Source of the DNA: Halococcus sediminicola
Lineage (GTDB): Archaea > Halobacteriota > Halobacteria > Halobacteriales > Halococcaceae
Direction of reading: 5' to 3'
Length of the DNA: 64,000 bases
NCBI RefSeq assembly: GCF_000755245.1
Contig: NZ_BBMP01000022.1
Coordinates: forward strand, 62,001-126,000
The notes beneath the pieces were generated by a model. That model saw nothing but the letters and a program-made list of their open reading frames with translations, was not told where the DNA came from and searched no databases. Below are positions 1-64,000 of the stretch, in pieces (the stretch's first letter is position 1; each line of letters begins with the position of its first letter). A program made the position numbers and the translations under genes.

Positions 1-113
1 TTTCATAGAGGAGCGCCACCCGCTCGCCTAAAACCGTCGATTGGCAGCCGAGTCCCCCTCGCCGAACGACGCGGCGACAGTTCGTGCGATTCGCTTGAGA
101 TCCGCCAGTCGCA
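1..113. other. Window edge, no supported gene
   Basis: Downstream flank of the first glycosyltransferase. On the minus strand a GTG overlaps the stop of that gene (TAGTG) and opens only 28 codons before a stop, so it is not called. An ATG on the minus strand at position 6 could start a gene running off the left edge, but too little is visible. Confidence 0.4.
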
Positions 114-1313
114 CTATACCAGTTCCGCGTATAGCGCCTCCAGACGGTCATTGAGGTCCTCGATGTCGAAGTTATCACGGACGTACGACCGTCCGGCAGC
201 ACCGAGTGTGGCGCGTGCGGAGGGATCGTTTGCCAGTTGTTCCAGTCGGTCGATTATCGTCTGCGTGTCCCGTGGCGGCACGAGCAGGGCGGAGTCGTCG
301 GGAGAGACTGCTTCCGGGATGCCACCGACGTTCGAGGCCACAATCGGGAGTTCGCTCGCTTGGGCTTCGAGGAGGACCCGCCCGAATCCCTCCTCCAGAC
401 TCGGGAGCAAAAACACGTCGGCGGAGTGCAGTTCGTCGATGACGCCCGTCTGGTCCATCGGCCCGCAAAGCGTAACGACGTCGCCGACATCGTTCTCCCG
501 AATCAGTTCTCGTAACTCGTCTTCCAGCGAGCCGCCACCGACGATTCGATACCGAACGTCGACGTTCTTGAGACGCTTCGAGAGTTCGTTGGCCGCTAAA
601 ACACCGTATTCGAGTCCCTTCGCCTCGTGGAGCCGGGCAACCGTGAGAATCGTGAGTACATCCGAATCGTGCGTCCGGTCGTCCGGTTGAAACCGATCAG
701 GGTCGATACCCACGTGGTGAACGCGAACGATATCAGGGTCGGCACCGAACTCAATGAGTCGCTCCCGCGTGTACTGGGTGTTCGCCAAAATGCAATCGGC
801 ACGGTCGAAGAGATGGGTATATATCTGTTCTCCGTGCTCGTCGGCCTGCCTGATGCCCCAGCCGTGAAAACTCACAACGAACGCATCACACGCTCCGACC
901 TGAGCGAACCGTGCGGCTCGTCGTCCCACTGGTCCGAAGTGGGCGTGCAACACGTCCAAGTCGGCCTGTGAGATACGGTGCGCCCGATAGGCGAATCGCC
1001 CTGCCTCCAGCACACCACGTTCTCGGGCGATTTGGACGATGATACCGAGATTCTCCGGTGAATTCACAGCAAGCGCAGCCGTGTTCGCGGCCGTTTTGAA
1101 CAGAGCAATCGGAAGCGAATCGGGGGTGTCCACGTACGTAGTCCGGTCGAGAATGCCGTACTCCTGAATTGCGGGATGTTGCACCGAGCCGCTGGCCGGC
1201 AGCAGCGAGAAAACGGACACGTCGTGGTCCCTGTCGACCATGCCCGTGATATGATCTAGAACGAATGTCTCTGATATTTTTGGAAAGGAGTTCGTCATTA
1301 TTCCGATTCTCAT
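114..1313 (-). CDS. Glycosyltransferase family 4 (GT-B), surface glycan
   Basis: A 399-residue GT-B glycosyltransferase of the GT4 type that would transfer a nucleotide-activated sugar onto a lipid-linked or surface glycan at the cytoplasmic side of the membrane. The N-terminal half is the acceptor-side fold. The C-terminal half carries LTVARLHEAKGLEYG and the E-x7-E motif (EEGFGRVLLE, about residues 306-314) that binds the donor sugar nucleotide. The ATG at 1313 is preferred to a TTG at 1319; a TATA-like element at 1332-1343 lies about 27 nt upstream, so a leaderless transcript is likely. It sits beside a pyruvyl transferase family gene and a flippase on the same strand. Acceptor and sugar are unknown. 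Confidence 0.85.
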   Translation of the reverse strand: MRIGIMTNSFPKISETFVLDHITGMVDRDHDVSVFSLLPASGSVQHPAIQEYGILDRTTYVDTPDSLPIALFKTAANTAALAVNSPENLGIIVQIARERGVLEAGRFAYRAHRISQADLDVLHAHFGPVGRRAARFAQVGACDAFVVSFHGWGIRQADEHGEQIYTHLFDRADCILANTQYTRERLIEFGADPDIVRVHHVGIDPDRFQPDDRTHDSDVLTILTVARLHEAKGLEYGVLAANELSKRLKNVDVRYRIVGGGSLEDELRELIRENDVGDVVTLCGPMDQTGVIDELHSADVFLLPSLEEGFGRVLLEAQASELPIVASNVGGIPEAVSPDDSALLVPPRDTQTIIDRLEQLANDPSARATLGAAGRSYVRDNFDIEDLNDRLEALYAELV

Positions 1314-1430
1314 TGGCAAGGCAGTTCCGTCCGATACACTTCAGTCTGCTGTATTGTTGTATCGGGCTTGCTGTGGCTGGAGAACACGAACTCAAGCCTA
1401 TCCGTTCATACCATCCGACCGTCACTATGC

Positions 1431-2465
1431 TCAATCGCTCAGACAGGCGTCATCGAGGAGTCGGAAGTTCCTCTCGGCGGTCCGCCGGAGTTCATCGCGG
1501 TTCGCTATCGAGCCGAATTCGACGGGGATGGACGTGTGTGGTCGATATGAGGGAACGCCAACGCGATCGGCGAGCGACGACACCTTGGGTTCGTAGGCGA
1601 TTGCCAACGCCGGCGTCTCACAGATGACTGCGAACACCAGTGAGTGATACCGCGTTGCGACCATCCGGTCGACGGCGCTCACCCGTTCGAGTGTCTTTTT
1701 CACGGAGAACTCGTACGGCAGGACCTCGATGTCGAGATGCTCGTGTGCGAAGGTCTCGTCCTTCTCGTGAAACGGGATGAACACCGGGTCATCGAGTTCC
1801 TCACAGAGTCGGGTGATGGTTTCCAGATATCGCTCCCGTGCATTGTCGAAATCCGTCACATCGTCGTAATCAAAGTAATACGACATGACGTCCGGATCCA
1901 GATGGAACCACCGCCTGAAGTTGACGCCCGTTCGTCCGGTCGAGGGCACGTCCGGGTCGTGACGGATCAGCGTCGGGCAGGCGGTGACGTGAATATCGCC
2001 GTCGTAGTGGGGTGCGAGACGGTCGCGCGACCACTCGTCGCGGACAGTGACTAACTCGACGTTCGCGAGACCGGAGCGGATCAACTCGCGGCCCTCGTCG
2101 GTCTTGAAGCCCGGGACGCCGACACCGATCACCGCATCACCCTCCGAAACGAAGTTCAGCCGACGGCGCAGATGATCGGTGCCGTACCAGTCGTGGAGCA
2201 CACCACCGCCGCCGAGAACGTGGACTGGCGCGCGACTGTACTCGATGTTCTTTCCGAACGTTCGGGGGCGGTAGCCCATCGCAGTGAGCTGGCCGGAAAA
2301 CGTGCGTCCGAGCGCTCGGTCGCCGATGTTCCCTGTCCGGTAGCTTCCCTGAATACCGACATCATGCGGGAGAACCGTCTGCATTTGTTGGTACTGCTGT
2401 CGAATCTCGCGCTTGGCCATCGCTGGCCGCCGCAGTCCTTTTCCGATCTGTTCGAGCGAATACAT
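1431..2465 (-). CDS. Polysaccharide pyruvyl transferase family protein
   Basis: A 344-residue protein of the polysaccharide pyruvyl transferase family, which in bacteria adds pyruvate ketals to exopolysaccharide sugars. Visible family traits are the early NIGDRALG segment, VLGGGGVLHDW, and the C-terminal RYHSLVFAVICETPALAIAYEPKV segment (here split by reading only its start, RYHSLVF, and end, AYEPKV). The frame is open to 2693, but a strong TATA element at 2491-2500 places the transcription start at the ATG at 2465 (MYSLEQIGKG), so that start is chosen. A glycan-modifying role is inferred from family and from the flanking glycosyltransferase and flippase. The G+C is lower than in the core genes further right. 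Confidence 0.75.
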   Translation of the reverse strand: MYSLEQIGKGLRRPAMAKREIRQQYQQMQTVLPHDVGIQGSYRTGNIGDRALGRTFSGQLTAMGYRPRTFGKNIEYSRAPVHVLGGGGVLHDWYGTDHLRRRLNFVSEGDAVIGVGVPGFKTDEGRELIRSGLANVELVTVRDEWSRDRLAPHYDGDIHVTACPTLIRHDPDVPSTGRTGVNFRRWFHLDPDVMSYYFDYDDVTDFDNARERYLETITRLCEELDDPVFIPFHEKDETFAHEHLDIEVLPYEFSVKKTLERVSAVDRMVATRYHSLVFAVICETPALAIAYEPKVSSLADRVGVPSYRPHTSIPVEFGSIANRDELRRTAERNFRLLDDACLSD

Positions 2466-2490
2466 TGACTGAACGGTGCTCGGGGAGATA

Positions 2491-2500
2491 CTCTTATAAA
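2491..2500 (-). promoter_or_regulatory. TATA box of pyruvyl transferase gene
   Basis: On the minus strand this reads TTTATAAGAG, 26-35 nt upstream of the ATG at 2465. It supports a leaderless transcript and decides the start codon of that gene. Confidence 0.65.
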
Positions 2501-2586
2501 ACCAGAGGTTCACCGGTGGTTCTATATCGTGATGTGAATCAAAATAGCGAACTAGCCGTGTGAATTGGCATTTGTGAACGCAGTAT

Positions 2587-4086
2587 TCACGTGAGTCGTG
2601 AACCGACATCCGCAAAAAATTCACGGTCTTCAGGTTCGATTCCAAGTGCAACGAGAATGAGAACGTACGTTGCTGTTCCAATAAGGCCTCCAACGACCAT
2701 CAGTGCAATCCCTGTGAGCGGTGAGAGTACCTCCAGCCCCGTCAGAACCACTCCGCAAGCAGCTCCTGCGGTGATGGGCTTGAGGAATTTCCACGAATAC
2801 GGAACCAGTCCCTCGGTATACCAGATCTCTACGAGGCGGACGATACTTATTGTGGTCAATATGAGGCCAGTAGCGAACGCCGCACCGATGAGACCGTATC
2901 TATTGATAAATATAAAATTGAGAACCGCATTGGATATACCAACTGTCCACCTGTCGATCATCAGGAGATACTGGTGGTCAGTCATCATCAGTGTGTAATT
3001 AGTGGGACCATTTGCGGCATCTGCGAAGTACCCGACAGCGAAGAGTACGAGAACCATCTCTCCCCTACCGAATCCTTCGCCGAAAACCGCGAGCAGCTGT
3101 TCCGAGTATGCGATCAACCCGATAGCCGGGAGGAGCGACAGGGTAAACGACCACCGCGTCACTTGCGTGAACAGCGATTCGAGATCATCTATTTCGTCAT
3201 TGCTGTACATCCGAGCAGCGATCGGAGGATATATCGTGTTGAGCGCAATGCTCGGAACCGTAAGGGCCTGTGTCAGTACTGTCGACAGATTGTAGATGCC
3301 GACTGCAGCTCCGGGGAGGAAAACCCCAACCATCAGTATGTCGACTTTGTTCTGCACCATCCGACCAATATCACCCATCGTGAGCGGCACCGAATAATTG
3401 TAGAACCTTCGAACACTAGGCTGAGAGCCGCTGAGACTCGGCCAAAAGTTCGTTCGCCGAGTCAACAATCCGACTCCAAAGAGGAACGCGAGAACCCACG
3501 CCACGACCGCTGCTGCGACGATACCGACGAGTGTAGCACCGACCGCTACAACGATTCCGACGGTGACGAGACGGAACACCTGCCGTCCGACGCTCCCCGT
3601 CATGATCTGGTAGCCTGGAAGTTCCAAACCACGGAAAACGCTCGCAATACAGCCAGTCAGTGTCATGAACGGCAGGGCAATCGCAAACAAGCGTAGAGCG
3701 TTCGTGAGCAGTGGTTGGTCCAGCGTTAGTTCCGTCAGCACTGGTGCAGAGAAGTATAGCGTCAGCCCAACGACGACGCTTCCGACAAACGACGTGAGAG
3801 TTGCTAATCCGAGGACGCGGTTTCGCGTTTCTTGATCCTCATATTCCGGAATGAATCGGTATATCGACTGATCTGTCCCGAGGTTGGTGATAGTCCCGGC
3901 TATCGAAATCAACGTTTTCGAAAATGAGAAGATACCATAGAGACTCGCGCCCAGACTGGTGGTCAGCAAGAACGTCGTGACGAATCCGAGGACCCGGCTG
4001 GTGCCCAAACCAAGGGCCTGCGCCCCTGCACCGCGTGCAACGGATCGAAGCGCCGCAGGGACTCCCGAGTCGGTTTCGTCTGTCAT
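2587..4086 (-). CDS. Polysaccharide flippase (Wzx/MATE-like)
   Basis: A 499-residue polytopic membrane protein of the polysaccharide biosynthesis/Wzx flippase group, with about 12-14 hydrophobic helices. It would move lipid-linked oligosaccharide across the membrane. The N-terminal segment (TSRVLGFVTTFLLTTSLGA, then YGIFSFSKTL) and the central YNYSVPLTMGDIGRMV are typical of the family. The ATG at 4086 (MTDETDSG) is chosen; a GTG at 4095 is possible. The base composition is clearly more A+T-rich than the downstream core genes. It belongs with the glycosyltransferase and pyruvyl transferase genes on the same strand and is divergent from the sulfatase-like gene. Confidence 0.85.
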   Translation of the reverse strand: MTDETDSGVPAALRSVARGAGAQALGLGTSRVLGFVTTFLLTTSLGASLYGIFSFSKTLISIAGTITNLGTDQSIYRFIPEYEDQETRNRVLGLATLTSFVGSVVVGLTLYFSAPVLTELTLDQPLLTNALRLFAIALPFMTLTGCIASVFRGLELPGYQIMTGSVGRQVFRLVTVGIVVAVGATLVGIVAAAVVAWVLAFLFGVGLLTRRTNFWPSLSGSQPSVRRFYNYSVPLTMGDIGRMVQNKVDILMVGVFLPGAAVGIYNLSTVLTQALTVPSIALNTIYPPIAARMYSNDEIDDLESLFTQVTRWSFTLSLLPAIGLIAYSEQLLAVFGEGFGRGEMVLVLFAVGYFADAANGPTNYTLMMTDHQYLLMIDRWTVGISNAVLNFIFINRYGLIGAAFATGLILTTISIVRLVEIWYTEGLVPYSWKFLKPITAGAACGVVLTGLEVLSPLTGIALMVVGGLIGTATYVLILVALGIEPEDREFFADVGSRLT

Positions 4087-4186
4087 TCGAACCACGCTCG
4101 TCCCGAATCGGCCATGAGCCTTTCCATCCCAGCGGCGTCTTGTGATTGTTACTCACACACCCCATCGAAACACACGAAACAGAACG

Positions 4187-4194
4187 ACTATACT
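4187..4194 (+). promoter_or_regulatory. TATA box of sulfatase-like gene
   Basis: ACTATACT lies 23-30 nt before the ATG at 4217, supporting a leaderless transcript from that start rather than from in-frame codons further upstream. Confidence 0.5.
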
Positions 4195-4216
4195 CACGAC
4201 GGTGAACGTCAGGGGC

Positions 4217-5200
4217 ATGGTGTCATGGCGACAGATCGGGACGGGCCTCAGGAAGCCCCGTCGAGCGATGCAGTACGTGACTCGGCGAGCCGGTATCCAG
4301 GCCTCCTCCCGTGGCTACCTCGGGACGCACGTCCTCACACGGGAGTGGGACGTTCTCGTCCTCCTCGATACCTGTCGTGTCGATGCGCTTCGGGCGGTCG
4401 CGGACGAATATTCGTTCTTGGGGGACGGAGACCGCATCTGCTCGGTCGGAGCGAGTTCGGCGGAGTGGATCGGGGCGACCTTCGACCGGGAGTGGGCGGA
4501 TGAACTGCGAAACACCGCGTATCTCGCGTGCAATGGCTACGCCGACTTCATCCTCGAAGCGGGAGGGTCGCCCGAGCAGTTCATCGGTCCGGCACCGCCC
4601 GACTACTTCCAGCAGGGGAACTGGAACTTCGCTCGTGCGAGCGACCTCGGACGGCTCGAACACATCTGGCAGTACGAGCGGGAGGAAGAAGAAAGCCGGC
4701 TGGGTCACGACGAGGGACACACACCGCCTCGATACGTGACCGACCGGACGATAGCGGTTGGCCGAGAGTCCGACTTCGACCGACTCATCGTTCACTACTC
4801 GCAGCCCCACAGTCCGTACGTCTCGAACGCGCTCGAAGAGGAGCGGGAGTTGCACGAGTACGAACGCACCCCGTTCGAGTACCTCGAATCCGGCGGCGAA
4901 CGCAAACGTGTCCTGAAAGCGTATCTGGACGACCTTCGTTACGTACTCGATGACGTCGAGATACTGCTTTCGAACATCGATGCAGAGGACGTCGTGATAT
5001 CCGCCGACCACGGCGAAGCGTTCGGCGAGCACGGGGTCTACGGTCACCCTATCGGAAGTCTCCATCCAGCAATTCGATACGTTCCGTGGACGAAAACGAC
5101 CGGAACCGATTCAGGAACCTACACGCCGCAGTTCGAGCCGACTGAGGCAGCCGAGCGGGACGTGGACGAGACTCTGCGAGCGCTTGGATATCGGGAATAA
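4217..5200 (+). CDS. Sulfatase / alkaline phosphatase superfamily protein
   Basis: A 327-residue soluble protein of the alkaline-phosphatase/sulfatase superfamily. Metal-site motifs are visible: DVLVLLDTCRVDAL near the N terminus and SADHGEAFGEHGVYGHP near residues 257-275. The region around the expected nucleophile does not show a C-x-P-S-R sulfatase motif, so it is not a classical formylglycine sulfatase; a phosphodiesterase or phospho-group transferase acting on glycan is equally possible. The start is fixed by a TATA box 23-30 nt upstream. Being divergent from the flippase, it probably belongs to the surface glycan block. Confidence 0.7.
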   Translation: MVSWRQIGTGLRKPRRAMQYVTRRAGIQASSRGYLGTHVLTREWDVLVLLDTCRVDALRAVADEYSFLGDGDRICSVGASSAEWIGATFDREWADELRNTAYLACNGYADFILEAGGSPEQFIGPAPPDYFQQGNWNFARASDLGRLEHIWQYEREEEESRLGHDEGHTPPRYVTDRTIAVGRESDFDRLIVHYSQPHSPYVSNALEEERELHEYERTPFEYLESGGERKRVLKAYLDDLRYVLDDVEILLSNIDAEDVVISADHGEAFGEHGVYGHPIGSLHPAIRYVPWTKTTGTDSGTYTPQFEPTEAAERDVDETLRALGYRE

Positions 5201-5312
5201 CAATTGGCTGGGGGGCTCGCACAGTCACAATGATGAGAGACCAGCACCGCAGCACAGAGCGTGCTCCGGATTCGAAAATCAGTCGTACTATCGAGACGAT
5301 TCAACAGCCGGG

Positions 5313-6846
5313 TCAGAGTTTTATTTCGTCCCCGTTGAGATAGGTGGTTGCAGGACCGCTCAGGCTACTGTCCGTGAGTTCACCCGAGAACTTGTAGCTG
5401 TCGCGGCCGCCGTAACCGACTTGCCCAGTGGCGGTCGATCCTCGCATCTCGTCGGTGGAGTCGATGGTCGCACCGTTCGCTCCCGTCCGTTTGAGCGTCC
5501 CGCTCGTCGAAAGCGAGTACTCGGCCATGGAGCCAGTTCCCACGATGGTTAGCACGTTGTCCAAATACTCGTCGGGGTCGATGCGCTCACCATTGAGATA
5601 TACAGTAGCGTCGCCACTCACGCCCAAAACGACGAGGACGCCCGAGAACTTGTAACTGTCGCGGCCACCGTCGCCGACCCGCCCCGTCGCCGTCGACTCC
5701 CACTGTTCGTCGCTGGAGTTGATCGATGCATCGTTGGCACCTGTCGATTTGAGCGTCCCGCTGCTTGCAAGCGTGTACTCCGCTCCGGAACCACCCCCCT
5801 CGATAGTCACGACGTTGTCGAGGTAGTCGTCGGGGTCGATCCGCTCGCCGTTGAGATAGGCCGTGGCACCCCTTTCGAGATCCAAAACAACGAGCGCGCC
5901 CGAGAACTTGTAGCTGTCACGACCGCCACGTCCGACCTGTCCGGTGGCGGTCGACCCCCACTGCTCGTCGTTGGAGTCGATGCTCGCGCCGTTCGCTCCC
6001 GTGGAGTTGAGCATCCCGCTGCTTGCGAGCGTGTACTCCGCTACGGAACCGCCCCCCTCGATGGTCAGTACGTTGTCGAAATATTCGTCGGGATCGATGC
6101 GTTCGCCGTTGAGATAGGCTGTAGTGTCACCACTCACATCGAGTGCGACGAGTGCACCCGAGAACTTGTAGCTGTCGCGGCCGCCACCCCCGACTTGTCC
6201 GGTGACGGTCGATCCCCACTGCTCGTCGTTTGGGTCGATGCTCGCGCCGTTCGCTCCCGTTGACTTGAGCGTCCCACTGCTTGCGAGCGTGTACTCGTCG
6301 ACGGAACCACTTCCTTCGATCGTCAACACGTTGTCGAGGTAGTCGTCGGGATCGATCCGCTCGCCGTTGAGATAGGCCGTGGCATCGCCGTCGATGTCGA
6401 AGACGACGAGTGCGCCCGAGAACTTGTAGCTGTCCGTATCCCCACTGCTGACCCGACCAGTGGCAGTCGATTCCCAGCGGTCGCTATCGGCGTCGATTGT
6501 GGCGTCGTTGGCACGTGTGTATGCGAGCGTGTCGCTCGTTGCGAGCGTGTAGTCGGCTCGGGAACCGTCCCCTTCGATGGTCAGCACGTTGTTCGGATAC
6601 TCGTCGGGATCGATCCGCTCGCCGTCGAGATACACGGCGGCATCACCACTCACGTCGAGCGTGAGAAGCGCCCCCGAGAACCCGTAACTGTCGACGCCAC
6701 CGCTGCCGCCCTGGCCGCTCGCCGAACTCCCCGAAACGGAATCGTTGGAGTCGATAGTCGCGCCACGCGCGGTGCTCTTTCCGAGGTCGCCGCCCACCGT
6801 GAATCGATAGTCGAACCGTCCGCTGCCTCCCTCAAACGTCAGCTTG
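5313..6846 (-). repeat. 258-bp in-frame tandem repeat array
   Basis: The segment encoding the FSG motif recurs at 5388, 5646, 5904, 6162, 6420 and 6678, exactly 258 bp (86 codons) apart each time. The two outer copies are the most diverged, and a half unit lies at the N-terminal side. The spacing has no indels across all six copies, so the array encodes equal protein modules. Confidence 0.92.
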
Positions 6847-8312
6847 CGGGGCAGGCTGTCGCCCGCCCCGAAGTTGGCCACCGGACAGGACCCGCTCGTC
6901 GAGATGCCGCTCGTCGAGACGCGGCTGTTGTCCTCGACTACCGTCCGGCCCACGACATCGATGGTGCTGTCCGTCACGACGCCACCGTTCGAGTCGCTCA
7001 CGACGACCCCGTCGCGATCCGCACCGGGCTGGTCGACACAACAGCCCGAGACCACCGAGTCGTCCCGTTGGTCGATGCGAATCGCGCTCGTATTGTTCGC
7101 CCCGCCGGTGACGCTGACGTCGCGGAGCTCCGCATCGTGTGGCTTCGGCGGCGGGTCGCGGCTCCCGTAACCGGTTGGTGCCTTCGCGTAGAAGCCACGA
7201 ATCGAGTCTTCCTCGACGGTGATTCGTGTGTTCAGCACCGAGTGGTCGGCCCCGTCGCTGCCGACCACGACGCCGCCACTCGAATTGGGCGTCGAGATGA
7301 TGCCGATGTCGCAGTTCTCGACGTGTGCGCCGCCATAGCCGTACCGGCCGGCCTCGAAGCGCACTCCACGAGAGTTGAGCGTGTCTCCGGGATTCGGGCT
7401 GTCGCTGTTGTCGAAGTCCGCACTGATGACCGCGTCCTTCACGTGGCTATCCGTATTGCTGAGGCGAACCTGCGTAATATCGTTGTTCCGGAAGACACCA
7501 CCCTCGACCTGTACGGCACCGCCCGTCCGACTGCAGTAGAGTCCGTTGTTGGGAAAGCCCTCGAACCGACAGCTTTCGAGTGTGACCGTTCCCTTGTGGC
7601 TGAGACCGATCCAGACGCCGACGCGACCGTTGCCGCCGTTGTACGCACCCATCAGCCCGGCGTTTTTCGCCACGACGTTCGAGACCGTTCCCGTCCCGTC
7701 GGACGAGCGAATTATCGGATAAAATGCGTAGGTGACTGCGGGATTGCCGTTGCCCTGTCCCCGCGGGTCGCTGTCGGGATGGATACCCTGCCCGATGTAC
7801 TCGACGTCGTGGACTTCGAGGTCGTCGTCGGCCCCGAAGAGGAGGCCCGGCGTCGCACCCGCCGCCCGCAGGTCGACGTCGATGTTCTCGAAGAGCACGC
7901 CCGTCCCACGGTCGACGATCAACATCTTTTCGTTGTAGTTCTTCGGGACCGTGAACCGAACGTCACCCTCGCCGAGAAATCCCACGTTGGTCTCGTCGAG
8001 AATCACGTTTTTCTCGGTGATCAGGTATTCGCCGGGCGGAAATCGCAACAGCGTAAAGCTGTCCGCCGCATCCCGTATCTGTTGGTCACACGGTTCGTTC
8101 CCGCTGGGGTCACAACCCGCATCCCGAACCATATCGACCGAGCGCTCGAATCTGATCCCCCGTCGCGTGAACGCCGCGCTCGCGGCCCCCGACAGCATCG
8201 GCACCGAACCGGCCGCGACGCCCGCGAGTTTCAGATACGACCGTCGGTCGACCGAAAACGACCCACTCCCTTCGGTGGCATCACCGCCACCGTTCCCATC
8301 GCTGCGTTGCAT
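5313..8312 (-). CDS. Tat-exported beta-helix protein with tandem repeats
   Basis: A 999-residue secreted or surface protein. A twin-arginine signal is visible (DRRSYLK at residues 22-28, then a hydrophobic stretch ending in AASA). Residues about 60-480 look like a right-handed parallel beta-helix of the pectate-lyase kind, with an early SFTLLRFPPGEYLI segment and many short strand-turn repeats such as VHDVEYIGQG. Residues about 490-999 are repeats whose core is DSYKFSGAL followed by YLNGERIDPD and LTIEG. The ATG at 8312 is chosen because a T-rich TATA-like element (8334-8345) is about 27 nt upstream. No catalytic residue set was identified; binding or degrading cell-surface or environmental polysaccharide is inferred from fold and neighbours only. 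Confidence 0.75.
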   Translation of the reverse strand: MQRSDGNGGGDATEGSGSFSVDRRSYLKLAGVAAGSVPMLSGAASAAFTRRGIRFERSVDMVRDAGCDPSGNEPCDQQIRDAADSFTLLRFPPGEYLITEKNVILDETNVGFLGEGDVRFTVPKNYNEKMLIVDRGTGVLFENIDVDLRAAGATPGLLFGADDDLEVHDVEYIGQGIHPDSDPRGQGNGNPAVTYAFYPIIRSSDGTGTVSNVVAKNAGLMGAYNGGNGRVGVWIGLSHKGTVTLESCRFEGFPNNGLYCSRTGGAVQVEGGVFRNNDITQVRLSNTDSHVKDAVISADFDNSDSPNPGDTLNSRGVRFEAGRYGYGGAHVENCDIGIISTPNSSGGVVVGSDGADHSVLNTRITVEEDSIRGFYAKAPTGYGSRDPPPKPHDAELRDVSVTGGANNTSAIRIDQRDDSVVSGCCVDQPGADRDGVVVSDSNGGVVTDSTIDVVGRTVVEDNSRVSTSGISTSGSCPVANFGAGDSLPRKLTFEGGSGRFDYRFTVGGDLGKSTARGATIDSNDSVSGSSASGQGGSGGVDSYGFSGALLTLDVSGDAAVYLDGERIDPDEYPNNVLTIEGDGSRADYTLATSDTLAYTRANDATIDADSDRWESTATGRVSSGDTDSYKFSGALVVFDIDGDATAYLNGERIDPDDYLDNVLTIEGSGSVDEYTLASSGTLKSTGANGASIDPNDEQWGSTVTGQVGGGGRDSYKFSGALVALDVSGDTTAYLNGERIDPDEYFDNVLTIEGGGSVAEYTLASSGMLNSTGANGASIDSNDEQWGSTATGQVGRGGRDSYKFSGALVVLDLERGATAYLNGERIDPDDYLDNVVTIEGGGSGAEYTLASSGTLKSTGANDASINSSDEQWESTATGRVGDGGRDSYKFSGVLVVLGVSGDATVYLNGERIDPDEYLDNVLTIVGTGSMAEYSLSTSGTLKRTGANGATIDSTDEMRGSTATGQVGYGGRDSYKFSGELTDSSLSGPATTYLNGDEIKL

Positions 8313-8414
8313 CACTGCATTAGGCGTCGTCTTTCTAAAAAAAAGCACCGATTAGTGTTCAATAGACAATGTTTCGGTAGCGAATAAGTTTGCCAGCCGA
8401 CCTCAGCGAGTGTG

Positions 8415-8424
8415 ATCACGTGAT
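8415..8424. promoter_or_regulatory. Perfect 10-bp palindrome upstream of channel gene
   Basis: ATCACGTGAT is a perfect palindrome in the 217-bp divergent region between the beta-helix gene and the channel gene, downstream of an AATAAGTTT element (about 8382-8390). It could be an operator. Short palindromes also arise by chance. Confidence 0.3.
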
Positions 8425-8529
8425 TTTCGACAGTGGAACCGAACCGCTCATGGCCGTCCGAAGAGGAGCGCCGCCGATGCCGACCGTCCGAAGTGGACTC
8501 CTCGACCGGCCGAGCGCGGGGCGGCCACG

Positions 8530-10152
8530 ATGAACACGTGGCAGCGCCGCACCGTGCGCTCGCTGGTCGTGCTCGCGGCCATGATAGTCGTCTACGCGCT
8601 CGTCTACGACTACGGCATGAGCGCCTTCGAGGGCGAACCCGAGACGTTCCTCCACTCGCTGCAGGTCGTCGTCGAGGCGTTCACCACGACGGGCTTCGGT
8701 TCCGACGCGCCGTGGACGAGTCCGGCGATGAACCTGCTGGTCATCGCGATGGACCTCACGGGCGTCGCACTCATCTTCCTCGCGCTCCCGGTGGTCGTCT
8801 TCCCGCTGCTCGAAGAGACGCTCTCGACGAGCGCACCCTCCAGCGTGGACCTCACGGACCACGTCGTCATCTGTGCGTACACCCCGCGCGGCGAGACGCT
8901 CATCGAGGAACTCGACAGTCGGGAAATCCCCTACGTCGTGCTCGAAGCCGACCGCGAGCGCGCCGACGACCTCCACGAGGACGGTCTCCGAGTGGTGCAC
9001 GGCGACCCCGAGGTACCCGACGCGCTCGCGCGAGTGAACCTCGCCGACGCGCGGGCGCTCGTCGCCGACGCGAGCGACGAGGTGAACGCCTCGATCGCGC
9101 TCGCGGCCGCCGACTGGGCCGACACCAGGGTGATCACGTTCGTCGAGGACACCGCTGTCGCCGACTACCACCGCTATGCGGGTGCCGACGACGTGTTCTC
9201 GCCGCGCCGGCTCGTCGGCGAGAGCCTCGCGGACAAGGTCACGACGGCGGTCTCGGCCGAACTCGGCGACGTCATCGAGATCGGTGCGGACTTCGAGGTC
9301 GCCGAACTGCCGGTCCAGCCCGGCAGCGACCTCGCGGGGGCCACCATCGCCGACAGCGCCATCGGCGAGCAGACGGGCGCGAACGTCATCGGCGCGTGGC
9401 TGCGCGGCGAGTTCGTCAGCCCGCCCGGTCCCGAGGCTCGCCTCGACGAACACTCCTTACTGCTGGTAGCCGGCCGCGAATCCCAGCTCGAACGGCTGAA
9501 GGAGATGACGCTGCTCGAAACCCGCCCACACCGGCGCGGTCGCGTCATCGTCGCCGGTCTCGGCGAAGTCGGTTCCACGGTAAAGGAGGCGGTCGAAGAC
9601 GACGGCCTCGAAACGGTCGGCGTCGACATCGAGGACGTGCCGGGTACCGATGTCCGTGGCGACGCCACCGAAGAGAGTACCCTGAGAGAGGCGGGCATCG
9701 ACGGGGCGAGCGCCGTGATCCTCGCGCTGCCGAACGACACACAGACCGTCTTTGCGACGCTGGTCATCCGCGAACTCGCGCCCGACGTGGAGGTGCTCGC
9801 GCGCGTCAAGGAGACCGCGAGCGTCCGCAAACTCTACCGCGCCGGCGCGGACTACGTTCTCGCGCTGCCGGTCGTCAGCGGCCGGATGCTCGCCTCCACC
9901 ATCTTGGACGAGGAGGTGATGAGCTTCGACAAGCAGATCGAGGTGATCAAGACCCGCTGTCCGCGCCTCGACGGGCGCACCCTCCGCGAGGCCGACGTCC
10001 GCGCACGCACCGGTTGTACCGTCATCGCGGTCGAGCGCGACGGGACGACCGTCACGGACGTCGGTCCCGACTTCGAAATCCGGGCGAGCGACGAACTCGT
10101 CGTCGTCGGCATCGACGCGGACGTCAACCGCTTCGCCGCGCTGCTCGAGTGA
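8530..10152 (+). CDS. K+ channel-like protein with two TrkA (RCK) modules
   Basis: A 540-residue membrane protein. The N-terminal about 100 residues hold two hydrophobic helices around a pore segment with TTTGFGSDAP, resembling a K+ selectivity filter. The rest is two successive TrkA-N/TrkA-C modules: the first nucleotide-binding fold begins near VVICAYTPRGETLIEEL and the second at RVIVAGLGEVGSTVKEA, with GLGEVGS matching the G-x-G-x-x-G dinucleotide-binding loop. The first lacks that exact loop. This is the architecture of ligand-gated archaeal potassium channels. It is transcribed alone and ends 1 nt before the convergent DUF3179 gene. Confidence 0.85.
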   Translation: MNTWQRRTVRSLVVLAAMIVVYALVYDYGMSAFEGEPETFLHSLQVVVEAFTTTGFGSDAPWTSPAMNLLVIAMDLTGVALIFLALPVVVFPLLEETLSTSAPSSVDLTDHVVICAYTPRGETLIEELDSREIPYVVLEADRERADDLHEDGLRVVHGDPEVPDALARVNLADARALVADASDEVNASIALAAADWADTRVITFVEDTAVADYHRYAGADDVFSPRRLVGESLADKVTTAVSAELGDVIEIGADFEVAELPVQPGSDLAGATIADSAIGEQTGANVIGAWLRGEFVSPPGPEARLDEHSLLLVAGRESQLERLKEMTLLETRPHRRGRVIVAGLGEVGSTVKEAVEDDGLETVGVDIEDVPGTDVRGDATEESTLREAGIDGASAVILALPNDTQTVFATLVIRELAPDVEVLARVKETASVRKLYRAGADYVLALPVVSGRMLASTILDEEVMSFDKQIEVIKTRCPRLDGRTLREADVRARTGCTVIAVERDGTTVTDVGPDFEIRASDELVVVGIDADVNRFAALLE

Positions 10153-10153
10153 C

Positions 10154-11332
10154 TCACGCGCCGTAGAGTTCCGTGTCGGGATGGAAGTCACGCCACGCGA
10201 ACAGGAACATCGGCGAGGCGTCGTTGGCCCGCTCCAGCCGTGTGCCTCCGTGGGGTCCATCGACTGCCCGACCCGTCGTGCGCTCCCAGCGCGACCCGCC
10301 GGCACGCAGATGGCCGTCGCCGGCCGGCCCGAATTCCATGAGTTCGCCGTCGACTCGCCGCTCGTAGGCGACGAGACTCGCGCCCGGCGCGACCGTAATC
10401 ACTACGGGCAGGTCGCCGACGCGGTCGTTGACGACGCCCGCCCCTCGCACGGCGTCGAACGGATAGGCCCGCACCGCCGTCCCTGTGCTGATGCCGATGA
10501 CCTCCGTCTTCGGGTGGCGTTCCCCGGCGTAGCTCTCGCCGCCGATACCGATGCGCCGGGACTCGTCGTAGCCCACGTAGGGGTTCGACTCGTAATCGCG
10601 CGACGTCGGACCACCGATGGTTCCCGAGACCGGCGGCGGGAGCAACACTTCTGTATCAGGGTGGCTATCGGTCCACGCACCCCACGTCGTCAGCGTCGAC
10701 GGCACGAGCGAGAGCGTTTGTCCCGTTTTCGGCCCGCGAATGGCGGTCGCCATGATCTGACTCCACAGACTGTCGGTCGCGCGGTCGTACATCACTAAAT
10801 CGGAGTTCCAGAGGTAGCCCGACACCCCGAAGACGATCTCCTCGCCGTCGACCGTTCGCTCGGCGGTCAGGCCGCTCCCACAGAGCGGACAGTAGGTGAC
10901 CAACAGCGGACCACCGAAGTCGTCGTTGACGATCTCGTGCCAGTTGAGGACGGCGAGCGGGTAGGCGCGCGCTCGGCCACCGCGCTCGACGCCGACGACC
11001 CGTTCCTCCGGGTCGAGCGTCGGGTCCGATCGGTACTCGACGCCCTCCCGATTGCTGGCCGTCGTCGAGAAGTCGCTCCAGTCGGTGCCGAATCGCGGGT
11101 CGACTATCGCCGGGATGCCGTCCTTCGCCGCACCGCGCTGGAGGTCGCTCTTCGGGACCGGCAGCGAGACTTCTCCTTGGTTCGCACTGGTTCCCGTGGT
11201 GTTCCCCTCGCCCCGAGCGGCCGCTGCCGTCGGCGACGCGCGGCCCGCGTCCGGCCGACCGACGAGACCCGCACAGCCCGCAAAGGCGGGCACTCCCGTC
11301 GCGAGCGCCGCGAGACAGCGTCGTCGGTCCAT
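10154..11332 (-). CDS. DUF3179 domain lipoprotein
   Basis: A 392-residue protein with an N-terminal signal (MDRRRCLAALATG) and a lipobox-like FAGC, so probably an exported lipoprotein with a Ser/Thr/Ala-rich spacer. The body matches the DUF3179 family, whose hallmarks are visible: NWHEIVND, VTYCPLCGSG and SLWSQIMATA. The CPLCG pair and the divergent thioredoxin-like gene suggest a redox or metal-related role outside the membrane, but the family function is not established. The 99-bp gap to the TlpA gene must hold both promoters. Confidence 0.8.
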   Translation of the reverse strand: MDRRRCLAALATGVPAFAGCAGLVGRPDAGRASPTAAAARGEGNTTGTSANQGEVSLPVPKSDLQRGAAKDGIPAIVDPRFGTDWSDFSTTASNREGVEYRSDPTLDPEERVVGVERGGRARAYPLAVLNWHEIVNDDFGGPLLVTYCPLCGSGLTAERTVDGEEIVFGVSGYLWNSDLVMYDRATDSLWSQIMATAIRGPKTGQTLSLVPSTLTTWGAWTDSHPDTEVLLPPPVSGTIGGPTSRDYESNPYVGYDESRRIGIGGESYAGERHPKTEVIGISTGTAVRAYPFDAVRGAGVVNDRVGDLPVVITVAPGASLVAYERRVDGELMEFGPAGDGHLRAGGSRWERTTGRAVDGPHGGTRLERANDASPMFLFAWRDFHPDTELYGA

Positions 11333-11431
11333 ACTCCCGAATGCCGGCCACCGGGGTTAACGAACGCGGGCTTGTGCGTGAACAGCTCACACACGCTACA
11401 GCGTTTTCGTCCGGCGGCCGTAGTGGGAGCT

Positions 11432-11959
11432 ATGGGATGGACACGTCGGCGACTGCTCGGGGCGAGCGGGGTCGCTGGCGCAGGTGTGCTCACCGGCTGT
11501 TCGGGCGTACTCGGCCGCACGGGAGAGGCGGCTGCGGGCAGCCTCCACACGCTTGACGTCGCCGGGTCCTCCGGAAAAACCGTCCCGATTCGGCCGCCCG
11601 GTCGCGTCGCACTGCTCGATTTCTTTGCGACGTGGTGTGCGCCCTGCAAACCTGAGATGACGAACCTCCGCGCGGTCGGCGAGCGCTTTCCCGACCTTCA
11701 CCTGCTCTCGATCACGTGGGAGGACGATGCCGCGGCCGTGCGGGCGTTCTGGAAGGAATATCGAGGAGCGTGGCCGGTCGCGCTCGACCCCGACGTGCGG
11801 ACGGGCGAGCGCTACGGCGTGAGGCGCATCCCGACGCTGATCGTGTTCGCACCGGATGGCACGGAGACGTGGCGACACACCGGTCTCGCCGGGACCGATG
11901 CCATTACCGAAGCGGTCACGGCGGCGATGGACGGGAGTGCGGACGGAGCTGGCAGCTAA
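11432..11959 (+). CDS. TlpA-like thioredoxin lipoprotein
   Basis: A 175-residue exported thiol-disulfide protein. MGWTRRRLLGASG is a Tat-type signal and LTGC a lipobox, so it should be anchored outside the cytoplasmic membrane. The thioredoxin domain carries the active site FFATWCAPCKPEM and the cis-proline region VRRIPTLIVF. The ATG at 11432 is the natural start for this signal peptide. Its stop overlaps the start of the CcdA-like gene (TAATG), so the two are translationally coupled: CcdA would pass electrons through the membrane to this protein. Confidence 0.87.
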   Translation: MGWTRRRLLGASGVAGAGVLTGCSGVLGRTGEAAAGSLHTLDVAGSSGKTVPIRPPGRVALLDFFATWCAPCKPEMTNLRAVGERFPDLHLLSITWEDDAAAVRAFWKEYRGAWPVALDPDVRTGERYGVRRIPTLIVFAPDGTETWRHTGLAGTDAITEAVTAAMDGSADGAGS

Positions 11960-12696
11960 TGGCGTTCGAGGGCTTTCGGCTCGGGTTCGCCTTCAGCGCC
12001 GGCGTGGCGACGTTCTTCGCGCCGTGTGCGTATCCGCTGCTGCCGGGCTACGTCGCCTACTACCTCGGGAGCGACGTCGAAGTCCCGGTCAAAGGGACGG
12101 GAGAAACGAAACGGGTGGGAGGGACGGAACCGGCGACCGGACGGGCGGTGCGTCGCGCGGCGCTGGTCGGCGTACTCGTGAGCCTCGGTTTCGTTCTGGT
12201 CTATGGTGTGCTCGCCGGTGTCGTGCTCGCGGTCGGTACCCGAGCGCTCGCGGACGTCGCGCTGCTCGAACTCGTCGTCGGGGCGCTGCTCGTCGTTCTC
12301 GGAGTGCTGATGGCGCTCGGACGTACCCCCACCGTCCACGTCACGCTGCCCGAGCGGCGGCGTTCGCCGGTGGCGTTCGTGGGTTTCGGCGTCGTCTACG
12401 CCGCCGCGGCCGCCGGCTGTACCGCGCCGCTGTTCGTCGCCGTCGCGCTCTCGGCGCTCGCGGGCGGCCCCACGACGGCGCTCGCCACCCTCGGCGCGTA
12501 CGCGGCCGGGATGAGCGCTCTGATGGTCGTGCTCACAGTTTTATCGGCGCTCGGGCGTGGGGCACTGCTCCGCCGGTTGCCCGATCCCGGCCGGATCTCG
12601 CGGGTCGCCGGCGTACTGCTCGTCCTCGCAGGTCTCGCACAGCTCTACCTCTTCCTCTTCACGTTCGATGGAATCGCGCTGCTCGGCCTTTCGTAG
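11959..12696 (+). CDS. ccdA: CcdA/DsbD-type thiol-electron transporter
   Basis: A 245-residue membrane protein with about six helices of the CcdA (cytochrome c biogenesis, DsbD transmembrane) family. The paired cysteines expected of the family are present: ATFFAPCAYPLLPGY in helix 1 and AAAAGCTAPLF in the middle helix. It carries reducing equivalents from cytoplasmic thioredoxin to an external acceptor, here most likely the preceding TlpA-like lipoprotein. The loop of about residues 36-55 is charged. The start overlaps the upstream stop as TAATG. Confidence 0.85.
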   Translation: MAFEGFRLGFAFSAGVATFFAPCAYPLLPGYVAYYLGSDVEVPVKGTGETKRVGGTEPATGRAVRRAALVGVLVSLGFVLVYGVLAGVVLAVGTRALADVALLELVVGALLVVLGVLMALGRTPTVHVTLPERRRSPVAFVGFGVVYAAAAAGCTAPLFVAVALSALAGGPTTALATLGAYAAGMSALMVVLTVLSALGRGALLRRLPDPGRISRVAGVLLVLAGLAQLYLFLFTFDGIALLGLS

Positions 12697-12746
12697 CGCG
12701 ATGATGGGCCAGAAAACATATGCCGTCCGCCGCGAGCGTCTCCGCC

Positions 12747-13658
12747 ATGTCCTCCCACACCCGTGCCGTGACCGCGCTCGCACTCGTCGTCCTCGTCGTG
12801 CTCGCCGGCTGTTCCGGGGGTGGCGGTGCGGGTGGCGGAGAGGTCGCCTCCAACGGTGGCGGTGCCGGAGCATCCGGCGGGGATGGCGGAGCGGCCGACG
12901 AGGGTGCTGGGGCTAGCGACGGACGGGCAGACAGCGGACAGATCGGTAGCGGGGAGGCGCTTCAGTCCAGACCGGTGCGCATCAAGACCGGTCGCGCGCA
13001 GTTGGAGGTCGGAAACGTCAGCACGGCCAGCGAAAACTTGACGCGGGCCACGCGGCGGCTAGGTGGCTACGTCAGCGCGTCGAGCGCGACCACTCAGGAG
13101 ATCGACGGGGAGAACCGCACGACCGGACGACTGGTGCTCAGAGTCCCACGTCGGAACTTCTCGGCGCTCTTCGGGCGCGTCAAAGCCGCCGGAGCCGTCC
13201 AGAACTCGGATAGCAACACGACCGACGTCAGCAGGCAGTTGGTCGACCTCAGGGCGCGCCTGAACAACTCGCGGGCACAGCGCAACCGACTGCGGAGCCT
13301 CTATGCGAACGCCAGCGACACCCAAGCGACTCTCGAAGTGCAAAAGCGTCTCTCGACCGTGCAGTCGAGAATCGAACGCCTCGAGGGGCAATTACAATCG
13401 CTTCGAGGGCAGGTGGCCTACTCGACTATTACTGTCGACCTCGCCGAATCCGTACCCGAACAGCCGAACGAGCAGTGGTACGACGTCGGCGTGATCGGGG
13501 CCTTTCTCTCGTCGGTCGGGGGCGTCGTCACGGCACTGCGGGCGCTCGTGGTCGGTCTCGCCTATCTCGCGCCGTACCTGCTCGTCTTCGGTCTGCCCCT
13601 CTCGGTGGTCGGTTACGTCGCCTATCGATGGCGAGCCGAGAGGTCGGGACTGGAGTGA
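12747..13658 (+). CDS. DUF4349 domain lipoprotein
   Basis: A 303-residue envelope protein. A Sec-type signal ends in a lipobox (VLAGC), followed by a Gly-rich spacer of about 60 residues. The DUF4349 domain follows (TGRLVLRVPRRNFSALF), with a coiled-coil segment (LDVQ-like heptads around TLEVQKRLSTVQSRIERLEG) and one C-terminal transmembrane helix with a basic tail. A TATA-like ACATATG at 12716-12722 is 25-31 nt upstream of the chosen ATG. Function is unknown; the topology is a membrane-spanning protein with an external coiled coil. Confidence 0.8.
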   Translation: MSSHTRAVTALALVVLVVLAGCSGGGGAGGGEVASNGGGAGASGGDGGAADEGAGASDGRADSGQIGSGEALQSRPVRIKTGRAQLEVGNVSTASENLTRATRRLGGYVSASSATTQEIDGENRTTGRLVLRVPRRNFSALFGRVKAAGAVQNSDSNTTDVSRQLVDLRARLNNSRAQRNRLRSLYANASDTQATLEVQKRLSTVQSRIERLEGQLQSLRGQVAYSTITVDLAESVPEQPNEQWYDVGVIGAFLSSVGGVVTALRALVVGLAYLAPYLLVFGLPLSVVGYVAYRWRAERSGLE

Positions 13659-13659
13659 G

Positions 13660-13667
13660 GTTTTAAC
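13660..13667 (+). promoter_or_regulatory. TATA box of macro-domain gene
   Basis: GTTTTAAC lies 23-30 nt upstream of the ATG at 13690, giving a leaderless transcript for the macro-domain gene although it is only 31 nt downstream of the DUF4349 stop. Confidence 0.5.
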
Positions 13668-13689
13668 CGCTGGCGGCGCGACGACCGAT

Positions 13690-14199
13690 ATGGACTACGA
13701 GGTGATTCGGGGCGACATCGCCGCCCAGCGGGCCGACGCACTCGTAAACGCCGCCGGTACCAGTCTGAAGATGGGATCGGGCGTCGCCGGGGCGCTCAGA
13801 CGCGGCGCGGGCGAGGGGATCGACGAGGCAGCCGTCGCGCAGGGACCCATCGATCTCGGAGCGGTGGCGGTCACCGACGCCTACGACCTCGACGCTGAGT
13901 GGGTGATCCACGCCGCCGCCATGCCCCACTATGGAGATGGGCAGGCGACCGCCGAGAGCATCCGTGATGCGACGCGAAACAGCCTCGCACGCGCCGACGA
14001 CCTCGGCTGTGAGTCGCTCGTACTCCCCGCACTGGGCTGTGGCGTCGCCGGGTTCGATCTCCGGGAGGGCGCACGGCTCATCTGCGAGGAACTCACGGCG
14101 TACGAGCCGGAATCGTTAGCCGACGTACGCCTCGTCGGCTACGGCGAGGAGGCTGCAACTATCCGCCAGGCGGCTGCCGCCGTCCAGGACTGCCAGTAG
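13690..14199 (+). CDS. Macro-domain ADP-ribose-binding protein
   Basis: A 169-residue single macro domain. The N-terminal VIRGDIAAQRADALVNAAG contains the Asp and Asn of the ADP-ribose pocket; SGVAGALRRGAG is the phosphate-binding glycine loop and PALGCGVAGFD the second one. Such proteins bind or hydrolyse ADP-ribose derivatives, or remove ADP-ribose from macromolecules, in the cytoplasm. It has its own promoter and appears to stand alone. Confidence 0.88.
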   Translation: MDYEVIRGDIAAQRADALVNAAGTSLKMGSGVAGALRRGAGEGIDEAAVAQGPIDLGAVAVTDAYDLDAEWVIHAAAMPHYGDGQATAESIRDATRNSLARADDLGCESLVLPALGCGVAGFDLREGARLICEELTAYEPESLADVRLVGYGEEAATIRQAAAAVQDCQ

Positions 14200-14350
14200 A
14201 GAACGAGCCACACGCCCACGACAACGACATCAGCCGGAGGTCCGAATTATCGCTTCGCCACGAGGTTGGTGAAAAAATCGCGCCACGGCGTGACTGTATC
14301 GAACGCTCGCCTCCGGTAGATTAATGCTGCCGGAGCAAACTCGGTATGGC

Positions 14351-15556
14351 ATGGCAAAAACTGACGCTAGCCGTGAAGCGAAGACGACCTCCACGGACAG
14401 CTCCCGGCGGGCGTTCCTGCGGACGGCCGGCGCGATCGGTATCGTCGGCGCGACCGGTCTCGCGGGCTGTTCCGGGGGCGGTGGCGACAACGGCTCCGGT
14501 GGCGGCGGCACGAGCGGTGGCGGGACGAGCGGTGGCGGGGGCGGCAACGGCTCCGGCTCCGGTGGCGGTGGCGGCGGGGGCGGCTCCGGCAACCTCGTCT
14601 GGGACGCCGGCGGCACCGGCGGGACGTACTTCCCGCTCTCGAACGAGATCAAACAGGTCGTCCAGTCGAACACCGACTACAGCCTCCAGGTACGCTCGAC
14701 GGGTGCATCGGTCGAGAACGTCGGCAGCCTCGCGGACGGGTCGGCCGACTTCGCGCTGATACAGAACGACATCGCCTCCTTTGCGAAAAACGGCACGGGC
14801 ATCGACGCGTTCGAGGGCAACGCGGTCAAGAGCCTGCGCGGCGTCGGCACGCTCTATCCCGAGACGATCACCATCGTCACGCCCGGCAACACCGACATCC
14901 AGAAAGTGGCGGACCTGAGCGGCAAGACCGTCAACACCGGTGACCTCGGCAGCGGCACACAGGTCGACGCGAAGATGATCCTCGATGCGGTCGGGGTTTC
15001 GGACTATACCGAGCAGAACACCGACTTCTCGCAGGCCGCCGAGCAGATCCAGAACGGCGACATCGACGCCGCGTTCGTCGTCGGCGGCTGGCCGGTCGGT
15101 GCGATCGCCGAACTCGCCGAGACGAGTTCGATCGGCATCGTCGCCATCGAGGGCCAGGAGCGCCAGCAGGTCAAACAGGCCGCGGACTTCTTCGCCGACG
15201 ACGAGATCCCCGGTGGAACCTATCAGGGCATCGGCGAGGCCAAGCCCACGGTCGCCGTGCAGGCGATGATCGCCACGACGACCCAGGTTTCCGAGGAGGT
15301 TGTCCAAACCGTGACGGCCGCGCTCTTCGACAACGTCTCCGATCTGACCATCAAAAAGGAGTTCATCACCGCCGGCTCCGCACAGGAGGGGATGTCCATC
15401 GAACTCCATCCCGGTGCGGCGGCGTACTTCGACTCGGCGGGCGGCGGCACGACCGGGGCAGGCGGAGAGACCACGATGGGCGAAGGGACGGCGATGGGCG
15501 GAGAGACCACGATGGGTGAGGAGACGACGATGGGCGGCGGCACGACCTCGTCCTAA
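14351..15556 (+). CDS. TAXI-family TRAP substrate-binding lipoprotein
   Basis: A 401-residue exported solute receptor. SSRRAFLRTAG is the Tat motif and LAGC the lipobox. A Gly/Ser-rich spacer of about 40 residues precedes the TAXI domain (LVWDAGGTGGTYFPLSNEI is its opening). The last about 30 residues are a low-complexity Met/Thr/Gly/Glu tail with repeated TTMGE units. It should capture the substrate outside the membrane and hand it to the fused TRAP permease two genes on. The ATG at 14351 is chosen because the signal peptide starts there. Substrate unknown; many TAXI receptors take C4-dicarboxylates or glutamate-like acids. Confidence 0.88.
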   Translation: MAKTDASREAKTTSTDSSRRAFLRTAGAIGIVGATGLAGCSGGGGDNGSGGGGTSGGGTSGGGGGNGSGSGGGGGGGGSGNLVWDAGGTGGTYFPLSNEIKQVVQSNTDYSLQVRSTGASVENVGSLADGSADFALIQNDIASFAKNGTGIDAFEGNAVKSLRGVGTLYPETITIVTPGNTDIQKVADLSGKTVNTGDLGSGTQVDAKMILDAVGVSDYTEQNTDFSQAAEQIQNGDIDAAFVVGGWPVGAIAELAETSSIGIVAIEGQERQQVKQAADFFADDEIPGGTYQGIGEAKPTVAVQAMIATTTQVSEEVVQTVTAALFDNVSDLTIKKEFITAGSAQEGMSIELHPGAAAYFDSAGGGTTGAGGETTMGEGTAMGGETTMGEETTMGGGTTSS

Positions 15557-15619
15557 CCCGTCGACTCCGACCCCGCGCATCGGACGCCGAACGCTGCGGC
15601 CGACCGCACACGATTGTCG

Positions 15620-16132
15620 ATGACCGACCGACGTCTCACACGACTCGCTCGCCTTCTCCTCGTAGTCGTGGCCATCGCGGTCGTGCTCACCGCCGTCGCC
15701 GCGGCCACGCCGGCCGGCAGCGCGCTCGTCGTCGAGGACGCCGACAGCGGCGAACGGCTGCTTTCCACCCCTGTCTCTGAGGGAACGCCGGTCGTTCTCA
15801 GCTACAATCACAGCGTCGAGAAGACGCCCATCCACGACGTCTACGTGGTTCGGAACGGCTCGCTCGTGATGACGCGCATGGAGTTTCAGTCCTACGGCTG
15901 GGGGTTGCCGGCGCGCGCGAACGTCACCCGCGAGAACGGGTCGTTCACCTTCGATCCACAGGGGAGCTACGAGGAGCTGTACGTGAAGCCGGGTCGGACC
16001 GCCGGCCACCGGCTTCGGGTGGGTAATCGCAGCTACGACCTCGTGGCGCTCTCGAACGCCGAGGGCGTTCGCCTCGCCATCACCGAACGCTCCGTTCTGC
16101 AGAACACACTCGATACCTTCAATGAGCACTGA
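15620..16132 (+). CDS. DUF1850 protein of the TRAP operon
   Basis: A 170-residue protein with one N-terminal hydrophobic segment (signal peptide or anchor) and the DUF1850 domain: LSYNHSVEKTPIHDVY is its signature. DUF1850 genes are known to sit between TAXI receptor and fused permease genes, as here. Its stop lies 11 nt inside the permease gene, so the two are translationally coupled. An accessory role in the transporter is inferred from this conserved context. The ATG at 15620 is preferred to an upstream TTG. Confidence 0.85.
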   Translation: MTDRRLTRLARLLLVVVAIAVVLTAVAAATPAGSALVVEDADSGERLLSTPVSEGTPVVLSYNHSVEKTPIHDVYVVRNGSLVMTRMEFQSYGWGLPARANVTRENGSFTFDPQGSYEELYVKPGRTAGHRLRVGNRSYDLVALSNAEGVRLAITERSVLQNTLDTFNEH

Positions 16133-18863
16133 CACACCGACCGACGAGACGGCAGGCGTCACAGAGGAGACGACCACCGAGGACACCGACGAACTCATCG
16201 ACGAACTCGAGCGCCGGCGCTCGCTCGGCGGGGTGGCCGCGCTCGCGGTCATCGTCGTCGCGGTCGCGTTCTCGGCCTTCCAGCTGTGGCTCGCCGCCCG
16301 CGGGTTCATCTTCCAGTTCTCGCTGCCGCTCTACGGCGAGGTCAACCTCGGCGCGCTCCAGTCCCTCCAGGTCAACAGCATCCACGTCACGTTCGGACTG
16401 TTGCTCACCTTCCTGCTCTTTCCGGCCACGCAGGGCGACGGCTTCCTCTCGCGGCGGCTCGCGCGGGTCGTGCCGGCGCTCGAAACACGGCTGGGCGAAT
16501 CGAACCCCGTGACGCGCGCCGGGCGCGGCGTTCGCGGGGCGATCCGCTGGCTGTTGCTCGACCCCGACCGCGAGCGCGTCACGCCCGTCGACATCGTGTT
16601 GATGATCCTGGCGGCTTTGAGCACGCTCTACATCCTGCTCGATTTCGACGAGGTCCAACAGCTCCGCTCGCTCGGTCTCAGTTCGGGTCGGACGACCGCC
16701 GAAGTGCTGCCGATACTTGCTGCTCCCGTCCAGGCACTCTCGGCGCTCGGGATCCCGCTCGACGAGTCCTCGTACGCGTTCGTCCTCGGCGCGCTCGGCG
16801 TCCTGCTCGTGCTCGAAGCCACCCGGCGGACGCTCGGCTTCTATCTCATGACCATCGTCGCGCTGTTCATCGTCTACGCGCGCTTTGGCTACCTGATCCC
16901 GCCCGACGCCGCGTTCGTCGGCGTGCTCGACATCCCCCAGAGCGAGTGGAGTTCGATCATCCAGAACCTCTGGTACAACACCGCCAACGGCGTCTTCGGC
17001 GTCCCAGTCCGGGTGAGCGTCCAGTTCATCTACATCTTCATCCTCTTCGGGGCCTTCCTGGAGATGAGCGGCGCGGGCAAGTGGTTCATCGACCTCGCCT
17101 ACTCCGCCACCGGGAGACGGAAGGGCGGCCCGGCGAAGGCGTCCATTCTCGCGTCGGGCTTCATGGGCACCATCTCCGGGTCGTCGATCGCCAACACCGT
17201 CACCACCGGGGCCTTTACCATTCCGCTGATGAAGAAGACGGGCTATCGCTCGGAGTTCGCCGGCGCGGTCGAGGCGTCGGCCTCCTCGGGCGGGCAGATC
17301 CTCCCGCCAGTGATGGGTGCGGCGGCCTTCCTCATCGTCGAGTACACCCAGACGCCCTTTGCGAACGTCATCGTCGCGGCAGCGGTCCCCGCGGTCGTCT
17401 TCTTCTTCGGCGTCTGGGTGATGGTCCACCTCGAAGCCACGAAGGCGGGTATCGGCGGCGTCGACCCCGCCGAACTCGTCGCGTTTCGCTCACATCTGCA
17501 GCGTGGCTGGTTCTATCTCGTGCCCATCCTCCTCCTGCTCTACTACCTCATCGTCGCGCGGCTGACCGTCGCACGCTCGGCGTGGTACACAGTATTAGCT
17601 ATCGCCGCACTCATCGCGTTCGTCGCGGCCTACAACGACCGCACGCGCTGGCCGCTGGTCGGCGTCATCGCGGCGATCGGGGTGGCGGAGTTCGTCGCCC
17701 ACCTGGTCGCCGGCGTGGGCGTCATCGCGGCGCTTACCGGCGCGGGCGGGGCGGGGATGGCCCCCGGCGCGGCCGCGGCGGCGGTCGCGGGAAAGATGGG
17801 ATGGCTCGTCATCGCGGTCTGTGTCATTACATTGCTGCTCCGGCCACGCGACGACTCGCCGCTCTTGGACTACGACGAACAGGTCGACGACGCCGTCGGC
17901 ACCGTGACCGGCGCGCTCGACCGCCCGCAACTGGCCGACAACCGGGCGGTCGGCTTCCTCGCGTTCATCGAGAAGGCGATGGAATCGGGCGCGCGCACCG
18001 CCACTCCCGTCGTCATCGCGGTCGCCGCCGCCGGCATCATCCCCGGCGTTATCAGTACCACTGGATTGGGCCCGAACCTCACGACGCTGATCCTCAACGT
18101 CGCTGGCGGTTCGCTCGTCCTGCTCCTCGTGATCACCGCCATCTCCTCGATCATCCTCGGGATGGGGATGCCGACGACGGTGACCTACATCATCCTCGTC
18201 TCGCTGCTCGGCACGGCCATCGCCCAGTTCGACGTGCCGCTGCTGGCCGCCCACCTGTTCATCCTCTACTTCGGCGTGATCGCCGACATCACGCCGCCGG
18301 TAGCGGTCGCGGCGTACGCGGCCTCGGGCGTGGCGAAATCCGACCCCTTCCAGACCGGTGTGGAGGCGTTCTCGCTCTCGCTCAACAAGGCCATCGTCCC
18401 GTTCGCGTTCGTCCTCGTACCGGGTGTCGTCTTGCTGCGCCGGATTCCGGGCGTGCCGGCCGACGCCGACCAGACCTATCGCGTCATTAACGTCGCCGAC
18501 GTGCTCGATGTCGGCTACTTCGTGCCCGAGGTACTGATCCCGATCGCGGGCGTGTTCCTCGGCGTGGTCGCGCTCGGCGCGACGGTCATCGGCTTCCTCT
18601 ACAGCAAGGTGTCGTGGGCCGAACGGGCGGCGTTCGCGCTCGCCGCCATCCTGCTGATGGCTCCCGGATTGCTGTTCAACAGCGTCGAGAGCATCCTCAC
18701 GGCGCTCGGCATGGCCGTCTCGTTCAACGCGCTCACCTTCGACCTCGCGCTGCGCGCCATCGGCGGTGCGCTGTTCACGGCGCTCGCGCTCGCCAACCGT
18801 CGACGGATGGGTCCCGAGACTGAGCGCGCGGAGCAGACCGACGAGACGTCGGCCGACGCCTAA
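16122..18863 (+). CDS. Fused TRAP transporter permease (TAXI type)
   Basis: A 913-residue membrane protein combining the small four-helix and large twelve-helix TRAP subunits in one chain (DctQM-like fusion, the 4TM/12TM type). Landmarks are the TRAP core FMGTISGSSIANTVTTGAF and SGGQILPPVMGAAAF in the first half and GMGMPTTVTYIILV with DITPPVAVAAYAASG in the second half. It uses an ion gradient to import the compound bound by the TAXI receptor. The start lies inside the DUF1850 gene, giving an 11-nt overlap. Its stop overlaps by 4 nt the stop of the convergent unknown gene. Confidence 0.9.
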   Translation: MSTDTPTDETAGVTEETTTEDTDELIDELERRRSLGGVAALAVIVVAVAFSAFQLWLAARGFIFQFSLPLYGEVNLGALQSLQVNSIHVTFGLLLTFLLFPATQGDGFLSRRLARVVPALETRLGESNPVTRAGRGVRGAIRWLLLDPDRERVTPVDIVLMILAALSTLYILLDFDEVQQLRSLGLSSGRTTAEVLPILAAPVQALSALGIPLDESSYAFVLGALGVLLVLEATRRTLGFYLMTIVALFIVYARFGYLIPPDAAFVGVLDIPQSEWSSIIQNLWYNTANGVFGVPVRVSVQFIYIFILFGAFLEMSGAGKWFIDLAYSATGRRKGGPAKASILASGFMGTISGSSIANTVTTGAFTIPLMKKTGYRSEFAGAVEASASSGGQILPPVMGAAAFLIVEYTQTPFANVIVAAAVPAVVFFFGVWVMVHLEATKAGIGGVDPAELVAFRSHLQRGWFYLVPILLLLYYLIVARLTVARSAWYTVLAIAALIAFVAAYNDRTRWPLVGVIAAIGVAEFVAHLVAGVGVIAALTGAGGAGMAPGAAAAAVAGKMGWLVIAVCVITLLLRPRDDSPLLDYDEQVDDAVGTVTGALDRPQLADNRAVGFLAFIEKAMESGARTATPVVIAVAAAGIIPGVISTTGLGPNLTTLILNVAGGSLVLLLVITAISSIILGMGMPTTVTYIILVSLLGTAIAQFDVPLLAAHLFILYFGVIADITPPVAVAAYAASGVAKSDPFQTGVEAFSLSLNKAIVPFAFVLVPGVVLLRRIPGVPADADQTYRVINVADVLDVGYFVPEVLIPIAGVFLGVVALGATVIGFLYSKVSWAERAAFALAAILLMAPGLLFNSVESILTALGMAVSFNALTFDLALRAIGGALFTALALANRRRMGPETERAEQTDETSADA

Positions 18864-19336
18864 TCGACCGCGAACGGACTCGCTTCTCGTTTCCATTCCC
18901 ACCCGGGCAGTCGCGTCTGAAAGCCCGCCGCGAGCGCCGCGAGCGCGTCGTCCGCGCCGGCCGGGCCGTCGATATGGGTGCTCACGTCTGCGTAGTGGAA
19001 GGTTGCCTCGCCGAGCAGCCTGAGCGGTTGGGGGCCCGCGATCATCCCGGCGAGTTCGCGGCCGAGCAGTTCGTCAACGACGAAGCCCGGGTAGTCGTCC
19101 TCGACGTCGAGATCCGAAAGGAGGTCGAGCAGCGCAGCGACGTTCACCGCGCGGTCGCCGTCGGCGAAGACGGTATCGACCTCGTCGCGGTACTCCTCGA
19201 CGGTGACGGTCGCTACCTCGGTGTCGAAAGCCTCGCCGAGGTCGGCGCGGACCTCGTTGATGAGCGCCACGACCATCGGCGCGCGTTCGCTGGTTCGCTC
19301 GTGGGCCGCGGCCACGGTCTCGGGCGTCACGCGCAT
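18860..19336 (-). CDS. Conserved haloarchaeal-type protein, function unknown
   Basis: A 158-residue acidic cytoplasmic protein without membrane segments or cysteine motifs. I do not recognise a domain. Sequence from VRADLGEAFDTEVATVTVEEYRD looks alpha/beta, and the end is Trp-rich (GWEWKREAS). Codon use fits its neighbours, so it is a real gene. It converges on the TRAP permease, overlapping by 4 nt, and shares a bidirectional promoter region with the aCPSF1 gene. Confidence 0.65.
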   Translation of the reverse strand: MRVTPETVAAAHERTSERAPMVVALINEVRADLGEAFDTEVATVTVEEYRDEVDTVFADGDRAVNVAALLDLLSDLDVEDDYPGFVVDELLGRELAGMIAGPQPLRLLGEATFHYADVSTHIDGPAGADDALAALAAGFQTRLPGWEWKREASPFAVD

Positions 19337-19378
19337 GACCGGTCGAGGGGAGCGAGCGGGTTACGTCTTTGCGAAAGG

Positions 19379-19388
19379 TTTTATAATC
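19379..19388. promoter_or_regulatory. TATA element, probably bidirectional
   Basis: TTTTATAATC is TATA-like on both strands. On the minus strand it lies 43-50 nt before the ATG at 19336; on the plus strand it would start a long 5' leader (about 190 nt) for aCPSF1. A second CTATATC element follows at 19395-19401. The 259-bp divergent region holds nothing else I can support. Confidence 0.5.
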
Positions 19389-19595
19389 GCCATCCTATAT
19401 CTCCGAATACACACGGGTTTTCCGGACTCTCAGCGCCGAACGCGGGGTCCGAACCCGAACCCCCGATGGGTCGAAACCCTCCAGAGCGTACCGCATAGGA
19501 TATCCGTCGCATCGAGACGATGAGCGATGAGACGTTTCCGACCGGCGGTCGCTGGGTCCCGTCGGATACCCATCTCACATGGACCGAATCTCAGT

Positions 19596-21506
19596 ATGAG
19601 CACGGTAGACAAGCAACTCGACGAGATAGCGGCGACGATAACGGACGAACTGCCGGACGACATCTCGGTGTCGGACGTGACCTACGAGGGGCCGGAACTG
19701 GTCATCTACACGCGCGATCCGAAGAAGTTCGCGCGCAACGGAAACCTCATCCGCGACCTCGCCGGCCAGCTCAGAAAGCGCATCACCGTGCGCCCGGAAC
19801 CCGACGCGCTCACGCCGCCCGAGAGCGCCCGCGAGACGGTGCGCGAAGTGATTCCCGAGGCGGCGGACGTCTCTGACGTCGACTTCCACGAGGATACCGG
19901 CGAGGTCGTCATCGAGGCCGCGAAGCCGGGGATGGTCATCGGCCGCCACGGCTCGACCCTTCGAGAGATTACACAGGAGGTCGGCTGGACGCCGGAAGTC
20001 GTCCGCACGCCACCCATCGAGTCCTCGACGGTCTCCAATGTCAGAAACTTCCTCAAACAGGAGCGCGAGGAGCGCCGCGACATCCTCGAACGAGTGGGCC
20101 GTCAGATCCACCGCGAGGAGATGTCCGACGACCAGTGGGTGCGCATCACCACGCTCGGCTGCTGTCGTGAAGTGGGGCGGGCGAGCTTCATCCTCTCGAC
20201 GCCCGAGACCAGAGTGCTCATCGACTGTGGCGACAAACCAGGGTCGGACGACGCGCCCTACCTCCAAGTGCCAGAGGCCAACCCGCTCAACTCGCTCGAT
20301 GCGGTCGTCCTGACCCACGCCCACCTCGACCACTCGGCACTCATCCCGCTACTGTTCAAATACGGCTACGACGGTCCCATCTACACCACCGAACCCACCC
20401 GCGACTTGATGGGGCTCCTCCAACTGGATTACTTGGATGTGGCGGCCAAGGAGGGCCGGAGCCCGCCCTACGAGAGCGCGATGGTGCGCGAGGCGGTCAA
20501 ACACACCATCCCTGTGGAATACGGCGACGTGACCGACATCGCGCCCGACGTGAAGCTCACGATGCACAACGCCGGCCACATTCTGGGGAGCGCGGTCTCA
20601 CACTTCCACATCGGTGACGGCTACTACAACGTCGCCTTCTCGGGCGACATCCACTACGACGACACCCGCCTGTTCAACGGCGCGGTCAACGACTTCCCGC
20701 GTGTCGAGACGCTCGTGATGGAATCCACATATGGTGGACGCAACGACTACAAGACCGACCAGGCGGACTCCGAAAAGCGCCTCGTCGAGGTCGTCAACGA
20801 GACCGCCGACCGCGGCGGCAAGGTCCTGATCCCCTCCTTCGCCGTGGGCCGGTCACAGGAGATCATGCTCGTGCTCGAAGAGGCGATGCGCAACGGGAAA
20901 ATCCCGGAGATGCCCGTCCACCTCGACGGGATGATCTGGGAGGCGACGGCCATCCACTCGACCTATCCCGAGTACCTCCGCGACGACCTCCGAGACAGGA
21001 TCTTCCACGACGACGAGAACCCCTTCCTCGCGCCGCAGTTCAACCACATCGACGAGGGCGACGACGAACGCGAGGAAATCGCCGCTGGCGACCCCTCGAT
21101 AATCCTCTCGACGTCGGGGATGGTCACGGGCGGCCCGATCATGTCGTGGCTCGAACATCTGGGCGGCGACCCCGACAGCACGATGACGTTCGTGGGCTAT
21201 CAGGCCCAGGGGACCCTCGGACGACGGATTCAGAACGGCTGGGACGAGATCCCGATGAACGGCGGGCGCGGGCGCTCCGGCACGCTGAATCTCGAACTCG
21301 ACGTCGAGACCGTCGACGGGTTCTCGGGTCACGCCGACCGACAGGGACTGGAGAACTTCGTGAAGACGATGAATCCCCGCCCCGAGAAGGTACTCTGCGT
21401 CCACGGTGACGAACGGAGCGTGCAGGACTTCTCGTCGGCGCTCTATCACAATTATAATATGCGGACGTTCGCACCGAAGAACTTGGAGACGTTTCGGTTC
21501 AAGTAA
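19596..21506 (+). CDS. aCPSF1 beta-CASP ribonuclease (KH-containing)
   Basis: A 636-residue archaeal cleavage-and-polyadenylation-factor homologue, the ribonuclease tied to 3'-end formation and transcription termination in archaea. The N-terminal KH-type region contains VIGRHG (about residues 114-119). The metallo-beta-lactamase domain has THAHLDHSALIP (from residue 239) for zinc binding and the beta-CASP domain follows, with VMESTYGGRN, PSFAVGRSQEIM, STSGMVTGGP and VDGFSGHADRQ. Length and domain order match the full-length family. The ATG at 19596 (MSTVDKQLDE) fits family N termini better than the longer frame from 19527. Confidence 0.93.
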   Translation: MSTVDKQLDEIAATITDELPDDISVSDVTYEGPELVIYTRDPKKFARNGNLIRDLAGQLRKRITVRPEPDALTPPESARETVREVIPEAADVSDVDFHEDTGEVVIEAAKPGMVIGRHGSTLREITQEVGWTPEVVRTPPIESSTVSNVRNFLKQEREERRDILERVGRQIHREEMSDDQWVRITTLGCCREVGRASFILSTPETRVLIDCGDKPGSDDAPYLQVPEANPLNSLDAVVLTHAHLDHSALIPLLFKYGYDGPIYTTEPTRDLMGLLQLDYLDVAAKEGRSPPYESAMVREAVKHTIPVEYGDVTDIAPDVKLTMHNAGHILGSAVSHFHIGDGYYNVAFSGDIHYDDTRLFNGAVNDFPRVETLVMESTYGGRNDYKTDQADSEKRLVEVVNETADRGGKVLIPSFAVGRSQEIMLVLEEAMRNGKIPEMPVHLDGMIWEATAIHSTYPEYLRDDLRDRIFHDDENPFLAPQFNHIDEGDDEREEIAAGDPSIILSTSGMVTGGPIMSWLEHLGGDPDSTMTFVGYQAQGTLGRRIQNGWDEIPMNGGRGRSGTLNLELDVETVDGFSGHADRQGLENFVKTMNPRPEKVLCVHGDERSVQDFSSALYHNYNMRTFAPKNLETFRFK

Positions 21507-21698
21507 CACTCGCGCAAAGAGCGACTGGCGAACTCGGTGTTTCTCGTAGCGGTCATCCCTGTGTTATCGAGAGTAGGCTATTCGCGGCTCAGGTTGTTCT
21601 GGGCGTCCCCCTGCGACGGCCGGCACGACGTTCATCCCCGGGAAGCGGCTCTAGTCCCCGGCGGCGGTCGTCGGACCCGTCGCTGGATTTCGACGACG

Positions 21699-23210
21699 AT
21701 GCACGAAGGCTACCACCGCGTGCTCGCCGATATCGGCGAGCTGTTCACGTACTACGCCGGCCTGCCGTTGCTCTCGATAGTCGTTGCGCTGGTCTGGCGT
21801 GAATGGTTCATGATACCCGTACTGCTGCTCACGGCGGCACTCGTCTTCGCGTTCGGGTGGAGCCTCCAGTCGCGCTACGGCGAGGCTGGCGAGGCCGAGA
21901 CGGTTCAAGGGATTTTGGTGGTGTTGCTCGCGTGGGGACTGGCGGGCGTGGTCAACGCCCTGCCGCTACTGTTCGCCGCGTGGGCCACACAGTTCGGATT
22001 CCCCAACGTGCCCGCCGCCTCGCCCGCGCTGGCGACGTTCCTCAACCCCATGAACGCGCTGTTCGAGGGCATGAGCGGCGTGACTGGAAGTGGGTTCTCG
22101 ATGGCCAGCCGACCGGACCTGCTGCCCGCGACGATTCAGTGGTGGCGCTCACTGAGCCAGTGGCTGGGCGGCATCGGCGTCATCGTGCTCGCGGCCGCCG
22201 TCGTGAGCACCTCCGAGAACGAATCGTTCACCGAGATACACGGCAATAAAGCGCCAACGGAAACCATTCGCTCGACAACCATCGGGACGGCCGCCGCCAT
22301 CTGGTGGATGCTCGCGTACTTCACCGTTATCGCCATCCTGCTGCTCTGGCTCGCCGGCATGCCGCCCTGGGAAGCGATCAATCACGCGATGACGGGTCTC
22401 ACGACGGGTGGCTTTTCCATCGTGCCGGACAGCATGGGCTACTACGGTCCGCGGGTGCAGGCCGCGCTGATACCGGTGATGATGCTCGGAGCGACATCGT
22501 TCAGCGTCCTCTTTTTCGCGCTGCAGGGCGACGGCGAGCACCTCATCCGCGACGCGCAGACGAAGTGGTTGGTCGGGGCGTTCGGCGTCGGCGTCGTCGC
22601 CGTCGTCGGCGTCGTGGTCGGCACGAACATCTATCGAACCATCCCGAGAGCCATCAGGTATGGGGGCTTTCAGCTGGTCTCCGCACTATCGACGACGGGC
22701 TTTCAGACCGCCTCGAACCTCGGCAGCCGCTGGCCGGCGGTCGGCAAACTCCTTCTGATTATTGCGATGATCGGCGGCGGCGCGGCAGGCTCGACCGCCG
22801 GTGGTCTCAAGGTCGTGCGCGTGCGCTCGCTGCTCAAGGAAGCGCCCATCAACGCGGTCGACGTGGCCGAACACGAACGCGACGTCGGTAGCGAGATGCG
22901 AGGAGAGGCCTCCGCAGAATTCGGCGGTGCGGCAGCGATCGCCCACCTGTGGTTTCTCATGCTGGCGGTCGCCACCGTCGTCTGTCTCCTCGCGCTCCCG
23001 ATCAGCGCGAGCGGCTTCTCGCCCGTCGACGTGCTCTTCGAGGTGGCGAGCGCGGCGAGCAACGTCGGCCTCTCGACCGACGTCATCGGCGCGTCCTCGC
23101 CGCCGCTCGTCAAAGGCGTGTTCGTGCTCGTGATGTGGGTCGGACGTATCGAGATCATCCCCATCGTCGTGGCTGGGCAGGTGCTTCTCAACCGGGGTGT
23201 CGACCTGTGA
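21699..23210 (+). CDS. trkH: TrkH-family K+ uptake protein
   Basis: A 503-residue membrane protein of the TrkH/KtrB family with four pore-loop repeats: SGVTGSGFSM, TGLTTGGFSI, STTGFQTA and SAASNVGLSTD. Each carries the filter glycine, as in potassium transporters of this class. TrkH normally works with a cytoplasmic TrkA regulator; none is adjacent, though a two-RCK channel lies at 8.5 kb. The ATG at 21699 (MHEGYHRVLAD) is chosen as the natural start before the first helix; no clear TATA box was seen. A small membrane-protein gene overlaps its stop by 4 nt. Confidence 0.88.
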   Translation: MHEGYHRVLADIGELFTYYAGLPLLSIVVALVWREWFMIPVLLLTAALVFAFGWSLQSRYGEAGEAETVQGILVVLLAWGLAGVVNALPLLFAAWATQFGFPNVPAASPALATFLNPMNALFEGMSGVTGSGFSMASRPDLLPATIQWWRSLSQWLGGIGVIVLAAAVVSTSENESFTEIHGNKAPTETIRSTTIGTAAAIWWMLAYFTVIAILLLWLAGMPPWEAINHAMTGLTTGGFSIVPDSMGYYGPRVQAALIPVMMLGATSFSVLFFALQGDGEHLIRDAQTKWLVGAFGVGVVAVVGVVVGTNIYRTIPRAIRYGGFQLVSALSTTGFQTASNLGSRWPAVGKLLLIIAMIGGGAAGSTAGGLKVVRVRSLLKEAPINAVDVAEHERDVGSEMRGEASAEFGGAAAIAHLWFLMLAVATVVCLLALPISASGFSPVDVLFEVASAASNVGLSTDVIGASSPPLVKGVFVLVMWVGRIEIIPIVVAGQVLLNRGVDL

Positions 23211-23464
23211 TTCCCGAACCAGCGGCGAAGGTCCCGCTCGAAACCGACGCTCTCGTTACCGCGATGTTCACCGTCGGCGTCGTCCTCGTCCCCGCGCTCG
23301 CCGTGTTCGGCCGCTCCAGCGTGACCGTCACGGTCGTGACGCTGTACGTGCTCTTCCAGCCGACCTATCTCGTTGCGAAATCCATCTGGACCGAAAAGGA
23401 GGGCGAGGAGAGTGAGGGTAGCGAGGCCGCCGACGAAGCCGAGGACGAGGCCGAGGAGGGCTGA
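23207..23464 (+). CDS. Small membrane protein coupled to TrkH
   Basis: An 85-residue protein starting with GTG that overlaps the trkH stop (GTGA). It has two hydrophobic segments (around ALVTAMFTVGVVLVPALAVF and VTVVTLYVLFQPTYLV) and a strongly acidic C-terminal tail rich in Glu and Ala. No known domain. The tight coupling suggests a partner or stability factor for TrkH, but that is inference only. Confidence 0.65.
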   Translation: MIPEPAAKVPLETDALVTAMFTVGVVLVPALAVFGRSSVTVTVVTLYVLFQPTYLVAKSIWTEKEGEESEGSEAADEAEDEAEEG

Positions 23465-23528
23465 ACACGCGATAACGGTTCGATACTCGTCGTATTCGCA
23501 CCCAGAATCATTCGGATATCGGGCGATG

Positions 23529-23687
23529 CTACGACCGGATATCGTGCAGGATTTCCTCCGTACACTCCTCGCAGAGCTCTTTTTTCGGTCCCTCGGCGAA
23601 ACTTCCCTCCGTGTCGTGCTGGAAATAGCTCTCGGGACTCCCCTCGCTCGTTTTCCCACAGCCGTCGCACTCGAACTCCTTGACCAT
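23529..23687 (-). CDS. Small zinc-ribbon protein
   Basis: A 52-residue protein with two cysteine pairs, CDGCGK at residues 7-10 and CEEC near residues 40-43, a likely zinc ribbon. It is too short for further domains. Haloarchaea encode many such small zinc-finger proteins, mostly of unknown function. The ATG at 23687 (MVKEFECDGCG) is the only start close to the first cysteine pair. The 265-bp region to its right holds no other gene I can support. Confidence 0.6.
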   Translation of the reverse strand: MVKEFECDGCGKTSEGSPESYFQHDTEGSFAEGPKKELCEECTEEILHDIRS

Positions 23688-23952
23688 AGGTAGCGCATGG
23701 AGCGCAACGGGGGTCAACCCGTCGGTTCCGAAAGAACTCTGCGGCTGCAGCGCGTACGGCCCCGATCGAATGCGGCGTGACCGTCCCGTCGCTCGCACTC
23801 CACAGGACTCTGACGATCGTCCGTGACGACCGATAGCGACGCAATCGCCGACCCTCACCTCAGTCCTCTCTACACATCGGAGACGGGTTCGCAAGGAGCA
23901 TCGAGCATGGATCGACCACAATACCTATCCGAAAACCGATGGGAATTCCCGC

Positions 23953-24855
23953 ATGGATACTGTCGTCGTGGGGCTTGCTCTGCTCACTGCCACGAGTTGG
24001 GGCATCTCGGACCCGCTCTCGAAAGCGGGCATGGAGCGCGGCGGCACCCCACTCCTGGCGTCGATCGTCGTCGTCACCGTGAGCGTGCTCGGCTATTGGG
24101 TGTCGTTGTTTCTCAGGGGGTTCGATCTGTTCGCGCTGCCGTTCTGGGTCGTGGGTGCGTTTTTCGGGATCGGACTCGTCTCGACCGGTCTCGCCCGTCT
24201 GCTGAACTACGTCGGCGTCGAGCGCGCGGGAGCCAGCGTCAACAGCGCGACGGTCAACACGCGCCCGCTATGGGCGACGATCCTCGCGATCGCGTTTCTC
24301 GGTGAATCGATCACGGCCCAGGGAGTGCTGGGAATCGTCTGTGTCGTGAGCGGACTGGGACTCGTCGCGTTCTCGGGTGGGGGCGACATCACCGGCTGGA
24401 ACAAACGCGATCTGCTCTTTCCGCTCGGGGCGGCGCTCACGTTCGCATTTGGGAACGTCGCCCGACGATTCCTGTTCACCACCACGGGCGCGACACCGCT
24501 CGATGCGGTCGCGCTCAACGAACTCGCCGGTCTCGTCGGGTTGGCTTCGTTCATCCTCTACTCGAAACGCGGGCAGTTGCGCTCGTTTTTCCGGATTCCG
24601 CGGGAAGCGTACGCGTATTTCGTCGGCTGCGGGGTCTTCAGCGCGCTCGCGCTGTTCGGACTGTTCGCCGCCCTGGAACGGGGGCAGGTGACCGTCGTCG
24701 ACCCGCTTTCGAGTCCGACCTCCCTGTTTGCGATCCTCGTGACGGCCCTGTTCTTCCGCACGGTCGAATCGATCACTCCTCGACTGGTCGTGGGCGCTCT
24801 CTTGGTGATCTCGGGTGTGGTTCTCATCACCGGCCCACAGGTCCTGACGCTGTGA
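23953..24855 (+). CDS. EamA/DMT-superfamily transporter
   Basis: A 300-residue protein with about ten hydrophobic helices in two similar halves, the drug/metabolite transporter (EamA) layout. The first half opens with LLTATSWGISDPLSKAG and the second with PLGAALTFAFGNVARR. Both halves end in conserved small-residue helices. It may export or import a small metabolite; the substrate is unknown. A TATA-like ATACCTATCC lies about 27 nt upstream. Confidence 0.82.
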   Translation: MDTVVVGLALLTATSWGISDPLSKAGMERGGTPLLASIVVVTVSVLGYWVSLFLRGFDLFALPFWVVGAFFGIGLVSTGLARLLNYVGVERAGASVNSATVNTRPLWATILAIAFLGESITAQGVLGIVCVVSGLGLVAFSGGGDITGWNKRDLLFPLGAALTFAFGNVARRFLFTTTGATPLDAVALNELAGLVGLASFILYSKRGQLRSFFRIPREAYAYFVGCGVFSALALFGLFAALERGQVTVVDPLSSPTSLFAILVTALFFRTVESITPRLVVGALLVISGVVLITGPQVLTL

Positions 24856-24966
24856 CCGATCGGAGACGAAAAGCGGCCATCGAGCCGACAGCAAACGACG
24901 GGTCGATGCGACGCTTGATGGTTGTCTGAGAACTCGCGGCGAACGAACCCGACCTGCTCGTCGCCC

Positions 24967-25821
24967 TCAGTCCGCTTCGGCCGGATCGGTCACCTCTCCA
25001 GTCGCGGGATAGACACCCACCTGCTCACATAAATCGGCCATCGGACATGCCTCGGGATCGTCGAGACACGCCGGCTTGCGCGCGGTGCAGTATTCGCGCC
25101 CGAACTGGATGCTCGCCGTGTGGCCGAAGCCACACTTCTCGGCCGGAACCTGCGCTTCGAGCACCTCTCGAACCCCCTCGTGGTCCGCATCAGGTGCGGC
25201 GATACCGAGCCGGCGGTAGATGCGGTGGACGTGGGTATCGACCGGAAAGACGCCCGCGCGCCCGCCGGAAAAGAGCAGTACGCAGTCGGCCGTCTTGGGA
25301 CCCACCCCCGAGAAATCGAGCAGCGTCTCGCGCACCGTCGCGGGGTCCTCTTCGGTGACGAACGCGTCGAACTCCTCGGCCGGGCGAGACTCCGTCTCGC
25401 TGTCCGACGCGTCCTCACCGGACGCGTCGACGCTCCCGTACTCGTCGACGACGCGCTCGGCGATGGCGATCATCGTCTTCGATTTCTGGTTATAGAGACC
25501 CGCCGATTCGATGGTTTCGGCGAGTGCGGACTGTTCGGCGTCGGCGAGCGCGACCGCGAGGTCCGTGCCGTCGCCGTAGCGGTCCATCAGCGCGTCGTGA
25601 GCCGGTTGGCTCGCTTTGTCGGAGGTGTTCTGGCTCAAGATCGTCCGCACGAGACACTCGAAGGCGTCCTGACCCCCATACGCCTTCTGCCAGTAGCGTT
25701 CCCCGAGACGGTCCACGACGGCCTCGGCGCGGGTTTCGGCCTCGTGCTCGTCGAATTCGGCTGCGAGACCGCCGCCCGCTGAACCGCCGCTGATGTTCTC
25801 GGCCGGTTCGTCATCGCTCAT
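24967..25821 (-). CDS. nth: Endonuclease III-type DNA glycosylase/AP lyase
   Basis: A 284-residue base-excision repair enzyme. The helix-hairpin-helix LDFSGVGPKTADCVLLF carries the catalytic lysine and FPVDTHVHRI the catalytic aspartate. A C-terminal [4Fe-4S] cluster motif is present (C-x6-C-x6-C-x5-C in CTARKPAC, LDDPEAC and PMADLC). Compared with bacterial Nth it has an acidic N-terminal extension and an acidic, Ser-rich insert (about residues 130-148) typical of halophile versions. The ATG at 25821 is preferred. Confidence 0.9.
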   Translation of the reverse strand: MSDDEPAENISGGSAGGGLAAEFDEHEAETRAEAVVDRLGERYWQKAYGGQDAFECLVRTILSQNTSDKASQPAHDALMDRYGDGTDLAVALADAEQSALAETIESAGLYNQKSKTMIAIAERVVDEYGSVDASGEDASDSETESRPAEEFDAFVTEEDPATVRETLLDFSGVGPKTADCVLLFSGGRAGVFPVDTHVHRIYRRLGIAAPDADHEGVREVLEAQVPAEKCGFGHTASIQFGREYCTARKPACLDDPEACPMADLCEQVGVYPATGEVTDPAEAD

Positions 25822-25851
25822 GAGCAATGCTAGAGCGCCGGCCACAAAACG

Positions 25852-26265
25852 CTATTCGACCCGAAGGATTCCCGTGAGTTCAGCCTCCTCTGCGAGCGCA
25901 TCGACGAACGCCCTGTCGAGATCGGCGGCGGCCTTGTCGGTCCCGACCATCACGGTCCGATCGTCGACGTACTCGCTCGTCCGGCAGACGAGACTGCGCG
26001 CGTTCTCGAAGGCGAGGTCCGGGTGGCCGCGACCGGTGACGAGTTCGGTCTGGTCGCCGGCGTCGAGTGTCAGGGTAATGGTCGCGTCGGCGTCGCGACA
26101 GGCAGCGACGAATCCCGGATCGAAGTCGGCGGGCGTACGATCGGCCTCGACGGCCAGAATGCAGTCGCCCGCGGGCGTCAGGTAGTCGTCGCTCGTGAGT
26201 TCGAGCGTGCTCGCGTGGCGCGCGCTGACGTTCTCGTGACCGCGCGCACGGACGACCTCTTCCAT
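25852..26265 (-). CDS. DUF371 family protein
   Basis: A 137-residue archaeal protein of the DUF371 family, recognised from VVRARGHENVSARHASTLE, the segment DDYLTPAGDCILAV and GRGHPDLAF. The conserved Arg-Gly-His-x-Asn and Gly-Asp-Cys motifs suggest a catalytic or nucleotide-binding site, but no function is established. The start at 26265 (MEEVVRARGH) fits the family N terminus. It lies in a minus-strand row with endonuclease III and a small cysteine-rich protein. Confidence 0.75.
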   Translation of the reverse strand: MEEVVRARGHENVSARHASTLELTSDDYLTPAGDCILAVEADRTPADFDPGFVAACRDADATITLTLDAGDQTELVTGRGHPDLAFENARSLVCRTSEYVDDRTVMVGTDKAAADLDRAFVDALAEEAELTGILRVE

Positions 26266-26289
26266 GACCGCCCTCGGCCGGGGCGGCAT

Positions 26290-26484
26290 TTAGGCGTGTG
26301 TCTTTGCGACCGTCACCGTGATCGCGCCGCAGGCACACTCGTAGGCACGACGTTCACCGTACCTGTCCCGAAAGACGAGCGCCGGAGCGGCGAGTTCGTG
26401 GTCGCAGTCGGTCGCTTCACACGTAGGCGTGAGTTCGTCGAACACGGCCGAACGACGCCCGCAACAGGGATGAACCGGAGCCAT
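26290..26484 (-). CDS. Small Cys-rich zinc-binding protein
   Basis: A 64-residue protein with clustered cysteines (HPCC near the start, CEATDC and CACG near the end), so probably metal binding. A central hydrophobic strand LAAPALVFRD separates the two clusters. No family recognised. It ends 24 nt before the DUF371 start and is probably cotranscribed with it. Confidence 0.5.
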   Translation of the reverse strand: MAPVHPCCGRRSAVFDELTPTCEATDCDHELAAPALVFRDRYGERRAYECACGAITVTVAKTHA

Positions 26485-26562
26485 CCCCGGAGCGAAAGTG
26501 AAGCCGGCCGGAACACGCGATGGGGACAGAAGGGCTATGACCGCGGCGCACACCCTACAGGC

Positions 26563-28227
26563 ATGGAGCTGTGCGAGTGGACGGCCGCGGCGGTCACCCC
26601 CGGCGACGGCCCGCCCGAAGCCGACGGCTGGCAGTCCATCGAAGATCCCGTCAGCCCAGAGGGATTTGCGGGCGAACGCGCCGTCGCCTACCGCACGCGA
26701 TTCGCTGACCCGCGCGACGGCGGCGACGGGCGCGTGCTGCTCACCCTCCGCGGACTCTACGCCCACGCACGTATCTGGCTGAACGGCGCGTTCGTCGGGA
26801 GTCACGACACCTATTTCACGCCCTTTCGAACGGTGTTCGACCCCCAAGACGAAAACGAACTCCTCGTCGAGTGTCGCGCGCCCGAGGACCGTTTCGGCGG
26901 TGTCTTCGAAACCGGGTTGATCCCCGAATCCCGGAGCGTACCCGGCATCCGATGGAGCGCTCGCGTCGAGGGCGTCCCCGAGACCGTCATCACCGACCTC
27001 ACGATCGGCACCGACGAAAGTGGCGACGAGGCGGGCGTCAACGCCATCGTGACCATCGATGCCGGCACCGATATCGACGGTCGCGTACGGCTCTCGCTCG
27101 GTCCGGCGGGGTCGGCGGGTGCGAGCGCGCTGAGTCAGGTGGGCGTGAGTGCGGCGGCGGGCGAGCGCGTCACGGTACAGGGCCGACTCTCCGTGCGCGA
27201 CCCCGAGCGGTGGTGGCCGCGCGGGTTCGGTCCCCAGAACCGGTACGTCGTCCGGGCGGCCCTCGGCGAGCACGAACGAACGGCGACGACCGGCTTTCGC
27301 ACGGTCGAGTACAATGCCGAGGGGCTGTCGGTCAACGGGACTCGCGTCCCGGTTCGTGGTCTCGTCGTGCTGCCCGATGAGCGCGAAACCGACCCCGACC
27401 CCATCGAGCGGGCGGTCGAGGCGAACGCCACTCTCGTTCGCCCGTACGGCCACGTGCCCCCGAAATCGTGCTACGAAGCCGCCGGCGCGGCGGGCGTGCT
27501 CCTCATGCAGGACGTCCCGATGAGTCCGGGCGCGCTCGACGCCGAACGCGCCCGACTGGTCGCGCGCACGCTCGCCGGCGCGGTCGGTCGTCGACCGAGC
27601 CTCGCCGCCTTCGGGGTTCACGACGACTCGCATGGGTTCGACGTCACGACCGACGAAGACGAGTGGCGCGTGCTCCGCTCGACGGGTAATGGGGGTGGGG
27701 CCACGGCGACGGCGGCCGCGGCGGCGCTTCCGGGGGACGTCCCCACGATTTCGACGCCGGGTCTCGATGGCGACACGGTGGAGGTCGGGACGGCGTGGGT
27801 GCTCGACGGCTGCTCGGCGAACGGCGCGCGGACGCGCTACGTGGTTCCGGGGACCGATGACGCGGCGACCGCTCGCGCCGAACGGGCGATCGAGGCACTG
27901 CGGCTGTCGAACGAATCGATCGTTACGGCCTTCGGCCCGCCGGGAGCGGTCGGCGACGCCGTCGAGACGGCGTTCGCGCCAGTAGGAATATTTCTCGACG
28001 ACCCCACGGCCGCGGAGCCACGGGTCGTCGTCGTCAACGACACGCCCGAACCGGTCGCCGGCGACCTCGATTGGACGACCAGTACGGAGAGCGCAACGCT
28101 GTCGGTCGCCGTCGACCCGCTCTCACGGACGGTGGTCGACGGGATCGACTGGCCGGGTGATGCCGAACGGATCGAACTGATACTTTCGACCGACGAGCGA
28201 CGGGCGACGAACGAGTACGAGCGCTGA
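26563..28227 (+). CDS. GH2-like protein with degenerate active site
   Basis: A 554-residue protein with the layout of family 2 glycoside hydrolases: an N-terminal sugar-binding jelly roll (VLLTLRGLYAHARIWLNGAFVG), an immunoglobulin-like domain, and the opening of a TIM barrel (LSVNGTRVPVRGLVVLP, then LVRPYGHVPPKSCYEAAGAAG). Where active enzymes read HPS-x-x-x-W-x-x-G-N-E, this one has RPSLAAFGVHDDSHG, so the catalytic acid/base Glu is missing and the barrel is short. A binding or structural role, or a non-canonical activity, is likely. A TATA-like CTATGA lies about 27 nt upstream of the ATG. Confidence 0.7.
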   Translation: MELCEWTAAAVTPGDGPPEADGWQSIEDPVSPEGFAGERAVAYRTRFADPRDGGDGRVLLTLRGLYAHARIWLNGAFVGSHDTYFTPFRTVFDPQDENELLVECRAPEDRFGGVFETGLIPESRSVPGIRWSARVEGVPETVITDLTIGTDESGDEAGVNAIVTIDAGTDIDGRVRLSLGPAGSAGASALSQVGVSAAAGERVTVQGRLSVRDPERWWPRGFGPQNRYVVRAALGEHERTATTGFRTVEYNAEGLSVNGTRVPVRGLVVLPDERETDPDPIERAVEANATLVRPYGHVPPKSCYEAAGAAGVLLMQDVPMSPGALDAERARLVARTLAGAVGRRPSLAAFGVHDDSHGFDVTTDEDEWRVLRSTGNGGGATATAAAAALPGDVPTISTPGLDGDTVEVGTAWVLDGCSANGARTRYVVPGTDDAATARAERAIEALRLSNESIVTAFGPPGAVGDAVETAFAPVGIFLDDPTAAEPRVVVVNDTPEPVAGDLDWTTSTESATLSVAVDPLSRTVVDGIDWPGDAERIELILSTDERRATNEYER

Positions 28228-28265
28228 TGGCCGTATCGGCAGTCAACCCCTCACACGACCACAAC

Positions 28266-28273
28266 GTTTAAAT
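28266..28273 (+). promoter_or_regulatory. TATA box of the small ORF/coiled-coil operon
   Basis: GTTTAAAT lies 22-29 nt upstream of the ATG at 28295, which is the spacing of leaderless haloarchaeal promoters and points to that ATG, not the one at 28423, as the transcript start. Confidence 0.6.
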
Positions 28274-28276
28274 CGA

Positions 28277-28303
28277 TTCTGGCAGTATCAGTACATGCCA
28301 GAA
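28277..28303. promoter_or_regulatory. Perfect inverted repeat over the transcription start
   Basis: TTCTGGCA (28277-28284) and TGCCAGAA (28296-28303) form a perfect 8-bp inverted repeat with an 11-nt spacer, placed right behind the TATA box and over the ATG of the 43-codon ORF. The position is typical of an archaeal repressor site. The same TCTGGC/GCCAGA half-sites flank the padR start codon at 40091-40107. Confidence 0.55.
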
Positions 28304-28426
28304 CGCCGCCGGCGTCCACCGTGGTATCGCACACAGAATGATACGGACCACTCCTCAGGACCGACAGCGACCGACCGGGAGTGGCGACCACGCGCTGGCG
28401 CGGCTGGGATCGCAACAGAACTATGA
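28295..28426 (+). CDS. 43-residue leaderless ORF coupled to coiled-coil gene
   Basis: A small ORF starting MPERRRRPPWYRTQND and ending GIATEL. Its start lies 22-29 nt behind a TATA box, and its TGA overlaps the ATG of the coiled-coil gene as ATGA. The peptide is Arg-rich at the N terminus and then polar. No family is recognised. It may be a regulatory leader peptide that controls translation of the next gene, or a small protein in its own right. Evidence is position and spacing, not homology. Confidence 0.5.
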   Translation: MPERRRRPPWYRTQNDTDHSSGPTATDREWRPRAGAAGIATEL

Positions 28427-29310
28427 GCACAATCGACCAATCAGCGAACGTCGAACTCACCGACGACGACCTCGAAAGCGACTCGAAAGGACAGTTGATC
28501 AAACTCGCCGGCAAACTCCGTGACCGGCGCAACGAACTGAACCAACAGGCCTCGGAGCGCGCATCGAAACGCGACGACCTCAACGCGAAGACTCGAGAGC
28601 AAGTCGATCTCGCCCAGGAACACCGCGAGAAACGCGACGAACTCAACGAGAAGGTACAGGAACACAAACAGCAGCGCAACGAACTCAACGCCGAGGCCAA
28701 CGAGCTGTTCGACGAGGTCGACGAACTGAAAGGCGACCTCGAACTCGACGAGGGCAAGGACCTCGACGAACTCGAAGAGGAAATCGAGAAACTCGAGTTC
28801 CGCCAGCAGACCGAGGTGCTCTCGACGGAGGACGAGCGCGAACTCATCGAGAAGATCGAGAACAAGCGCGAACAGTACCGCGAGCGAAAGGAGGCGCTCG
28901 ACGACACCGACGGGCTCGAAGAAGTCAAGGCCGAAGCCGAGGAGATCCGCGCCGAAGCCTCCGAGCACCACGAGAAGGTGACCGAACTCGCCGACGAGGC
29001 CCAAGAGCACCACAACAACATGATCGAGGCCTACCGCGAGGCCGACGACGTCCGCGACGAGGCCGACGAGTGGCACGAGAAGTTCGTCGACGCCCAGGAG
29101 GCCGCCGACCGCCACCACGAGGACTTCGTCGAGGTGCAAAAGCGCCTGCGCGAGATGGACAAAGAGGAAGAGCAGGAGCGCAAATCCGCACGTGACCAGC
29201 GCCGCGAGGAAGCAGAAGCCGAAGCCGAGGAGATCTACGAGCAGTTCAAACAGGGCGAGACCCTCGATACCGAGGACCTGATGAAGTTGCAGAAAGCGGG
29301 CAAGCTCTAA
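28423..29310 (+). CDS. Conserved archaeal coiled-coil protein (COG1340-like)
   Basis: A 295-residue, highly charged protein that is almost entirely coiled coil (heptads through ELNQQASERASKRDDLNAK and onward), with short breaks near residues 105-115 and a less charged C-terminal end (GETLDTEDLMKLQKAGKL). It matches the archaeal COG1340-type coiled-coil proteins, whose function is unknown. The ATG at 28423 overlaps the stop of the 43-codon ORF. A cytoplasmic scaffold or structural role is plausible but unproven. Confidence 0.8.
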   Translation: MSTIDQSANVELTDDDLESDSKGQLIKLAGKLRDRRNELNQQASERASKRDDLNAKTREQVDLAQEHREKRDELNEKVQEHKQQRNELNAEANELFDEVDELKGDLELDEGKDLDELEEEIEKLEFRQQTEVLSTEDERELIEKIENKREQYRERKEALDDTDGLEEVKAEAEEIRAEASEHHEKVTELADEAQEHHNNMIEAYREADDVRDEADEWHEKFVDAQEAADRHHEDFVEVQKRLREMDKEEEQERKSARDQRREEAEAEAEEIYEQFKQGETLDTEDLMKLQKAGKL

Positions 29311-29377
29311 CACCACCGAACCCGAAGCCGACTGCCGCGAGCGAACCATTCATCCGCCGCCCGCCCCGTGAGTAGCC

Positions 29378-30286
29378 ATGCCCATCGAATCACGAACCGC
29401 ATTCATGAGCGCGGCCGTCGGCGCGAGCGCCGGGGCCGGCGTCTGGGGGACGATCAAACGGCTGCGCGCACGAGCCGAGAACGGGTACAATACCGTCGAG
29501 GTCGCCGTCGAGGGCCCCATCACGCGCGAGGGAAGCCGCCTGCCGGGCAACCGGCGGCGCTCGATTCCGGCCGACAAGATCGTCGACCAGATCGAGCGCG
29601 CCGACGAGGACCCGAACGCCGAAGCCTTAGTGGTGAAACTCAACACGCCCGGCGGGGAGGTTCTCCCCAGTGAAGACATCCGGCTGGCCGCCGAGCGCTT
29701 CGACGGCCCCACGATCGCCTACGCGACCGACACCTGTGCGAGCGGCGGGTACTGGATCGCCAGCGGCTGTGACGAACTCTGGGCACGCGAGGCGAGCATC
29801 GTCGGCTCGATCGGAGTTCGTGGCTCGTCGGTCAACGCGAAGGGACTCGCGGACAAACTGGGACTCGACTACCAGCCGCTCAACGCCGGCGAGTACAAGG
29901 ACGCGGGCTACCCGCTGAAAGAACCCGACGAAGATGATCAAGAATACCTCCAGGGAATCGTCGACGACTACTACGAGACGTTCGTCGAGCGGGTCGCCGA
30001 GGGACGCGGTCTCGACGAGGAGACGGTTCGAGAGACCGAGGCGCGGGTTTACTTGGGGACCGACGCCGCCGAGAACGGACTGGTCGACGAACTCGGCACC
30101 CGCGAGGACGTCGAAGAGCGCATCGCCGAACGGCTCGGCCACGACGTCGAGATCGAGGAGTTCACGCCGAAGCAGAACCTGATGGAGCGAATCAGGGGCC
30201 AGTCACAGGGTGTGGCCTACGCCTTCGGGGCCGGTGTCGCGGACTCGCTCGGCGTGGACGAGGAGTTCGGTCTCGAACTGCGATAG
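29378..30286 (+). CDS. sppA: Signal peptide peptidase SppA (S49)
   Basis: A 302-residue S49-family serine protease with a Ser-Lys dyad. The N terminus has a short weakly hydrophobic segment (MSAAVGASAGAGVWG). LNTPGGEVLPSED is the family glycine motif, CASGGYWIASG carries the catalytic Ser and GEYKDAGYPLKE the catalytic Lys. It would cleave leftover signal peptides or other membrane peptides. It lies 67 nt downstream of the coiled-coil gene on the same strand and could share its transcript. Confidence 0.88.
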   Translation: MPIESRTAFMSAAVGASAGAGVWGTIKRLRARAENGYNTVEVAVEGPITREGSRLPGNRRRSIPADKIVDQIERADEDPNAEALVVKLNTPGGEVLPSEDIRLAAERFDGPTIAYATDTCASGGYWIASGCDELWAREASIVGSIGVRGSSVNAKGLADKLGLDYQPLNAGEYKDAGYPLKEPDEDDQEYLQGIVDDYYETFVERVAEGRGLDEETVRETEARVYLGTDAAENGLVDELGTREDVEERIAERLGHDVEIEEFTPKQNLMERIRGQSQGVAYAFGAGVADSLGVDEEFGLELR

Positions 30287-30293
30287 CGCTCGA

Positions 30294-30821
30294 TTATCCG
30301 TTGAGTTCCTGCCAGTGCTCGTAGACCGAGAGAGCCTCGTCGTCGGCCTCGTCGGCGTGAATCAATGGGAGGTTGCGCTCGTCCCAGTCTTTTTGATATT
30401 CGTCGTAGAACTCGCCGAACTCGAAGTATTTTCGGCTATCCGTGTAGTATTCTTCGTACCGCTCGCGCTGGGTGAGGAAGAAGACGTTGTCCGGGCTACA
30501 GTAGTAGAGCGCGCCGAGACACATCGGGCAGGGATGGGCCATCACGTAGACGTCACAGCCCGAGAGGTCCTCGCTGCCGACGCGCTTGCAGGCCTGTTCG
30601 ATGGCCACCGTCTCGGCGTGGGCGACGAGATTGTTGGTCTGGGCGACGAGGTTCGGGCTCTCGGCGAGGATTTCTCCATCGCGGACGACGAGACAGGAGA
30701 AGGGTCGGCCGCCGTCTTCGACGTTCTCGCGGGCGATTGCCAGCGTGCGGTCGACGAACTCGGGATCTACGCTTTGGGACACGAACGAGAAACGCCCGCC
30801 GGAGGCATAGACGTTCGCCAA
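30294..30821 (-). CDS. CMP/dCMP-type deaminase (guanine/tRNA deaminase-like)
   Basis: A 175-residue zinc-dependent nucleobase deaminase. The zinc and catalytic motifs are HAETVAIEQA (His ligand and catalytic Glu) and HPCPMCLGAL (two Cys ligands). The C-terminal region with ERYEEYYTDSRKYFEFGEF resembles guanine deaminase-like proteins more than cytidine deaminase. Substrate is not settled by sequence. The ATG at 30821 is used; a GTG at 30782 just before SQSVDPEFVD is an alternative. It converges with sppA, leaving 7 nt. Confidence 0.8.
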   Translation of the reverse strand: MANVYASGGRFSFVSQSVDPEFVDRTLAIARENVEDGGRPFSCLVVRDGEILAESPNLVAQTNNLVAHAETVAIEQACKRVGSEDLSGCDVYVMAHPCPMCLGALYYCSPDNVFFLTQRERYEEYYTDSRKYFEFGEFYDEYQKDWDERNLPLIHADEADDEALSVYEHWQELNG

Positions 30822-30868
30822 CCGGCACCATCGCGGGTGTTTTCATGGCGCGGTCGTGAACAGTAGGC

Positions 30869-32011
30869 GTGAGTACGCTCGTCGTCTGTATCGACCGCGG
30901 CGAGATCGTCGCCGACGCCGCGGGGGAGCTACCGGTGGTCGGCGAGCGGACGGTGCGCTCGCTGGTCACCGACGTCGGTATCGCGGACCCCGAGAGCAGC
31001 CGCGTCAACTGTCTACTCGAAGGGCTGCGCCTCGCTCGCGAACTGCGAGACGCGGGCGAGGAACCGGTGGTGGCGGTCGTCTCCGGAGTGGACGAGTCGG
31101 TCGATGCCGACCGCGACCTCGCCCGCCAATTAGAGGGGCTGCTCGCCGACCGCGCCATCGAGTCGGCGGTCGTCGTCACCGACAGCACGACCGAAGAACG
31201 CGTCGTTCACGTCGTCGAGAGCCGGGTGCGCGTCGACGGCGTCTCGCGGGTCGTCGTCCGGCAGGCCCGCGACCTCGAATCGACGTACTACCTGCTGAAG
31301 CAGTTCCTCGCCGACGAGGACCTCCGGCAGACGGTGTTGGTACCGATCGGCGTCGCGCTGCTCGCGATCCCGATGTTCGTGCTGTTCGCCCGGAGCCTGC
31401 GGAGTGCACTCGCCGCCGTCGCCGGCGTCACCGGGCTGTTCGTGCTCTACAAGGGGTTGGGCGTCGGCGACGCGCTCGGGGCGCTGACGGGCGGCGTGCG
31501 CGACGGACTCTACACCGGACGACTCTCGGTCGTCACGGGCGTCATCGCCGCGGGGCTAGCGCTCGTGGGTCTCGTGGCGGGTGCGATCAGCGCCACGCCG
31601 CTGGCCGGCGAGGCGAGCGCGCTCGTCACCGTAATGTCCTTCCTGTTCGACAGCGTGCCGTGGCTGGCGACGGCGGCGTTGACCGCGAGCGCCGGCCGGG
31701 TCGCCGACGAGTGGCTCCACAGCGGCCGGGTCGGCAACGCCGCGCTCAACCTTCCGTTCGTGGTGGTCGCGGTCGGTCTCGTGATTCGTGGATTCGGGGC
31801 CTACTTCCTCGAACGCGCCGGCGTCATCGGTCCATTGAGAATGCCGGCGACGGGTCTCGGCGTCGTCTCGGTGCGTGGATTCGTCGTCGGCGGCGATGCC
31901 CGGCTCGTGGCGTTCGTGGTCGCCGGGGTGCTCGTGAGTCTGCTCGGCGTCGGCGTCGCGGCGCGGATGGGCGAGCGCGCGCCCGACGAGCACACCGAGA
32001 GCCTCGATTAA
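30869..32011 (+). CDS. DUF373 family membrane protein
   Basis: A 380-residue archaeal DUF373 protein. The cytoplasmic N-terminal half (about 155 residues) is an alpha/beta domain opening with TLVVCIDRGEIV; the rest has about six to seven transmembrane helices. Starts with GTG. The family is widespread in archaea and uncharacterised; the soluble part resembles a nucleotide- or metal-binding fold by its DRGEI and SGVDESVDADRD segments, an inference only. Its stop overlaps that of aroD by 4 nt. Confidence 0.8.
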   Translation: MSTLVVCIDRGEIVADAAGELPVVGERTVRSLVTDVGIADPESSRVNCLLEGLRLARELRDAGEEPVVAVVSGVDESVDADRDLARQLEGLLADRAIESAVVVTDSTTEERVVHVVESRVRVDGVSRVVVRQARDLESTYYLLKQFLADEDLRQTVLVPIGVALLAIPMFVLFARSLRSALAAVAGVTGLFVLYKGLGVGDALGALTGGVRDGLYTGRLSVVTGVIAAGLALVGLVAGAISATPLAGEASALVTVMSFLFDSVPWLATAALTASAGRVADEWLHSGRVGNAALNLPFVVVAVGLVIRGFGAYFLERAGVIGPLRMPATGLGVVSVRGFVVGGDARLVAFVVAGVLVSLLGVGVAARMGERAPDEHTESLD

Positions 32012-32673
32012 TCCAGCGTGTCGAGCAGGTCGGCGAGCGTGGCGAGGTCGTACTGGCCGGGAGCGGTCGCGCGCTCGGGGTCGAGCGGCGCGTAGGCGAT
32101 CCGTGAGCCGTAGAGGGGCGCGATAGCCCGCGAGTGGCCGCCAACCGCGCCCATTGCCATCGTCGCCACCCGTTCTCCGCCCCTGTGGAGGGTGTGCGTG
32201 GCCGCGAGCAGGTCGAGGACGTCCGCGGGCGTGTGAGCCGTGACGGCGAGTTTTGCGACCGTGCCGTGCTCGCTCGCGTGCTCCAGAGTCTTCTCCATCG
32301 CGGTGCGCGAGGGTGTCCCCTCGAAATCGTGTGTCGAGACGATGCAGGCCGTGTCGTGCTCGCGGGCGTGCTCGGCAAGCCAGTTCTCGTCCTCGACGGT
32401 CGCCAGTTCGATGTCGATCGCCTCCACGGTCGAACATTCGGCAGCGCGTTCGAGCGCGGCGAGCCGGTCGGGGGTTTCGGGCGCGTCGCCGCCCTCGTCG
32501 ACCGTTCGGTTGGTCGCGATCAGGGGCAGGTCTCCATCGTAGGCCGCGAGCGCGTCAAGCGGGTCGTCGGTGAAGTCCATGCGGAACTCGACGGCGTCGG
32601 CGTGGGTGCGGGCGGCGGGTTCGTCACGCAGGTCGGCGGTGGCCGCCGCGAGCACGCACGAATCGAAGTTCAT
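32008..32673 (-). CDS. aroD: 3-Dehydroquinate dehydratase, type I
   Basis: A 221-residue type I dehydroquinase of the shikimate pathway, converting 3-dehydroquinate to 3-dehydroshikimate through a Schiff base. AVEFRMDF opens the barrel, IVSTHDFEGTP carries the catalytic His and VAKLAVTA the Schiff-base Lys. The ATG at 32673 (MNFDSCVLAAA) is preferred to one at 32682. It is not beside other aromatic-pathway genes in this window. Convergent with the DUF373 gene. Confidence 0.9.
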   Translation of the reverse strand: MNFDSCVLAAATADLRDEPAARTHADAVEFRMDFTDDPLDALAAYDGDLPLIATNRTVDEGGDAPETPDRLAALERAAECSTVEAIDIELATVEDENWLAEHAREHDTACIVSTHDFEGTPSRTAMEKTLEHASEHGTVAKLAVTAHTPADVLDLLAATHTLHRGGERVATMAMGAVGGHSRAIAPLYGSRIAYAPLDPERATAPGQYDLATLADLLDTLD

Positions 32674-32734
32674 GCTCGCCATCGGCCCGAGCGGGCGAAA
32701 ACTCGTTCGGCTCGTGCGACCGCGGTCGCGGCGC

Positions 32735-33052
32735 GGCCGCGGCGGTGCGGTAGCGGTTCCTGGCGGATGAAGGGCGAGGCGCACCGGTGTGAGCGAAGCG
32801 AACACCACGACCGAAGGGAACGCGCCGAGGGCTTCGGCGGTGCTGTGCGATTGCGGTGAGTGGTTATATCCGCGCGAGCGCAGCGAGTGGGGTTCACCGC
32901 GAACGACCGAAGGGAGTGAGCGGGAGTTTTTAGTCCAGGTTTTTGCGACGAGCGGTGTGGTTCGGGAGAGCAAAGCTCTCCCGTCATCACGAAACGGCTC
33001 CGCCGTTTCGAACGACGCGAGCCGCAGGCGAGCGCACCCGAGGAGTAAAAAA
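32735..33052 (+). repeat. Dispersed repeat, copy A (fills gap 32674-33094)
   Basis: A gene-free stretch that matches, in inverted orientation, the stretch at 63403-63650. Shared landmarks in order are GGATGAAGGGCGAGG, GCCGAGGGCTTC, GCGGTGCTGT, GGGGTTCACCG, GGGAGTTTTTAG (GGGAAGTTTTTAG in copy B), TTTTTGCGA and a final GAGTAAAAA-like run. Many short GAGCGAAGCGAAC-type and CGACCGAAGGGA-type motifs are present. Frames stay open across it because of its composition, but the reading is not protein-like. The A copy has two extra hairpins at its right end. Confidence 0.8.
32965..33011. repeat. Two perfect tri-loop hairpins in repeat A
   Basis: Arms GGGAGAGC and GCTCTCCC (32965-32972, 32976-32983) enclose AAA. 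Arms CGAAACGGC and GCCGTTTCG (32991-32999, 33003-33011) enclose TCC. Both are perfect stems with three-base loops. They lie about 85 nt upstream of the next gene. Confidence 0.85.
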
Positions 33053-33094
33053 GTGGTTCGTAAAACCCAAAGCGGGTCGCCACGGGGTGTCCAT

Positions 33095-33388
33095 ATGGCC
33101 GATGACGAAGCCGACGAGGAAGACGAGGGACCAGTCGTCGAGCTGGGCGAGGGAGCGGCTGTTGAGGGCGTGCCGCTCGCGCGCGTCACCTCGCGGCTGA
33201 CGTGGGGCATGGAGCGGTCAGAACTCGAACGGCGTGTGGGCGACGTCGAGATCCGGACGCCCGACGGGCCGACCAGCCTGAGTGACGTGCTCGCCGAGGT
33301 CGACGAACCGTACTTCGAGCGCCGCCAGGAGTTCGAGGCGAGCGTGCGCGAGGTGGTCGGGACGGGTCCCGTACCGACCGAGGAGTAG
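33095..33388 (+). CDS. DUF5789-like small acidic protein
   Basis: A 97-residue acidic haloarchaeal protein resembling DUF5789 by LERRVGDVEIRTPDGPTSL followed by DVLAEV and a C-terminal FEASVREVV. N-terminal 20 residues are mostly Asp and Glu. The frame continues upstream through the dispersed repeat, but the ATG at 33095 is where gene-like sequence begins, and GTAAAACC at about 33059-33066 is a fair TATA element. Function unknown. Its stop overlaps by 1 nt the GTG of the CPBP protein gene. Confidence 0.7.
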   Translation: MADDEADEEDEGPVVELGEGAAVEGVPLARVTSRLTWGMERSELERRVGDVEIRTPDGPTSLSDVLAEVDEPYFERRQEFEASVREVVGTGPVPTEE

Positions 33389-34059
33389 TGGCCGAGCCGT
33401 CGGGCCGGCGGTGGGTCGCGCTCGCGCTGGGCTGGGGAGCGGTGCTCGCGGCCGCGTGGATGGCGCTCGAACGCGGCGGGGCGGGCAGCGGTCTCCGGGC
33501 GCGCGTCGTCCGCGACGGGGCGCTCTATCTCGTCGGACCGGCGGTGCTCGCATCGCGGTACGGCCGGCGGCTCGGGTGGCGCGTCGACCGGCGCGCGCTG
33601 CGGAACACCCTCTTGCTCGCGCTCTTCGTCCTTCCCTTCTATCTCGTCGGTTCGTCGCTGCCCACCGTCAGGGCATACTACCCGATGTGGGGAACCGGAC
33701 TCGCCCTATCGTCGTTTCTCCCCCACGCCGTCGGGCAGTTCGTGGTCGTGCTCGCCGCCGAGACGTACTTTCGAGGGTTGCTCTGTGTCGGCGTGCGCGA
33801 GATCGGCTTCAAGAGCGTGTTCATCAGTCCCGTCGTCTATGCGCTCCAGCACGCGGGGAAACCGCCGATCGAACTGCTGCTTTCGGGACCGACCGACGTG
33901 CTCTTCGGCGCGGTTGACTATCAGAGTCGGTCGATTCTGCCCTCAGTCGTCGCCCATGGATTGGGGCTGACGCTGCTCGATTGGCTCGTGCTCCACCCGC
34001 CGCTACTCGCACCCGAACGAGTGGTACGATGGCTGCGGTGGCTGCCGATTCCGCTCTGA
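33388..34059 (+). CDS. CPBP-family membrane protein, variant motif
   Basis: A 223-residue membrane protein with about six helices related to CPBP (CAAX/Abi) intramembrane proteases. Motif 1 reads AETYFRG (Glu125, Arg129) where the family has EExxxR, so the first Glu is Ala124. The downstream histidines (YALQHAGKPP, VVAHGLG) are present. Activity is therefore uncertain. Starts with GTG overlapping the preceding stop (TAGTG). It converges on a second, canonical CPBP gene. Confidence 0.72.
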   Translation: MAEPSGRRWVALALGWGAVLAAAWMALERGGAGSGLRARVVRDGALYLVGPAVLASRYGRRLGWRVDRRALRNTLLLALFVLPFYLVGSSLPTVRAYYPMWGTGLALSSFLPHAVGQFVVVLAAETYFRGLLCVGVREIGFKSVFISPVVYALQHAGKPPIELLLSGPTDVLFGAVDYQSRSILPSVVAHGLGLTLLDWLVLHPPLLAPERVVRWLRWLPIPL

Positions 34060-34069
34060 GGGGCGTGAA

Positions 34070-34819
34070 TCAGGCCGCCCCGGCTGGCATGCCGCCGGCT
34101 TGGAGGAAGAGATAGAGCAGCGTGAACAGCGTCGCGTTGTACGCGCCGTGGATGAACGCCGGAACCACGAGGTTGTCGGTGAACTCGTAGGCCGCGCCGA
34201 AGACGAGGCTCGGGAAGAAGAGCACGCCGATGGTCGCCAGCCGCCCGCCGACGCCGCCGGTGAGTGCCGTGAAGTGTATCGCGGCGAAGATAGCGCTTGC
34301 GAGCACCACCCCCGAAACCGGTCCGAACGCCTCCCTGAGTCGGCCCTGCACGATACCGCGGAAGAGCAGCTCCTCGCCGGGCCCGATGAGGAGGAAGGAA
34401 GCGGGAATCAAAAACAGGAGGACTTCGGGGTTGTCGATGGCGAGCTGGCCGACCTGATTTTGGGCGGTCTCGACCTGCGTGAGTGTGACGAGCGCCGTCC
34501 CGACGAACAGGCCGACGAACGCGAGTAGATAGCCGCTCACGGCCGCGATGGCGTCCCGCAACGACGGGAGTCGGGCACCGATGTACGCGAATCCGAGTCC
34601 CCTGAGTCGTAAGTACAGGAGCGCGACGCCGCCGAAGGCGATGCCCTGTCCGGTAATCAGTCCAACGACCAGGAGCGCCAGTGCGCCGAGTTCGATGCCG
34701 ACGAAAACCAGCGGGAGGATGACCGCGGCACCGAGGAGGGCGGCGACGACGAGACCGAGAACGCCGACGGCGAGCGCGACGCCGAGCGCGCGCAGGCGAC
34801 CCGTGTCCGTATCACTCAT
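34070..34819 (-). CDS. CPBP-family intramembrane metalloprotease
   Basis: A 249-residue membrane protein with about eight helices. GPGEELLFRGIVQ is the canonical EExxxR motif, AIFAAIHFTALTGG contributes the first His and VPAFIHGAYNATLF the second. Family members cleave prenylated or other membrane-bound proteins, or act in immunity and stress. No bacteriocin-like gene lies nearby. Convergent with the variant CPBP gene (10-nt gap). Confidence 0.83.
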   Translation of the reverse strand: MSDTDTGRLRALGVALAVGVLGLVVAALLGAAVILPLVFVGIELGALALLVVGLITGQGIAFGGVALLYLRLRGLGFAYIGARLPSLRDAIAAVSGYLLAFVGLFVGTALVTLTQVETAQNQVGQLAIDNPEVLLFLIPASFLLIGPGEELLFRGIVQGRLREAFGPVSGVVLASAIFAAIHFTALTGGVGGRLATIGVLFFPSLVFGAAYEFTDNLVVPAFIHGAYNATLFTLLYLFLQAGGMPAGAA

Positions 34820-34858
34820 AGCGAGTATGATGCGGGCGTGGGCGAAAGGATTCCGGCT

Positions 34859-36127
34859 TCAGTCGCCGAAGGCCGACAGACTCGACTGGACGCCCGCCGC
34901 GAGCGACGACTTCCGGCGCAGGCGCGCGAGCGAGACCGGAAGCTGGGGTTCGAGCTGACGGAGCGCGTCCCCGAACGATTCGGCTACGCCCGATTCGCCG
35001 TCGAAGGCGTTCCGCACCGTTTCGCGGACCTGCCACACTCCAGTGGGTCCCCAGTAATCGGGCGTCACGTGGCGTATCACGAGCACCGAGGCCTGTCGGT
35101 CGCGTGCCGCGAGGTGTTCGAGCACGCCCAATCGGGCCGCGTAGTAGGCTCCGGCGGTCTCCTCGACGTACCCGGTCCGGCCCTCGTGGCCCTCGCGGTC
35201 GGCGGCGAGCCACATTCCCCTGTCCGGGTCGGGGTTCCAGACGCTGCCGGGCGCTTTGCACTCCACCAACTCGAACTCCCACTGGCCGGGTGCGAGCAGG
35301 ATCCAGAACTTGTTCCCCAGATACTCGTTGTAGAACAGTTCAGTTTTGTCGACGCTCGTCGCGTTGCGGATCTGCCCCCTGAGAAACTTCCCCACCGTGT
35401 CGTCGACGGCGGTGATCGACCAACGTGTGGGCACGAGCCGTCGGTTCTCGCCCTCGCCGAGCGCACCCGCCGAGAGGATGGTGTTGATGTCGTAGACGTC
35501 GAAGCCCCGGTTGTAGAGATAGTTCATCGCGCCCTCGGCGCGCCAGTCGTCGTCTTCGAGGGTCTTCTTCACTGGCCGCGGCACGTGCGGGTTCTCGGTC
35601 AGCGTCGCGCTCTCTGCTCGGGCGCGCGGCCCGGTCGGCGAGGAGATGTCTCGCTCCGACACGGAGAAATCCACGTCCAGCGAACTGTCGAGACCGATCT
35701 CGACGTCCACGGGCCTGTCGGCGATGGCGACCTCGCGTTGAGTTCCCACAAAGCCGGTCCACGCCTCGGCGACGTTTTTCACACTGGTCGTTTTCGCGGT
35801 GTTCACCAGCCCCGTGCGGTGCTGAAAGACGTCCTCGATGGAGAAGTCCCGGTCGTACCAATGTCCTCCAGTTTCGAAGTCGGCGGCGCGCTCCTCGTGG
35901 CCCACGGGCGAGAGGACGCCCGTCGAGACGTTCGGATAGGACGACCGACCGACGAAGATGGTGGGCGAGGTGCTGCCGAGCAGCGCGTCGTCCGACACTC
36001 GTCGCTCGAAGTTGGTTTCGACGTCGTCGAGGTAGTCGGTGATGGCGTAGGATTTCTCCTGAACCAACTGCCGGCGCTCGGCGCGCTCGTCGCGCTCGAT
36101 TTCCTCGAAGTATTCGTCGAGCCGCAT
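34859..36127 (-). CDS. nreA: DNA repair protein NreA
   Basis: A 422-residue archaeal Nre-family protein, a PCNA-linked factor implicated in DNA-damage tolerance. It ends in QSSLSAFGD, a PCNA-interacting (PIP) box with Gln414, Leu417 and Phe420. Body motifs include TSPTIFVGRSSYPNVSTGVLSP and VPRPVKKTLEDDDWRAEGAM. The N terminus (MRLDEYFEEIERDE) has no cysteines, so the zinc finger found in other Nre proteins is absent. An ATG directly before (36130) is equally possible. Confidence 0.87.
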   Translation of the reverse strand: MRLDEYFEEIERDERAERRQLVQEKSYAITDYLDDVETNFERRVSDDALLGSTSPTIFVGRSSYPNVSTGVLSPVGHEERAADFETGGHWYDRDFSIEDVFQHRTGLVNTAKTTSVKNVAEAWTGFVGTQREVAIADRPVDVEIGLDSSLDVDFSVSERDISSPTGPRARAESATLTENPHVPRPVKKTLEDDDWRAEGAMNYLYNRGFDVYDINTILSAGALGEGENRRLVPTRWSITAVDDTVGKFLRGQIRNATSVDKTELFYNEYLGNKFWILLAPGQWEFELVECKAPGSVWNPDPDRGMWLAADREGHEGRTGYVEETAGAYYAARLGVLEHLAARDRQASVLVIRHVTPDYWGPTGVWQVRETVRNAFDGESGVAESFGDALRQLEPQLPVSLARLRRKSSLAAGVQSSLSAFGD

Positions 36128-36238
36128 CATTCGAAGAAGGGGTCTCGAGGGTTTGAACCCTCCGCTACCGGCCGGAATCGGTGCTAGCGGCCGTGAGAGT
36201 CGAAAGATTTGAACCGACCCCACACATCGCATTGGGGA

Positions 36239-37429
36239 GTGTCACGACGACGGCTGTTCGGGTCGCTGTGTTCGATGGTGCTGCTGGTGAACCTCGCACG
36301 GGTGGTCTTCGCGCCGCTGCTCGAACCCGTACGGGCGGATTTCGGCGCGTCGGCCACAGGCGTCGGCCTGCTGGCGACGCTCGCGTGGCTCGGCAGCGCC
36401 TCGCCGCGCCTGCCGACGGGCTACCTGCTCACGCGCGTCCCGCGCCATCGGGTGATCCTCGCGGCCGGCACGACGCTTTCGCTCTCGCCGCTGCTCGCCG
36501 CAATCGCCACCTCGCTCCCGGTGCTCTGGGCGAGCGCCTTCCTGATGGGACTCTCCAGTGGGATGTATTTCATCGCGGCCAAACCGCTGTTGAGCGACCT
36601 CTTTCCGAGTCGCATCGGCACCGCCGTCGGCGTCCACGGCACCGCGAGCCAGCTCGCCGCGGCGGGCGCGCCGCTGTTCGTCACCGCCGTCCTGTTCGTG
36701 AGCGAGTGGCGCACGGTCTTCGTCCTGATGAGCGGGGCTGCCGCGGCCGCGACGATCGCGTTCTTCCTCATCGCCCGCAATAATACTGTGCCGGACGGCG
36801 AACGCGAGAGCCGGAACTTCCTCGGCGCGGTCCGCAAACAGTGGAAACTCGTGGTCGGAGCCATCGTCCTCGCGGGCTTTGCCGACCTCGCGTGGAACGG
36901 GGTGTTCAACTTCTACGTGTCCTACCTCGTCAGCGAAAAGACCGTCTCGGAGGGCACCGCCCGGACACTGCTCGCGGTCGTCTTCGCCGCCGGCGTGCCC
37001 GCCTTCACGCTCGCCGGTCGCCTCGCCGACCGCCTGCCCTACGTCCCGCTGGTGCTCGCCATCATCACCGCCTTCGCCGCCTCGCTGCTCGGGCTGACAG
37101 TAGTTTCGGGTACCCTGCAACTCGCCGCCGTGAGCGTCGCGCTCGGGCTGGCCATTCACAGCCTCTTTCCGGCGATGGACACCTACGTGCTCGACTCGCT
37201 GCCCGATGCCCACCGCGCGAGCGCCTACGCGGTGTTCAGCGCGGGCATCATCTTCCTCAGCGCGCTCGGCAGCGTCGTCGTCGGCGCGCTGCTCGATGCG
37301 GGGCTGGCCTACACGACGATATTCCAGGGGTTCGGCGTCGCTACACTCGGGTTCGCTGCCGTCTTCGCCGGAATCCAGTTCACCATTGGCTTTCCAACCG
37401 GTCGGCGAACGAGCGAATCGGATACGTAG
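36239..37429 (+). CDS. Major facilitator superfamily transporter
   Basis: A 396-residue protein with about 12 helices of the MFS fold. LARVVFAPLLEPVRADFG is the helix-1/loop region and GYLLTRVPRHRVI the loop 2-3 motif; the second half repeats the pattern (GRLADRLPYVPLV). The GTG at 36239 is chosen because a TATA-like GATTTGAA lies about 27 nt upstream; a TTG at 36209 is less likely. Substrate unknown. Confidence 0.82.
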   Translation: MSRRRLFGSLCSMVLLVNLARVVFAPLLEPVRADFGASATGVGLLATLAWLGSASPRLPTGYLLTRVPRHRVILAAGTTLSLSPLLAAIATSLPVLWASAFLMGLSSGMYFIAAKPLLSDLFPSRIGTAVGVHGTASQLAAAGAPLFVTAVLFVSEWRTVFVLMSGAAAAATIAFFLIARNNTVPDGERESRNFLGAVRKQWKLVVGAIVLAGFADLAWNGVFNFYVSYLVSEKTVSEGTARTLLAVVFAAGVPAFTLAGRLADRLPYVPLVLAIITAFAASLLGLTVVSGTLQLAAVSVALGLAIHSLFPAMDTYVLDSLPDAHRASAYAVFSAGIIFLSALGSVVVGALLDAGLAYTTIFQGFGVATLGFAAVFAGIQFTIGFPTGRRTSESDT

Positions 37430-37458
37430 ACCACGTGAAAATTAGGTGACGAAAAACC

Positions 37459-38424
37459 TCAGCCGTGGATGCCCATCGCCTCGATCTGCTCTTGATACCG
37501 ATTTCGAATCGTGACTTCCGTGACTTGGGCGACGTCGGCGACCTCGCGCTGGGTCTTCTTCTCGTTACAGAGCAAAGAAGCGGCGTAGATGGCGGCGGCG
37601 GCGTATCCAGTTGGGGACTTCCCCGAGAGCAGGCCCTCCTCGGCGGTCGTCTCGATGATGTCGTTGGCCTTCGCCTGCACCTCCTCCGAGAGGGTGAGTT
37701 CCGAGCAAAAGCGGGGAACGTACTTCTTGGGGTCGACGGGGCGCATTTCGAGGGCGAGTTCCTGGGAGACGTAGCGATAGGTGCGGCCGATCTCCTTGCG
37801 TTCGACCCGTGATACTTCGGAAATCTCCTCCAGCGAGCGGGGAATGCCTTCCTTGCGACAGGCCGCATAGAGTGCCGAGGTGGCGACGCCCTCGATGGAG
37901 CGCCCCCGAATCAGGTCCTCGGCGAGCGAGCGCCGATAGATGACCGAGGCCACTTCTCGAACGGAGCGCGGGACGCCCAGCGCGCTCGCCATCCGGTCGA
38001 TTTCGGAAAGAGCGAACTGGAGGTTGCGCTCGCCGGCGTCCTTCGTCCGGATGCGCTCCTGCCACTTGCGGAGGCGGTGCATCTGGCTGCGTTTCTTCGA
38101 GGAGATCGACCGCCCATAGGCGTCCTTGTCTTTCCAGTCGATAGTAGTAGTGAGACCCTTGTCGTGCATCGTCTGGGTGGTCGGCGCACCCACACGGGAT
38201 TTCTGCTGGCGTTCGGCGTGGTTGAACGCCCGCCACTCGGGACCAGGGTCGATGTTCTCCTCCTCGACGACCAGCCCGCAGTCCTCACAGACCAGCTCGC
38301 CACGGTCGGCGCTCTTGACGAGGTTGTCCGATTCACACTCGGGACAGCGCCGCACCCCCTCGCGTTCGTCGTCCACCTGCTCCGTTTCGGTCTGACGCTC
38401 CCGCTGACGAGTGGACCGTGTCAT
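37459..38424 (-). CDS. tfb: Transcription initiation factor IIB (TFB)
   Basis: A 321-residue archaeal general transcription factor that bridges TBP-TATA and RNA polymerase. The zinc ribbon has Cys27, Cys30, Cys46 and Cys49 (CPEC, CEDCG). The B-reader/linker ([20 protein letters not shown]) and two cyclin repeats follow ([20 protein letters not shown] and [18 protein letters not shown]). Haloarchaea carry several tfb genes; which one this is cannot be told. Promoter elements are listed separately. Confidence 0.95.
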
Positions 38425-38429
38425 TGCAC

Positions 38430-38437
38430 TTTTATAG
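38430..38437 (-). promoter_or_regulatory. Second TATA-like element next to the tfb start
   Basis: On the minus strand CTATAAAA, only 6-13 nt before the tfb ATG, too close to drive a transcript containing it. It may be a binding site for TBP/TFB or a repressor. Confidence 0.35.
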
Positions 38438-38453
38438 TAGTATCCTCAGAGTG

Positions 38454-38459
38454 TATAAA
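38454..38459 (-). promoter_or_regulatory. TATA box of tfb
   Basis: On the minus strand AGTTTATACAC, with the TTTATA core 30-35 nt before the tfb ATG, consistent with a very short leader. Confidence 0.55.
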
Positions 38460-38595
38460 CTCTTGGGGGTATATCGTCGTTTTTCGTCGGATTCGTGCTG
38501 GACTGGGTGACAGTCGCTCTCGGACCGATCGAACGAGAGGGTTTCCGACGAGCCGTATCGCAACCGCTATGCGAACGCTGTGAGGAGTGGAGACG

Positions 38596-39186
38596 ATGCC
38601 GGTCATCGAGTGTGACGTCGAGACTGCCCGCGAGCGCCTCGAAGCCGCCGGAATCGCGGTCGAGACGGGCAACACCGACCACGAGCGCTGGCGGGCAGTT
38701 AGTGAAGAAGCGACCGCCGTCGCCTACGAGGGAAAGGTCGTGATACAGGGCGCGGAGCCGGCTCGCCTCGAAGGAGTGCTCCGGGAGGAGGGCGGGCGCG
38801 CACACTGCTATTTCGACGGCGCGTCGCGGGGCAACCCCGGCCCGGCGGCCATCGGCTGGGTCATCGTCGACGGTAGCGGGATCGTCGCCGAGGGTGGCGA
38901 GCGCGTCGGCGAGACGACGAACAACCGTGCCGAGTACGATGCGCTCGTCCGAGTGCTCGAATGCGCTGCCGACTACGGGTTCTCCGTGGTCGCGGTCCGT
39001 GGCGACTCTCAACTCGTCGTCGAGCAGGTCCGTGGTGCATGGAAGACGAACAATCCCGCGCTGCGCGAGCGCCGGGTGCGGGTGCGGGAACTGCTCGACC
39101 GGTTCGACGACTGGTCCATCGAGCACGTCCCGCGGGAAGTGAACGAGCGGGCCGACGCCCGCGCGAACGAGGCCTTCGATGAGTGA
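38596..39186 (+). CDS. rnhA: Ribonuclease HI, archaeal type
   Basis: A 196-residue RNase HI that cleaves the RNA strand of RNA-DNA hybrids. The DEDD residues are Asp74 (YFDGASRGNPG), Glu113 (TNNRAEYDAL), Asp137 (RGDSQLV) and Asp187 (ERADARAN). An archaeal N-terminal extension of about 68 residues precedes the catalytic core. The ATG at 38596 (MPVIECDVET) is chosen over one at 38587. The next gene starts 8 nt inside it. Confidence 0.92.
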   Translation: MPVIECDVETARERLEAAGIAVETGNTDHERWRAVSEEATAVAYEGKVVIQGAEPARLEGVLREEGGRAHCYFDGASRGNPGPAAIGWVIVDGSGIVAEGGERVGETTNNRAEYDALVRVLECAADYGFSVVAVRGDSQLVVEQVRGAWKTNNPALRERRVRVRELLDRFDDWSIEHVPREVNERADARANEAFDE

Positions 39187-39727
39187 CCTCCCCGAGGAGA
39201 TCGCCGACGAGGCCGAACGGCTCACGCGGCTCGTGCGCTCGGTACCGAGCGAAGACGAACGCGAAGCCTACCGCGAACAGCGTGACGAAATCCTCGCCGA
39301 CTACAGTTTCACGGCGCGAGTCCGCGAGACTGACGACACGCTCGTCTGCCATCCGGCCGAATGGATCGAGGATGGAGAGGTCAAAGTGGAGCGCGTCGAG
39401 GACACGGGTCGTGCCGCCGAGCGCTCGCTTTCGGGAGCCGACGACCCCGACGACTGGGCGGCCATCGCGAGACACAACGATAGGGTCGTCGAGCGCGTCG
39501 CCGCTCGTGGAGCAGTCCACGGCGCGAACGCGCGGGCCTTCGCGGATTTCATGAGCAACCACTACGCGCGCGCCGTCGAGTCGGCCACCGACGAGGAGCG
39601 AGAGGAATTCCGGACTGAGTATTTCGTGCGCAACGCATGGCCGACCGACGAACAGCGCGCAGCCATCGAGCGTTCGCTCTCGCTCGTCTTCGAGGAAGCC
39701 GCCGCTCTCGACGCTGCGGACGAATAA
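39179..39727 (+). CDS. RNase HI operon protein
   Basis: A 182-residue, mostly helical acidic protein whose gene overlaps rnhA by 8 nt. It corresponds to the conserved haloarchaeal rnhA operon protein. Recognisable parts are EAERLTRLVRSVPSEDER and the strand-rich FTARVRETDDTLVCHPAEW. No catalytic motif was found. Close coupling suggests a role in the same process, such as R-loop or Okazaki RNA removal, as inference. Confidence 0.72.
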   Translation: MSDLPEEIADEAERLTRLVRSVPSEDEREAYREQRDEILADYSFTARVRETDDTLVCHPAEWIEDGEVKVERVEDTGRAAERSLSGADDPDDWAAIARHNDRVVERVAARGAVHGANARAFADFMSNHYARAVESATDEEREEFRTEYFVRNAWPTDEQRAAIERSLSLVFEEAAALDAADE

Positions 39728-39741
39728 AATCGGATGGTGTT

Positions 39742-40098
39742 CTATCGCTGGCTGTCGACGAGATCCCGGACCGTCTCGGCACGCTCGTCGTCGGTGACGA
39801 ACTTCCCGAGCGTCCAGTCGAGCTTGTCGACGACCGCCTCGTAGCCGTCGTCGGTGAGCGCGTAATCGTTGGTGCGCTTGTCGCGTTCCGACTTCTCGAC
39901 CAGCCCCGCCTCCACGAGGTCGTCGAGGTTCGGGTAGAGCCGGCCGTGGTTGACCTCCGAATCGTAGTACGATTCGAGCTGGCGCTTGATGGCCAACCCG
40001 TACATCGGTTCGTCGGAGAGGATCGCGAGGATATTCTGTTGGAAAGCCGTCAGGTCTCGCGCGATACCCCGTTCTTGGACCGCTTGTGCCTCTGGCAT
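39742..40098 (-). CDS. PadR-family transcriptional regulator
   Basis: A 118-residue winged-helix repressor of the PadR family. AFQQNILAILSDEPMYGLAIKRQLE is the first helices with the recognition helix near VNHGRLYPNLDDL, followed by the wing KRTNDYALTDDG. It converges on the rnhA operon and is divergent from ppa. Its own start codon lies inside a TCTGGC/GCCAGA palindrome, so autoregulation is likely. No ligand domain beyond the short C-terminal helix. Confidence 0.87.
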   Translation of the reverse strand: MPEAQAVQERGIARDLTAFQQNILAILSDEPMYGLAIKRQLESYYDSEVNHGRLYPNLDDLVEAGLVEKSERDKRTNDYALTDDGYEAVVDKLDWTLGKFVTDDERAETVRDLVDSQR

Positions 40099-40107
40099 CA
40101 AGCCAGA
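40091..40107. promoter_or_regulatory. Palindrome over the padR start codon
   Basis: TCTGGC (40091-40096), a 5-nt spacer and GCCAGA (40102-40107) form a perfect inverted repeat over the ATG of padR, that is over the expected start of its leaderless mRNA. The half-sites match those in the repeat at 28277-28303. Confidence 0.5.
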
Positions 40108-40120
40108 AAGATGTCACCCG

Positions 40121-40130
40121 TATATTTAAT
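40121..40130 (-). promoter_or_regulatory. TATA box of padR
   Basis: On the minus strand ATTAAATATA, 23-32 nt upstream of the padR ATG, with a purine-rich BRE-like GCGAAGC before it. Confidence 0.65.
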
Positions 40131-40147
40131 GCTTCGCAACCATACCG

Positions 40148-40167
40148 GGCCATCGGCCGCGATGGCC
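40148..40167. promoter_or_regulatory. 8-bp inverted repeat between padR and ppa
   Basis: GGCCATCG (40148-40155) and CGATGGCC (40160-40167) enclose GCCG. It lies in the 185-bp divergent region upstream of the padR TATA box. It could be a regulator site or an RNA hairpin in neither transcript; which is not clear. Confidence 0.4.
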
Positions 40168-40283
40168 GCAATACCTGCCATAACCGGCTGATATCGATCG
40201 TGAAAGTCGTCCGCGAGTCCGACGGCGTCGGTGACGAGCACCGATGGTAAACGTTTTTTCTCGCCTCTCCGGACGGCGGGGTG

Positions 40284-40817
40284 ATGACGAACCTCTGGGA
40301 AGACCTCGAAACCGGCCCGAACCCACCCGAGACGATCCATGCCGTCGTCGAGTGTCTCAAAGGCGAGCGCAACAAGTACGAGTACGACAAGGACGTTCCG
40401 GGCGTCGTCCTCGACCGCGTGCTCCATTCGAACGTCCACTATCCCCATGACTACGGGTTCATTCCCCAATCGTACTACGACGACGAGGACCCCTTCGACG
40501 TGATGGTGCTCGTCGAGGACGCGACCTTCCCGGGCTGCATCGTCGAGGCCCGTCCCGTCGCACTGATGCGGATGGACGACGACGGCGAGCAGGACGACAA
40601 GGTCATCGCCGTCCCCACCGAGGACCCCCGCTTCGACCACATCGAAGACCTCGAAGACATTCCCCAACAGCAACTTGACGAGATCGACGAGTTCTTCGAG
40701 ACCTACAAGAACCTCGAAAAGGGCAAAGAAGTCGAGACGCAGGGGTGGGAGGACCGACAGGCCGCCTACGACGCCATCGAACACGCACAGGACCTCTACG
40801 CCGAACAGTTCGGCTGA
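40284..40817 (+). CDS. ppa: Inorganic pyrophosphatase (soluble, family I)
   Basis: A 177-residue family I pyrophosphatase that hydrolyses PPi and drives biosynthesis. The metal signature DDEDPFDVMVL is present, with NKYEYDKDVPGVVLDRV for substrate binding and HYPHDYGFIPQ. Full family length. The ATG at 40284 or the GTG 3 nt before could start it; a T-rich element at 40250-40259 lies about 27 nt upstream. Confidence 0.95.
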   Translation: MTNLWEDLETGPNPPETIHAVVECLKGERNKYEYDKDVPGVVLDRVLHSNVHYPHDYGFIPQSYYDDEDPFDVMVLVEDATFPGCIVEARPVALMRMDDDGEQDDKVIAVPTEDPRFDHIEDLEDIPQQQLDEIDEFFETYKNLEKGKEVETQGWEDRQAAYDAIEHAQDLYAEQFG

Positions 40818-40999
40818 ATCGGTCGGTCGCATCTTTCCGAACGCCGTGTTCGCTCACGAGGGACTCGTAGCCTCGACTCTCGTTCGTCGCCAGTTTCCGA
40901 TCATAGACCCAGATATATCTCACAGTTATCCGGCGCGCGCTCCGAATGTGTTGGAATTATGGGTAGTCTTTTGCGTCCATGGGCGGTAATGAGGGTGTG

Positions 41000-41128
41000 A
41001 TGGCAGCGGAACGAACCACGGTCGCCCTGGATCATCCCACGGTGGTCCCCGACAGCGCCGACGACGAGCGCGAACACCACGTCGTGCGCTGTCCGGCCTG
41101 CGGACGGCCGCTCGCCGACCACGAGTAG
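41000..41128 (+). CDS. Small zinc-knuckle protein
   Basis: A 42-residue ORF ending in CPACGRPLADHE, a single CPxCG zinc knuckle, after a Val/His-rich strand. A lone knuckle can bind zinc only as a dimer or with other ligands (the HH pair just before it is a candidate). No homology claim is made. It lies 47 nt before the phosphodiesterase-like gene. TATA-like elements exist upstream (40911-40918), but not at leaderless spacing. Confidence 0.4.
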   Translation: MAAERTTVALDHPTVVPDSADDEREHHVVRCPACGRPLADHE

Positions 41129-41175
41129 GACGAGCGAAACGAACCTTCTTTGTGCGCGCCCGAACTGGCCCACTC

Positions 41176-42522
41176 ATGGGACTGTTCGACCGCCTCACCG
41201 GCGACGACGCGCCTCGTGTTGCCTTCTTCGGCATCGACGGGGTTCCGTATAGCCTCATCGAGGACAATCCGGATGTATTCGAAAACCTCACCGCGATCGC
41301 CGAGGAGGGGAGCGCGGGACCGATCGACTCGATCGTGCCCCCGGAGTCAAGCGCGTGCTGGCCCTCGCTGACGACCGGCGTGAATCCCGGCGAAACCGGT
41401 GTGTACGGCTTTCAGGACCGCGAGATCGGCTCCTACGAGACCTACGTTCCGATGGGCCGCGACGTGCAAGCGACCCGCGTCTGGGACCGCGTCGAGAACG
41501 AAGGCCGCGACGCCACCGTGATGAACGTCCCCGTAACCTTTCCGCCCCAGCGCGACGTCCAGCGGATGGTGTCTGGCTTCCTCTCGCCGGGCGTCGACGA
41601 GGCCGCCTACCCCGACGAGATGCGCAACACGCTCAACGACACTGGGTATCGCATCGACAACAACGCGAAACTCGGCCACGACGACGACAAGACCGAGTTC
41701 ATCGAGGACGCCCACGCGACCCTCGACGGCCGCTTCGAGGGCTTCTCACAGTACATCGAGCAGGACGACTGGGACCTCTTCTTCGGCGTGTTCATGACCA
41801 CCGATCGGGTGAACCACTTCCTGTTCAAACACTACGAGGAGGACGGCGAATACAAGGACGAATTCCTCGACTTCTACAGCACGGTCGACGACTACCTCGG
41901 TCAACTGCGTGAGATGCTTCCCGAGGACGTCACGATGGTCGTCGCCTCCGACCACGGCTTCACGAGCCTCGACTACGAAGTTCACTTCAACACGTGGCTC
42001 GAACAGGAGGGCTGGCTCTCGTACGGCGATGACGACCACGACAGCCTCGCGGACATCTCGGACGACACCGAGGCCTACGCCTTCATCCCCGGGCGCTTTT
42101 ATATCAACCTCGAAGGGCGCGAGCCACGTGGCGCGGTCCCCGAGGAGGACTACGAGGACAAGCGCACCGAGTTGAAGAAGGCACTCGAAACGCTCGAAGG
42201 CCCGGATGGGAAGAAAGTCTGCGAGCGCGTCGTCGAGAAAGAGGACGCTTTCAGAGGTGCGCACGACGACATCGCCCCCGACCTCGTGGCGATCCCGAAC
42301 CACGGTTTCGACCTGAAGGCGGGCTTTGGGGGTCACGACGAGGTCTTCGATACCGGTCCCCGCAACGGCATGCACAGCTTCGACAACGCGACGCTGCTCG
42401 TCGACGACACGAACGCCACGATCGGAAACGACACTGACCTCTTCGACATCGCGCCGACGCTGCTCGACCTCATGGAGATCGACCACGACCGCGGCGAGTT
42501 CGACGGCGCGAGCCTCGCCTGA
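41176..42522 (+). CDS. Type I phosphodiesterase/nucleotide pyrophosphatase family protein
   Basis: A 448-residue soluble protein of the AP superfamily. Metal-ligand segments are VAFFGIDGVPYSLIE at the start, MTTDRVNHFLF in the middle, VVASDHGFTSL and HDEVFDTGPRNGMHSFDNATL later. The nucleophile region is PPESSACWPSLTTG. The likely reaction is hydrolysis of a phosphodiester or nucleotide-linked phosphate; haloarchaea have many paralogues, some in glycan or lipid metabolism. The ATG at 41176 (MGLFDRLTG) begins the conserved fold. Confidence 0.82.
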   Translation: MGLFDRLTGDDAPRVAFFGIDGVPYSLIEDNPDVFENLTAIAEEGSAGPIDSIVPPESSACWPSLTTGVNPGETGVYGFQDREIGSYETYVPMGRDVQATRVWDRVENEGRDATVMNVPVTFPPQRDVQRMVSGFLSPGVDEAAYPDEMRNTLNDTGYRIDNNAKLGHDDDKTEFIEDAHATLDGRFEGFSQYIEQDDWDLFFGVFMTTDRVNHFLFKHYEEDGEYKDEFLDFYSTVDDYLGQLREMLPEDVTMVVASDHGFTSLDYEVHFNTWLEQEGWLSYGDDDHDSLADISDDTEAYAFIPGRFYINLEGREPRGAVPEEDYEDKRTELKKALETLEGPDGKKVCERVVEKEDAFRGAHDDIAPDLVAIPNHGFDLKAGFGGHDEVFDTGPRNGMHSFDNATLLVDDTNATIGNDTDLFDIAPTLLDLMEIDHDRGEFDGASLA

Positions 42523-42531
42523 AAAGTCCTA

Positions 42532-42729
42532 TCAGTCGAGTTCGAAGGCGATCTCGACTTCGGCCTGATATTCGCGGCCATCCACCTCGGCGAGTTCGAC
42601 GCCGAAGCTCTCGGCGGTGGCCCATTTGACGTTGTTGAGCGTGTCCTCGGCGCGGTCGACGGCGTTGTCGACGGCCGCCTCGAAGCTCTCGTCGCTCGTA
42701 CCGATCATCGTGATTTTCTTGTAAACCAT
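42532..42729 (-). CDS. Dodecin (flavin-storage protein)
   Basis: A 65-residue dodecin. The strand-helix-strand pattern [19 protein letters not shown], the Trp of [11 protein letters not shown] that stacks on the flavin, and [13 protein letters not shown] match archaeal dodecins, which form dodecamers binding riboflavin or lumichrome. A TATA box at 42756-42764 supports the ATG at 42729. It converges on the phosphodiesterase-like gene with a 9-nt gap. Confidence 0.92.
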
Positions 42730-42755
42730 CGCAGGACGCGCTTCGACCGGCGAGG

Positions 42756-42764
42756 ACATAAAAC
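42756..42764 (-). promoter_or_regulatory. TATA box of dodecin gene
   Basis: On the minus strand GTTTTATGT, 27-35 nt upstream of the ATG at 42729. Confidence 0.55.
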
Positions 42765-42787
42765 TGCGCTTGCCCCCTACGGATGGC

Positions 42788-43456
42788 TCACCCGGTCTCG
42801 CGCTCGCGAGTGTCGAGGCGCGCGGCGAGGGCATCGACGACGCCGCTCAGGCGTGCACCACCCCAGACGGCGACGACCGCCGCGCCGACCGTATCGAATA
42901 TCAGATCCAGCATCGTGTCTTCGAGCCCGTACTGGGTGAGGACGGGTTCGGCGAGCACGAGCATCGAGAGGGCGCTGGTGGTGAACTCGATGACCTCCCA
43001 GAGCACGCCGAAGGCGAGCACGAACAGGAAGATGAACACGACCATGAACTCCGACGGAAAGGTGACGTCCGTGCTGTGGACGTCGAGCGCGCGGGCCGCA
43101 GCGTAGCCGACGGCCGCGACGACCGACGCCGACAGGCCGTGTGTGAGGTGGTCGTACCACCAGAGCGATTGATAGGGTGATAATGGTGTCCACGGCAGGC
43201 CGACGCCGCCGAAGGCGTGGAGGAACACTGCACTGGTTATCCACAGCGTCAGGCCGGCGTCCATCGGAATCCCGTAATCGCGTTCGAGGACACTGGGCAG
43301 TCGCGTCACCGCGAGCGCGAGCAGCGTGTTGACGATGACCGTCGTGTTGCCCTCGAACAGTCCGACGAGGAACATTCCGACGAGACCGACCTCCATCGCC
43401 CACGTGAGCTGGCGCTGGCGGCGTTCGGAGAGACCGAGCCGGTCGCGGATCCTCAT
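42788..43456 (-). CDS. Integral membrane protein, DUF2238 (YjdF)-like
   Basis: A 222-residue protein with about six hydrophobic helices. The pattern [19 protein letters not shown], then [10 protein letters not shown] and [12 protein letters not shown] recalls the YjdF/DUF2238 family with its Asp/His, Glu-x-x-Glu and Asp-Asp residues in membrane helices. Function unknown. Its start overlaps the stop of the next upstream membrane gene by 4 nt (ATGA type), so the two are cotranscribed. Confidence 0.65.
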
Positions 43457-44037
43457 CGGATCGCCTCCGGCAGGCGTTCGGGGGGGAGCCGTCGGCGGAC
43501 GTAGCCCTCGAAGAACAGTCCGGCACCGACGCCGGCGACCGTCGAGGCGACGAACTCCCACATCAGTTGGTCCTCGGAGGCCAGAAAGCCGGTGCCGAGA
43601 TAGAGGTCGGCGACCCAGCGCGTGACCGCCCACGCGCCCGCGGTCGCCATCGTCGTGATGACGACGAAGACCACGGCGAAGCGATAGCTCATCTCCACGC
43701 TCGTAAAGAGGTGGAGTTCGACCGCGACGACGAGCGCGAGCGCTGCCACCGCGAGATACGTGGCGACCTCGGCGACGGGCGGCGCGAACGCGCGGGCGAG
43801 CGTCGGGAGGGCGGCGAGGGCGAGCACCTCCCACGGCACCATCGCCCGTGGCGACCGGACGGCGATGGGCGGCACTACCGAGAGGGCGACGACGCCGGCG
43901 GTGAAGACGGCCCAAAGCAGATTGCCGCGGAGCAGTGACACCACCGCGACGACGGCGACGAACGCGACGAACGTCCATGCGAGCAGGGCGTTCGCCCGTT
44001 CGCTTTCAACGAGTCGGTCGAGGTCCGCGCGTGACAT
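43453..44037 (-). CDS. Membrane protein of unknown function
   Basis: A 194-residue protein with about five hydrophobic helices and a basic C-terminal end ([15 protein letters not shown]). The segment TTMATAGAWAVTRWVADLYLG contains charged residues inside a helix. It resembles, loosely, its downstream neighbour and may be a diverged relative. No family assigned. Overlaps the downstream gene by 4 nt. Confidence 0.6.
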   Translation of the reverse strand: MSRADLDRLVESERANALLAWTFVAFVAVVAVVSLLRGNLLWAVFTAGVVALSVVPPIAVRSPRAMVPWEVLALAALPTLARAFAPPVAEVATYLAVAALALVVAVELHLFTSVEMSYRFAVVFVVITTMATAGAWAVTRWVADLYLGTGFLASEDQLMWEFVASTVAGVGAGLFFEGYVRRRLPPERLPEAIR

Positions 44038-44074
44038 AGCTCCCCTTTCTTGCCGGGGAACTTCATCCCTCCCT

Positions 44075-45055
44075 TCAGAAAACGAGATAGACGACGGCGT
44101 AGGCGACCGACGCCAGCGAGACGGCCGCCAACCCGGTGAGTCCGGCCGTCAGCAGGCGCTCCCCGTCGAGCGCGCGGCGGGGCCGATGGGCGTGACGGAC
44201 GAACGGGGCCGGCCCGACCGCGCCGACCGCGAGCACACTGAAGACGAACTCGTAGGACGAATCGACCGTCGGCGCGGGCAGTGCGAGCGCGGCCGCCGCG
44301 TAGGCGACCCCGAGCGCCGCGCGCCCGTGAACGTGGCTGGCGAGGCTGCGGTCGGTGAGTTCGCAGTAGACGAGCGCCGCGAGCCAGATAGTGCCGAGTT
44401 CGAGCCAGAACGTGCCCAAGAGATGCAACGTCGGGTCAGTAAGGAAGACGAGGCGCTCGCTCACGAGCTGTGCATCGAACGGGTAGAGGAACTGGGGCGG
44501 TTCGCCCGTGAACAGGTCGCCGAAGGGATGGCTGAGCAGGCCGAAGAGCGCGGTGAGGAACACTGCCTTGGGGCCGAGGTCGCCGTAGCGCGCGGCGAGT
44601 TCGGCGATGGCGAGGCTCGTGAGCGCGAACGCGCCCATCACGAGCGCGCCGAGCGGCCCGCTCACGACGCCGGCGACGCCGACGAGACCGCCGAGGACGA
44701 GCAGCGAGCCAGCACGTTCGCCGTTCGAGTTCTCGCTTCGCGCGTGACTCCAGAGCCACAGGGCGAGTGCCGCGACGGTGCCGACGACCAGCGAATGCGT
44801 TACTGCCCTGTGGACGAGGTTGCCGGCCGACCAGAAGCTCTCGGCCGCGTCGGCGACGCCGCCCGCCTCGGCCAACCCCACGGGGGCGTAGAGGATGTCG
44901 ACGTCGGGAGCGGCGGCGAACGCGCCCGCGGACGCGCCGAGGGCCAGCGAGCGCCCGCGCGGCTGTCCCAGGAGGCGCGCGCCACCCGCGACGACCGCGA
45001 ACGCGCCCAGTGCGTGGCCGACGAACATGGGCGTGACGACGTGCCCATCGGACAT
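44075..45055 (-). CDS. YdjM/DUF457-type membrane-bound putative metal hydrolase
   Basis: A 326-residue membrane protein of the YdjM (DUF457) family. Metal-ligand-like motifs are FVGHALGAF, PDVDILYAP, HRAVTHSLVVG and LSHPFGDLFTGEP. The family is predicted to be membrane-associated hydrolase; activity is unproven. The start at 45055 is used; the ATG at 45028 (MFVGHALGAF) is a good alternative. It begins a three-gene minus-strand run of membrane proteins. Confidence 0.8.
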   Translation of the reverse strand: MSDGHVVTPMFVGHALGAFAVVAGGARLLGQPRGRSLALGASAGAFAAAPDVDILYAPVGLAEAGGVADAAESFWSAGNLVHRAVTHSLVVGTVAALALWLWSHARSENSNGERAGSLLVLGGLVGVAGVVSGPLGALVMGAFALTSLAIAELAARYGDLGPKAVFLTALFGLLSHPFGDLFTGEPPQFLYPFDAQLVSERLVFLTDPTLHLLGTFWLELGTIWLAALVYCELTDRSLASHVHGRAALGVAYAAAALALPAPTVDSSYEFVFSVLAVGAVGPAPFVRHAHRPRRALDGERLLTAGLTGLAAVSLASVAYAVVYLVF

Positions 45056-45137
45056 AAACTGCTCGTGGCGTGCGCTCGCACACCGGGTCCCGTCACGAAA
45101 CGAACGTCATTTCAACACAGACCGAGTCGCCCCCGGT

Positions 45138-46304
45138 ATGCAGCGCCCCGAGGTAGGAGAACTCACGCCACCCGACCGAACGCTGATGGGTCCCGGGCCG
45201 AGCGACGTGCACCCGCGCGTTCGCCGTGCGATGACCACACCGCTGGTGGGCCATCTCGACCCCGCGTTCGTCGACCTGATGGACGAGGTGCAAGAACTCC
45301 TGCGGTACGCCTTCCGGACGGACAACGAGTGGACGATTCCCATCAGCGGGACCGGTTCGGCCGCGATGGAGGCCGCCATCGGAAATCTCGTCGAGCCGGA
45401 CGATACAGTCTTAGTCCCCGGCAACGGCTACTTCGGCGGGCGGATGGCGTCGATGGTCGAGCGAGCGGGCGGCGAGACCGTGACGGTCGACGCCCCGTGG
45501 GGCGAACCGCTCGACGTCGACGACGTGCGTGCGGCCTTCGATTCTCACGACCCCGACCTGCTGGCGTTCGTCCACGGCGAGACGAGTACGGGCGTGCTCC
45601 AGCCCGACGTCTCGGAACTTACCGACCTCGCTCACGACAACGACGCACTCACCATCGTCGACGCGGTGACGACCTTCGGCGGCGTCGAACTCCGAGTGGA
45701 CGACTGGGACGTCGACGTGGCGTACTCGGCCGCCCAGAAGTGTCTCTCCGCGCCGCCGGGTGCGAGCCCGCTCACACTCAACGAGCGGGCGATGGCGAAG
45801 ATCGAGGAGCGCGACGCGACGGTTCGGTCGTGGTATCTCGACCTCTCGAAACTGGCCGACTACTGGGGCGAGGAGCGTGCCTACCACCACACCGCGCCCA
45901 TCACGAACGTCTACGCGCTGCGGGAGGCGCTCCGACTCGCCGCCGAGGAGGGCATCGAGGCGCGCTGGGAGCGCCACGAACACGTCGCGGGCGCGCTCAG
46001 AGCGGGCGTCGAGGCGATGGGTCTCGATCTCGCGAGCACGAGCTGGCTGCCGAGTCTGAACACCGTTCGTCTACCCGCGGGCGTCGACGATGGAGCGGTC
46101 ATCGAGGGATTGCTCGACGGCTACGACATCGAGGTCGCGGGCGGGCTGGGCGACCTCTCGGGCGAAGTGCTCCGGGTCGGCTGTATGGGTCATTCGGCAC
46201 GCCCGGCGAACGTCCTCGCACTACTCGCGGCGCTCGGCAACGTGCTCGAAGGGGAGGAAATCGACGCCGACGCGGGTCTCGCGGCGGCACGGGAGCGGCT
46301 CTAG
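45138..46304 (+). CDS. Class V PLP aminotransferase (alanine-glyoxylate type)
   Basis: A 388-residue pyridoxal-phosphate enzyme of the alanine-glyoxylate/serine-pyruvate aminotransferase group. MGPGPSDVHPRV and ISGTGSAAMEAAI are the N-terminal signatures, VDAVTTFGGVEL holds the cofactor Asp, and SAAQKCLSAPPG the Schiff-base Lys (near residue 200). It would transfer amino groups between alanine or serine and glyoxylate or pyruvate. TTTCAAC about 27 nt upstream is a weak TATA element. Its stop overlaps that of the convergent small gene by 4 nt. Confidence 0.9.
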   Translation: MQRPEVGELTPPDRTLMGPGPSDVHPRVRRAMTTPLVGHLDPAFVDLMDEVQELLRYAFRTDNEWTIPISGTGSAAMEAAIGNLVEPDDTVLVPGNGYFGGRMASMVERAGGETVTVDAPWGEPLDVDDVRAAFDSHDPDLLAFVHGETSTGVLQPDVSELTDLAHDNDALTIVDAVTTFGGVELRVDDWDVDVAYSAAQKCLSAPPGASPLTLNERAMAKIEERDATVRSWYLDLSKLADYWGEERAYHHTAPITNVYALREALRLAAEEGIEARWERHEHVAGALRAGVEAMGLDLASTSWLPSLNTVRLPAGVDDGAVIEGLLDGYDIEVAGGLGDLSGEVLRVGCMGHSARPANVLALLAALGNVLEGEEIDADAGLAAARERL

Positions 46305-46621
46305 GCGAGCAGCGACGGCCCGACCGAGGGATGGAGCACCTCGTACTCCTCGGAGCCGTCGACGCCGATGACCGCCCAGTCGTAGTCGGGTTTGGCATCG
46401 AGCAGGCGCTCGCGGAGGTCCTCGGCCGCATCCATCCACGCGACGAAACAGCGAAGCTCGCCCGAATCGGGGAGTTCGGTCGCCTCGTCGGCGGCCGTGA
46501 CGCGGACGACGCGCCACTTGCGCTCGGCTCTGAGTTCACAGCCGCTGCCCGATACCGTGTAGCCGAGCTCGGCGAATATCGACCGTGCTTCCTCGGACGG
46601 GGTCGTGCTAACAGTCCCCAT
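46301..46621 (-). CDS. Small haloarchaeal protein, function unknown
   Basis: A 106-residue protein with an alpha/beta pattern (IFAELGYTVSGSGCELRAERK, then RVVRVTAADEATELP). I do not recognise a family with known function. A TATA box at 46646-46653 (TTTATTGT on the minus strand) lies 25-32 nt before the ATG, so it is a genuine leaderless gene. Confidence 0.65.
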   Translation of the reverse strand: MGTVSTTPSEEARSIFAELGYTVSGSGCELRAERKWRVVRVTAADEATELPDSGELRCFVAWMDAAEDLRERLLDAKPDYDWAVIGVDGSEEYEVLHPSVGPSLLA

Positions 46622-46708
46622 GTACCGACTGTTACTCGGTCGTTCACAATAAACGTTCGTGCCGGTTACGAAACCGAGTGCCTCTCATGCGCGGCCGTAT
46701 TCGTGGCG

Positions 46709-46945
46709 CTATTCGTGGGCGGCATCCCACTCGTCGGCCTTCTTGATGTTCGCACAGTCGTTGCACTTGATGCGTCCCATCGCGTCCATCGCGTTGTCGA
46801 AGGTCCGACAGTTGCCACAGAAGTAGCCCCAGCGCCGCTCGGCGCGCTCGTCGGCATAGACGACGAAAAACGGGCCTTTCGAGCCGCGCTCTGCCTCTTC
46901 GTGGTCGACGTAGAGGGTTCGCCCGTCGGCCGTCCTCGCATCCAT
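46709..46945 (-). CDS. Small zinc-finger protein (DUF5816-like)
   Basis: A 78-residue protein with a likely zinc ribbon: FCGNC and KCNDC are separated by 17 residues with FDNAMDAMGRI between them. The N-terminal part (TLYVDHEEAERGSKGPFFVVY) forms strands. It looks like the haloarchaeal DUF5816 family; that assignment is from memory of the family pattern. The ATG at 46945 is preferred to the longer frame. Confidence 0.6.
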   Translation of the reverse strand: MDARTADGRTLYVDHEEAERGSKGPFFVVYADERAERRWGYFCGNCRTFDNAMDAMGRIKCNDCANIKKADEWDAAHE

Positions 46946-47034
46946 ATCGTGGCTGGGTACTCCAGGGGCAAGTGGCTGCTGGGTGCGGCGGGAAATGGAA
47001 ACGTTCAGGCATCCTCGACGTTTGCCTTCGAGGA

Positions 47035-47442
47035 ATGACGCTGGTCGTCGTGCCCGTCCGGTATCCACTGAGCGAGCACTCACGACGAACCCTCGAAACC
47101 GCGATCGACGTCGCCGACGAACACGACGCCGCGCTCAGCGTGCTGCACGTCGATCTCTATCAGTCGGGCCAGCGCGTCACGCAGTCGGCGCTGAAAAACG
47201 CCGTCGAGGACGCCTTCGGCCCGCTGTCGAACACGCGCTACGCCGTCCGCCCCGGGTTCCTCGTCGAGGAGACCATCCTCGACGAGATCGCGCTCGAAGA
47301 CGCGGACATCGTCGTCATCGGCCGCAAGCAGGCCAGTCGCTGGCGGCGGATGGTCCACCGGATCATCGACGAGCCGGACGTGGCGGACTTCCTGCGCGAA
47401 CAGCTCGACTGTCGGGTCGTCACCGCCTCGCCGACCGAGTGA
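47035..47442 (+). CDS. Universal stress protein-like (UspA fold)
   Basis: A 135-residue UspA-fold protein: TLVVVPVRYPLSEHSRRTLE and LSVLHVDLYQ at the start, DADIVVIGRKQASRW near residues 90-105. The classical G-x2-G-x9-G-S/T nucleotide motif after the GRK is absent, so ATP binding is doubtful. It ends 1 nt before the convergent MscS gene. Role unknown. Confidence 0.75.
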   Translation: MTLVVVPVRYPLSEHSRRTLETAIDVADEHDAALSVLHVDLYQSGQRVTQSALKNAVEDAFGPLSNTRYAVRPGFLVEETILDEIALEDADIVVIGRKQASRWRRMVHRIIDEPDVADFLREQLDCRVVTASPTE

Positions 47443-47443
47443 G

Positions 47444-48457
47444 TCAGCGCGGGCGCTCGGGGGCGTCGGCGTCGCTCGGCTCGTCGAAGACCACGTGTCG
47501 ATGGGGGTACGGAAACCCGATGTCGGCGTCCGCGAACGCCTCCCAGATACGTTCTTGGACGCGCGAGCGCACCGCGAGGAGTTTGTAGGGTTCCTTCACC
47601 CAGTAGCGAAGCCGCAACGATACGCCGTCGTCGGCGTATTCGTCGATGTAACAGGTCGGGGCGGCCGGATAGCGCGCGCTGCCGATACGGATCGAGGGCC
47701 CGCCGCGGATGACGACGTCCTCCTCGCGGGCGGCCCGCTCGATGAGGCCCCGTGCCTCGTCGAGGTCGCACTCGTAGGGCACCAACACGTCGAGAGTGAG
47801 CCGCGTCCGGAGGTCCTCGGCCGAGTAGTTGATGACGTCGCGCTCTCGGATCGTGCCGTTGGGGATCACGAGAAAGGTGTTGTCGAGCGTGAATATCTTG
47901 GTGTACTGGAAGGTGATGTCCTCGACGAAACCCCGTGTCCCGTCGCCGGCGTCGACGACCTCTATCATATCGCCGATCTCGTAGGATTGGTCCGAGAGGA
48001 CGAACAGGCCACTGATGATGCTGCCGAGGATGGGCGAGATCACGACGGCGGCCGCGGCCGTGAGCACCGTCACCGACAGGAGGATGTCGTCGAGACCGAC
48101 GCCGACGAGCGCCGCCGCCGTGAGTACCGCGAGGAACATGACTGCGACGCGCATCGAGCGCAGCACCGCCCGGCTGACGCTCGGCCGGCGGAAGCGGCGG
48201 GCGACGCGGCGACCGACCAGCCTGACGAGCAGTTTGCCGCCGTACCACGCGAGCGCGAGCACCAGTATGGCCAGTACCGTTCGCACCCACCACTCCGGCA
48301 CCCACTCGGGAAGGAGGCGGCTGGCGGTCTGGACGGCTTCTTTCGACCCCTCCTGGATACTGCTGTTCGTCCCGTTCGTGTCGTTCGTTCCGTTTCCGTC
48401 CGGCGTGGCGAGCTGGCCGAGCCGCGCAGCGCTCGCCGACACGCCGGAGGAGTCCAT
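47444..48457 (-). CDS. MscS-family mechanosensitive channel
   Basis: A 337-residue membrane protein with an exported N-terminal part, three to four helices, and the MscS pore/beta domain: GLDDILLSVTVLTAAAAV, then SPILGSIISGLFVL and YEIGDMIEV, with VPYECDLDEARGLIE in the cytoplasmic cage. It should open under osmotic downshock to release solutes. A T-rich TATA-like element lies about 27 nt upstream. Confidence 0.88.
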   Translation of the reverse strand: MDSSGVSASAARLGQLATPDGNGTNDTNGTNSSIQEGSKEAVQTASRLLPEWVPEWWVRTVLAILVLALAWYGGKLLVRLVGRRVARRFRRPSVSRAVLRSMRVAVMFLAVLTAAALVGVGLDDILLSVTVLTAAAAVVISPILGSIISGLFVLSDQSYEIGDMIEVVDAGDGTRGFVEDITFQYTKIFTLDNTFLVIPNGTIRERDVINYSAEDLRTRLTLDVLVPYECDLDEARGLIERAAREEDVVIRGGPSIRIGSARYPAAPTCYIDEYADDGVSLRLRYWVKEPYKLLAVRSRVQERIWEAFADADIGFPYPHRHVVFDEPSDADAPERPR

Positions 48458-48591
48458 ACGCCCGGCTCAGTGCCGTCGGGAAAAAGGGTTGCGGAGCACA
48501 CGTTCCGGGGCGACCCGTGACAGAGCACGGCGGACGGCGTCCACGAGCGGGGTTTTCTAGTGACATACGTGGCTTTCGCACACGAGAAAAT

Positions 48592-48612
48592 GATTTTCCC
48601 TCATCGAAAATC
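48592..48612. promoter_or_regulatory. Inverted repeat upstream of sufC
   Basis: GATTTTC (48592-48598), a 7-nt spacer and GAAAATC (48606-48612) form a perfect inverted repeat about 60 nt before the sufC ATG, in the A+T-rich part of the 214-bp divergent region with mscS. A second, shorter symmetry (ATGG-AAA-CCAT) is at 48623-48633. Candidate site for iron or redox control. Confidence 0.45.
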
Positions 48613-48671
48613 GTTACGGGTGAATGGAAACCATTATGGGGTTCACGACGCAAGAGACGAGCGATAGGACG

Positions 48672-49577
48672 ATGGCACGTTTAGAACTGAACGACCTCCA
48701 TGCAGAGGTCGCTGAGGGCGGCGAGAAGATCCTCGATGGCGTGAGCCTCGAAGTCGAATCGGGCGAGATCCACGCACTGATGGGGCCGAACGGGTCGGGC
48801 AAATCGACCACCGCGAAGGTCATCGCGGGCCACCCGGCCTACGAGGTCACCGGTGGCGAGGTGCTCATCCACCTCGACGACGACGAGTTCGAGGGCGTCG
48901 AGATTCCAGACGACATGCGCACGTGGAACCTCCTGGAGCTCGAACCGAACGAGCGCGCGGCGCTTGGCGTGTTCCTCGGCTTCCAGTACCCCGCCGAGAT
49001 CGAGGGCGTCACGATGGTGAACTTCCTGCGCACGGCCTTGAACGCCAAACTCGAAGAGCGCGAGGACCTCTTCGAGGGCGACGAGGGCGCGGATGACGAA
49101 GAAGAGGAGGCGGGCTACGAGACCTCGCCGATGGAGGGCGACATGGACGAAGGCGAGGTCGGCGTCGCCGAGTTCCAGCAGATCATGTCCGAGAAGATGG
49201 AGCAGTTGGACATGGACGCCGCGTTCGCCCAGCGCTATCTCAATGCAGGGTTCTCCGGCGGCGAGAAAAAGCAAAACGAGGTGCTGCAGGCCGCGATCCT
49301 CGAACCGTCGGTCGCGGTGCTCGACGAGATCGACTCGGGGCTCGACATCGACCGTCTCCAGGACGTCTCGAAGGGGATCAACGCGCTCCGTGACGAGCAG
49401 GGCGCGGGCATCCTCCAGATCACCCACTACCAGCGGATCCTCGACTACGTCGAGCCGGATCACGTCCACATCATGCTCGACGGCAAGATCGCCAAGAGCG
49501 GCGGTCCCGATCTCGCCCGCAGACTCGAAGACGAGGGCTACGACTGGGTCCGCGAGGAAGCCTACGAGACAGCCTGA
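48672..49577 (+). CDS. sufC: Fe-S assembly ATPase SufC
   Basis: A 301-residue ABC-type ATPase of the SUF Fe-S cluster system. Walker A is GPNGSGKST (residues 38-46), the signature FSGGEKKQNEVLQ, and Walker B VAVLDEIDSGLD. An acidic insert of about 35 residues (near 130-165, from FEGDEGADDEEEE) is longer than in bacterial SufC and is a halophile feature. The ATG at 48672 (MARLEL) is chosen. It powers the SufBCD scaffold with the next two genes. Confidence 0.96.
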   Translation: MARLELNDLHAEVAEGGEKILDGVSLEVESGEIHALMGPNGSGKSTTAKVIAGHPAYEVTGGEVLIHLDDDEFEGVEIPDDMRTWNLLELEPNERAALGVFLGFQYPAEIEGVTMVNFLRTALNAKLEEREDLFEGDEGADDEEEEAGYETSPMEGDMDEGEVGVAEFQQIMSEKMEQLDMDAAFAQRYLNAGFSGGEKKQNEVLQAAILEPSVAVLDEIDSGLDIDRLQDVSKGINALRDEQGAGILQITHYQRILDYVEPDHVHIMLDGKIAKSGGPDLARRLEDEGYDWVREEAYETA

Positions 49578-49605
49578 TAAGGCTTCGACCACTACAGACC
49601 ACACA

Positions 49606-51039
49606 ATGAGTTCAGATCAAGACCACCTACGAGAGACCGACTCGGAGAAGCGCTTCGAGTTCAAGAAAGAACAGTCCTCGGCGTTCCAGGCCGAGAAGGG
49701 AGAACTCGACGAGGAGACCATCCGCCTGATCTCCGAGGACAAGGACGAACCCGAGTGGATGCTGGAGCGGCGGCTCCGCGCGCTCCGGCAGTTCCACGCG
49801 ATGCCGATGCCGACCGACTGGCCGGGCCAGCCCGACCTGAGCGAGGTCGACGTTGAGGAGATCGTCCCGTACATCCGCCCGGACGTCGAGATGCGCGGCG
49901 GCGTCGACGACTGGAACGAACTGCCAGAGGAGATCAAGGACACCTTCGACAAACTGGGAATCCCCGAAGCGGAGAAGAACGCACTCTCCGGTGTGGGTGC
50001 CCAGTACGAATCCGAGGTCGTCTACCAGAACATGCAGGAGCGCTGGGAGGAGAAGGGCGTCATCTTCTGCAACATGGACAAGGCAGTCCAAGAGCACCCC
50101 GAAATCGTCAAGGAGTACTTCATGACGAAGTGCGTGCCGCCGTCGGACAACAAGTTCGCGGCGCTGCACGGAGCCATCTGGTCGGGTGGCTCGTTCGTCT
50201 ACGTCCCCGAGGACGTCACCGTGGAGATGCCCGTCCAGGCGTACTTCCGGATGAACTCGGAGGGGATGGGTCAGTTCGAGCACACGCTCATCATCGCCGA
50301 GGAGAACTCGGAAGTCCACTACATCGAGGGCTGTTCGGCACCCAAGTACAGCAAGTTCAACCTCCACTCGGGCGGCGTCGAGGTGTTCGTCAAGGAGAAC
50401 GCCCACGTCCAGTATTCCACCGTCCAAAACTGGTCGAAGAACACCTACAACCTGAACACCAAGCGCGCGATCTGCGAGTCCGAGGGGACAATGGAGTGGA
50501 TTTCGGGGTCGATGGGGTCGAAGGCCACGATGCTCTACCCCTCGACCATCCTGAAAGGTCGCGGCGCGACCGACAACCACATCACCATCGCCTTCGCCGG
50601 CGAGGGCCAGAACATCGACACCGGTGCGAAGGTCTACCACAACGCGCCCCGCACTAAATCGACCATCGAGTCGAAGTCGATCTCGAAGGACGGCGGTCGC
50701 ACCAACTATCGAGGACTGGTGCACATCTCCGACGGCGCGGAGAACTCCAGTACGTCAGTGGAGTGTGACGCGCTGATGTTCGACAACGAGTCGACCTCCG
50801 ATACGATGCCGTACATGGAGATCGAGGAGTCGAAGGTCGACGTCGCCCACGAGGCTACTGTGGGGAAGATCGGCGACGAGGACGTCTTCTATCTCCAGTC
50901 GCGCGGGCTGGACGACGACGACGCCAAACAGATGATCGTCGCCGGGTTCATCGAGCCGATCACCGAAGAACTACCCATCGAGTACGCCGTCGAGCTCAAC
51001 CGACTCATCGAACTCGAAATGGAAGGGAGTCTCGGGTAA
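49606..51039 (+). CDS. sufB: Fe-S assembly scaffold SufB
   Basis: A 477-residue SufB, the scaffold on which Fe-S clusters form. It has the beta-helix core (EGCSAPKYSKFNLHSGGVEV, GSMGSKATMLYPSTIL) and conserved residues in GRTNYRGLVHISDGAENS. SufB binds SufC and SufD in the cytoplasm. The acidic N terminus of about 40 residues is halophilic. Starts 28 nt after sufC and ends 3 nt before sufD. Confidence 0.96.
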   Translation: MSSDQDHLRETDSEKRFEFKKEQSSAFQAEKGELDEETIRLISEDKDEPEWMLERRLRALRQFHAMPMPTDWPGQPDLSEVDVEEIVPYIRPDVEMRGGVDDWNELPEEIKDTFDKLGIPEAEKNALSGVGAQYESEVVYQNMQERWEEKGVIFCNMDKAVQEHPEIVKEYFMTKCVPPSDNKFAALHGAIWSGGSFVYVPEDVTVEMPVQAYFRMNSEGMGQFEHTLIIAEENSEVHYIEGCSAPKYSKFNLHSGGVEVFVKENAHVQYSTVQNWSKNTYNLNTKRAICESEGTMEWISGSMGSKATMLYPSTILKGRGATDNHITIAFAGEGQNIDTGAKVYHNAPRTKSTIESKSISKDGGRTNYRGLVHISDGAENSSTSVECDALMFDNESTSDTMPYMEIEESKVDVAHEATVGKIGDEDVFYLQSRGLDDDDAKQMIVAGFIEPITEELPIEYAVELNRLIELEMEGSLG

Positions 51040-51042
51040 TCG

Positions 51043-52254
51043 ATGAGCGCGCAGATACACGCAAATCTCACCGAGGAGCAGGTTCGGGAGATTTCCGAGG
51101 GTCTCGACGAACCGGAGTGGCTGCTCGACGAGCGCCTCGACGCGCTCGCGGCGCTCGACGGTCTCGACATGCCCGACGTCATCCGGACGCCGGGGCGCAA
51201 CTGGACGAACCTCTACAACCTCGATTTCGAGAACCTCGTCGATCCGCTCAACGCGGCCGAGGAGAAGGATCAGGTCGGTCCCGAGGAGGTCGAGGTCCTG
51301 TCCATCGCGGAGGCGCTCGCCGAGCACGAGGACCTCGTCCGCGAGCACTTCGGCTCGATCATCGATCCCACCGAGAACTACCTGACGGCGCTCCAGACGG
51401 CGCTGTTTTCGACTGGCACAGTCGTATTCGTTCCCGACGGCGTCGATGCCGAGGATGTCACCGTGCGCACGCGGATGAACTCGCGGTCGCTGTTCAACTA
51501 CACGCTCGTCGTGACGGGTGAATCGAGTTCGGTGACGATTCTCGAACGCCAGACGACTGGCGACGAGATCGACGGCGAGCGCTACTACTCGGGACTCGTC
51601 GAGATCGCCGCCGGCGAGAATTCAAATGTGCAGTACGGCTCGCTCCAGAACGTCGATGAGGAGACGTACACCTACACGCTCAAGCGCGGTCACGCCGACA
51701 CCTACGCCACCGTCAACTGGATCGAAGGCAACGTCGGCTCGCGGCTCACCAAGTCCTCCGTCGAGACGCGGCTGCTCGGCGAAGGTTCCGAATCGAAGAT
51801 CGTCGGAGCCTTCTTCGGCCACGACGACCAGCATTTCGACGTCGCCTCTCGTGTCTGGCACGAGGCAGAACATACTACTGCGGACCTCGTGACCCGGGGC
51901 GTGCTCGACGACGAGGCGCGCTCGGTCTACGAGGGTGTTCAGGACGTCGGCCGCGAGGCGTGGAACACGAGTTCCTACCAGCGTGAGAACACCCTGATGC
52001 TGAGCGACGAATCGGAGGCCGACGCGTCCCCCAAGCTGATCATCAACAACCACGACACCGAGGCGAGCCACTCGGCGACGGTCGGACAGGTCGACCAGCA
52101 GGACCTGTTCTACATGACCTCGCGGGGGGTCTCACCGCGGGCGGCACGGAACATGCTCGTCGAGGGCTTCTTCGTTCCCGTCCTGGACGAGATCGCCGTA
52201 GAGGAGTTCCGCGACGACCTCGACGATCTCGTGGCGGCGCGCCTGCGGGAGTAA
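51043..52254 (+). CDS. sufD: Fe-S assembly protein SufD
   Basis: A 403-residue SufD, partner of SufB in the SufBC2D complex. The beta-helix domain holds ENSNVQYGSLQNVDEETYTY and the C-terminal helix (HSATVGQVDQQDLFYMTSRG, then AARNMLVEGFF) forms the SufC contact. The two proteins share the fold of SufB, as expected. Starts 3 nt after the sufB stop, so it is cotranscribed. Confidence 0.95.
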   Translation: MSAQIHANLTEEQVREISEGLDEPEWLLDERLDALAALDGLDMPDVIRTPGRNWTNLYNLDFENLVDPLNAAEEKDQVGPEEVEVLSIAEALAEHEDLVREHFGSIIDPTENYLTALQTALFSTGTVVFVPDGVDAEDVTVRTRMNSRSLFNYTLVVTGESSSVTILERQTTGDEIDGERYYSGLVEIAAGENSNVQYGSLQNVDEETYTYTLKRGHADTYATVNWIEGNVGSRLTKSSVETRLLGEGSESKIVGAFFGHDDQHFDVASRVWHEAEHTTADLVTRGVLDDEARSVYEGVQDVGREAWNTSSYQRENTLMLSDESEADASPKLIINNHDTEASHSATVGQVDQQDLFYMTSRGVSPRAARNMLVEGFFVPVLDEIAVEEFRDDLDDLVAARLRE

Positions 52255-52330
52255 CCGTTTACTGCCTCCGGTTCTCGACGTTTCTCATGCACGACATCGA
52301 GGCATCGATTTTCGAGCGCGCTTTCCGTGG

Positions 52331-52819
52331 ATGGCAGCCGTGAGCGTCAGCCAACCGGTGGCCTCGGACCACCAGCTCGCCCGGCTCCTCCAGATCGGGA
52401 TGGTCCTCGAAGAGGTCGTCGAGGCGCGTGCCCACCAACACCACTCCGCGGGGGACGACCTCGACGCCGACATCGAGGACCTCTTGGAGCACGCCGCCGA
52501 GGAATCGGCCGACCACCGCGACCGGCTGGCGGCGCTCATCGACGACCTCGACGCCGAACAGGTTCCGTTCGAACAGATCGAACCGCTCGTCGCCGCCCAC
52601 TACGAGCGCGACCGCGACACCGATGGGATCCTCTACGATCAACTGTGCAACGAAGAGACTGCCTACAAGTTCTACGACGACCTCATCGCCGCGGTCGAAT
52701 CGAGTGCCGCGACGTTCGGCATCGACCGCGGGCGCCTGCTCGACACCCTCTCGACCATCCGCGCCGAGGAAGCGGAGGGGGCCGAGGAGGTCACACGATT
52801 GATGGAGGCGCGCGAATGA
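52331..52819 (+). CDS. Ferritin-like/rubrerythrin-fold protein
   Basis: A 162-residue all-helical protein of the ferritin-like superfamily, with potential di-iron ligands in GMVLEEVVEARAHQHHSAG and LLEHAAEESADHRDRL, and later NEETAYKFYDDLI. Iron storage, iron chaperone or oxidative protection is likely from the fold and position, directly between sufD and a DtxR-type regulator. The ligand pattern is not fully standard, so di-iron binding is inferred. ATG at 52331; a GTG nearby is possible. Confidence 0.7.
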   Translation: MAAVSVSQPVASDHQLARLLQIGMVLEEVVEARAHQHHSAGDDLDADIEDLLEHAAEESADHRDRLAALIDDLDAEQVPFEQIEPLVAAHYERDRDTDGILYDQLCNEETAYKFYDDLIAAVESSAATFGIDRGRLLDTLSTIRAEEAEGAEEVTRLMEARE

Positions 52820-52850
52820 GTTCTCCCTTCCATTGCCGGAGGTGGCGCAA

Positions 52851-53282
52851 GTGAACTCGGCAGAGCAGTATCTGAAGGCCATCTATCTCGTTCAGCAGGT
52901 CGAAGACGGCCCGGCGGCCACGGGGCGGTTGGCCGAGAGCCTCGACGTGAGTCCGGCGAGCGCCAACGAGATGATCGGCAAGCTCGAAGCGCGCGGGCTG
53001 GCCGACCACGAGAAGTACAAGGGCGTGACGCTCACCGACGAGGGTATTGAGCGCGCCCGCGAGTCGCTCCAGACCTACTGCATCATCGAGCGCTTCCTCG
53101 TGGAGGTGCTCGACGTCGAGGACTTTCGCACCGAAGCGGGTCAACTCGAAAGTGTCATCGACGAGACGGTCGCCGAGCGCCTCGACACCATCATTGACCG
53201 CGAACCGCAGTGTCCCGACTGCTTTGCCCCCGACGAGGACGTCTGTGCGCTGCTCGACGCCGAGACCGGCGCGGCCGATTGA
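52851..53282 (+). CDS. DtxR/SirR-family metal-dependent regulator
   Basis: A 143-residue DtxR-type repressor. The N-terminal winged helix (AEQYLKAIYLVQQ, then RLAESLDVSPASANEMIGKLEARGLADHEK) is followed by a dimerisation/metal domain (ESLQTYCIIERFLVEVLDV). The end carries CPDCFAPDEDVC, an extra cysteine cluster that may bind metal. It probably responds to iron or manganese and could control the suf/ferritin-like genes upstream. The GTG at 52851 (read as MNSAEQYL) is chosen. Confidence 0.87.
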   Translation: MNSAEQYLKAIYLVQQVEDGPAATGRLAESLDVSPASANEMIGKLEARGLADHEKYKGVTLTDEGIERARESLQTYCIIERFLVEVLDVEDFRTEAGQLESVIDETVAERLDTIIDREPQCPDCFAPDEDVCALLDAETGAAD

Positions 53283-53331
53283 ACAGTCCTCTCGAAGCGT
53301 TCAAGTGTACTCCTGCGATAGCTGAGTGCGA

Positions 53332-53404
53332 AGTCCCGTGGTGTAGCGGCCAATCATAATGGCCTTTGGAGCCATTGACGGCGGTTCGAATCCGCCCGGG
53401 ACTA
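53332..53404 (+). tRNA. tRNA-Gln (anticodon UUG)
   Basis: A 73-nt cloverleaf. The acceptor stem AGTCCCG pairs with CGGGACT, followed by discriminator A. The anticodon stem ATGGC/GCCAT encloses CTTTGGA with anticodon TTG. The T arm is GGCGG-TTCGAAT-CCGCC. The D arm (GTGT/TCAT) is weaker, with one mismatch. The CCA end is not encoded. It decodes CAA (and CAG by wobble). No att duplication was seen next to it. Confidence 0.95.
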
Positions 53405-53424
53405 TGGAGAATTTATTACATTTT

Positions 53425-53736
53425 CTAAAACAGATCGAGTCCGAGCATCTCTTCTTGGATCTCGTTGCCGGCCCGAATGTGACATTCGCTCCGTGGATTC
53501 GCGCTGCACAGCAACACGTAGCCCTCTTTCTTGTCCTCTTTTTCGAGGGCCATCCCGTCGCTCTGGTCGACCTCCCCTTCGAGCAGTTTGCCGGTACAGG
53601 TGGTGCAGTTTCCCTCTCGACAGGAGTAGGGCAGGTCGAGACCCGCTTCGAGACCGGCGTCGAGGACGTACTCGCCCTCGCTCACGTCGAGTTCGTGGGT
53701 GTCGCCATCGAACTCGATGGAGACTCGATGACTCAC
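53425..53736 (-). CDS. Plant-type [2Fe-2S] ferredoxin
   Basis: A 103-residue ferredoxin with Cys39, Cys44, Cys47 and Cys77 (C-x4-C-x2-C-x29-C), the plant-type pattern: CREGNCTTCTGKL and LLCSANPRSEC. It lacks the long N-terminal domain of the abundant halophile ferredoxin. It is the last gene of a three-gene overlapping operon, its ATG inside the stop of the 95-residue gene, so it most likely gives electrons to the di-iron protein encoded first. Confidence 0.92.
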   Translation of the reverse strand: MSHRVSIEFDGDTHELDVSEGEYVLDAGLEAGLDLPYSCREGNCTTCTGKLLEGEVDQSDGMALEKEDKKEGYVLLCSANPRSECHIRAGNEIQEEMLGLDLF

Positions 53737-54020
53737 ACGCGCTGACGGAGCTTGTACATCTCGAGCGCTTCGAGGCGCGGGTCGCCGGTGCTACTGGTGT
53801 CCTCGTCGAGGCTCGCGCCGCTGACCATCTCGTTGAACGAAGTGCTGACGCCCTCCTCCTCGAACGACGAGTCCATGATGTAGGCCACGTTGTCCCGGAT
53901 CTCCTCTTCGCTCTCGTCGAGTTCGTCGGCGGCCTCGGCGATGGCTTCGTCGACTTCCCCCTCGCTCGCGGTGAACGATGCCCCGCGGGCGAGTTCGCGG
54001 AGTTCGCGGTCCTGGGCCAT
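53733..54020 (-). CDS. 95-residue protein of the di-iron operon
   Basis: A small, very acidic, helical protein (GASFTASEGEVDEAIAEAAD) with a C-terminal motif LEALEMYKLRQRV. No cysteine, no membrane segment, no recognised domain. Its gene overlaps both neighbours (1 nt with the R2-like gene, 4 nt with the ferredoxin gene). The size and position recall the small coupling proteins of di-iron monooxygenases, but there is no sequence proof. Confidence 0.65.
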   Translation of the reverse strand: MAQDRELRELARGASFTASEGEVDEAIAEAADELDESEEEIRDNVAYIMDSSFEEEGVSTSFNEMVSGASLDEDTSSTGDPRLEALEMYKLRQRV

Positions 54021-55069
54021 CAGTCGTCACCCCCATCGGCGGCGACGCCACGCTTTCGCTGATAGTGGCTCTCCTGGTCTTCGAGCCGGGCGTCGAGATC
54101 CCACTCGGTGATCTCGTCGTATCGAGCACTCACACGGTCCATGACCTGCATGTAATCGACGTCACAGCCCAAGGTCTCGTTGTACATCCCGTCGATGAGG
54201 TTCCCGCCGCGCATGAGCGTCGCGTCGATGTCGAGACCGAGCGGGTCGCCCACCGCCTCGGTGTACATGTAGGCGAAATCGGCCATGTAGGGGACATCCT
54301 CGTAGAGCGTGTTCACGATGCCGTCCTCGACGCCCTGATAGGCCGGTTCGCCGGCGCGCTCCTTTTCCAAGAGTTCCTTCAGGAGTTCGACGCCGTGGGT
54401 GATGTGGCGACCCTCGTCGGTGCTGATGAACTTGAAAGCGTAGTTCAGTAAGGGGAGGTTCGCCCGTTCGGGCAGTTTGCTGATGGCTGTGGAACCGACT
54501 CGTGCGAGGATTCCCTCGACGTTCAGGTGGTAGTTCGTTGCAGCCTTGGCGATGTCTACTGGGTCTTTGGTCTGTGCGGCTTTGGCGGTCAAGAGACCTT
54601 GATGTTCGAACACCTCGCCCAGTCCCGTAGTTTGGACGATGGGGACCCGTGTTCCGCGCCGCGGGTCGAGTTCGGTGTAGTTGTCGCGGTCGTCCATCAC
54701 CTCGTTCATGTAGATGTCGAGGAACTGGGTGTGTTTGTGCTCGGTGAGGGTGAGCATCGTCATGAACATCTCCTTCTGTCGGTTGCCTGCCAAGCAGTCG
54801 GCTCCCATCGCCCGCGAGAGGTTGGTGGCGGCGTCGCCGGCGACCTCGGTCTCGCCATCTAAAAAGCCCGACAGCAGATATCGAATCTGGTTGCGCTCGT
54901 CCTCGTCGAGCGATGCCCACGCCTCGCGGTCCTGCTCGAAGCCGATCTCGTCGAACAGTTTCTCGACGTTCCACGTGCCCAGTTCGACACCCTTCTGGAA
55001 CAGCTGATACCACTTGTCCCCAGTGTCGATGCGCTGGCCGGCGTACGTCGGTTCGACTGGCTGTGCCAT
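54020..55069 (-). CDS. R2-like di-iron oxidase (R2lox-like)
   Basis: A 349-residue ferritin-fold protein of the ribonucleotide-reductase R2 superfamily. Metal ligands fit Glu73 (or Glu75), Glu110-x2-His113 (TEHKHTQF), Glu185 (HLNVEG) and Glu219-x2-His222 (DEGRH). The residue four after His113 is Leu117, so the canonical radical Tyr is missing. Val76 and Tyr180 lie at the same distance from their ligands as the Val-Tyr cross-link pair of R2lox enzymes. It may be a ligand-binding oxidase or oxygenase rather than RNR. The ATG at 55069 lies under a TATA/operator region. Confidence 0.8.
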   Translation of the reverse strand: MAQPVEPTYAGQRIDTGDKWYQLFQKGVELGTWNVEKLFDEIGFEQDREAWASLDEDERNQIRYLLSGFLDGETEVAGDAATNLSRAMGADCLAGNRQKEMFMTMLTLTEHKHTQFLDIYMNEVMDDRDNYTELDPRRGTRVPIVQTTGLGEVFEHQGLLTAKAAQTKDPVDIAKAATNYHLNVEGILARVGSTAISKLPERANLPLLNYAFKFISTDEGRHITHGVELLKELLEKERAGEPAYQGVEDGIVNTLYEDVPYMADFAYMYTEAVGDPLGLDIDATLMRGGNLIDGMYNETLGCDVDYMQVMDRVSARYDEITEWDLDARLEDQESHYQRKRGVAADGGDD

Positions 55070-55080
55070 GCGTACACACA

Positions 55081-55110
55081 CAGGAAGAACGGGGATGACG
55101 GTTGTTCCTG
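55081..55110. promoter_or_regulatory. Inverted repeat in the di-iron operon promoter
   Basis: CAGGAAGAAC (55081-55090) and GTTGTTCCTG (55101-55110) are inverted with 9 of 10 positions matching and a 10-nt spacer. On the minus strand the site lies between a CGTATAG TATA element (55111-55117) and the ATG at 55069, over the expected transcription start. A repressor site is likely. Confidence 0.55.
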
Positions 55111-55123
55111 CTATACGCGGTGT

Positions 55124-55816
55124 TTAAAATAGGTATCGGCTGTCGACCCGTCCGGCCGTGTCGCCCAACTCCTGGGCGGCCTCGCTGTATGGCAGAATCG
55201 TGGTCGTCGAGCCGTCGAGTTCGAGGTCTTCGGAGAAGATGGATTCCATCACGTCCGCACCCTCCAGAAGATCCTTCCAGTTCCCGTAGGGACCGACGAT
55301 CCGGAACCCGGGGTCGCGCGCTTCGGGATCTTCGAGAACCGCAGTCTCACGGCACTCGCCATCGTGGAGGTCGACGTACGCGTGGATGGTGTCCTTGTGG
55401 AGATACCGCTCCAGTTGATCGAGCAGGTCGTCGAGGTCGGCGGGGAACGCCTCCCGAAGGGTGGGGAACGTGATGGCGGGGGCATCGGCCACGGGGGTCG
55501 CCATCACCGCCGCGACGAGCCGTTCGTGGTCGCTGCCCTCTTGATCGGCCAGTCGCCCGTCGAGTTCGTCCGGTGTGCCGGCGAGCAGCGTTTCGACCCG
55601 CTCTTGGGAGAGCGACTGGAGATTCTCACGAAGTTCCCGCGAAAGCTCCTCGGGGAGGTCCCCGAGCGGTGTCTCGGTGGGAACGTCCGTGATTTCGAAG
55701 ACGAAATCACCCGCGAAATCGACGCCCCAACCCTCGCTCGCCTCCCGGTAGGCCTGATTGTCGTTCAGCGCCGCCCGATACGCGGCGAGCCACTCGCGCG
55801 ATGGAAACCACTCCAT
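55124..55816 (-). CDS. SCP2-like protein with a large insert
   Basis: A 230-residue acidic protein. The start (WLAAYRAALNDNQAYREASEGWGVDFAGDF) and end (GFRIVGPYGNWKDLLEGAD, ILPYSEAAQELGDTAG) match archaeal sterol-carrier-protein-2-like domains, which bind lipophilic ligands such as acyl-CoA. Between them is an unusual helical insert (about residues 45-140, opening VPTETPLGDLPEELSREL). What the insert does is unknown. The ATG at 55816 is used. It lies upstream of the di-iron operon on the same strand and divergent from a second SCP2 gene. Confidence 0.65.
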   Translation of the reverse strand: MEWFPSREWLAAYRAALNDNQAYREASEGWGVDFAGDFVFEITDVPTETPLGDLPEELSRELRENLQSLSQERVETLLAGTPDELDGRLADQEGSDHERLVAAVMATPVADAPAITFPTLREAFPADLDDLLDQLERYLHKDTIHAYVDLHDGECRETAVLEDPEARDPGFRIVGPYGNWKDLLEGADVMESIFSEDLELDGSTTTILPYSEAAQELGDTAGRVDSRYLF

Positions 55817-55905
55817 GCTGACGCCAGTCGGTCGACATCCCTGATGGTTCGTGCAGTCATACACGGCCGTTTATCCCTACCGGCCGCCCAGCGCTCGCCC
55901 GAGGG

Positions 55906-55914
55906 GATATAAAG
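55906..55914 (+). promoter_or_regulatory. TATA box in SCP2/SCP2 divergent region
   Basis: GATATAAAG lies 84-92 nt before the ATG at 55998, implying a leader of about 60 nt. On the minus strand a TAGGGATAAAC at 55869-55879 could serve the other gene. Nothing else is seen in this 181-bp region. Confidence 0.45.
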
Positions 55915-55997
55915 CACCTGTTATCCATCGAAGCAAGCCCATTGTGATCCCGGTCATCCCCGGTAGTACGGTCGGCCACGACGCCGACACAAAAATC

Positions 55998-56564
55998 ATG
56001 CCAGACGAACAACTCATCCGTCGCATCGAGGACTCGCTCGAACAGGACCAAGACCAGCTCGAAGAGGATCTGCCCGAGATACTCGCCGACATGGAGGGCC
56101 AGACCGACGAGCTCGTGCGCGAGCACCCGCAGGTGATGGCGAGCATTCTCGGGCGCATGGAGGAGATGGACATCGCCTCGTTCGTCTCCGAAAACCCCGA
56201 GACCGCAGACCAGTTCCAGGAACTGCTCTGGTCGGGGATGCGCGTGATGGTTGAACAGAACCCCGAGGTCAAAGAGCAAATCAACGAGGATATCACGACG
56301 AATTTCGAGGCCGACGACTGCCCGATGGAGGGCCATCTCGAAGTCAGAAAAGAAGAGGAACTCATCACCGGCGGGGCGGGTCAACTCGACGACGCCGACA
56401 TCACCATCACCGGGCCCGCGGACGTGCTGGTGGGTCTCATCACCGGGAACGTGGACCCGATTCAGGGGTTCATGCAGCAGCAGTACGAGATGGATGGCCC
56501 GGTCCAGAAGGGCACGAAGCTCGCGCCCATCATGAACAGCCTCTCCGAGCAGGTGCCCGAGTGA
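55998..56564 (+). CDS. SCP2 sterol-transfer family protein
   Basis: A 188-residue protein. The first half is acidic and helical (LEQDQDQLEEDLPEILADM); the second is a standard SCP2 domain, CPMEGHLEVRKEEELITGG followed by DADITITGPADVLVGLITG and DPIQGFMQQQYEMDG. It would bind fatty acyl or isoprenoid ligands. It starts an operon: the acyl-CoA dehydrogenase follows 1 nt later, which fits delivery of acyl-CoA to that enzyme. Confidence 0.85.
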   Translation: MPDEQLIRRIEDSLEQDQDQLEEDLPEILADMEGQTDELVREHPQVMASILGRMEEMDIASFVSENPETADQFQELLWSGMRVMVEQNPEVKEQINEDITTNFEADDCPMEGHLEVRKEEELITGGAGQLDDADITITGPADVLVGLITGNVDPIQGFMQQQYEMDGPVQKGTKLAPIMNSLSEQVPE

Positions 56565-56565
56565 G

Positions 56566-57774
56566 ATGGAGCTAACCGACGACCAGCAGGCGTTCCGCGC
56601 GGACCTCCGGGAATACCTCGACGACACCATCGACCCGATCGTCGACGAGTCGGATCGAAACGGGCCGATGAGTCGGGACGAACTGATGGGCTACATCGAC
56701 GACCTGAACGAACTCGGCGTCGGGTTCGACCCCGAGACGGCCCCGAACTTCTTCGGCGACGTCTGGAACTTCACGATTGCCGCCGAGGAGATCAGCTACA
56801 CGTGGCCGAGTCTCTTGGTAGGCGTGATGATGTCCTTTCCCGCGCTGTTCGTCCAGTTCGCATCCGAGCAGACCCGCGAGGCGATGCTCCCCAAACTCGA
56901 AGACGGCGACTGTCTCTCGGCGCTCGCCGTCACCGAGCCGAAAGGCGGCAGCGACACCGCTCGGCCGAACACCGTGGCGAAAAAAGACGGCGAGGAGTTC
57001 GTTTTGAATGGAGAGAAGACGTGGGTCGGCAACGCCCACTACGCCGACTGCGTGCTCGTGGTCGCCCGCGACGACTCGACGGGGGCCTCGGACATGTTCA
57101 TGGTCGACAGGGAGAACAATGCCTTCGAGACCGAGGAACTCGACAAGATGGGCTGGAAGGGTGTCTCGAACGCGACGATCTCCTTCGACAACGTGCGCGT
57201 GCCCGAGGGCAATCGCCTCTCGAACATGTTCTCGAACGCCATCATGGCGGGCAACGACATGAACGACATCGTGCCGTTCCCCGAAAGTGTCACACAGCTG
57301 TTCTTCGACCAGAAACCGCTGAACGCGACGTTCTCGTTCATGCGCACGGGGATGTCGTTCATGTCCGTGGGCATCATGCAGGCGGCCTTCGACGCCGCGC
57401 TCGACCGGGCGACCGACCGCGAGACGTTCGGCAAGCCGATCGCCGAACACCAACTCGTCACCGAGAAGCTGTACGACATGAAGGCCGGTCTCGAAACCTC
57501 CCGCCAGCTCTCGCGGCGGGCGGCCGAACTGCTCGAAGACGGCAGCGAGGACGCGCGCCTGATGTCCTCGCTGGCGAAGGGCTACACCAGCGAGACGTGT
57601 AAGGACGTGACCGACGACGCCCTACAGGTGTACGGCGGCGAGGGCCTGAAGACCGAAAACCGGCTCGAACGCTACTACCGCGACGCCCGTGTCATGACCA
57701 TTCCCGACGGCACCACCGAGATCCAGAAGCTCATCGTCGGGAAGGAACTCACCGGCCAGAGCGCGTACAACTGA
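56566..57774 (+). CDS. Acyl-CoA dehydrogenase family flavoprotein
   Basis: A 402-residue acyl-CoA dehydrogenase fold: N-terminal helices, FAD segment ALAVTEPKGGSDTA, WVGNAHYADCVLVVARDD, and C-terminal YGGEGLKTENRLERYYRDAR then MTIPDGTTEIQ. At the usual catalytic Glu of the EGT motif the residue is Asp381 (PDGTTE). It could still act as base, or mark a changed substrate. Substrate chain type is unknown. In operon with the SCP2 and HTH_10 genes. Confidence 0.87.
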   Translation: MELTDDQQAFRADLREYLDDTIDPIVDESDRNGPMSRDELMGYIDDLNELGVGFDPETAPNFFGDVWNFTIAAEEISYTWPSLLVGVMMSFPALFVQFASEQTREAMLPKLEDGDCLSALAVTEPKGGSDTARPNTVAKKDGEEFVLNGEKTWVGNAHYADCVLVVARDDSTGASDMFMVDRENNAFETEELDKMGWKGVSNATISFDNVRVPEGNRLSNMFSNAIMAGNDMNDIVPFPESVTQLFFDQKPLNATFSFMRTGMSFMSVGIMQAAFDAALDRATDRETFGKPIAEHQLVTEKLYDMKAGLETSRQLSRRAAELLEDGSEDARLMSSLAKGYTSETCKDVTDDALQVYGGEGLKTENRLERYYRDARVMTIPDGTTEIQKLIVGKELTGQSAYN

Positions 57775-57777
57775 CCC

Positions 57778-58446
57778 GTGCAGCAACCGACCGAGGAGCA
57801 AGGACACGTCAGGCATTTCACGCTCTCGCTCCGGCCGGGGGAGGGTCTCGTCCACCCCGTCGACGACGCGCTCGCGGCCGCGCCAGCCATCGGCCGGGAG
57901 TCGCTGAGCCACATCCAGAGTCACGGCGGGACGAGCGCGCTGTGTTACCGGCTGCAGGGCGATGAAACGTCCCTCGCGAGCGTGCTCGACGAGCGCCCGG
58001 ACGTCCTCGTCTCCGACCACATCCGCGACCACGAGGGCGCGTTCGGGCTGTATCTCCGCGTCGAGGGGTGTCTCGATACGTTCGAGCGGTGTTTCTTCGA
58101 ACAAGGGCTGCTCGTCGACCCGCCGGTGACGTTCCCCGGTCATGGGCTTCCCCTGAGCGTCATCGGTACGCCCGCGATGGTCAAGCACGCGATGGAGCGC
58201 CTGCCCGACGGGACGGCCTGTTCGGTCGAGCGACTGGGTGCGGCGAACGCCGACCGACAGCTACTGGCGACGCTCACTGACCGCCAGCGCGAGGTCATCG
58301 AGACGGCCTTCGAACTCGGCTACTACGAGATCCCCCGGCAGACGACCCACGCCGACATCGCGGCCACGCTCGACCTCTCGGGGTCGACCGTCGACGAACA
58401 CCTCCGGAAGGCCGAAGCCAGACTGATGGAACAGTTGCTCTCCTGA
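57778..58446 (+). CDS. HTH_10 (bacterio-opsin activator-type) regulator
   Basis: A 222-residue haloarchaeal transcription regulator. The C-terminal HTH_10 domain is LTDRQREVIETAFELGYYEIPRQ followed by HADIAATLDLSGSTVDEHLRKAEA. The N-terminal 150 residues are a sensing or dimer domain with no recognised ligand motif. Starts with GTG 3 nt after the dehydrogenase stop, so it probably regulates its own operon or a lipid-related set. Confidence 0.85.
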   Translation: MQQPTEEQGHVRHFTLSLRPGEGLVHPVDDALAAAPAIGRESLSHIQSHGGTSALCYRLQGDETSLASVLDERPDVLVSDHIRDHEGAFGLYLRVEGCLDTFERCFFEQGLLVDPPVTFPGHGLPLSVIGTPAMVKHAMERLPDGTACSVERLGAANADRQLLATLTDRQREVIETAFELGYYEIPRQTTHADIAATLDLSGSTVDEHLRKAEARLMEQLLS

Positions 58447-58475
58447 CGCACGGTCACGTCGGTACACGATGCGGT

Positions 58476-58484
58476 GATTTAAAC
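58476..58484 (+). promoter_or_regulatory. TATA box of MTH865 gene
   Basis: GATTTAAAC, 57-65 nt upstream of the ATG at 58541, embedded in a GGTG/CACC symmetry. It implies a leader of about 30 nt. Confidence 0.45.
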
Positions 58485-58540
58485 ACCACTGCATGAGCGG
58501 CCACAGGGCTACGGTTCGATGACTCCATCCCTCACCTGCG

Positions 58541-58798
58541 ATGTCCGACAAAGACGAAATCAGACAGCAACTCCACGACGGCTTCGAGGACGCCGACTAC
58601 CCCGTATCAAGCCCGATGGACCTCGTGCCGGCCCTTCCCAATGGCCCCTCGACCACCTTCGAGTCCGGCGACGTGAGCTTCACCGCGATGGAACTCAACT
58701 CGCAGGCCGGTGGCCGACAGGAGTTCCCCTACGAGGACGTCGACCCGCTCGTCGACGACGTCATGGCCGGTCTCGAAGACGAGGGCTACTTCGACTGA
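58541..58798 (+). CDS. MTH865-family protein
   Basis: An 85-residue MTH865 homologue: EIRQQLHDGFEDADYPVSSP and MDLVPALPNGPSTTFESGD, then SFTAMELN. The family is archaeal, compact and of unknown function. No cysteine or metal motif. The gene stands alone between the HTH_10 gene and a convergent glutaredoxin gene. Confidence 0.85.
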   Translation: MSDKDEIRQQLHDGFEDADYPVSSPMDLVPALPNGPSTTFESGDVSFTAMELNSQAGGRQEFPYEDVDPLVDDVMAGLEDEGYFD

Positions 58799-58849
58799 GA
58801 CGCGCCGCTGGCGGACGACCGGTGCGTCGAAAGTCAAAAAACCGCCTTC

Positions 58850-59107
58850 TCAGGCCGCTGCGTCGCCGTAGGTCTCGTCGAGGTAGGCGACGATGTCGTC
58901 GGATTCACTCATTCCGTCGACGTCGTGTTCGGGGTCGACGAGGACCGGCACGCCGGTTTGGCCGCTGACGTCCTCGACTTCGGTGCGTTCGTCATGTGAA
59001 CTCGGCACCATGTGCGACTCGTAGTCGAGGTCGAGGTCGGCGAGTTTGTCCTTCACTTTCGCACAGTACGGACAGCCTTCCAATTCGTAGAGTTCGAGGT
59101 TCGACAC
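58850..59107 (-). CDS. Glutaredoxin-like protein
   Basis: An 85-residue glutaredoxin/thioredoxin-fold protein with active site GCPYC in LYELEGCPYCAKVKDKL, the cis-Pro segment GQTGVPVLVDPEHD and a SESDDIVAYLDETY end. Starts with GTG at 59107. Haloarchaea use gamma-glutamylcysteine rather than glutathione, so that may be its partner; this is inference. Confidence 0.85.
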   Translation of the reverse strand: MSNLELYELEGCPYCAKVKDKLADLDLDYESHMVPSSHDERTEVEDVSGQTGVPVLVDPEHDVDGMSESDDIVAYLDETYGDAAA

Positions 59108-59168
59108 AGAGGTAGTAGGGATGCGAGCCTCAAGAACGCCACGATGGTGCGGGCGGCGCACACTCCCG

Positions 59169-60566
59169 CTACGAGAACACGCCCGCGACCCGCCGACGGA
59201 TGCGCCGGCGCTGATAGATCGCCTCTCCGACGGTCCAGACGAGCACGACGAGCAGCGCCCCGACAAGCGCGGCGAAGGCCCAACTCGACAGCCAGACCGG
59301 GCGGACGAACGGCGTCACGTGCGCGTAGCGCTCGGCGGCCGACTGAACGGTCTCTTGGACGGGGGTGCCCGCCGCGGTCGCCGCGACCCACGTCGAAAAG
59401 CGCGTCTGGCTGGCGAGACCGCTCTCGGAACTCCCCGAGAGGGTGTAGTTGCCCGTGGCGTTCTGGTCGGCGATGGTCGGGCCGTGCGAGCCGCCGACCG
59501 AGGCGTTCCGGTCGGCCGACCCGGCGGCACTCAGTCGCTCGGCGTCGTAAGGTGCCCACGGTGCGTAGTACTCCCAGACGACCTCGCCCCTCGGTGTGAC
59601 TTCGAGCACGCGCTGGTTCAGCGTGTCCGTAATCAGGGTGTTGCCGTTGGGCAGGCGGTCGGCGTCGCGCGGCCAGTTGAACCCGCCCGAGAGTTCCCAC
59701 GTCCGGGCCCACTCGCCCTCGCCGCGGCGCTCGTACTCGACCACGCGGTCGTTCTCCGAATCGGCCACGAGGACGGTGGGCGTGCCGTCCGAGCCTTCGA
59801 GATAGTCGGGGTTGTGCTGTTCGAACAGCGTCGAGTGGTTGCCGTCGCTGCCCAGACGCATGGTGATGTTGCCCGTCTTCCGATCGACGACGATCGCCTG
59901 GTCGAAGTTGCGCGGCGAGGCGAGATACTTGCCCTCGCCGATCTTGTCGACGTCGTTGACGTGCGACCAGTCTTCCGAGTAGCCCCCGTCGGTCGATTCG
60001 GGGTAGTGCTCGTTGAACCGCCACTCCCAGACGATCTCTCCTTTGCCCCGGTCGTAGATGAACAGCCGGTCGTTGGCGACCCCCGACTCGTTCGTGTTGC
60101 GCATGTTCGCCACGAGCAACTGGTCGCCATTGATGAGGTCTACGTCGTGAGTGTCCTCGGCGTCGAATTTTTCACTCCAGACGCGAGTATCGGTTTCGGG
60201 GTCGAGTTCGTACACCACGGTATCGCCCGGTACCGTGGATGTCACGAGCAGGTTGCCATTGGAAAGCGGGTCGACGTCGTAGAACCAGCGTGCACCCTCC
60301 TGTGAGCCGTTGTGCACCCACTCCGTTCCCCCGCGCTCGCCGGCCGAGACGAGTCGGGCCGGCTTCTTCCCGTTGCCGATGCCCTGGAAGTGGAACCCCT
60401 GCACGCTCACGACCGTCGAGCCGTTGGCGGGTTCGTCGACCGTGCCGGGACCGAGGTTCGTCGGTTCGTAGGTGGCCGCCGAGACGGCCGCCGCGAGCAG
60501 CAGCGCACCGACGACGAGCGCGAGCAGCCCCCGGAGCAGCCAGCGCCGCGGCGGAAGCGAATCCAT
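59169..60566 (-). CDS. Arylsulfotransferase (ASST)-like beta-propeller membrane protein
   Basis: A 465-residue protein anchored by an N-terminal helix (LLRGLLALVVGALLLAAAVS) and a C-terminal helix with a basic tail. The body is a beta-propeller of ASST type, with repeats such as YELDPETDTRVW, THDVDLINGDQLLVA and HPD-like WSHVNDVDKIGEGKYL, FDQAIVVDRKTG. Family enzymes transfer sulfate between phenols; whether this one has the catalytic His is not settled. Faces the outside. Confidence 0.8.
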   Translation of the reverse strand: MDSLPPRRWLLRGLLALVVGALLLAAAVSAATYEPTNLGPGTVDEPANGSTVVSVQGFHFQGIGNGKKPARLVSAGERGGTEWVHNGSQEGARWFYDVDPLSNGNLLVTSTVPGDTVVYELDPETDTRVWSEKFDAEDTHDVDLINGDQLLVANMRNTNESGVANDRLFIYDRGKGEIVWEWRFNEHYPESTDGGYSEDWSHVNDVDKIGEGKYLASPRNFDQAIVVDRKTGNITMRLGSDGNHSTLFEQHNPDYLEGSDGTPTVLVADSENDRVVEYERRGEGEWARTWELSGGFNWPRDADRLPNGNTLITDTLNQRVLEVTPRGEVVWEYYAPWAPYDAERLSAAGSADRNASVGGSHGPTIADQNATGNYTLSGSSESGLASQTRFSTWVAATAAGTPVQETVQSAAERYAHVTPFVRPVWLSSWAFAALVGALLVVLVWTVGEAIYQRRRIRRRVAGVFS

Positions 60567-60618
60567 ACCGTTCAGGACATCCCGTCGGTTGAATCGCTTG
60601 CGATTGCCGCCCGTCCGC

Positions 60619-61140
60619 TCACTCGTCGGCGAGCAGTTCGGTGGCGGTAACCAGCGCGTCGAGTTCGACGTCGGCGTCGGCGAGCGCCTCGCGTGCGCCC
60701 TCCTCGCGGTCGACGACGACGAGCACGCGCTCGACGTGTGCGCCCGCCTCGCGCAGCGCCGCGACCGCATCGAGCGCGCTCTGGCCCGTGGTGGCGATGT
60801 CCTCGACGACGACCACCGACTCGCCCTCCTCGAACCTCCCCTCGATGCGATTGCCCGTGCCGTACCCCTTCTGTTCTTTTCTGACGATGACGTACGGCGC
60901 GTCGGTCGCGAGGCTCGTCGCGGCGACCAGCGGAACGGCCCCGAGCGCCACGCCGGCGAGCTTCTCGTCGTCGAGCCGTTCGGCGAACGATTCGGCGATC
61001 AGCGAGAGACACGAGGGATCGGTCTCGAAGCGGTACTTGTCCACGTAGTAGTCGCTCGTGCCGCCGTGCGAGAGTTCGAACTCGCCGAACTCGATCGCGT
61101 CGGCGTCCCGAAGCGCGTCGATGAGTTCCGTTTCGGTCAT
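60619..61140 (-). CDS. pyrE: Orotate phosphoribosyltransferase
   Basis: A 173-residue OPRTase of pyrimidine synthesis, making OMP from orotate and [24 protein letters not shown] opens the fold, [15 protein letters not shown] is the flexible loop, and [18 protein letters not shown] the PRPP motif. The ATG at 61140 has a TATA box 21-30 nt upstream, so it is leaderless. Not next to other pyr genes here. Confidence 0.95.
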
Positions 61141-61160
61141 GTACGCGGGTCGAATGGAGG

Positions 61161-61170
61161 GAGTATAAAC
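61161..61170 (-). promoter_or_regulatory. TATA box of pyrE
   Basis: On the minus strand GTTTATACTC, 21-30 nt upstream of the pyrE ATG. Confidence 0.6.
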
Positions 61171-61208
61171 GGCGCGACAGCGCACGACCACCGTCGTTGG
61201 ACTCTCGT

Positions 61209-61221
61209 CCCCCCCCCCCCC
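61209..61221. repeat. 13-base C homopolymer
   Basis: Thirteen consecutive C on the plus strand (G on the minus strand) in the 88-bp gap between the DUF502 stop and the pyrE promoter, the longest homopolymer noticed in the window. Confidence 0.9.
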
Positions 61222-61228
61222 TCTCCCC

Positions 61229-61840
61229 TCAGCGCGACTCCTGCCGGCGATACAGCGGTTCGTCCTCGACGTCGATGGGGACGCCGGTATCGTTGGTCTC
61301 GCCGAAACCGGCGCTGAGGACGCGCGTGAGGGCGTCCTCGACGCGCTCGTCGGTCTCTTGGTACTGGTCGGGCGAGACCTCGACGACGAACCCCGTGGTG
61401 ATGTTCGGTGCGGTCGGCAAGAAGAGCACATCGCGGCCGTCCTCGGTCCGTTTTCCCGTTTTGAACGCCGTCATCCGCAGTCCGTCCCAGGTTTCGAGTT
61501 TTACCGGGGTTTGGAGGTCTGCGGTGCCCGTCACCGCGGTTTCGACGGCCATCTTCGAGGCGTTGTAGACCACGCGCAGGCCCGGCAGGCTGTTCATAAC
61601 GTCGTCGATGGCGCTCTCGACCAGTGGACCGCTCGCGGTGCGCATCAGGTAGCCAACGCCGAAGACCAGCAGGGCGAACACCGCGAGCGTCAGCGGCACG
61701 CGGACGATGGCCGGCTGGATGGCCTCGATGAACGGCAGGCTGGCGATGGCGTTGTAGACGAACGCGAGCACGTAGAGGGTGACGATGATGGGCACGAGCA
61801 CGACCAGTCCACGGGTTCCGTCGCGCTTCCAGGAGACCAT
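61229..61840 (-). CDS. DUF502 family membrane protein
   Basis: A 203-residue protein with two hydrophobic segments ([20 protein letters not shown] and [19 protein letters not shown]) and a soluble domain with [20 protein letters not shown] and [17 protein letters not shown]502 is widespread in bacteria and archaea with no settled function. A TATA box at 61864-61874 is 24-34 nt upstream of the ATG. Confidence 0.82.
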
Positions 61841-61932
61841 TGGCTCGTATGATTACCCCCGAAGGTTATCATACTGCCGGCGAAATCCGGGGACAGCGGG
61901 GTCCGTCGGTGCCACATCGGGTTCGCGGCGGT

Positions 61933-62766
61933 CTACCGGCCGACTATCGCGCGTAGCCCAAACAGCAGGTTTTGTCGGCGCTCCATCATCCGACGGTAGA
62001 AATACGAGAACCACCGGTCGCCGTAGGGCACGTACTGATGGACCTCGTACTCCGCGGTGAGATCACGCTGTGCGCTCTCACGCACCCCCATCAGCATCTG
62101 TATCTCGAAGTCGGTTCCGTGAGTGTCGTGTAGCTCTTTGGCGTAGTCGACCATCGCGGGGTCGTGGCTGCCGACCGCGATGCCGCCGTCGAACTCGGCG
62201 AACATGATGTCGAGACACTCGCGGTAGGCCTCGTCGACACGCGATTTCTCCCGGTGGGCGACCGCGGCGGGTTCGTCGTAGGCACCCTTCACGAGTCGTA
62301 CCTTTCCGGGGTAGTCGGCCAGTCGGTGGAGGTCGTCGGGGGTGCGCTCGAGGTTCGCCTGCACGCAGACACCGAGGTCTTCGTATTCGGTGACGTGGTG
62401 GGTGTAGGCATCGAGGGTCACGTCGGTCGTCTCGTGGTCTTCCATATCGATCCAGACGAACACCCCGTGTTCGGTCGCGCGCTCGACGACGCGTTGGAGG
62501 TTCGAGCGAAAGCACTCCTCGGCGACGCCGAGACCGAGCTGTGAGGGTTTGACCGAAATCGATGTATCGAGTCCCGCCTCGCCGATGGCTTCGACGAGCG
62601 CACAGTAGGCCTCGCGGTCTTCGGCGGCCGGCTCGGGGCTGTCGTAGTGCTCGCCGAGGAGGTTGCAGATGCTCGCGATGCCCTCGGCATCGAGCGCGCG
62701 GGCGTGAGCCAGCACGTCGCGGTCGGTCTCACCGGCGACGAACCGGCTCGCGATCGGTGGTATCAT
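61933..62766 (-). CDS. Proline dehydrogenase
   Basis: A 277-residue FAD-dependent proline dehydrogenase (PutA barrel), oxidising proline to pyrroline-5-carboxylate. Motifs are TSISVKPSQLGLG, GVFVWIDMEDHETTD, KVRLVKGAYDEP and FEIQMLMGVRES; the C-terminal end RWFSYFYRRMMERRQN holds the substrate-binding Arg residues. A monofunctional short form. The dehydrogenase that would follow is not next to it. Confidence 0.88.
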   Translation of the reverse strand: MIPPIASRFVAGETDRDVLAHARALDAEGIASICNLLGEHYDSPEPAAEDREAYCALVEAIGEAGLDTSISVKPSQLGLGVAEECFRSNLQRVVERATEHGVFVWIDMEDHETTDVTLDAYTHHVTEYEDLGVCVQANLERTPDDLHRLADYPGKVRLVKGAYDEPAAVAHREKSRVDEAYRECLDIMFAEFDGGIAVGSHDPAMVDYAKELHDTHGTDFEIQMLMGVRESAQRDLTAEYEVHQYVPYGDRWFSYFYRRMMERRQNLLFGLRAIVGR

Positions 62767-62853
62767 GCACGCACCTCCCGCCGACGGTGACAAAGAACTG
62801 TCGTTCGCGGACGAAACAGGGTGGTTAAGACCGCTCGGTGCCGAGTTATCCCC

Positions 62854-63399
62854 GTGACTCTCGTCGAGACGGTCGCCGTCGCGATATGGACGATGCTGCC
62901 GGCGTACGTTCCGAACAACGCCGCTGTCCTGCTGGGTGGCGGTCAGCCCATCGACGACGGCCGAACGCTCGACGACGCGCGCATCCTCGGCGACGGCAAG
63001 ACGTGGCGCGGCGCGCTCGCCGGCACGCTCGCCGGCGTGGCGCTCGCGCTCGTCCTCAATGCGATCGCCCCCGCGGTCGGAACCGCGACCGGGTTGGCGC
63101 TGCCGACCTTTCCACCCATCGCCGTCCTCGCGCTCCCGCTCGGAGCGATACTCGGCGACATGCTCGCCTCCTTCCTCAAGCGGCGCACGGGCCGCTCGCG
63201 TGGAGCCGCCTTCCCGGGTCTCGACCAACTCGATTTCCTCGTCGGCGCGCTCGCACTCACCGCGCTGACCGTCACCGACTGGTTCACCGCGACGTTCACC
63301 CTCGGCGTGCTCGCCACGATCGTCCTCGTGACCCCGCTGTTGCACGTCACCACGAACGTCGTCGCCTATCGTGCCGGGTTGAAAAGCGAGCCGTGGTAG
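62854..63399 (+). CDS. carS: CDP-archaeol synthase
   Basis: A 181-residue membrane enzyme (CarS, DUF46), transferring CTP to digeranylgeranylglyceryl phosphate to give CDP-archaeol, the activated archaeal lipid. LPAYVPNNAAVLLGGG, LGDGKTWRGALAGTLAG and FPGLDQLDFLVGAL are family signatures. It has about five helices. The GTG at 62854 is chosen because TGGTTAAG lies 25-32 nt upstream. Confidence 0.93.
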   Translation: MTLVETVAVAIWTMLPAYVPNNAAVLLGGGQPIDDGRTLDDARILGDGKTWRGALAGTLAGVALALVLNAIAPAVGTATGLALPTFPPIAVLALPLGAILGDMLASFLKRRTGRSRGAAFPGLDQLDFLVGALALTALTVTDWFTATFTLGVLATIVLVTPLLHVTTNVVAYRAGLKSEPW

Positions 63400-63402
63400 T
63401 AC

Positions 63403-63650
63403 CTTTTTACTTCGTCGGGTTCGCGCGAGGCGCGAACCACTCCTCGCAAAAAGCTACGCTAAAAACTTCCCGCTCGTTCGCTTCGCTCACTCCCGGTGAA
63501 CCCCGCTCACTTCGTTCGCGCGGACATCCTCCGCAAACCGTACAGCACCGCTGAAGCCCTCGGCGCGCGCTCACTTCGTTCGCTGCTCGCTTCGCTCGCG
63601 CACCTCGCCCTTCATCCACCAGGAGCGGCCACCGCAGCCACACAACCGCC
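63403..63650 (-). repeat. Dispersed repeat, copy B (fills gap 63400-63753)
   Basis: A gene-free stretch homologous, on the other strand, to 32735-33052. It shares GGATGAAGGGCGAGG, GCCGAGGGCTTC, GCGGTGCTGT, GGGGTTCACCG and TTTTTGCGA in the same order. The end nearest carS carries one hairpin: GGTTCGCGC (63418-63426) and GCGCGAACC (63430-63438) around GAG. The rest of the gap to hemC holds nothing else supported. Confidence 0.8.
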
Positions 63651-63753
63651 ACCGGCCGGCGGCAGCGCCGGCAAACAAATCCAGCAGTGAGCTCCAGTCG
63701 GTGCGCGCGGCGTCTCTCGAAGGGGGTATGAACCCAGCCACCCGAACGCCGGC

Positions 63754-64000
63754 ATGAGCACACACGAGGGAGCCATCAGGCTGGCGACACGGGGGTCCGA
63801 CCTCGCGCGCCGACAGGCCACCGGCGTCAAGGAACACCTCGAATCCCGCCGCCGCGCAGTCGAACTCGTCGAGGTCGAGACGACGGGTGACAAGATCCGC
63901 GACGAACTCATCCACCGTCTCGGAAAGACGGGCGCGTTCGTCCGCGCGCTCGACGAGGAGGTTCTGGATGGTGACTGCGACCTCGCCGTCCACTCGATGA
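63754..64000 (+). CDS. hemC: Hydroxymethylbilane synthase, N-terminal part
   Basis: The first 82 codons of porphobilinogen deaminase, cut by the window end. RLATRGSDLARRQATGV is the family start, VETTGDKIRDELIHRLG and TGAFVRALDEEVLDGDCDLAVHS follow. It builds the linear tetrapyrrole from four porphobilinogens for heme, siroheme and cobamide. A GTATGAAC element about 27 nt upstream supports the ATG at 63754. Confidence 0.93.
   Translation, partial: MSTHEGAIRLATRGSDLARRQATGVKEHLESRRRAVELVEVETTGDKIRDELIHRLGKTGAFVRALDEEVLDGDCDLAVHSM

Follow-up and report, generated by a model that had tools for sequence, protein, structure and literature searches.

The window, that is, the whole stretch of 64,000 nucleotides of Halococcus sediminicola DNA that was analysed, contains three minus-strand genes that run into one another: one for an R2-like protein, one for a protein of 95 residues and one for a [2Fe-2S] ferredoxin (Table 1). 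The R2-like and 95-residue genes have 1 nt in common (TGATG) and the 95-residue and ferredoxin genes 4 nt (GTGA); the coordinates (53425-55069) and the overlaps given for this trio in the original prediction are exact. Because dN/dS is low against two other Halococcus genomes (about 0.09 for the R2-like gene, 0.07-0.15 for the 95-residue gene and 0.12-0.18 for the ferredoxin gene), all three are, by this measure, real genes under purifying selection.

Table 1. Genes of the trio and of its immediate surroundings in the window.
Feature	Position	Strand	Remarks
Ferredoxin gene	53425..53736	-	GTG start, 103 aa; plant-type [2Fe-2S]
95-aa protein gene	53733..54020	-	acidic, mostly helical; no known family
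R2-like gene	54020..55069	-	ATG start, 349 aa; R2lox-like dinuclear-metal protein
SCP2-like (sterol/lipid carrier fold) gene	55124..55816	-	directly upstream of the R2-like gene, 54 nt gap
SCP-2 sterol transfer family gene	55944..56564	+	divergent; PF02036 7.8e-8
Acyl-CoA dehydrogenase gene	56566..57774	+	PF00441 2e-42
HTH_10 (bacterio-opsin-activator type) regulator gene	57778..58446	+	PF04967 8e-20, PF24278 2e-18

The R2-like protein is 88% identical to a record from H. thailandensis and matches Ribonuc_red_sm in Pfam (E 6e-9). In NCBIfam it matches the R2-like ligand-binding oxidases (R2lox) at 1e-27, with 96.9 bits and thus below the cut-off of 194, and it passes no R2lox equivalog cut-off of that collection. 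The ferredoxin matches Fer2 in Pfam (E 3e-21) and the plant-type [2Fe-2S] ferredoxins in NCBIfam (98 bits, above the cut-off of 81); it stands alone, with no fused flavin reductase domain according to Pfam. The 95-residue protein has no family match in Pfam.

The metal site was compared by aligning 33 members of the new R2 type with 29 ordinary R2lox proteins and two NrdB proteins. The ligands Glu73, Glu110, His113, Glu185, Glu219 and His222 are invariant in all 33 members, with Glu and not Asp at the first position. Glu73 and Glu75 had both been considered for this first ligand; because position 75 is Ala in 22 of the 33 members, Glu75 drops out and the choice falls on the invariant Glu73. 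With Glu73 as ligand, the predicted R2lox spacing, with a Val three residues after the first ligand and a Tyr five residues before the third, fits well. These residues, Val76 and Tyr180, are present in 33/33 members of the new type and in 29/29 ordinary R2lox proteins, are found in neither NrdB, and align with the two residues that form the Val-Tyr ether in solved R2lox proteins. None of the 33 has a Tyr at position 117, the site of the radical Tyr in ribonucleotide reductase (RNR); the residue there is Leu, Phe, Ile or Val, which bears out the earlier reading of Leu117 in the window protein.

Among the residues named as specific for R2lox (PMC3824934), the Lys of the EXKH motif (K112), the Ala after the third ligand (A189) and the Arg of DEXRH (R221) are present in every one of the 33. 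The same source lists a Gly before the first ligand, a Pro nine residues after it and a Tyr eight residues after the third ligand. The Gly is kept in 29 of 33 members, the window protein among them, and replaced by Leu in one subclade of four (L044, L045, L046 and L069), whose native Leu at position 72 is the change that was engineered in the R2lox G68L structures of the PDB. The Pro (position 82) is present in 29/29 ordinary R2lox proteins and absent from all 33 of the new type, which have Arg, His or Thr. The third position is Tyr in 12 members, Phe in 11, Ser in five (including the window protein), Ala in three and Gly in two.

The fold leads in the same direction. The AlphaFold2 model of the R2-like protein (pLDDT 90) has only R2lox proteins among its top 29 PDB matches in Foldseek, followed by class Ic R2 proteins; this structure search places it nearest to R2lox and not to RNR R2. 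In a tree, the new type is monophyletic (100/100) and falls among the R2lox proteins with NrdB outside, though branches are long and bacterial rows few, and no exact place within R2lox is claimed. Residues, structure search and tree thus agree on an R2lox-type site rather than an RNR site. That the protein could be a degenerate or auxiliary small subunit of a class I RNR, as its Pfam match might suggest, is hardly conceivable and is in practice already refuted: the radical Tyr is missing, the R2lox signature is present and no RNR large subunit lies near the trio at the locus examined. A separate NrdA-NrdB pair, in which the NrdA gene adjoins a true NrdB gene, is encoded about 355 kb from the trio on its contig, and a second large-subunit gene lies on another contig. 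An ordinary R2lox is encoded on a third contig (G000:C21:119450-120112, L137); it has no ferredoxin or small partner nearby and provides a ready comparison.

Since it lies below every NCBIfam cut-off and lacks one R2lox-specific residue, we call the R2-like protein a new, deep subfamily that probably works like and descends with R2lox, outside the existing R2lox equivalog families. With Rv0233 of M. tuberculosis, GkR2loxI of G. kaustophilus and SaR2lox of S. acidocaldarius it has in common the fold, the six ligands with Glu first, the Val/Tyr pair, the lack of a radical Tyr, and the Lys of EXKH and Arg of DEXRH. However, identity to R2lox is only about 20-30%, and besides the lost Pro82 the new type has Asp71 for Ala, an invariant Arg190 mostly for Gln, and Tyr267. 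A further difference lies in its company, namely an obligate 95-residue partner and usually a ferredoxin.

Profile searches of 392 haloarchaeal genomes found the new R2 type and the 95-residue protein in the identical 33, belonging to 11 of 95 genera, which include Halococcus, Halocatena, Haladaptatus, Natrinema, Natrialba, Natronococcus, Haloglomus and Halorientalis. The two genes are neighbours on one strand at every locus examined, with no more than about 90 nt between the end of the R2 match and the start of the small gene, and the small protein never occurs without its R2 in the 392 genomes. The ferredoxin gene comes next in 30 of the 34 distinct loci, as counted from the locus table, and an SCP2-like gene lies at 3 kb or less in 28 of the 34; in one MAG, a thioesterase gene occupies the usual place of the ferredoxin. 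No small-protein or ferredoxin match was found at 14 ordinary R2lox loci, haloarchaeal and bacterial. Outside the Halobacteria no copy was found in the 393 genomes of the phylum that were searched, residual matches at E 0.004-0.01 being stretches of long unrelated frames, and the genome scan gave only haloarchaeal matches plus one ordinary R2lox of Gordonia. Judged by this distribution, the 95-residue protein is an obligate partner of the new R2 type, and the trio is a dedicated unit whose conservation, as had been asked of it, extends beyond the source genome.

The small protein belongs, as far as can be read from its sequence, to a new family of small proteins, acidic and 85 to about 118 residues long. 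Conserved patches are FTAS..E with the following helix, NE...G and a C-terminal DPRLEALExYKLRQ. Its AlphaFold2 model, of modest confidence (pLDDT 65), is made up of four helices and one disordered stretch. Nothing credible was found among solved sequences (best E 0.015, an unrelated enzyme) or, with this model, among known folds (best E 2). Because the C-terminal helix is so strongly conserved on a small acidic protein, its sequence suggests a docking element.

The surroundings of the trio, which did not figure in the original prediction, add a lipid theme. The product of the gene directly upstream has no Pfam match alone, but its alignment profile matches the Thermus SCP2 structures 1wfr/2cx7 at about 1e-13, and from its recurrence the gene is counted as part of the conserved module. 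The divergent genes follow each other at 1-3 nt; the SCP-2 gene is kept at many trio loci and HTH_10 homologues recur beside them. HTH_10-type regulators also adjoin five ordinary haloarchaeal R2lox genes (L135, L136, L139, L141 and L144), which hints that the two kinds of R2 gene are regulated alike. The acyl-CoA dehydrogenase of the cluster has Asp381 (IPDGT for IYEGT) where solved short- and medium-chain acyl-CoA dehydrogenases have their catalytic Glu. This holds for 23/23 cluster members, while an unrelated 571-residue acyl-CoA dehydrogenase near the trio of one MAG keeps the Glu; a change of chemistry or substrate is possible.

The fullest loci, in Natrialba, Natrinema and Natronococcus, combine genes for HTH_10, a FabG-like SDR, a FadD-like fatty acyl-CoA ligase, SCP2, acyl-CoA dehydrogenase and SCP2-like proteins with the trio, an aldehyde dehydrogenase (ALDH) and a Zn-dependent alcohol dehydrogenase (Zn-ADH). 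Halorientalis loci contain HTH_10, R2, small protein, ferredoxin, SCP2-like, SCP2 and acyl-CoA dehydrogenase genes. The theme of ligase, ADH and ALDH is common to bacterial loci of ordinary R2lox. On the other side of the trio, beyond a tRNA-Gln gene (53332-53404), the window holds sufC-sufB-sufD-like genes, a ferritin-like gene (named after a plasmid homologue) and a DtxR-type iron repressor gene (48624-53282). A functional link to these was rejected; the arrangement is common to the nearest Halococcus genome (L037) and not to L038, and is judged to be local.

From the observed relationship in sequence and fold, the metal and cross-link residues, the obligate pairing and the gene neighbourhood, we infer the catalytic steps, substrate class, metal, electron path and small-protein role that follow. 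The R2-like protein would be an R2lox-type oxidase or oxygenase that activates O2 at a Mn/Fe or Fe/Fe centre and is expected to carry a Val76-Tyr180 ether. Because SCP2-like, acyl-CoA dehydrogenase and fatty-acid genes adjoin the trio, its substrate is probably hydrophobic: an alkane, fatty acyl or isoprenoid chain, which the SCP2-like proteins may present. A two-electron oxidation, either hydroxylation or desaturation, would take place at the metal site, which the ferredoxin would re-reduce, while the helical 95-residue protein may dock on R2 for gating, coupling or assembly. The products could then pass to the acyl-CoA ligase, acyl-CoA dehydrogenase and alcohol and aldehyde dehydrogenases. 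On balance, we regard this as probably the right picture: a ferredoxin-fed oxygenase or oxidase of R2lox type, whose obligate partner is the small protein and whose outlet is acyl-CoA metabolism.

Several observations sit less easily with it. Four of the 34 loci have no adjacent ferredoxin gene, no ferredoxin reductase gene is present in the cluster and five other ferredoxin-like matches occur in the source genome. In Halocatena, Haladaptatus and YIM the loci are bare, with only SCP2-like, R2, small-protein and ferredoxin genes within 10 kb. Furthermore, a second Halorientalis pair of R2 and small protein (L045:9220-10546, L046:9433-10759, L069:9998-11306 and L146:8506-10140) is found in a cobalt/cobalamin setting instead. 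Its neighbours are CbtA, a ChlI/VWA protein and CobN or, in L146, where a ferredoxin accompanies the pair, a gene at about 2 kb that, judging by its sequence only, probably encodes cobyric acid synthase. It is nevertheless very improbable that the unit serves cobalt or cobalamin metabolism and that its lipid neighbourhood is secondary, as this context is limited to one subclade and most loci have SCP2-like but no cobalamin genes.

Two other readings differ from this picture in the chemistry assumed. Ferredoxin-fed di-iron desaturases are a familiar pattern, and the acyl-CoA dehydrogenase and SCP2-like neighbours would also suit an enzyme that puts a double bond, and not a hydroxyl group, into a bound acyl or isoprenoid chain. 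Modelling of how the cross-link forms had led to the proposal that R2lox carries out desaturation (PMC4118035), but the ALDH and alcohol dehydrogenase genes of the Natrialbaceae loci are better suited to hydroxylation, and we hold this variant to be unlikely, though one to be reckoned with. Alternatively, the ferredoxin might only reduce or repair the metal site, with the small protein as metallation or assembly chaperone and R2 as a slow or single-turnover oxidase. In E. coli nrdA-nrdB-yfaE, an R2-family subunit is likewise followed by a small [2Fe-2S] ferredoxin with a 1-nt overlap, YfaE reducing or repairing the metal site of NrdB, and the trio ferredoxin weakly matches the YfaE model (26 bits); this system is, however, an RNR with radical Tyr and NrdA, and no 95-residue protein comes between. 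In vitro, once its cofactor has activated O2, R2lox itself carries out a single two-electron oxidation, that of the cross-link (PMC6399176). Such an upkeep role also seems rather improbable: the close association of the trio with lipid-carrier and acyl-CoA genes points to a catalytic pathway, and ordinary R2lox, that of the source genome included, manages without either partner nearby.

For the oxygenase or oxidase fed by the ferredoxin, there is a bacterial parallel in logic. Soluble methane monooxygenase (sMMO), phenol hydroxylase and PaaABCDE combine a di-metal hydroxylase, an auxiliary protein of about 90 residues and a plant-type [2Fe-2S] donor. The trio has the same component logic, but its small protein has no detected homology to MmoB/DmpM or PaaB in Pfam (no MmoB_DmpM match at E up to 1, and an all-helical model of modest confidence), its ferredoxin lacks an FAD/NAD domain and its putative hydroxylase is of R2lox type. 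It can tentatively be imagined, with rather more doubt than confidence, that the trio is the first case of an R2lox subunit at the core of a multicomponent monooxygenase or desaturase, with a new class of small effector, a dedicated ferredoxin and lipid delivery by SCP2-like proteins.

In work attributed to Kumar in 2020, an R2lox gene of Halorientalis hydrocarbonoclasticus is said to go up on hexadecane. Hexadecane induction of an R2lox gene in a Halorientalis is also mentioned in PMC10867098. Which copy responds would be very informative, as all six named Halorientalis records with matches carry the trio. In solved R2lox the V-Y ether is formed and the metals carry a long-chain fatty acid (PMC6399176), and E. 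coli lysate with GkR2loxI lowers C10-C22 alkanes (PMC10867098); in the latter work the activity was only partly lost in a double mutant of the metal ligands, which counts against the proposed picture, and no native donor was known. As in other bacterial R2lox loci, the neighbours there belong to lipid metabolism: the GkR2loxI gene adjoins genes for alcohol and aldehyde dehydrogenases, a long-chain acyl-CoA ligase and an acyl-CoA dehydrogenase, but neither a ferredoxin of its own nor a small partner or SCP2-like gene is reported (PMC10867098). R2lox as an alkane hydroxylase is already published (PMC10867098), so the oxygenase idea is not new. Of the original prediction of a dedicated oxygenase or oxidase, the R2lox-type site and the conserved trio stand. 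New, as far as the open-access literature shows, are the R2lox subfamily itself, its small partner and the ferredoxin dedicated to it; no description of this combination was found there.

The physiological role of R2lox has been debated since its structures appeared. The trio supplies a ferredoxin, a strict partner and lipid-handling neighbours, and so makes a reconstitution test feasible; it offers the parts missing from the lone report of activity, alkane oxidation in a bacterial lysate, with no native electron donor and a partial mutant effect. Through this subfamily, R2lox, with its disputed job, gains native partners to test. If the multicomponent proposal is true, the trio would represent an independent archaeal route to the logic of the bacterial multicomponent monooxygenases.
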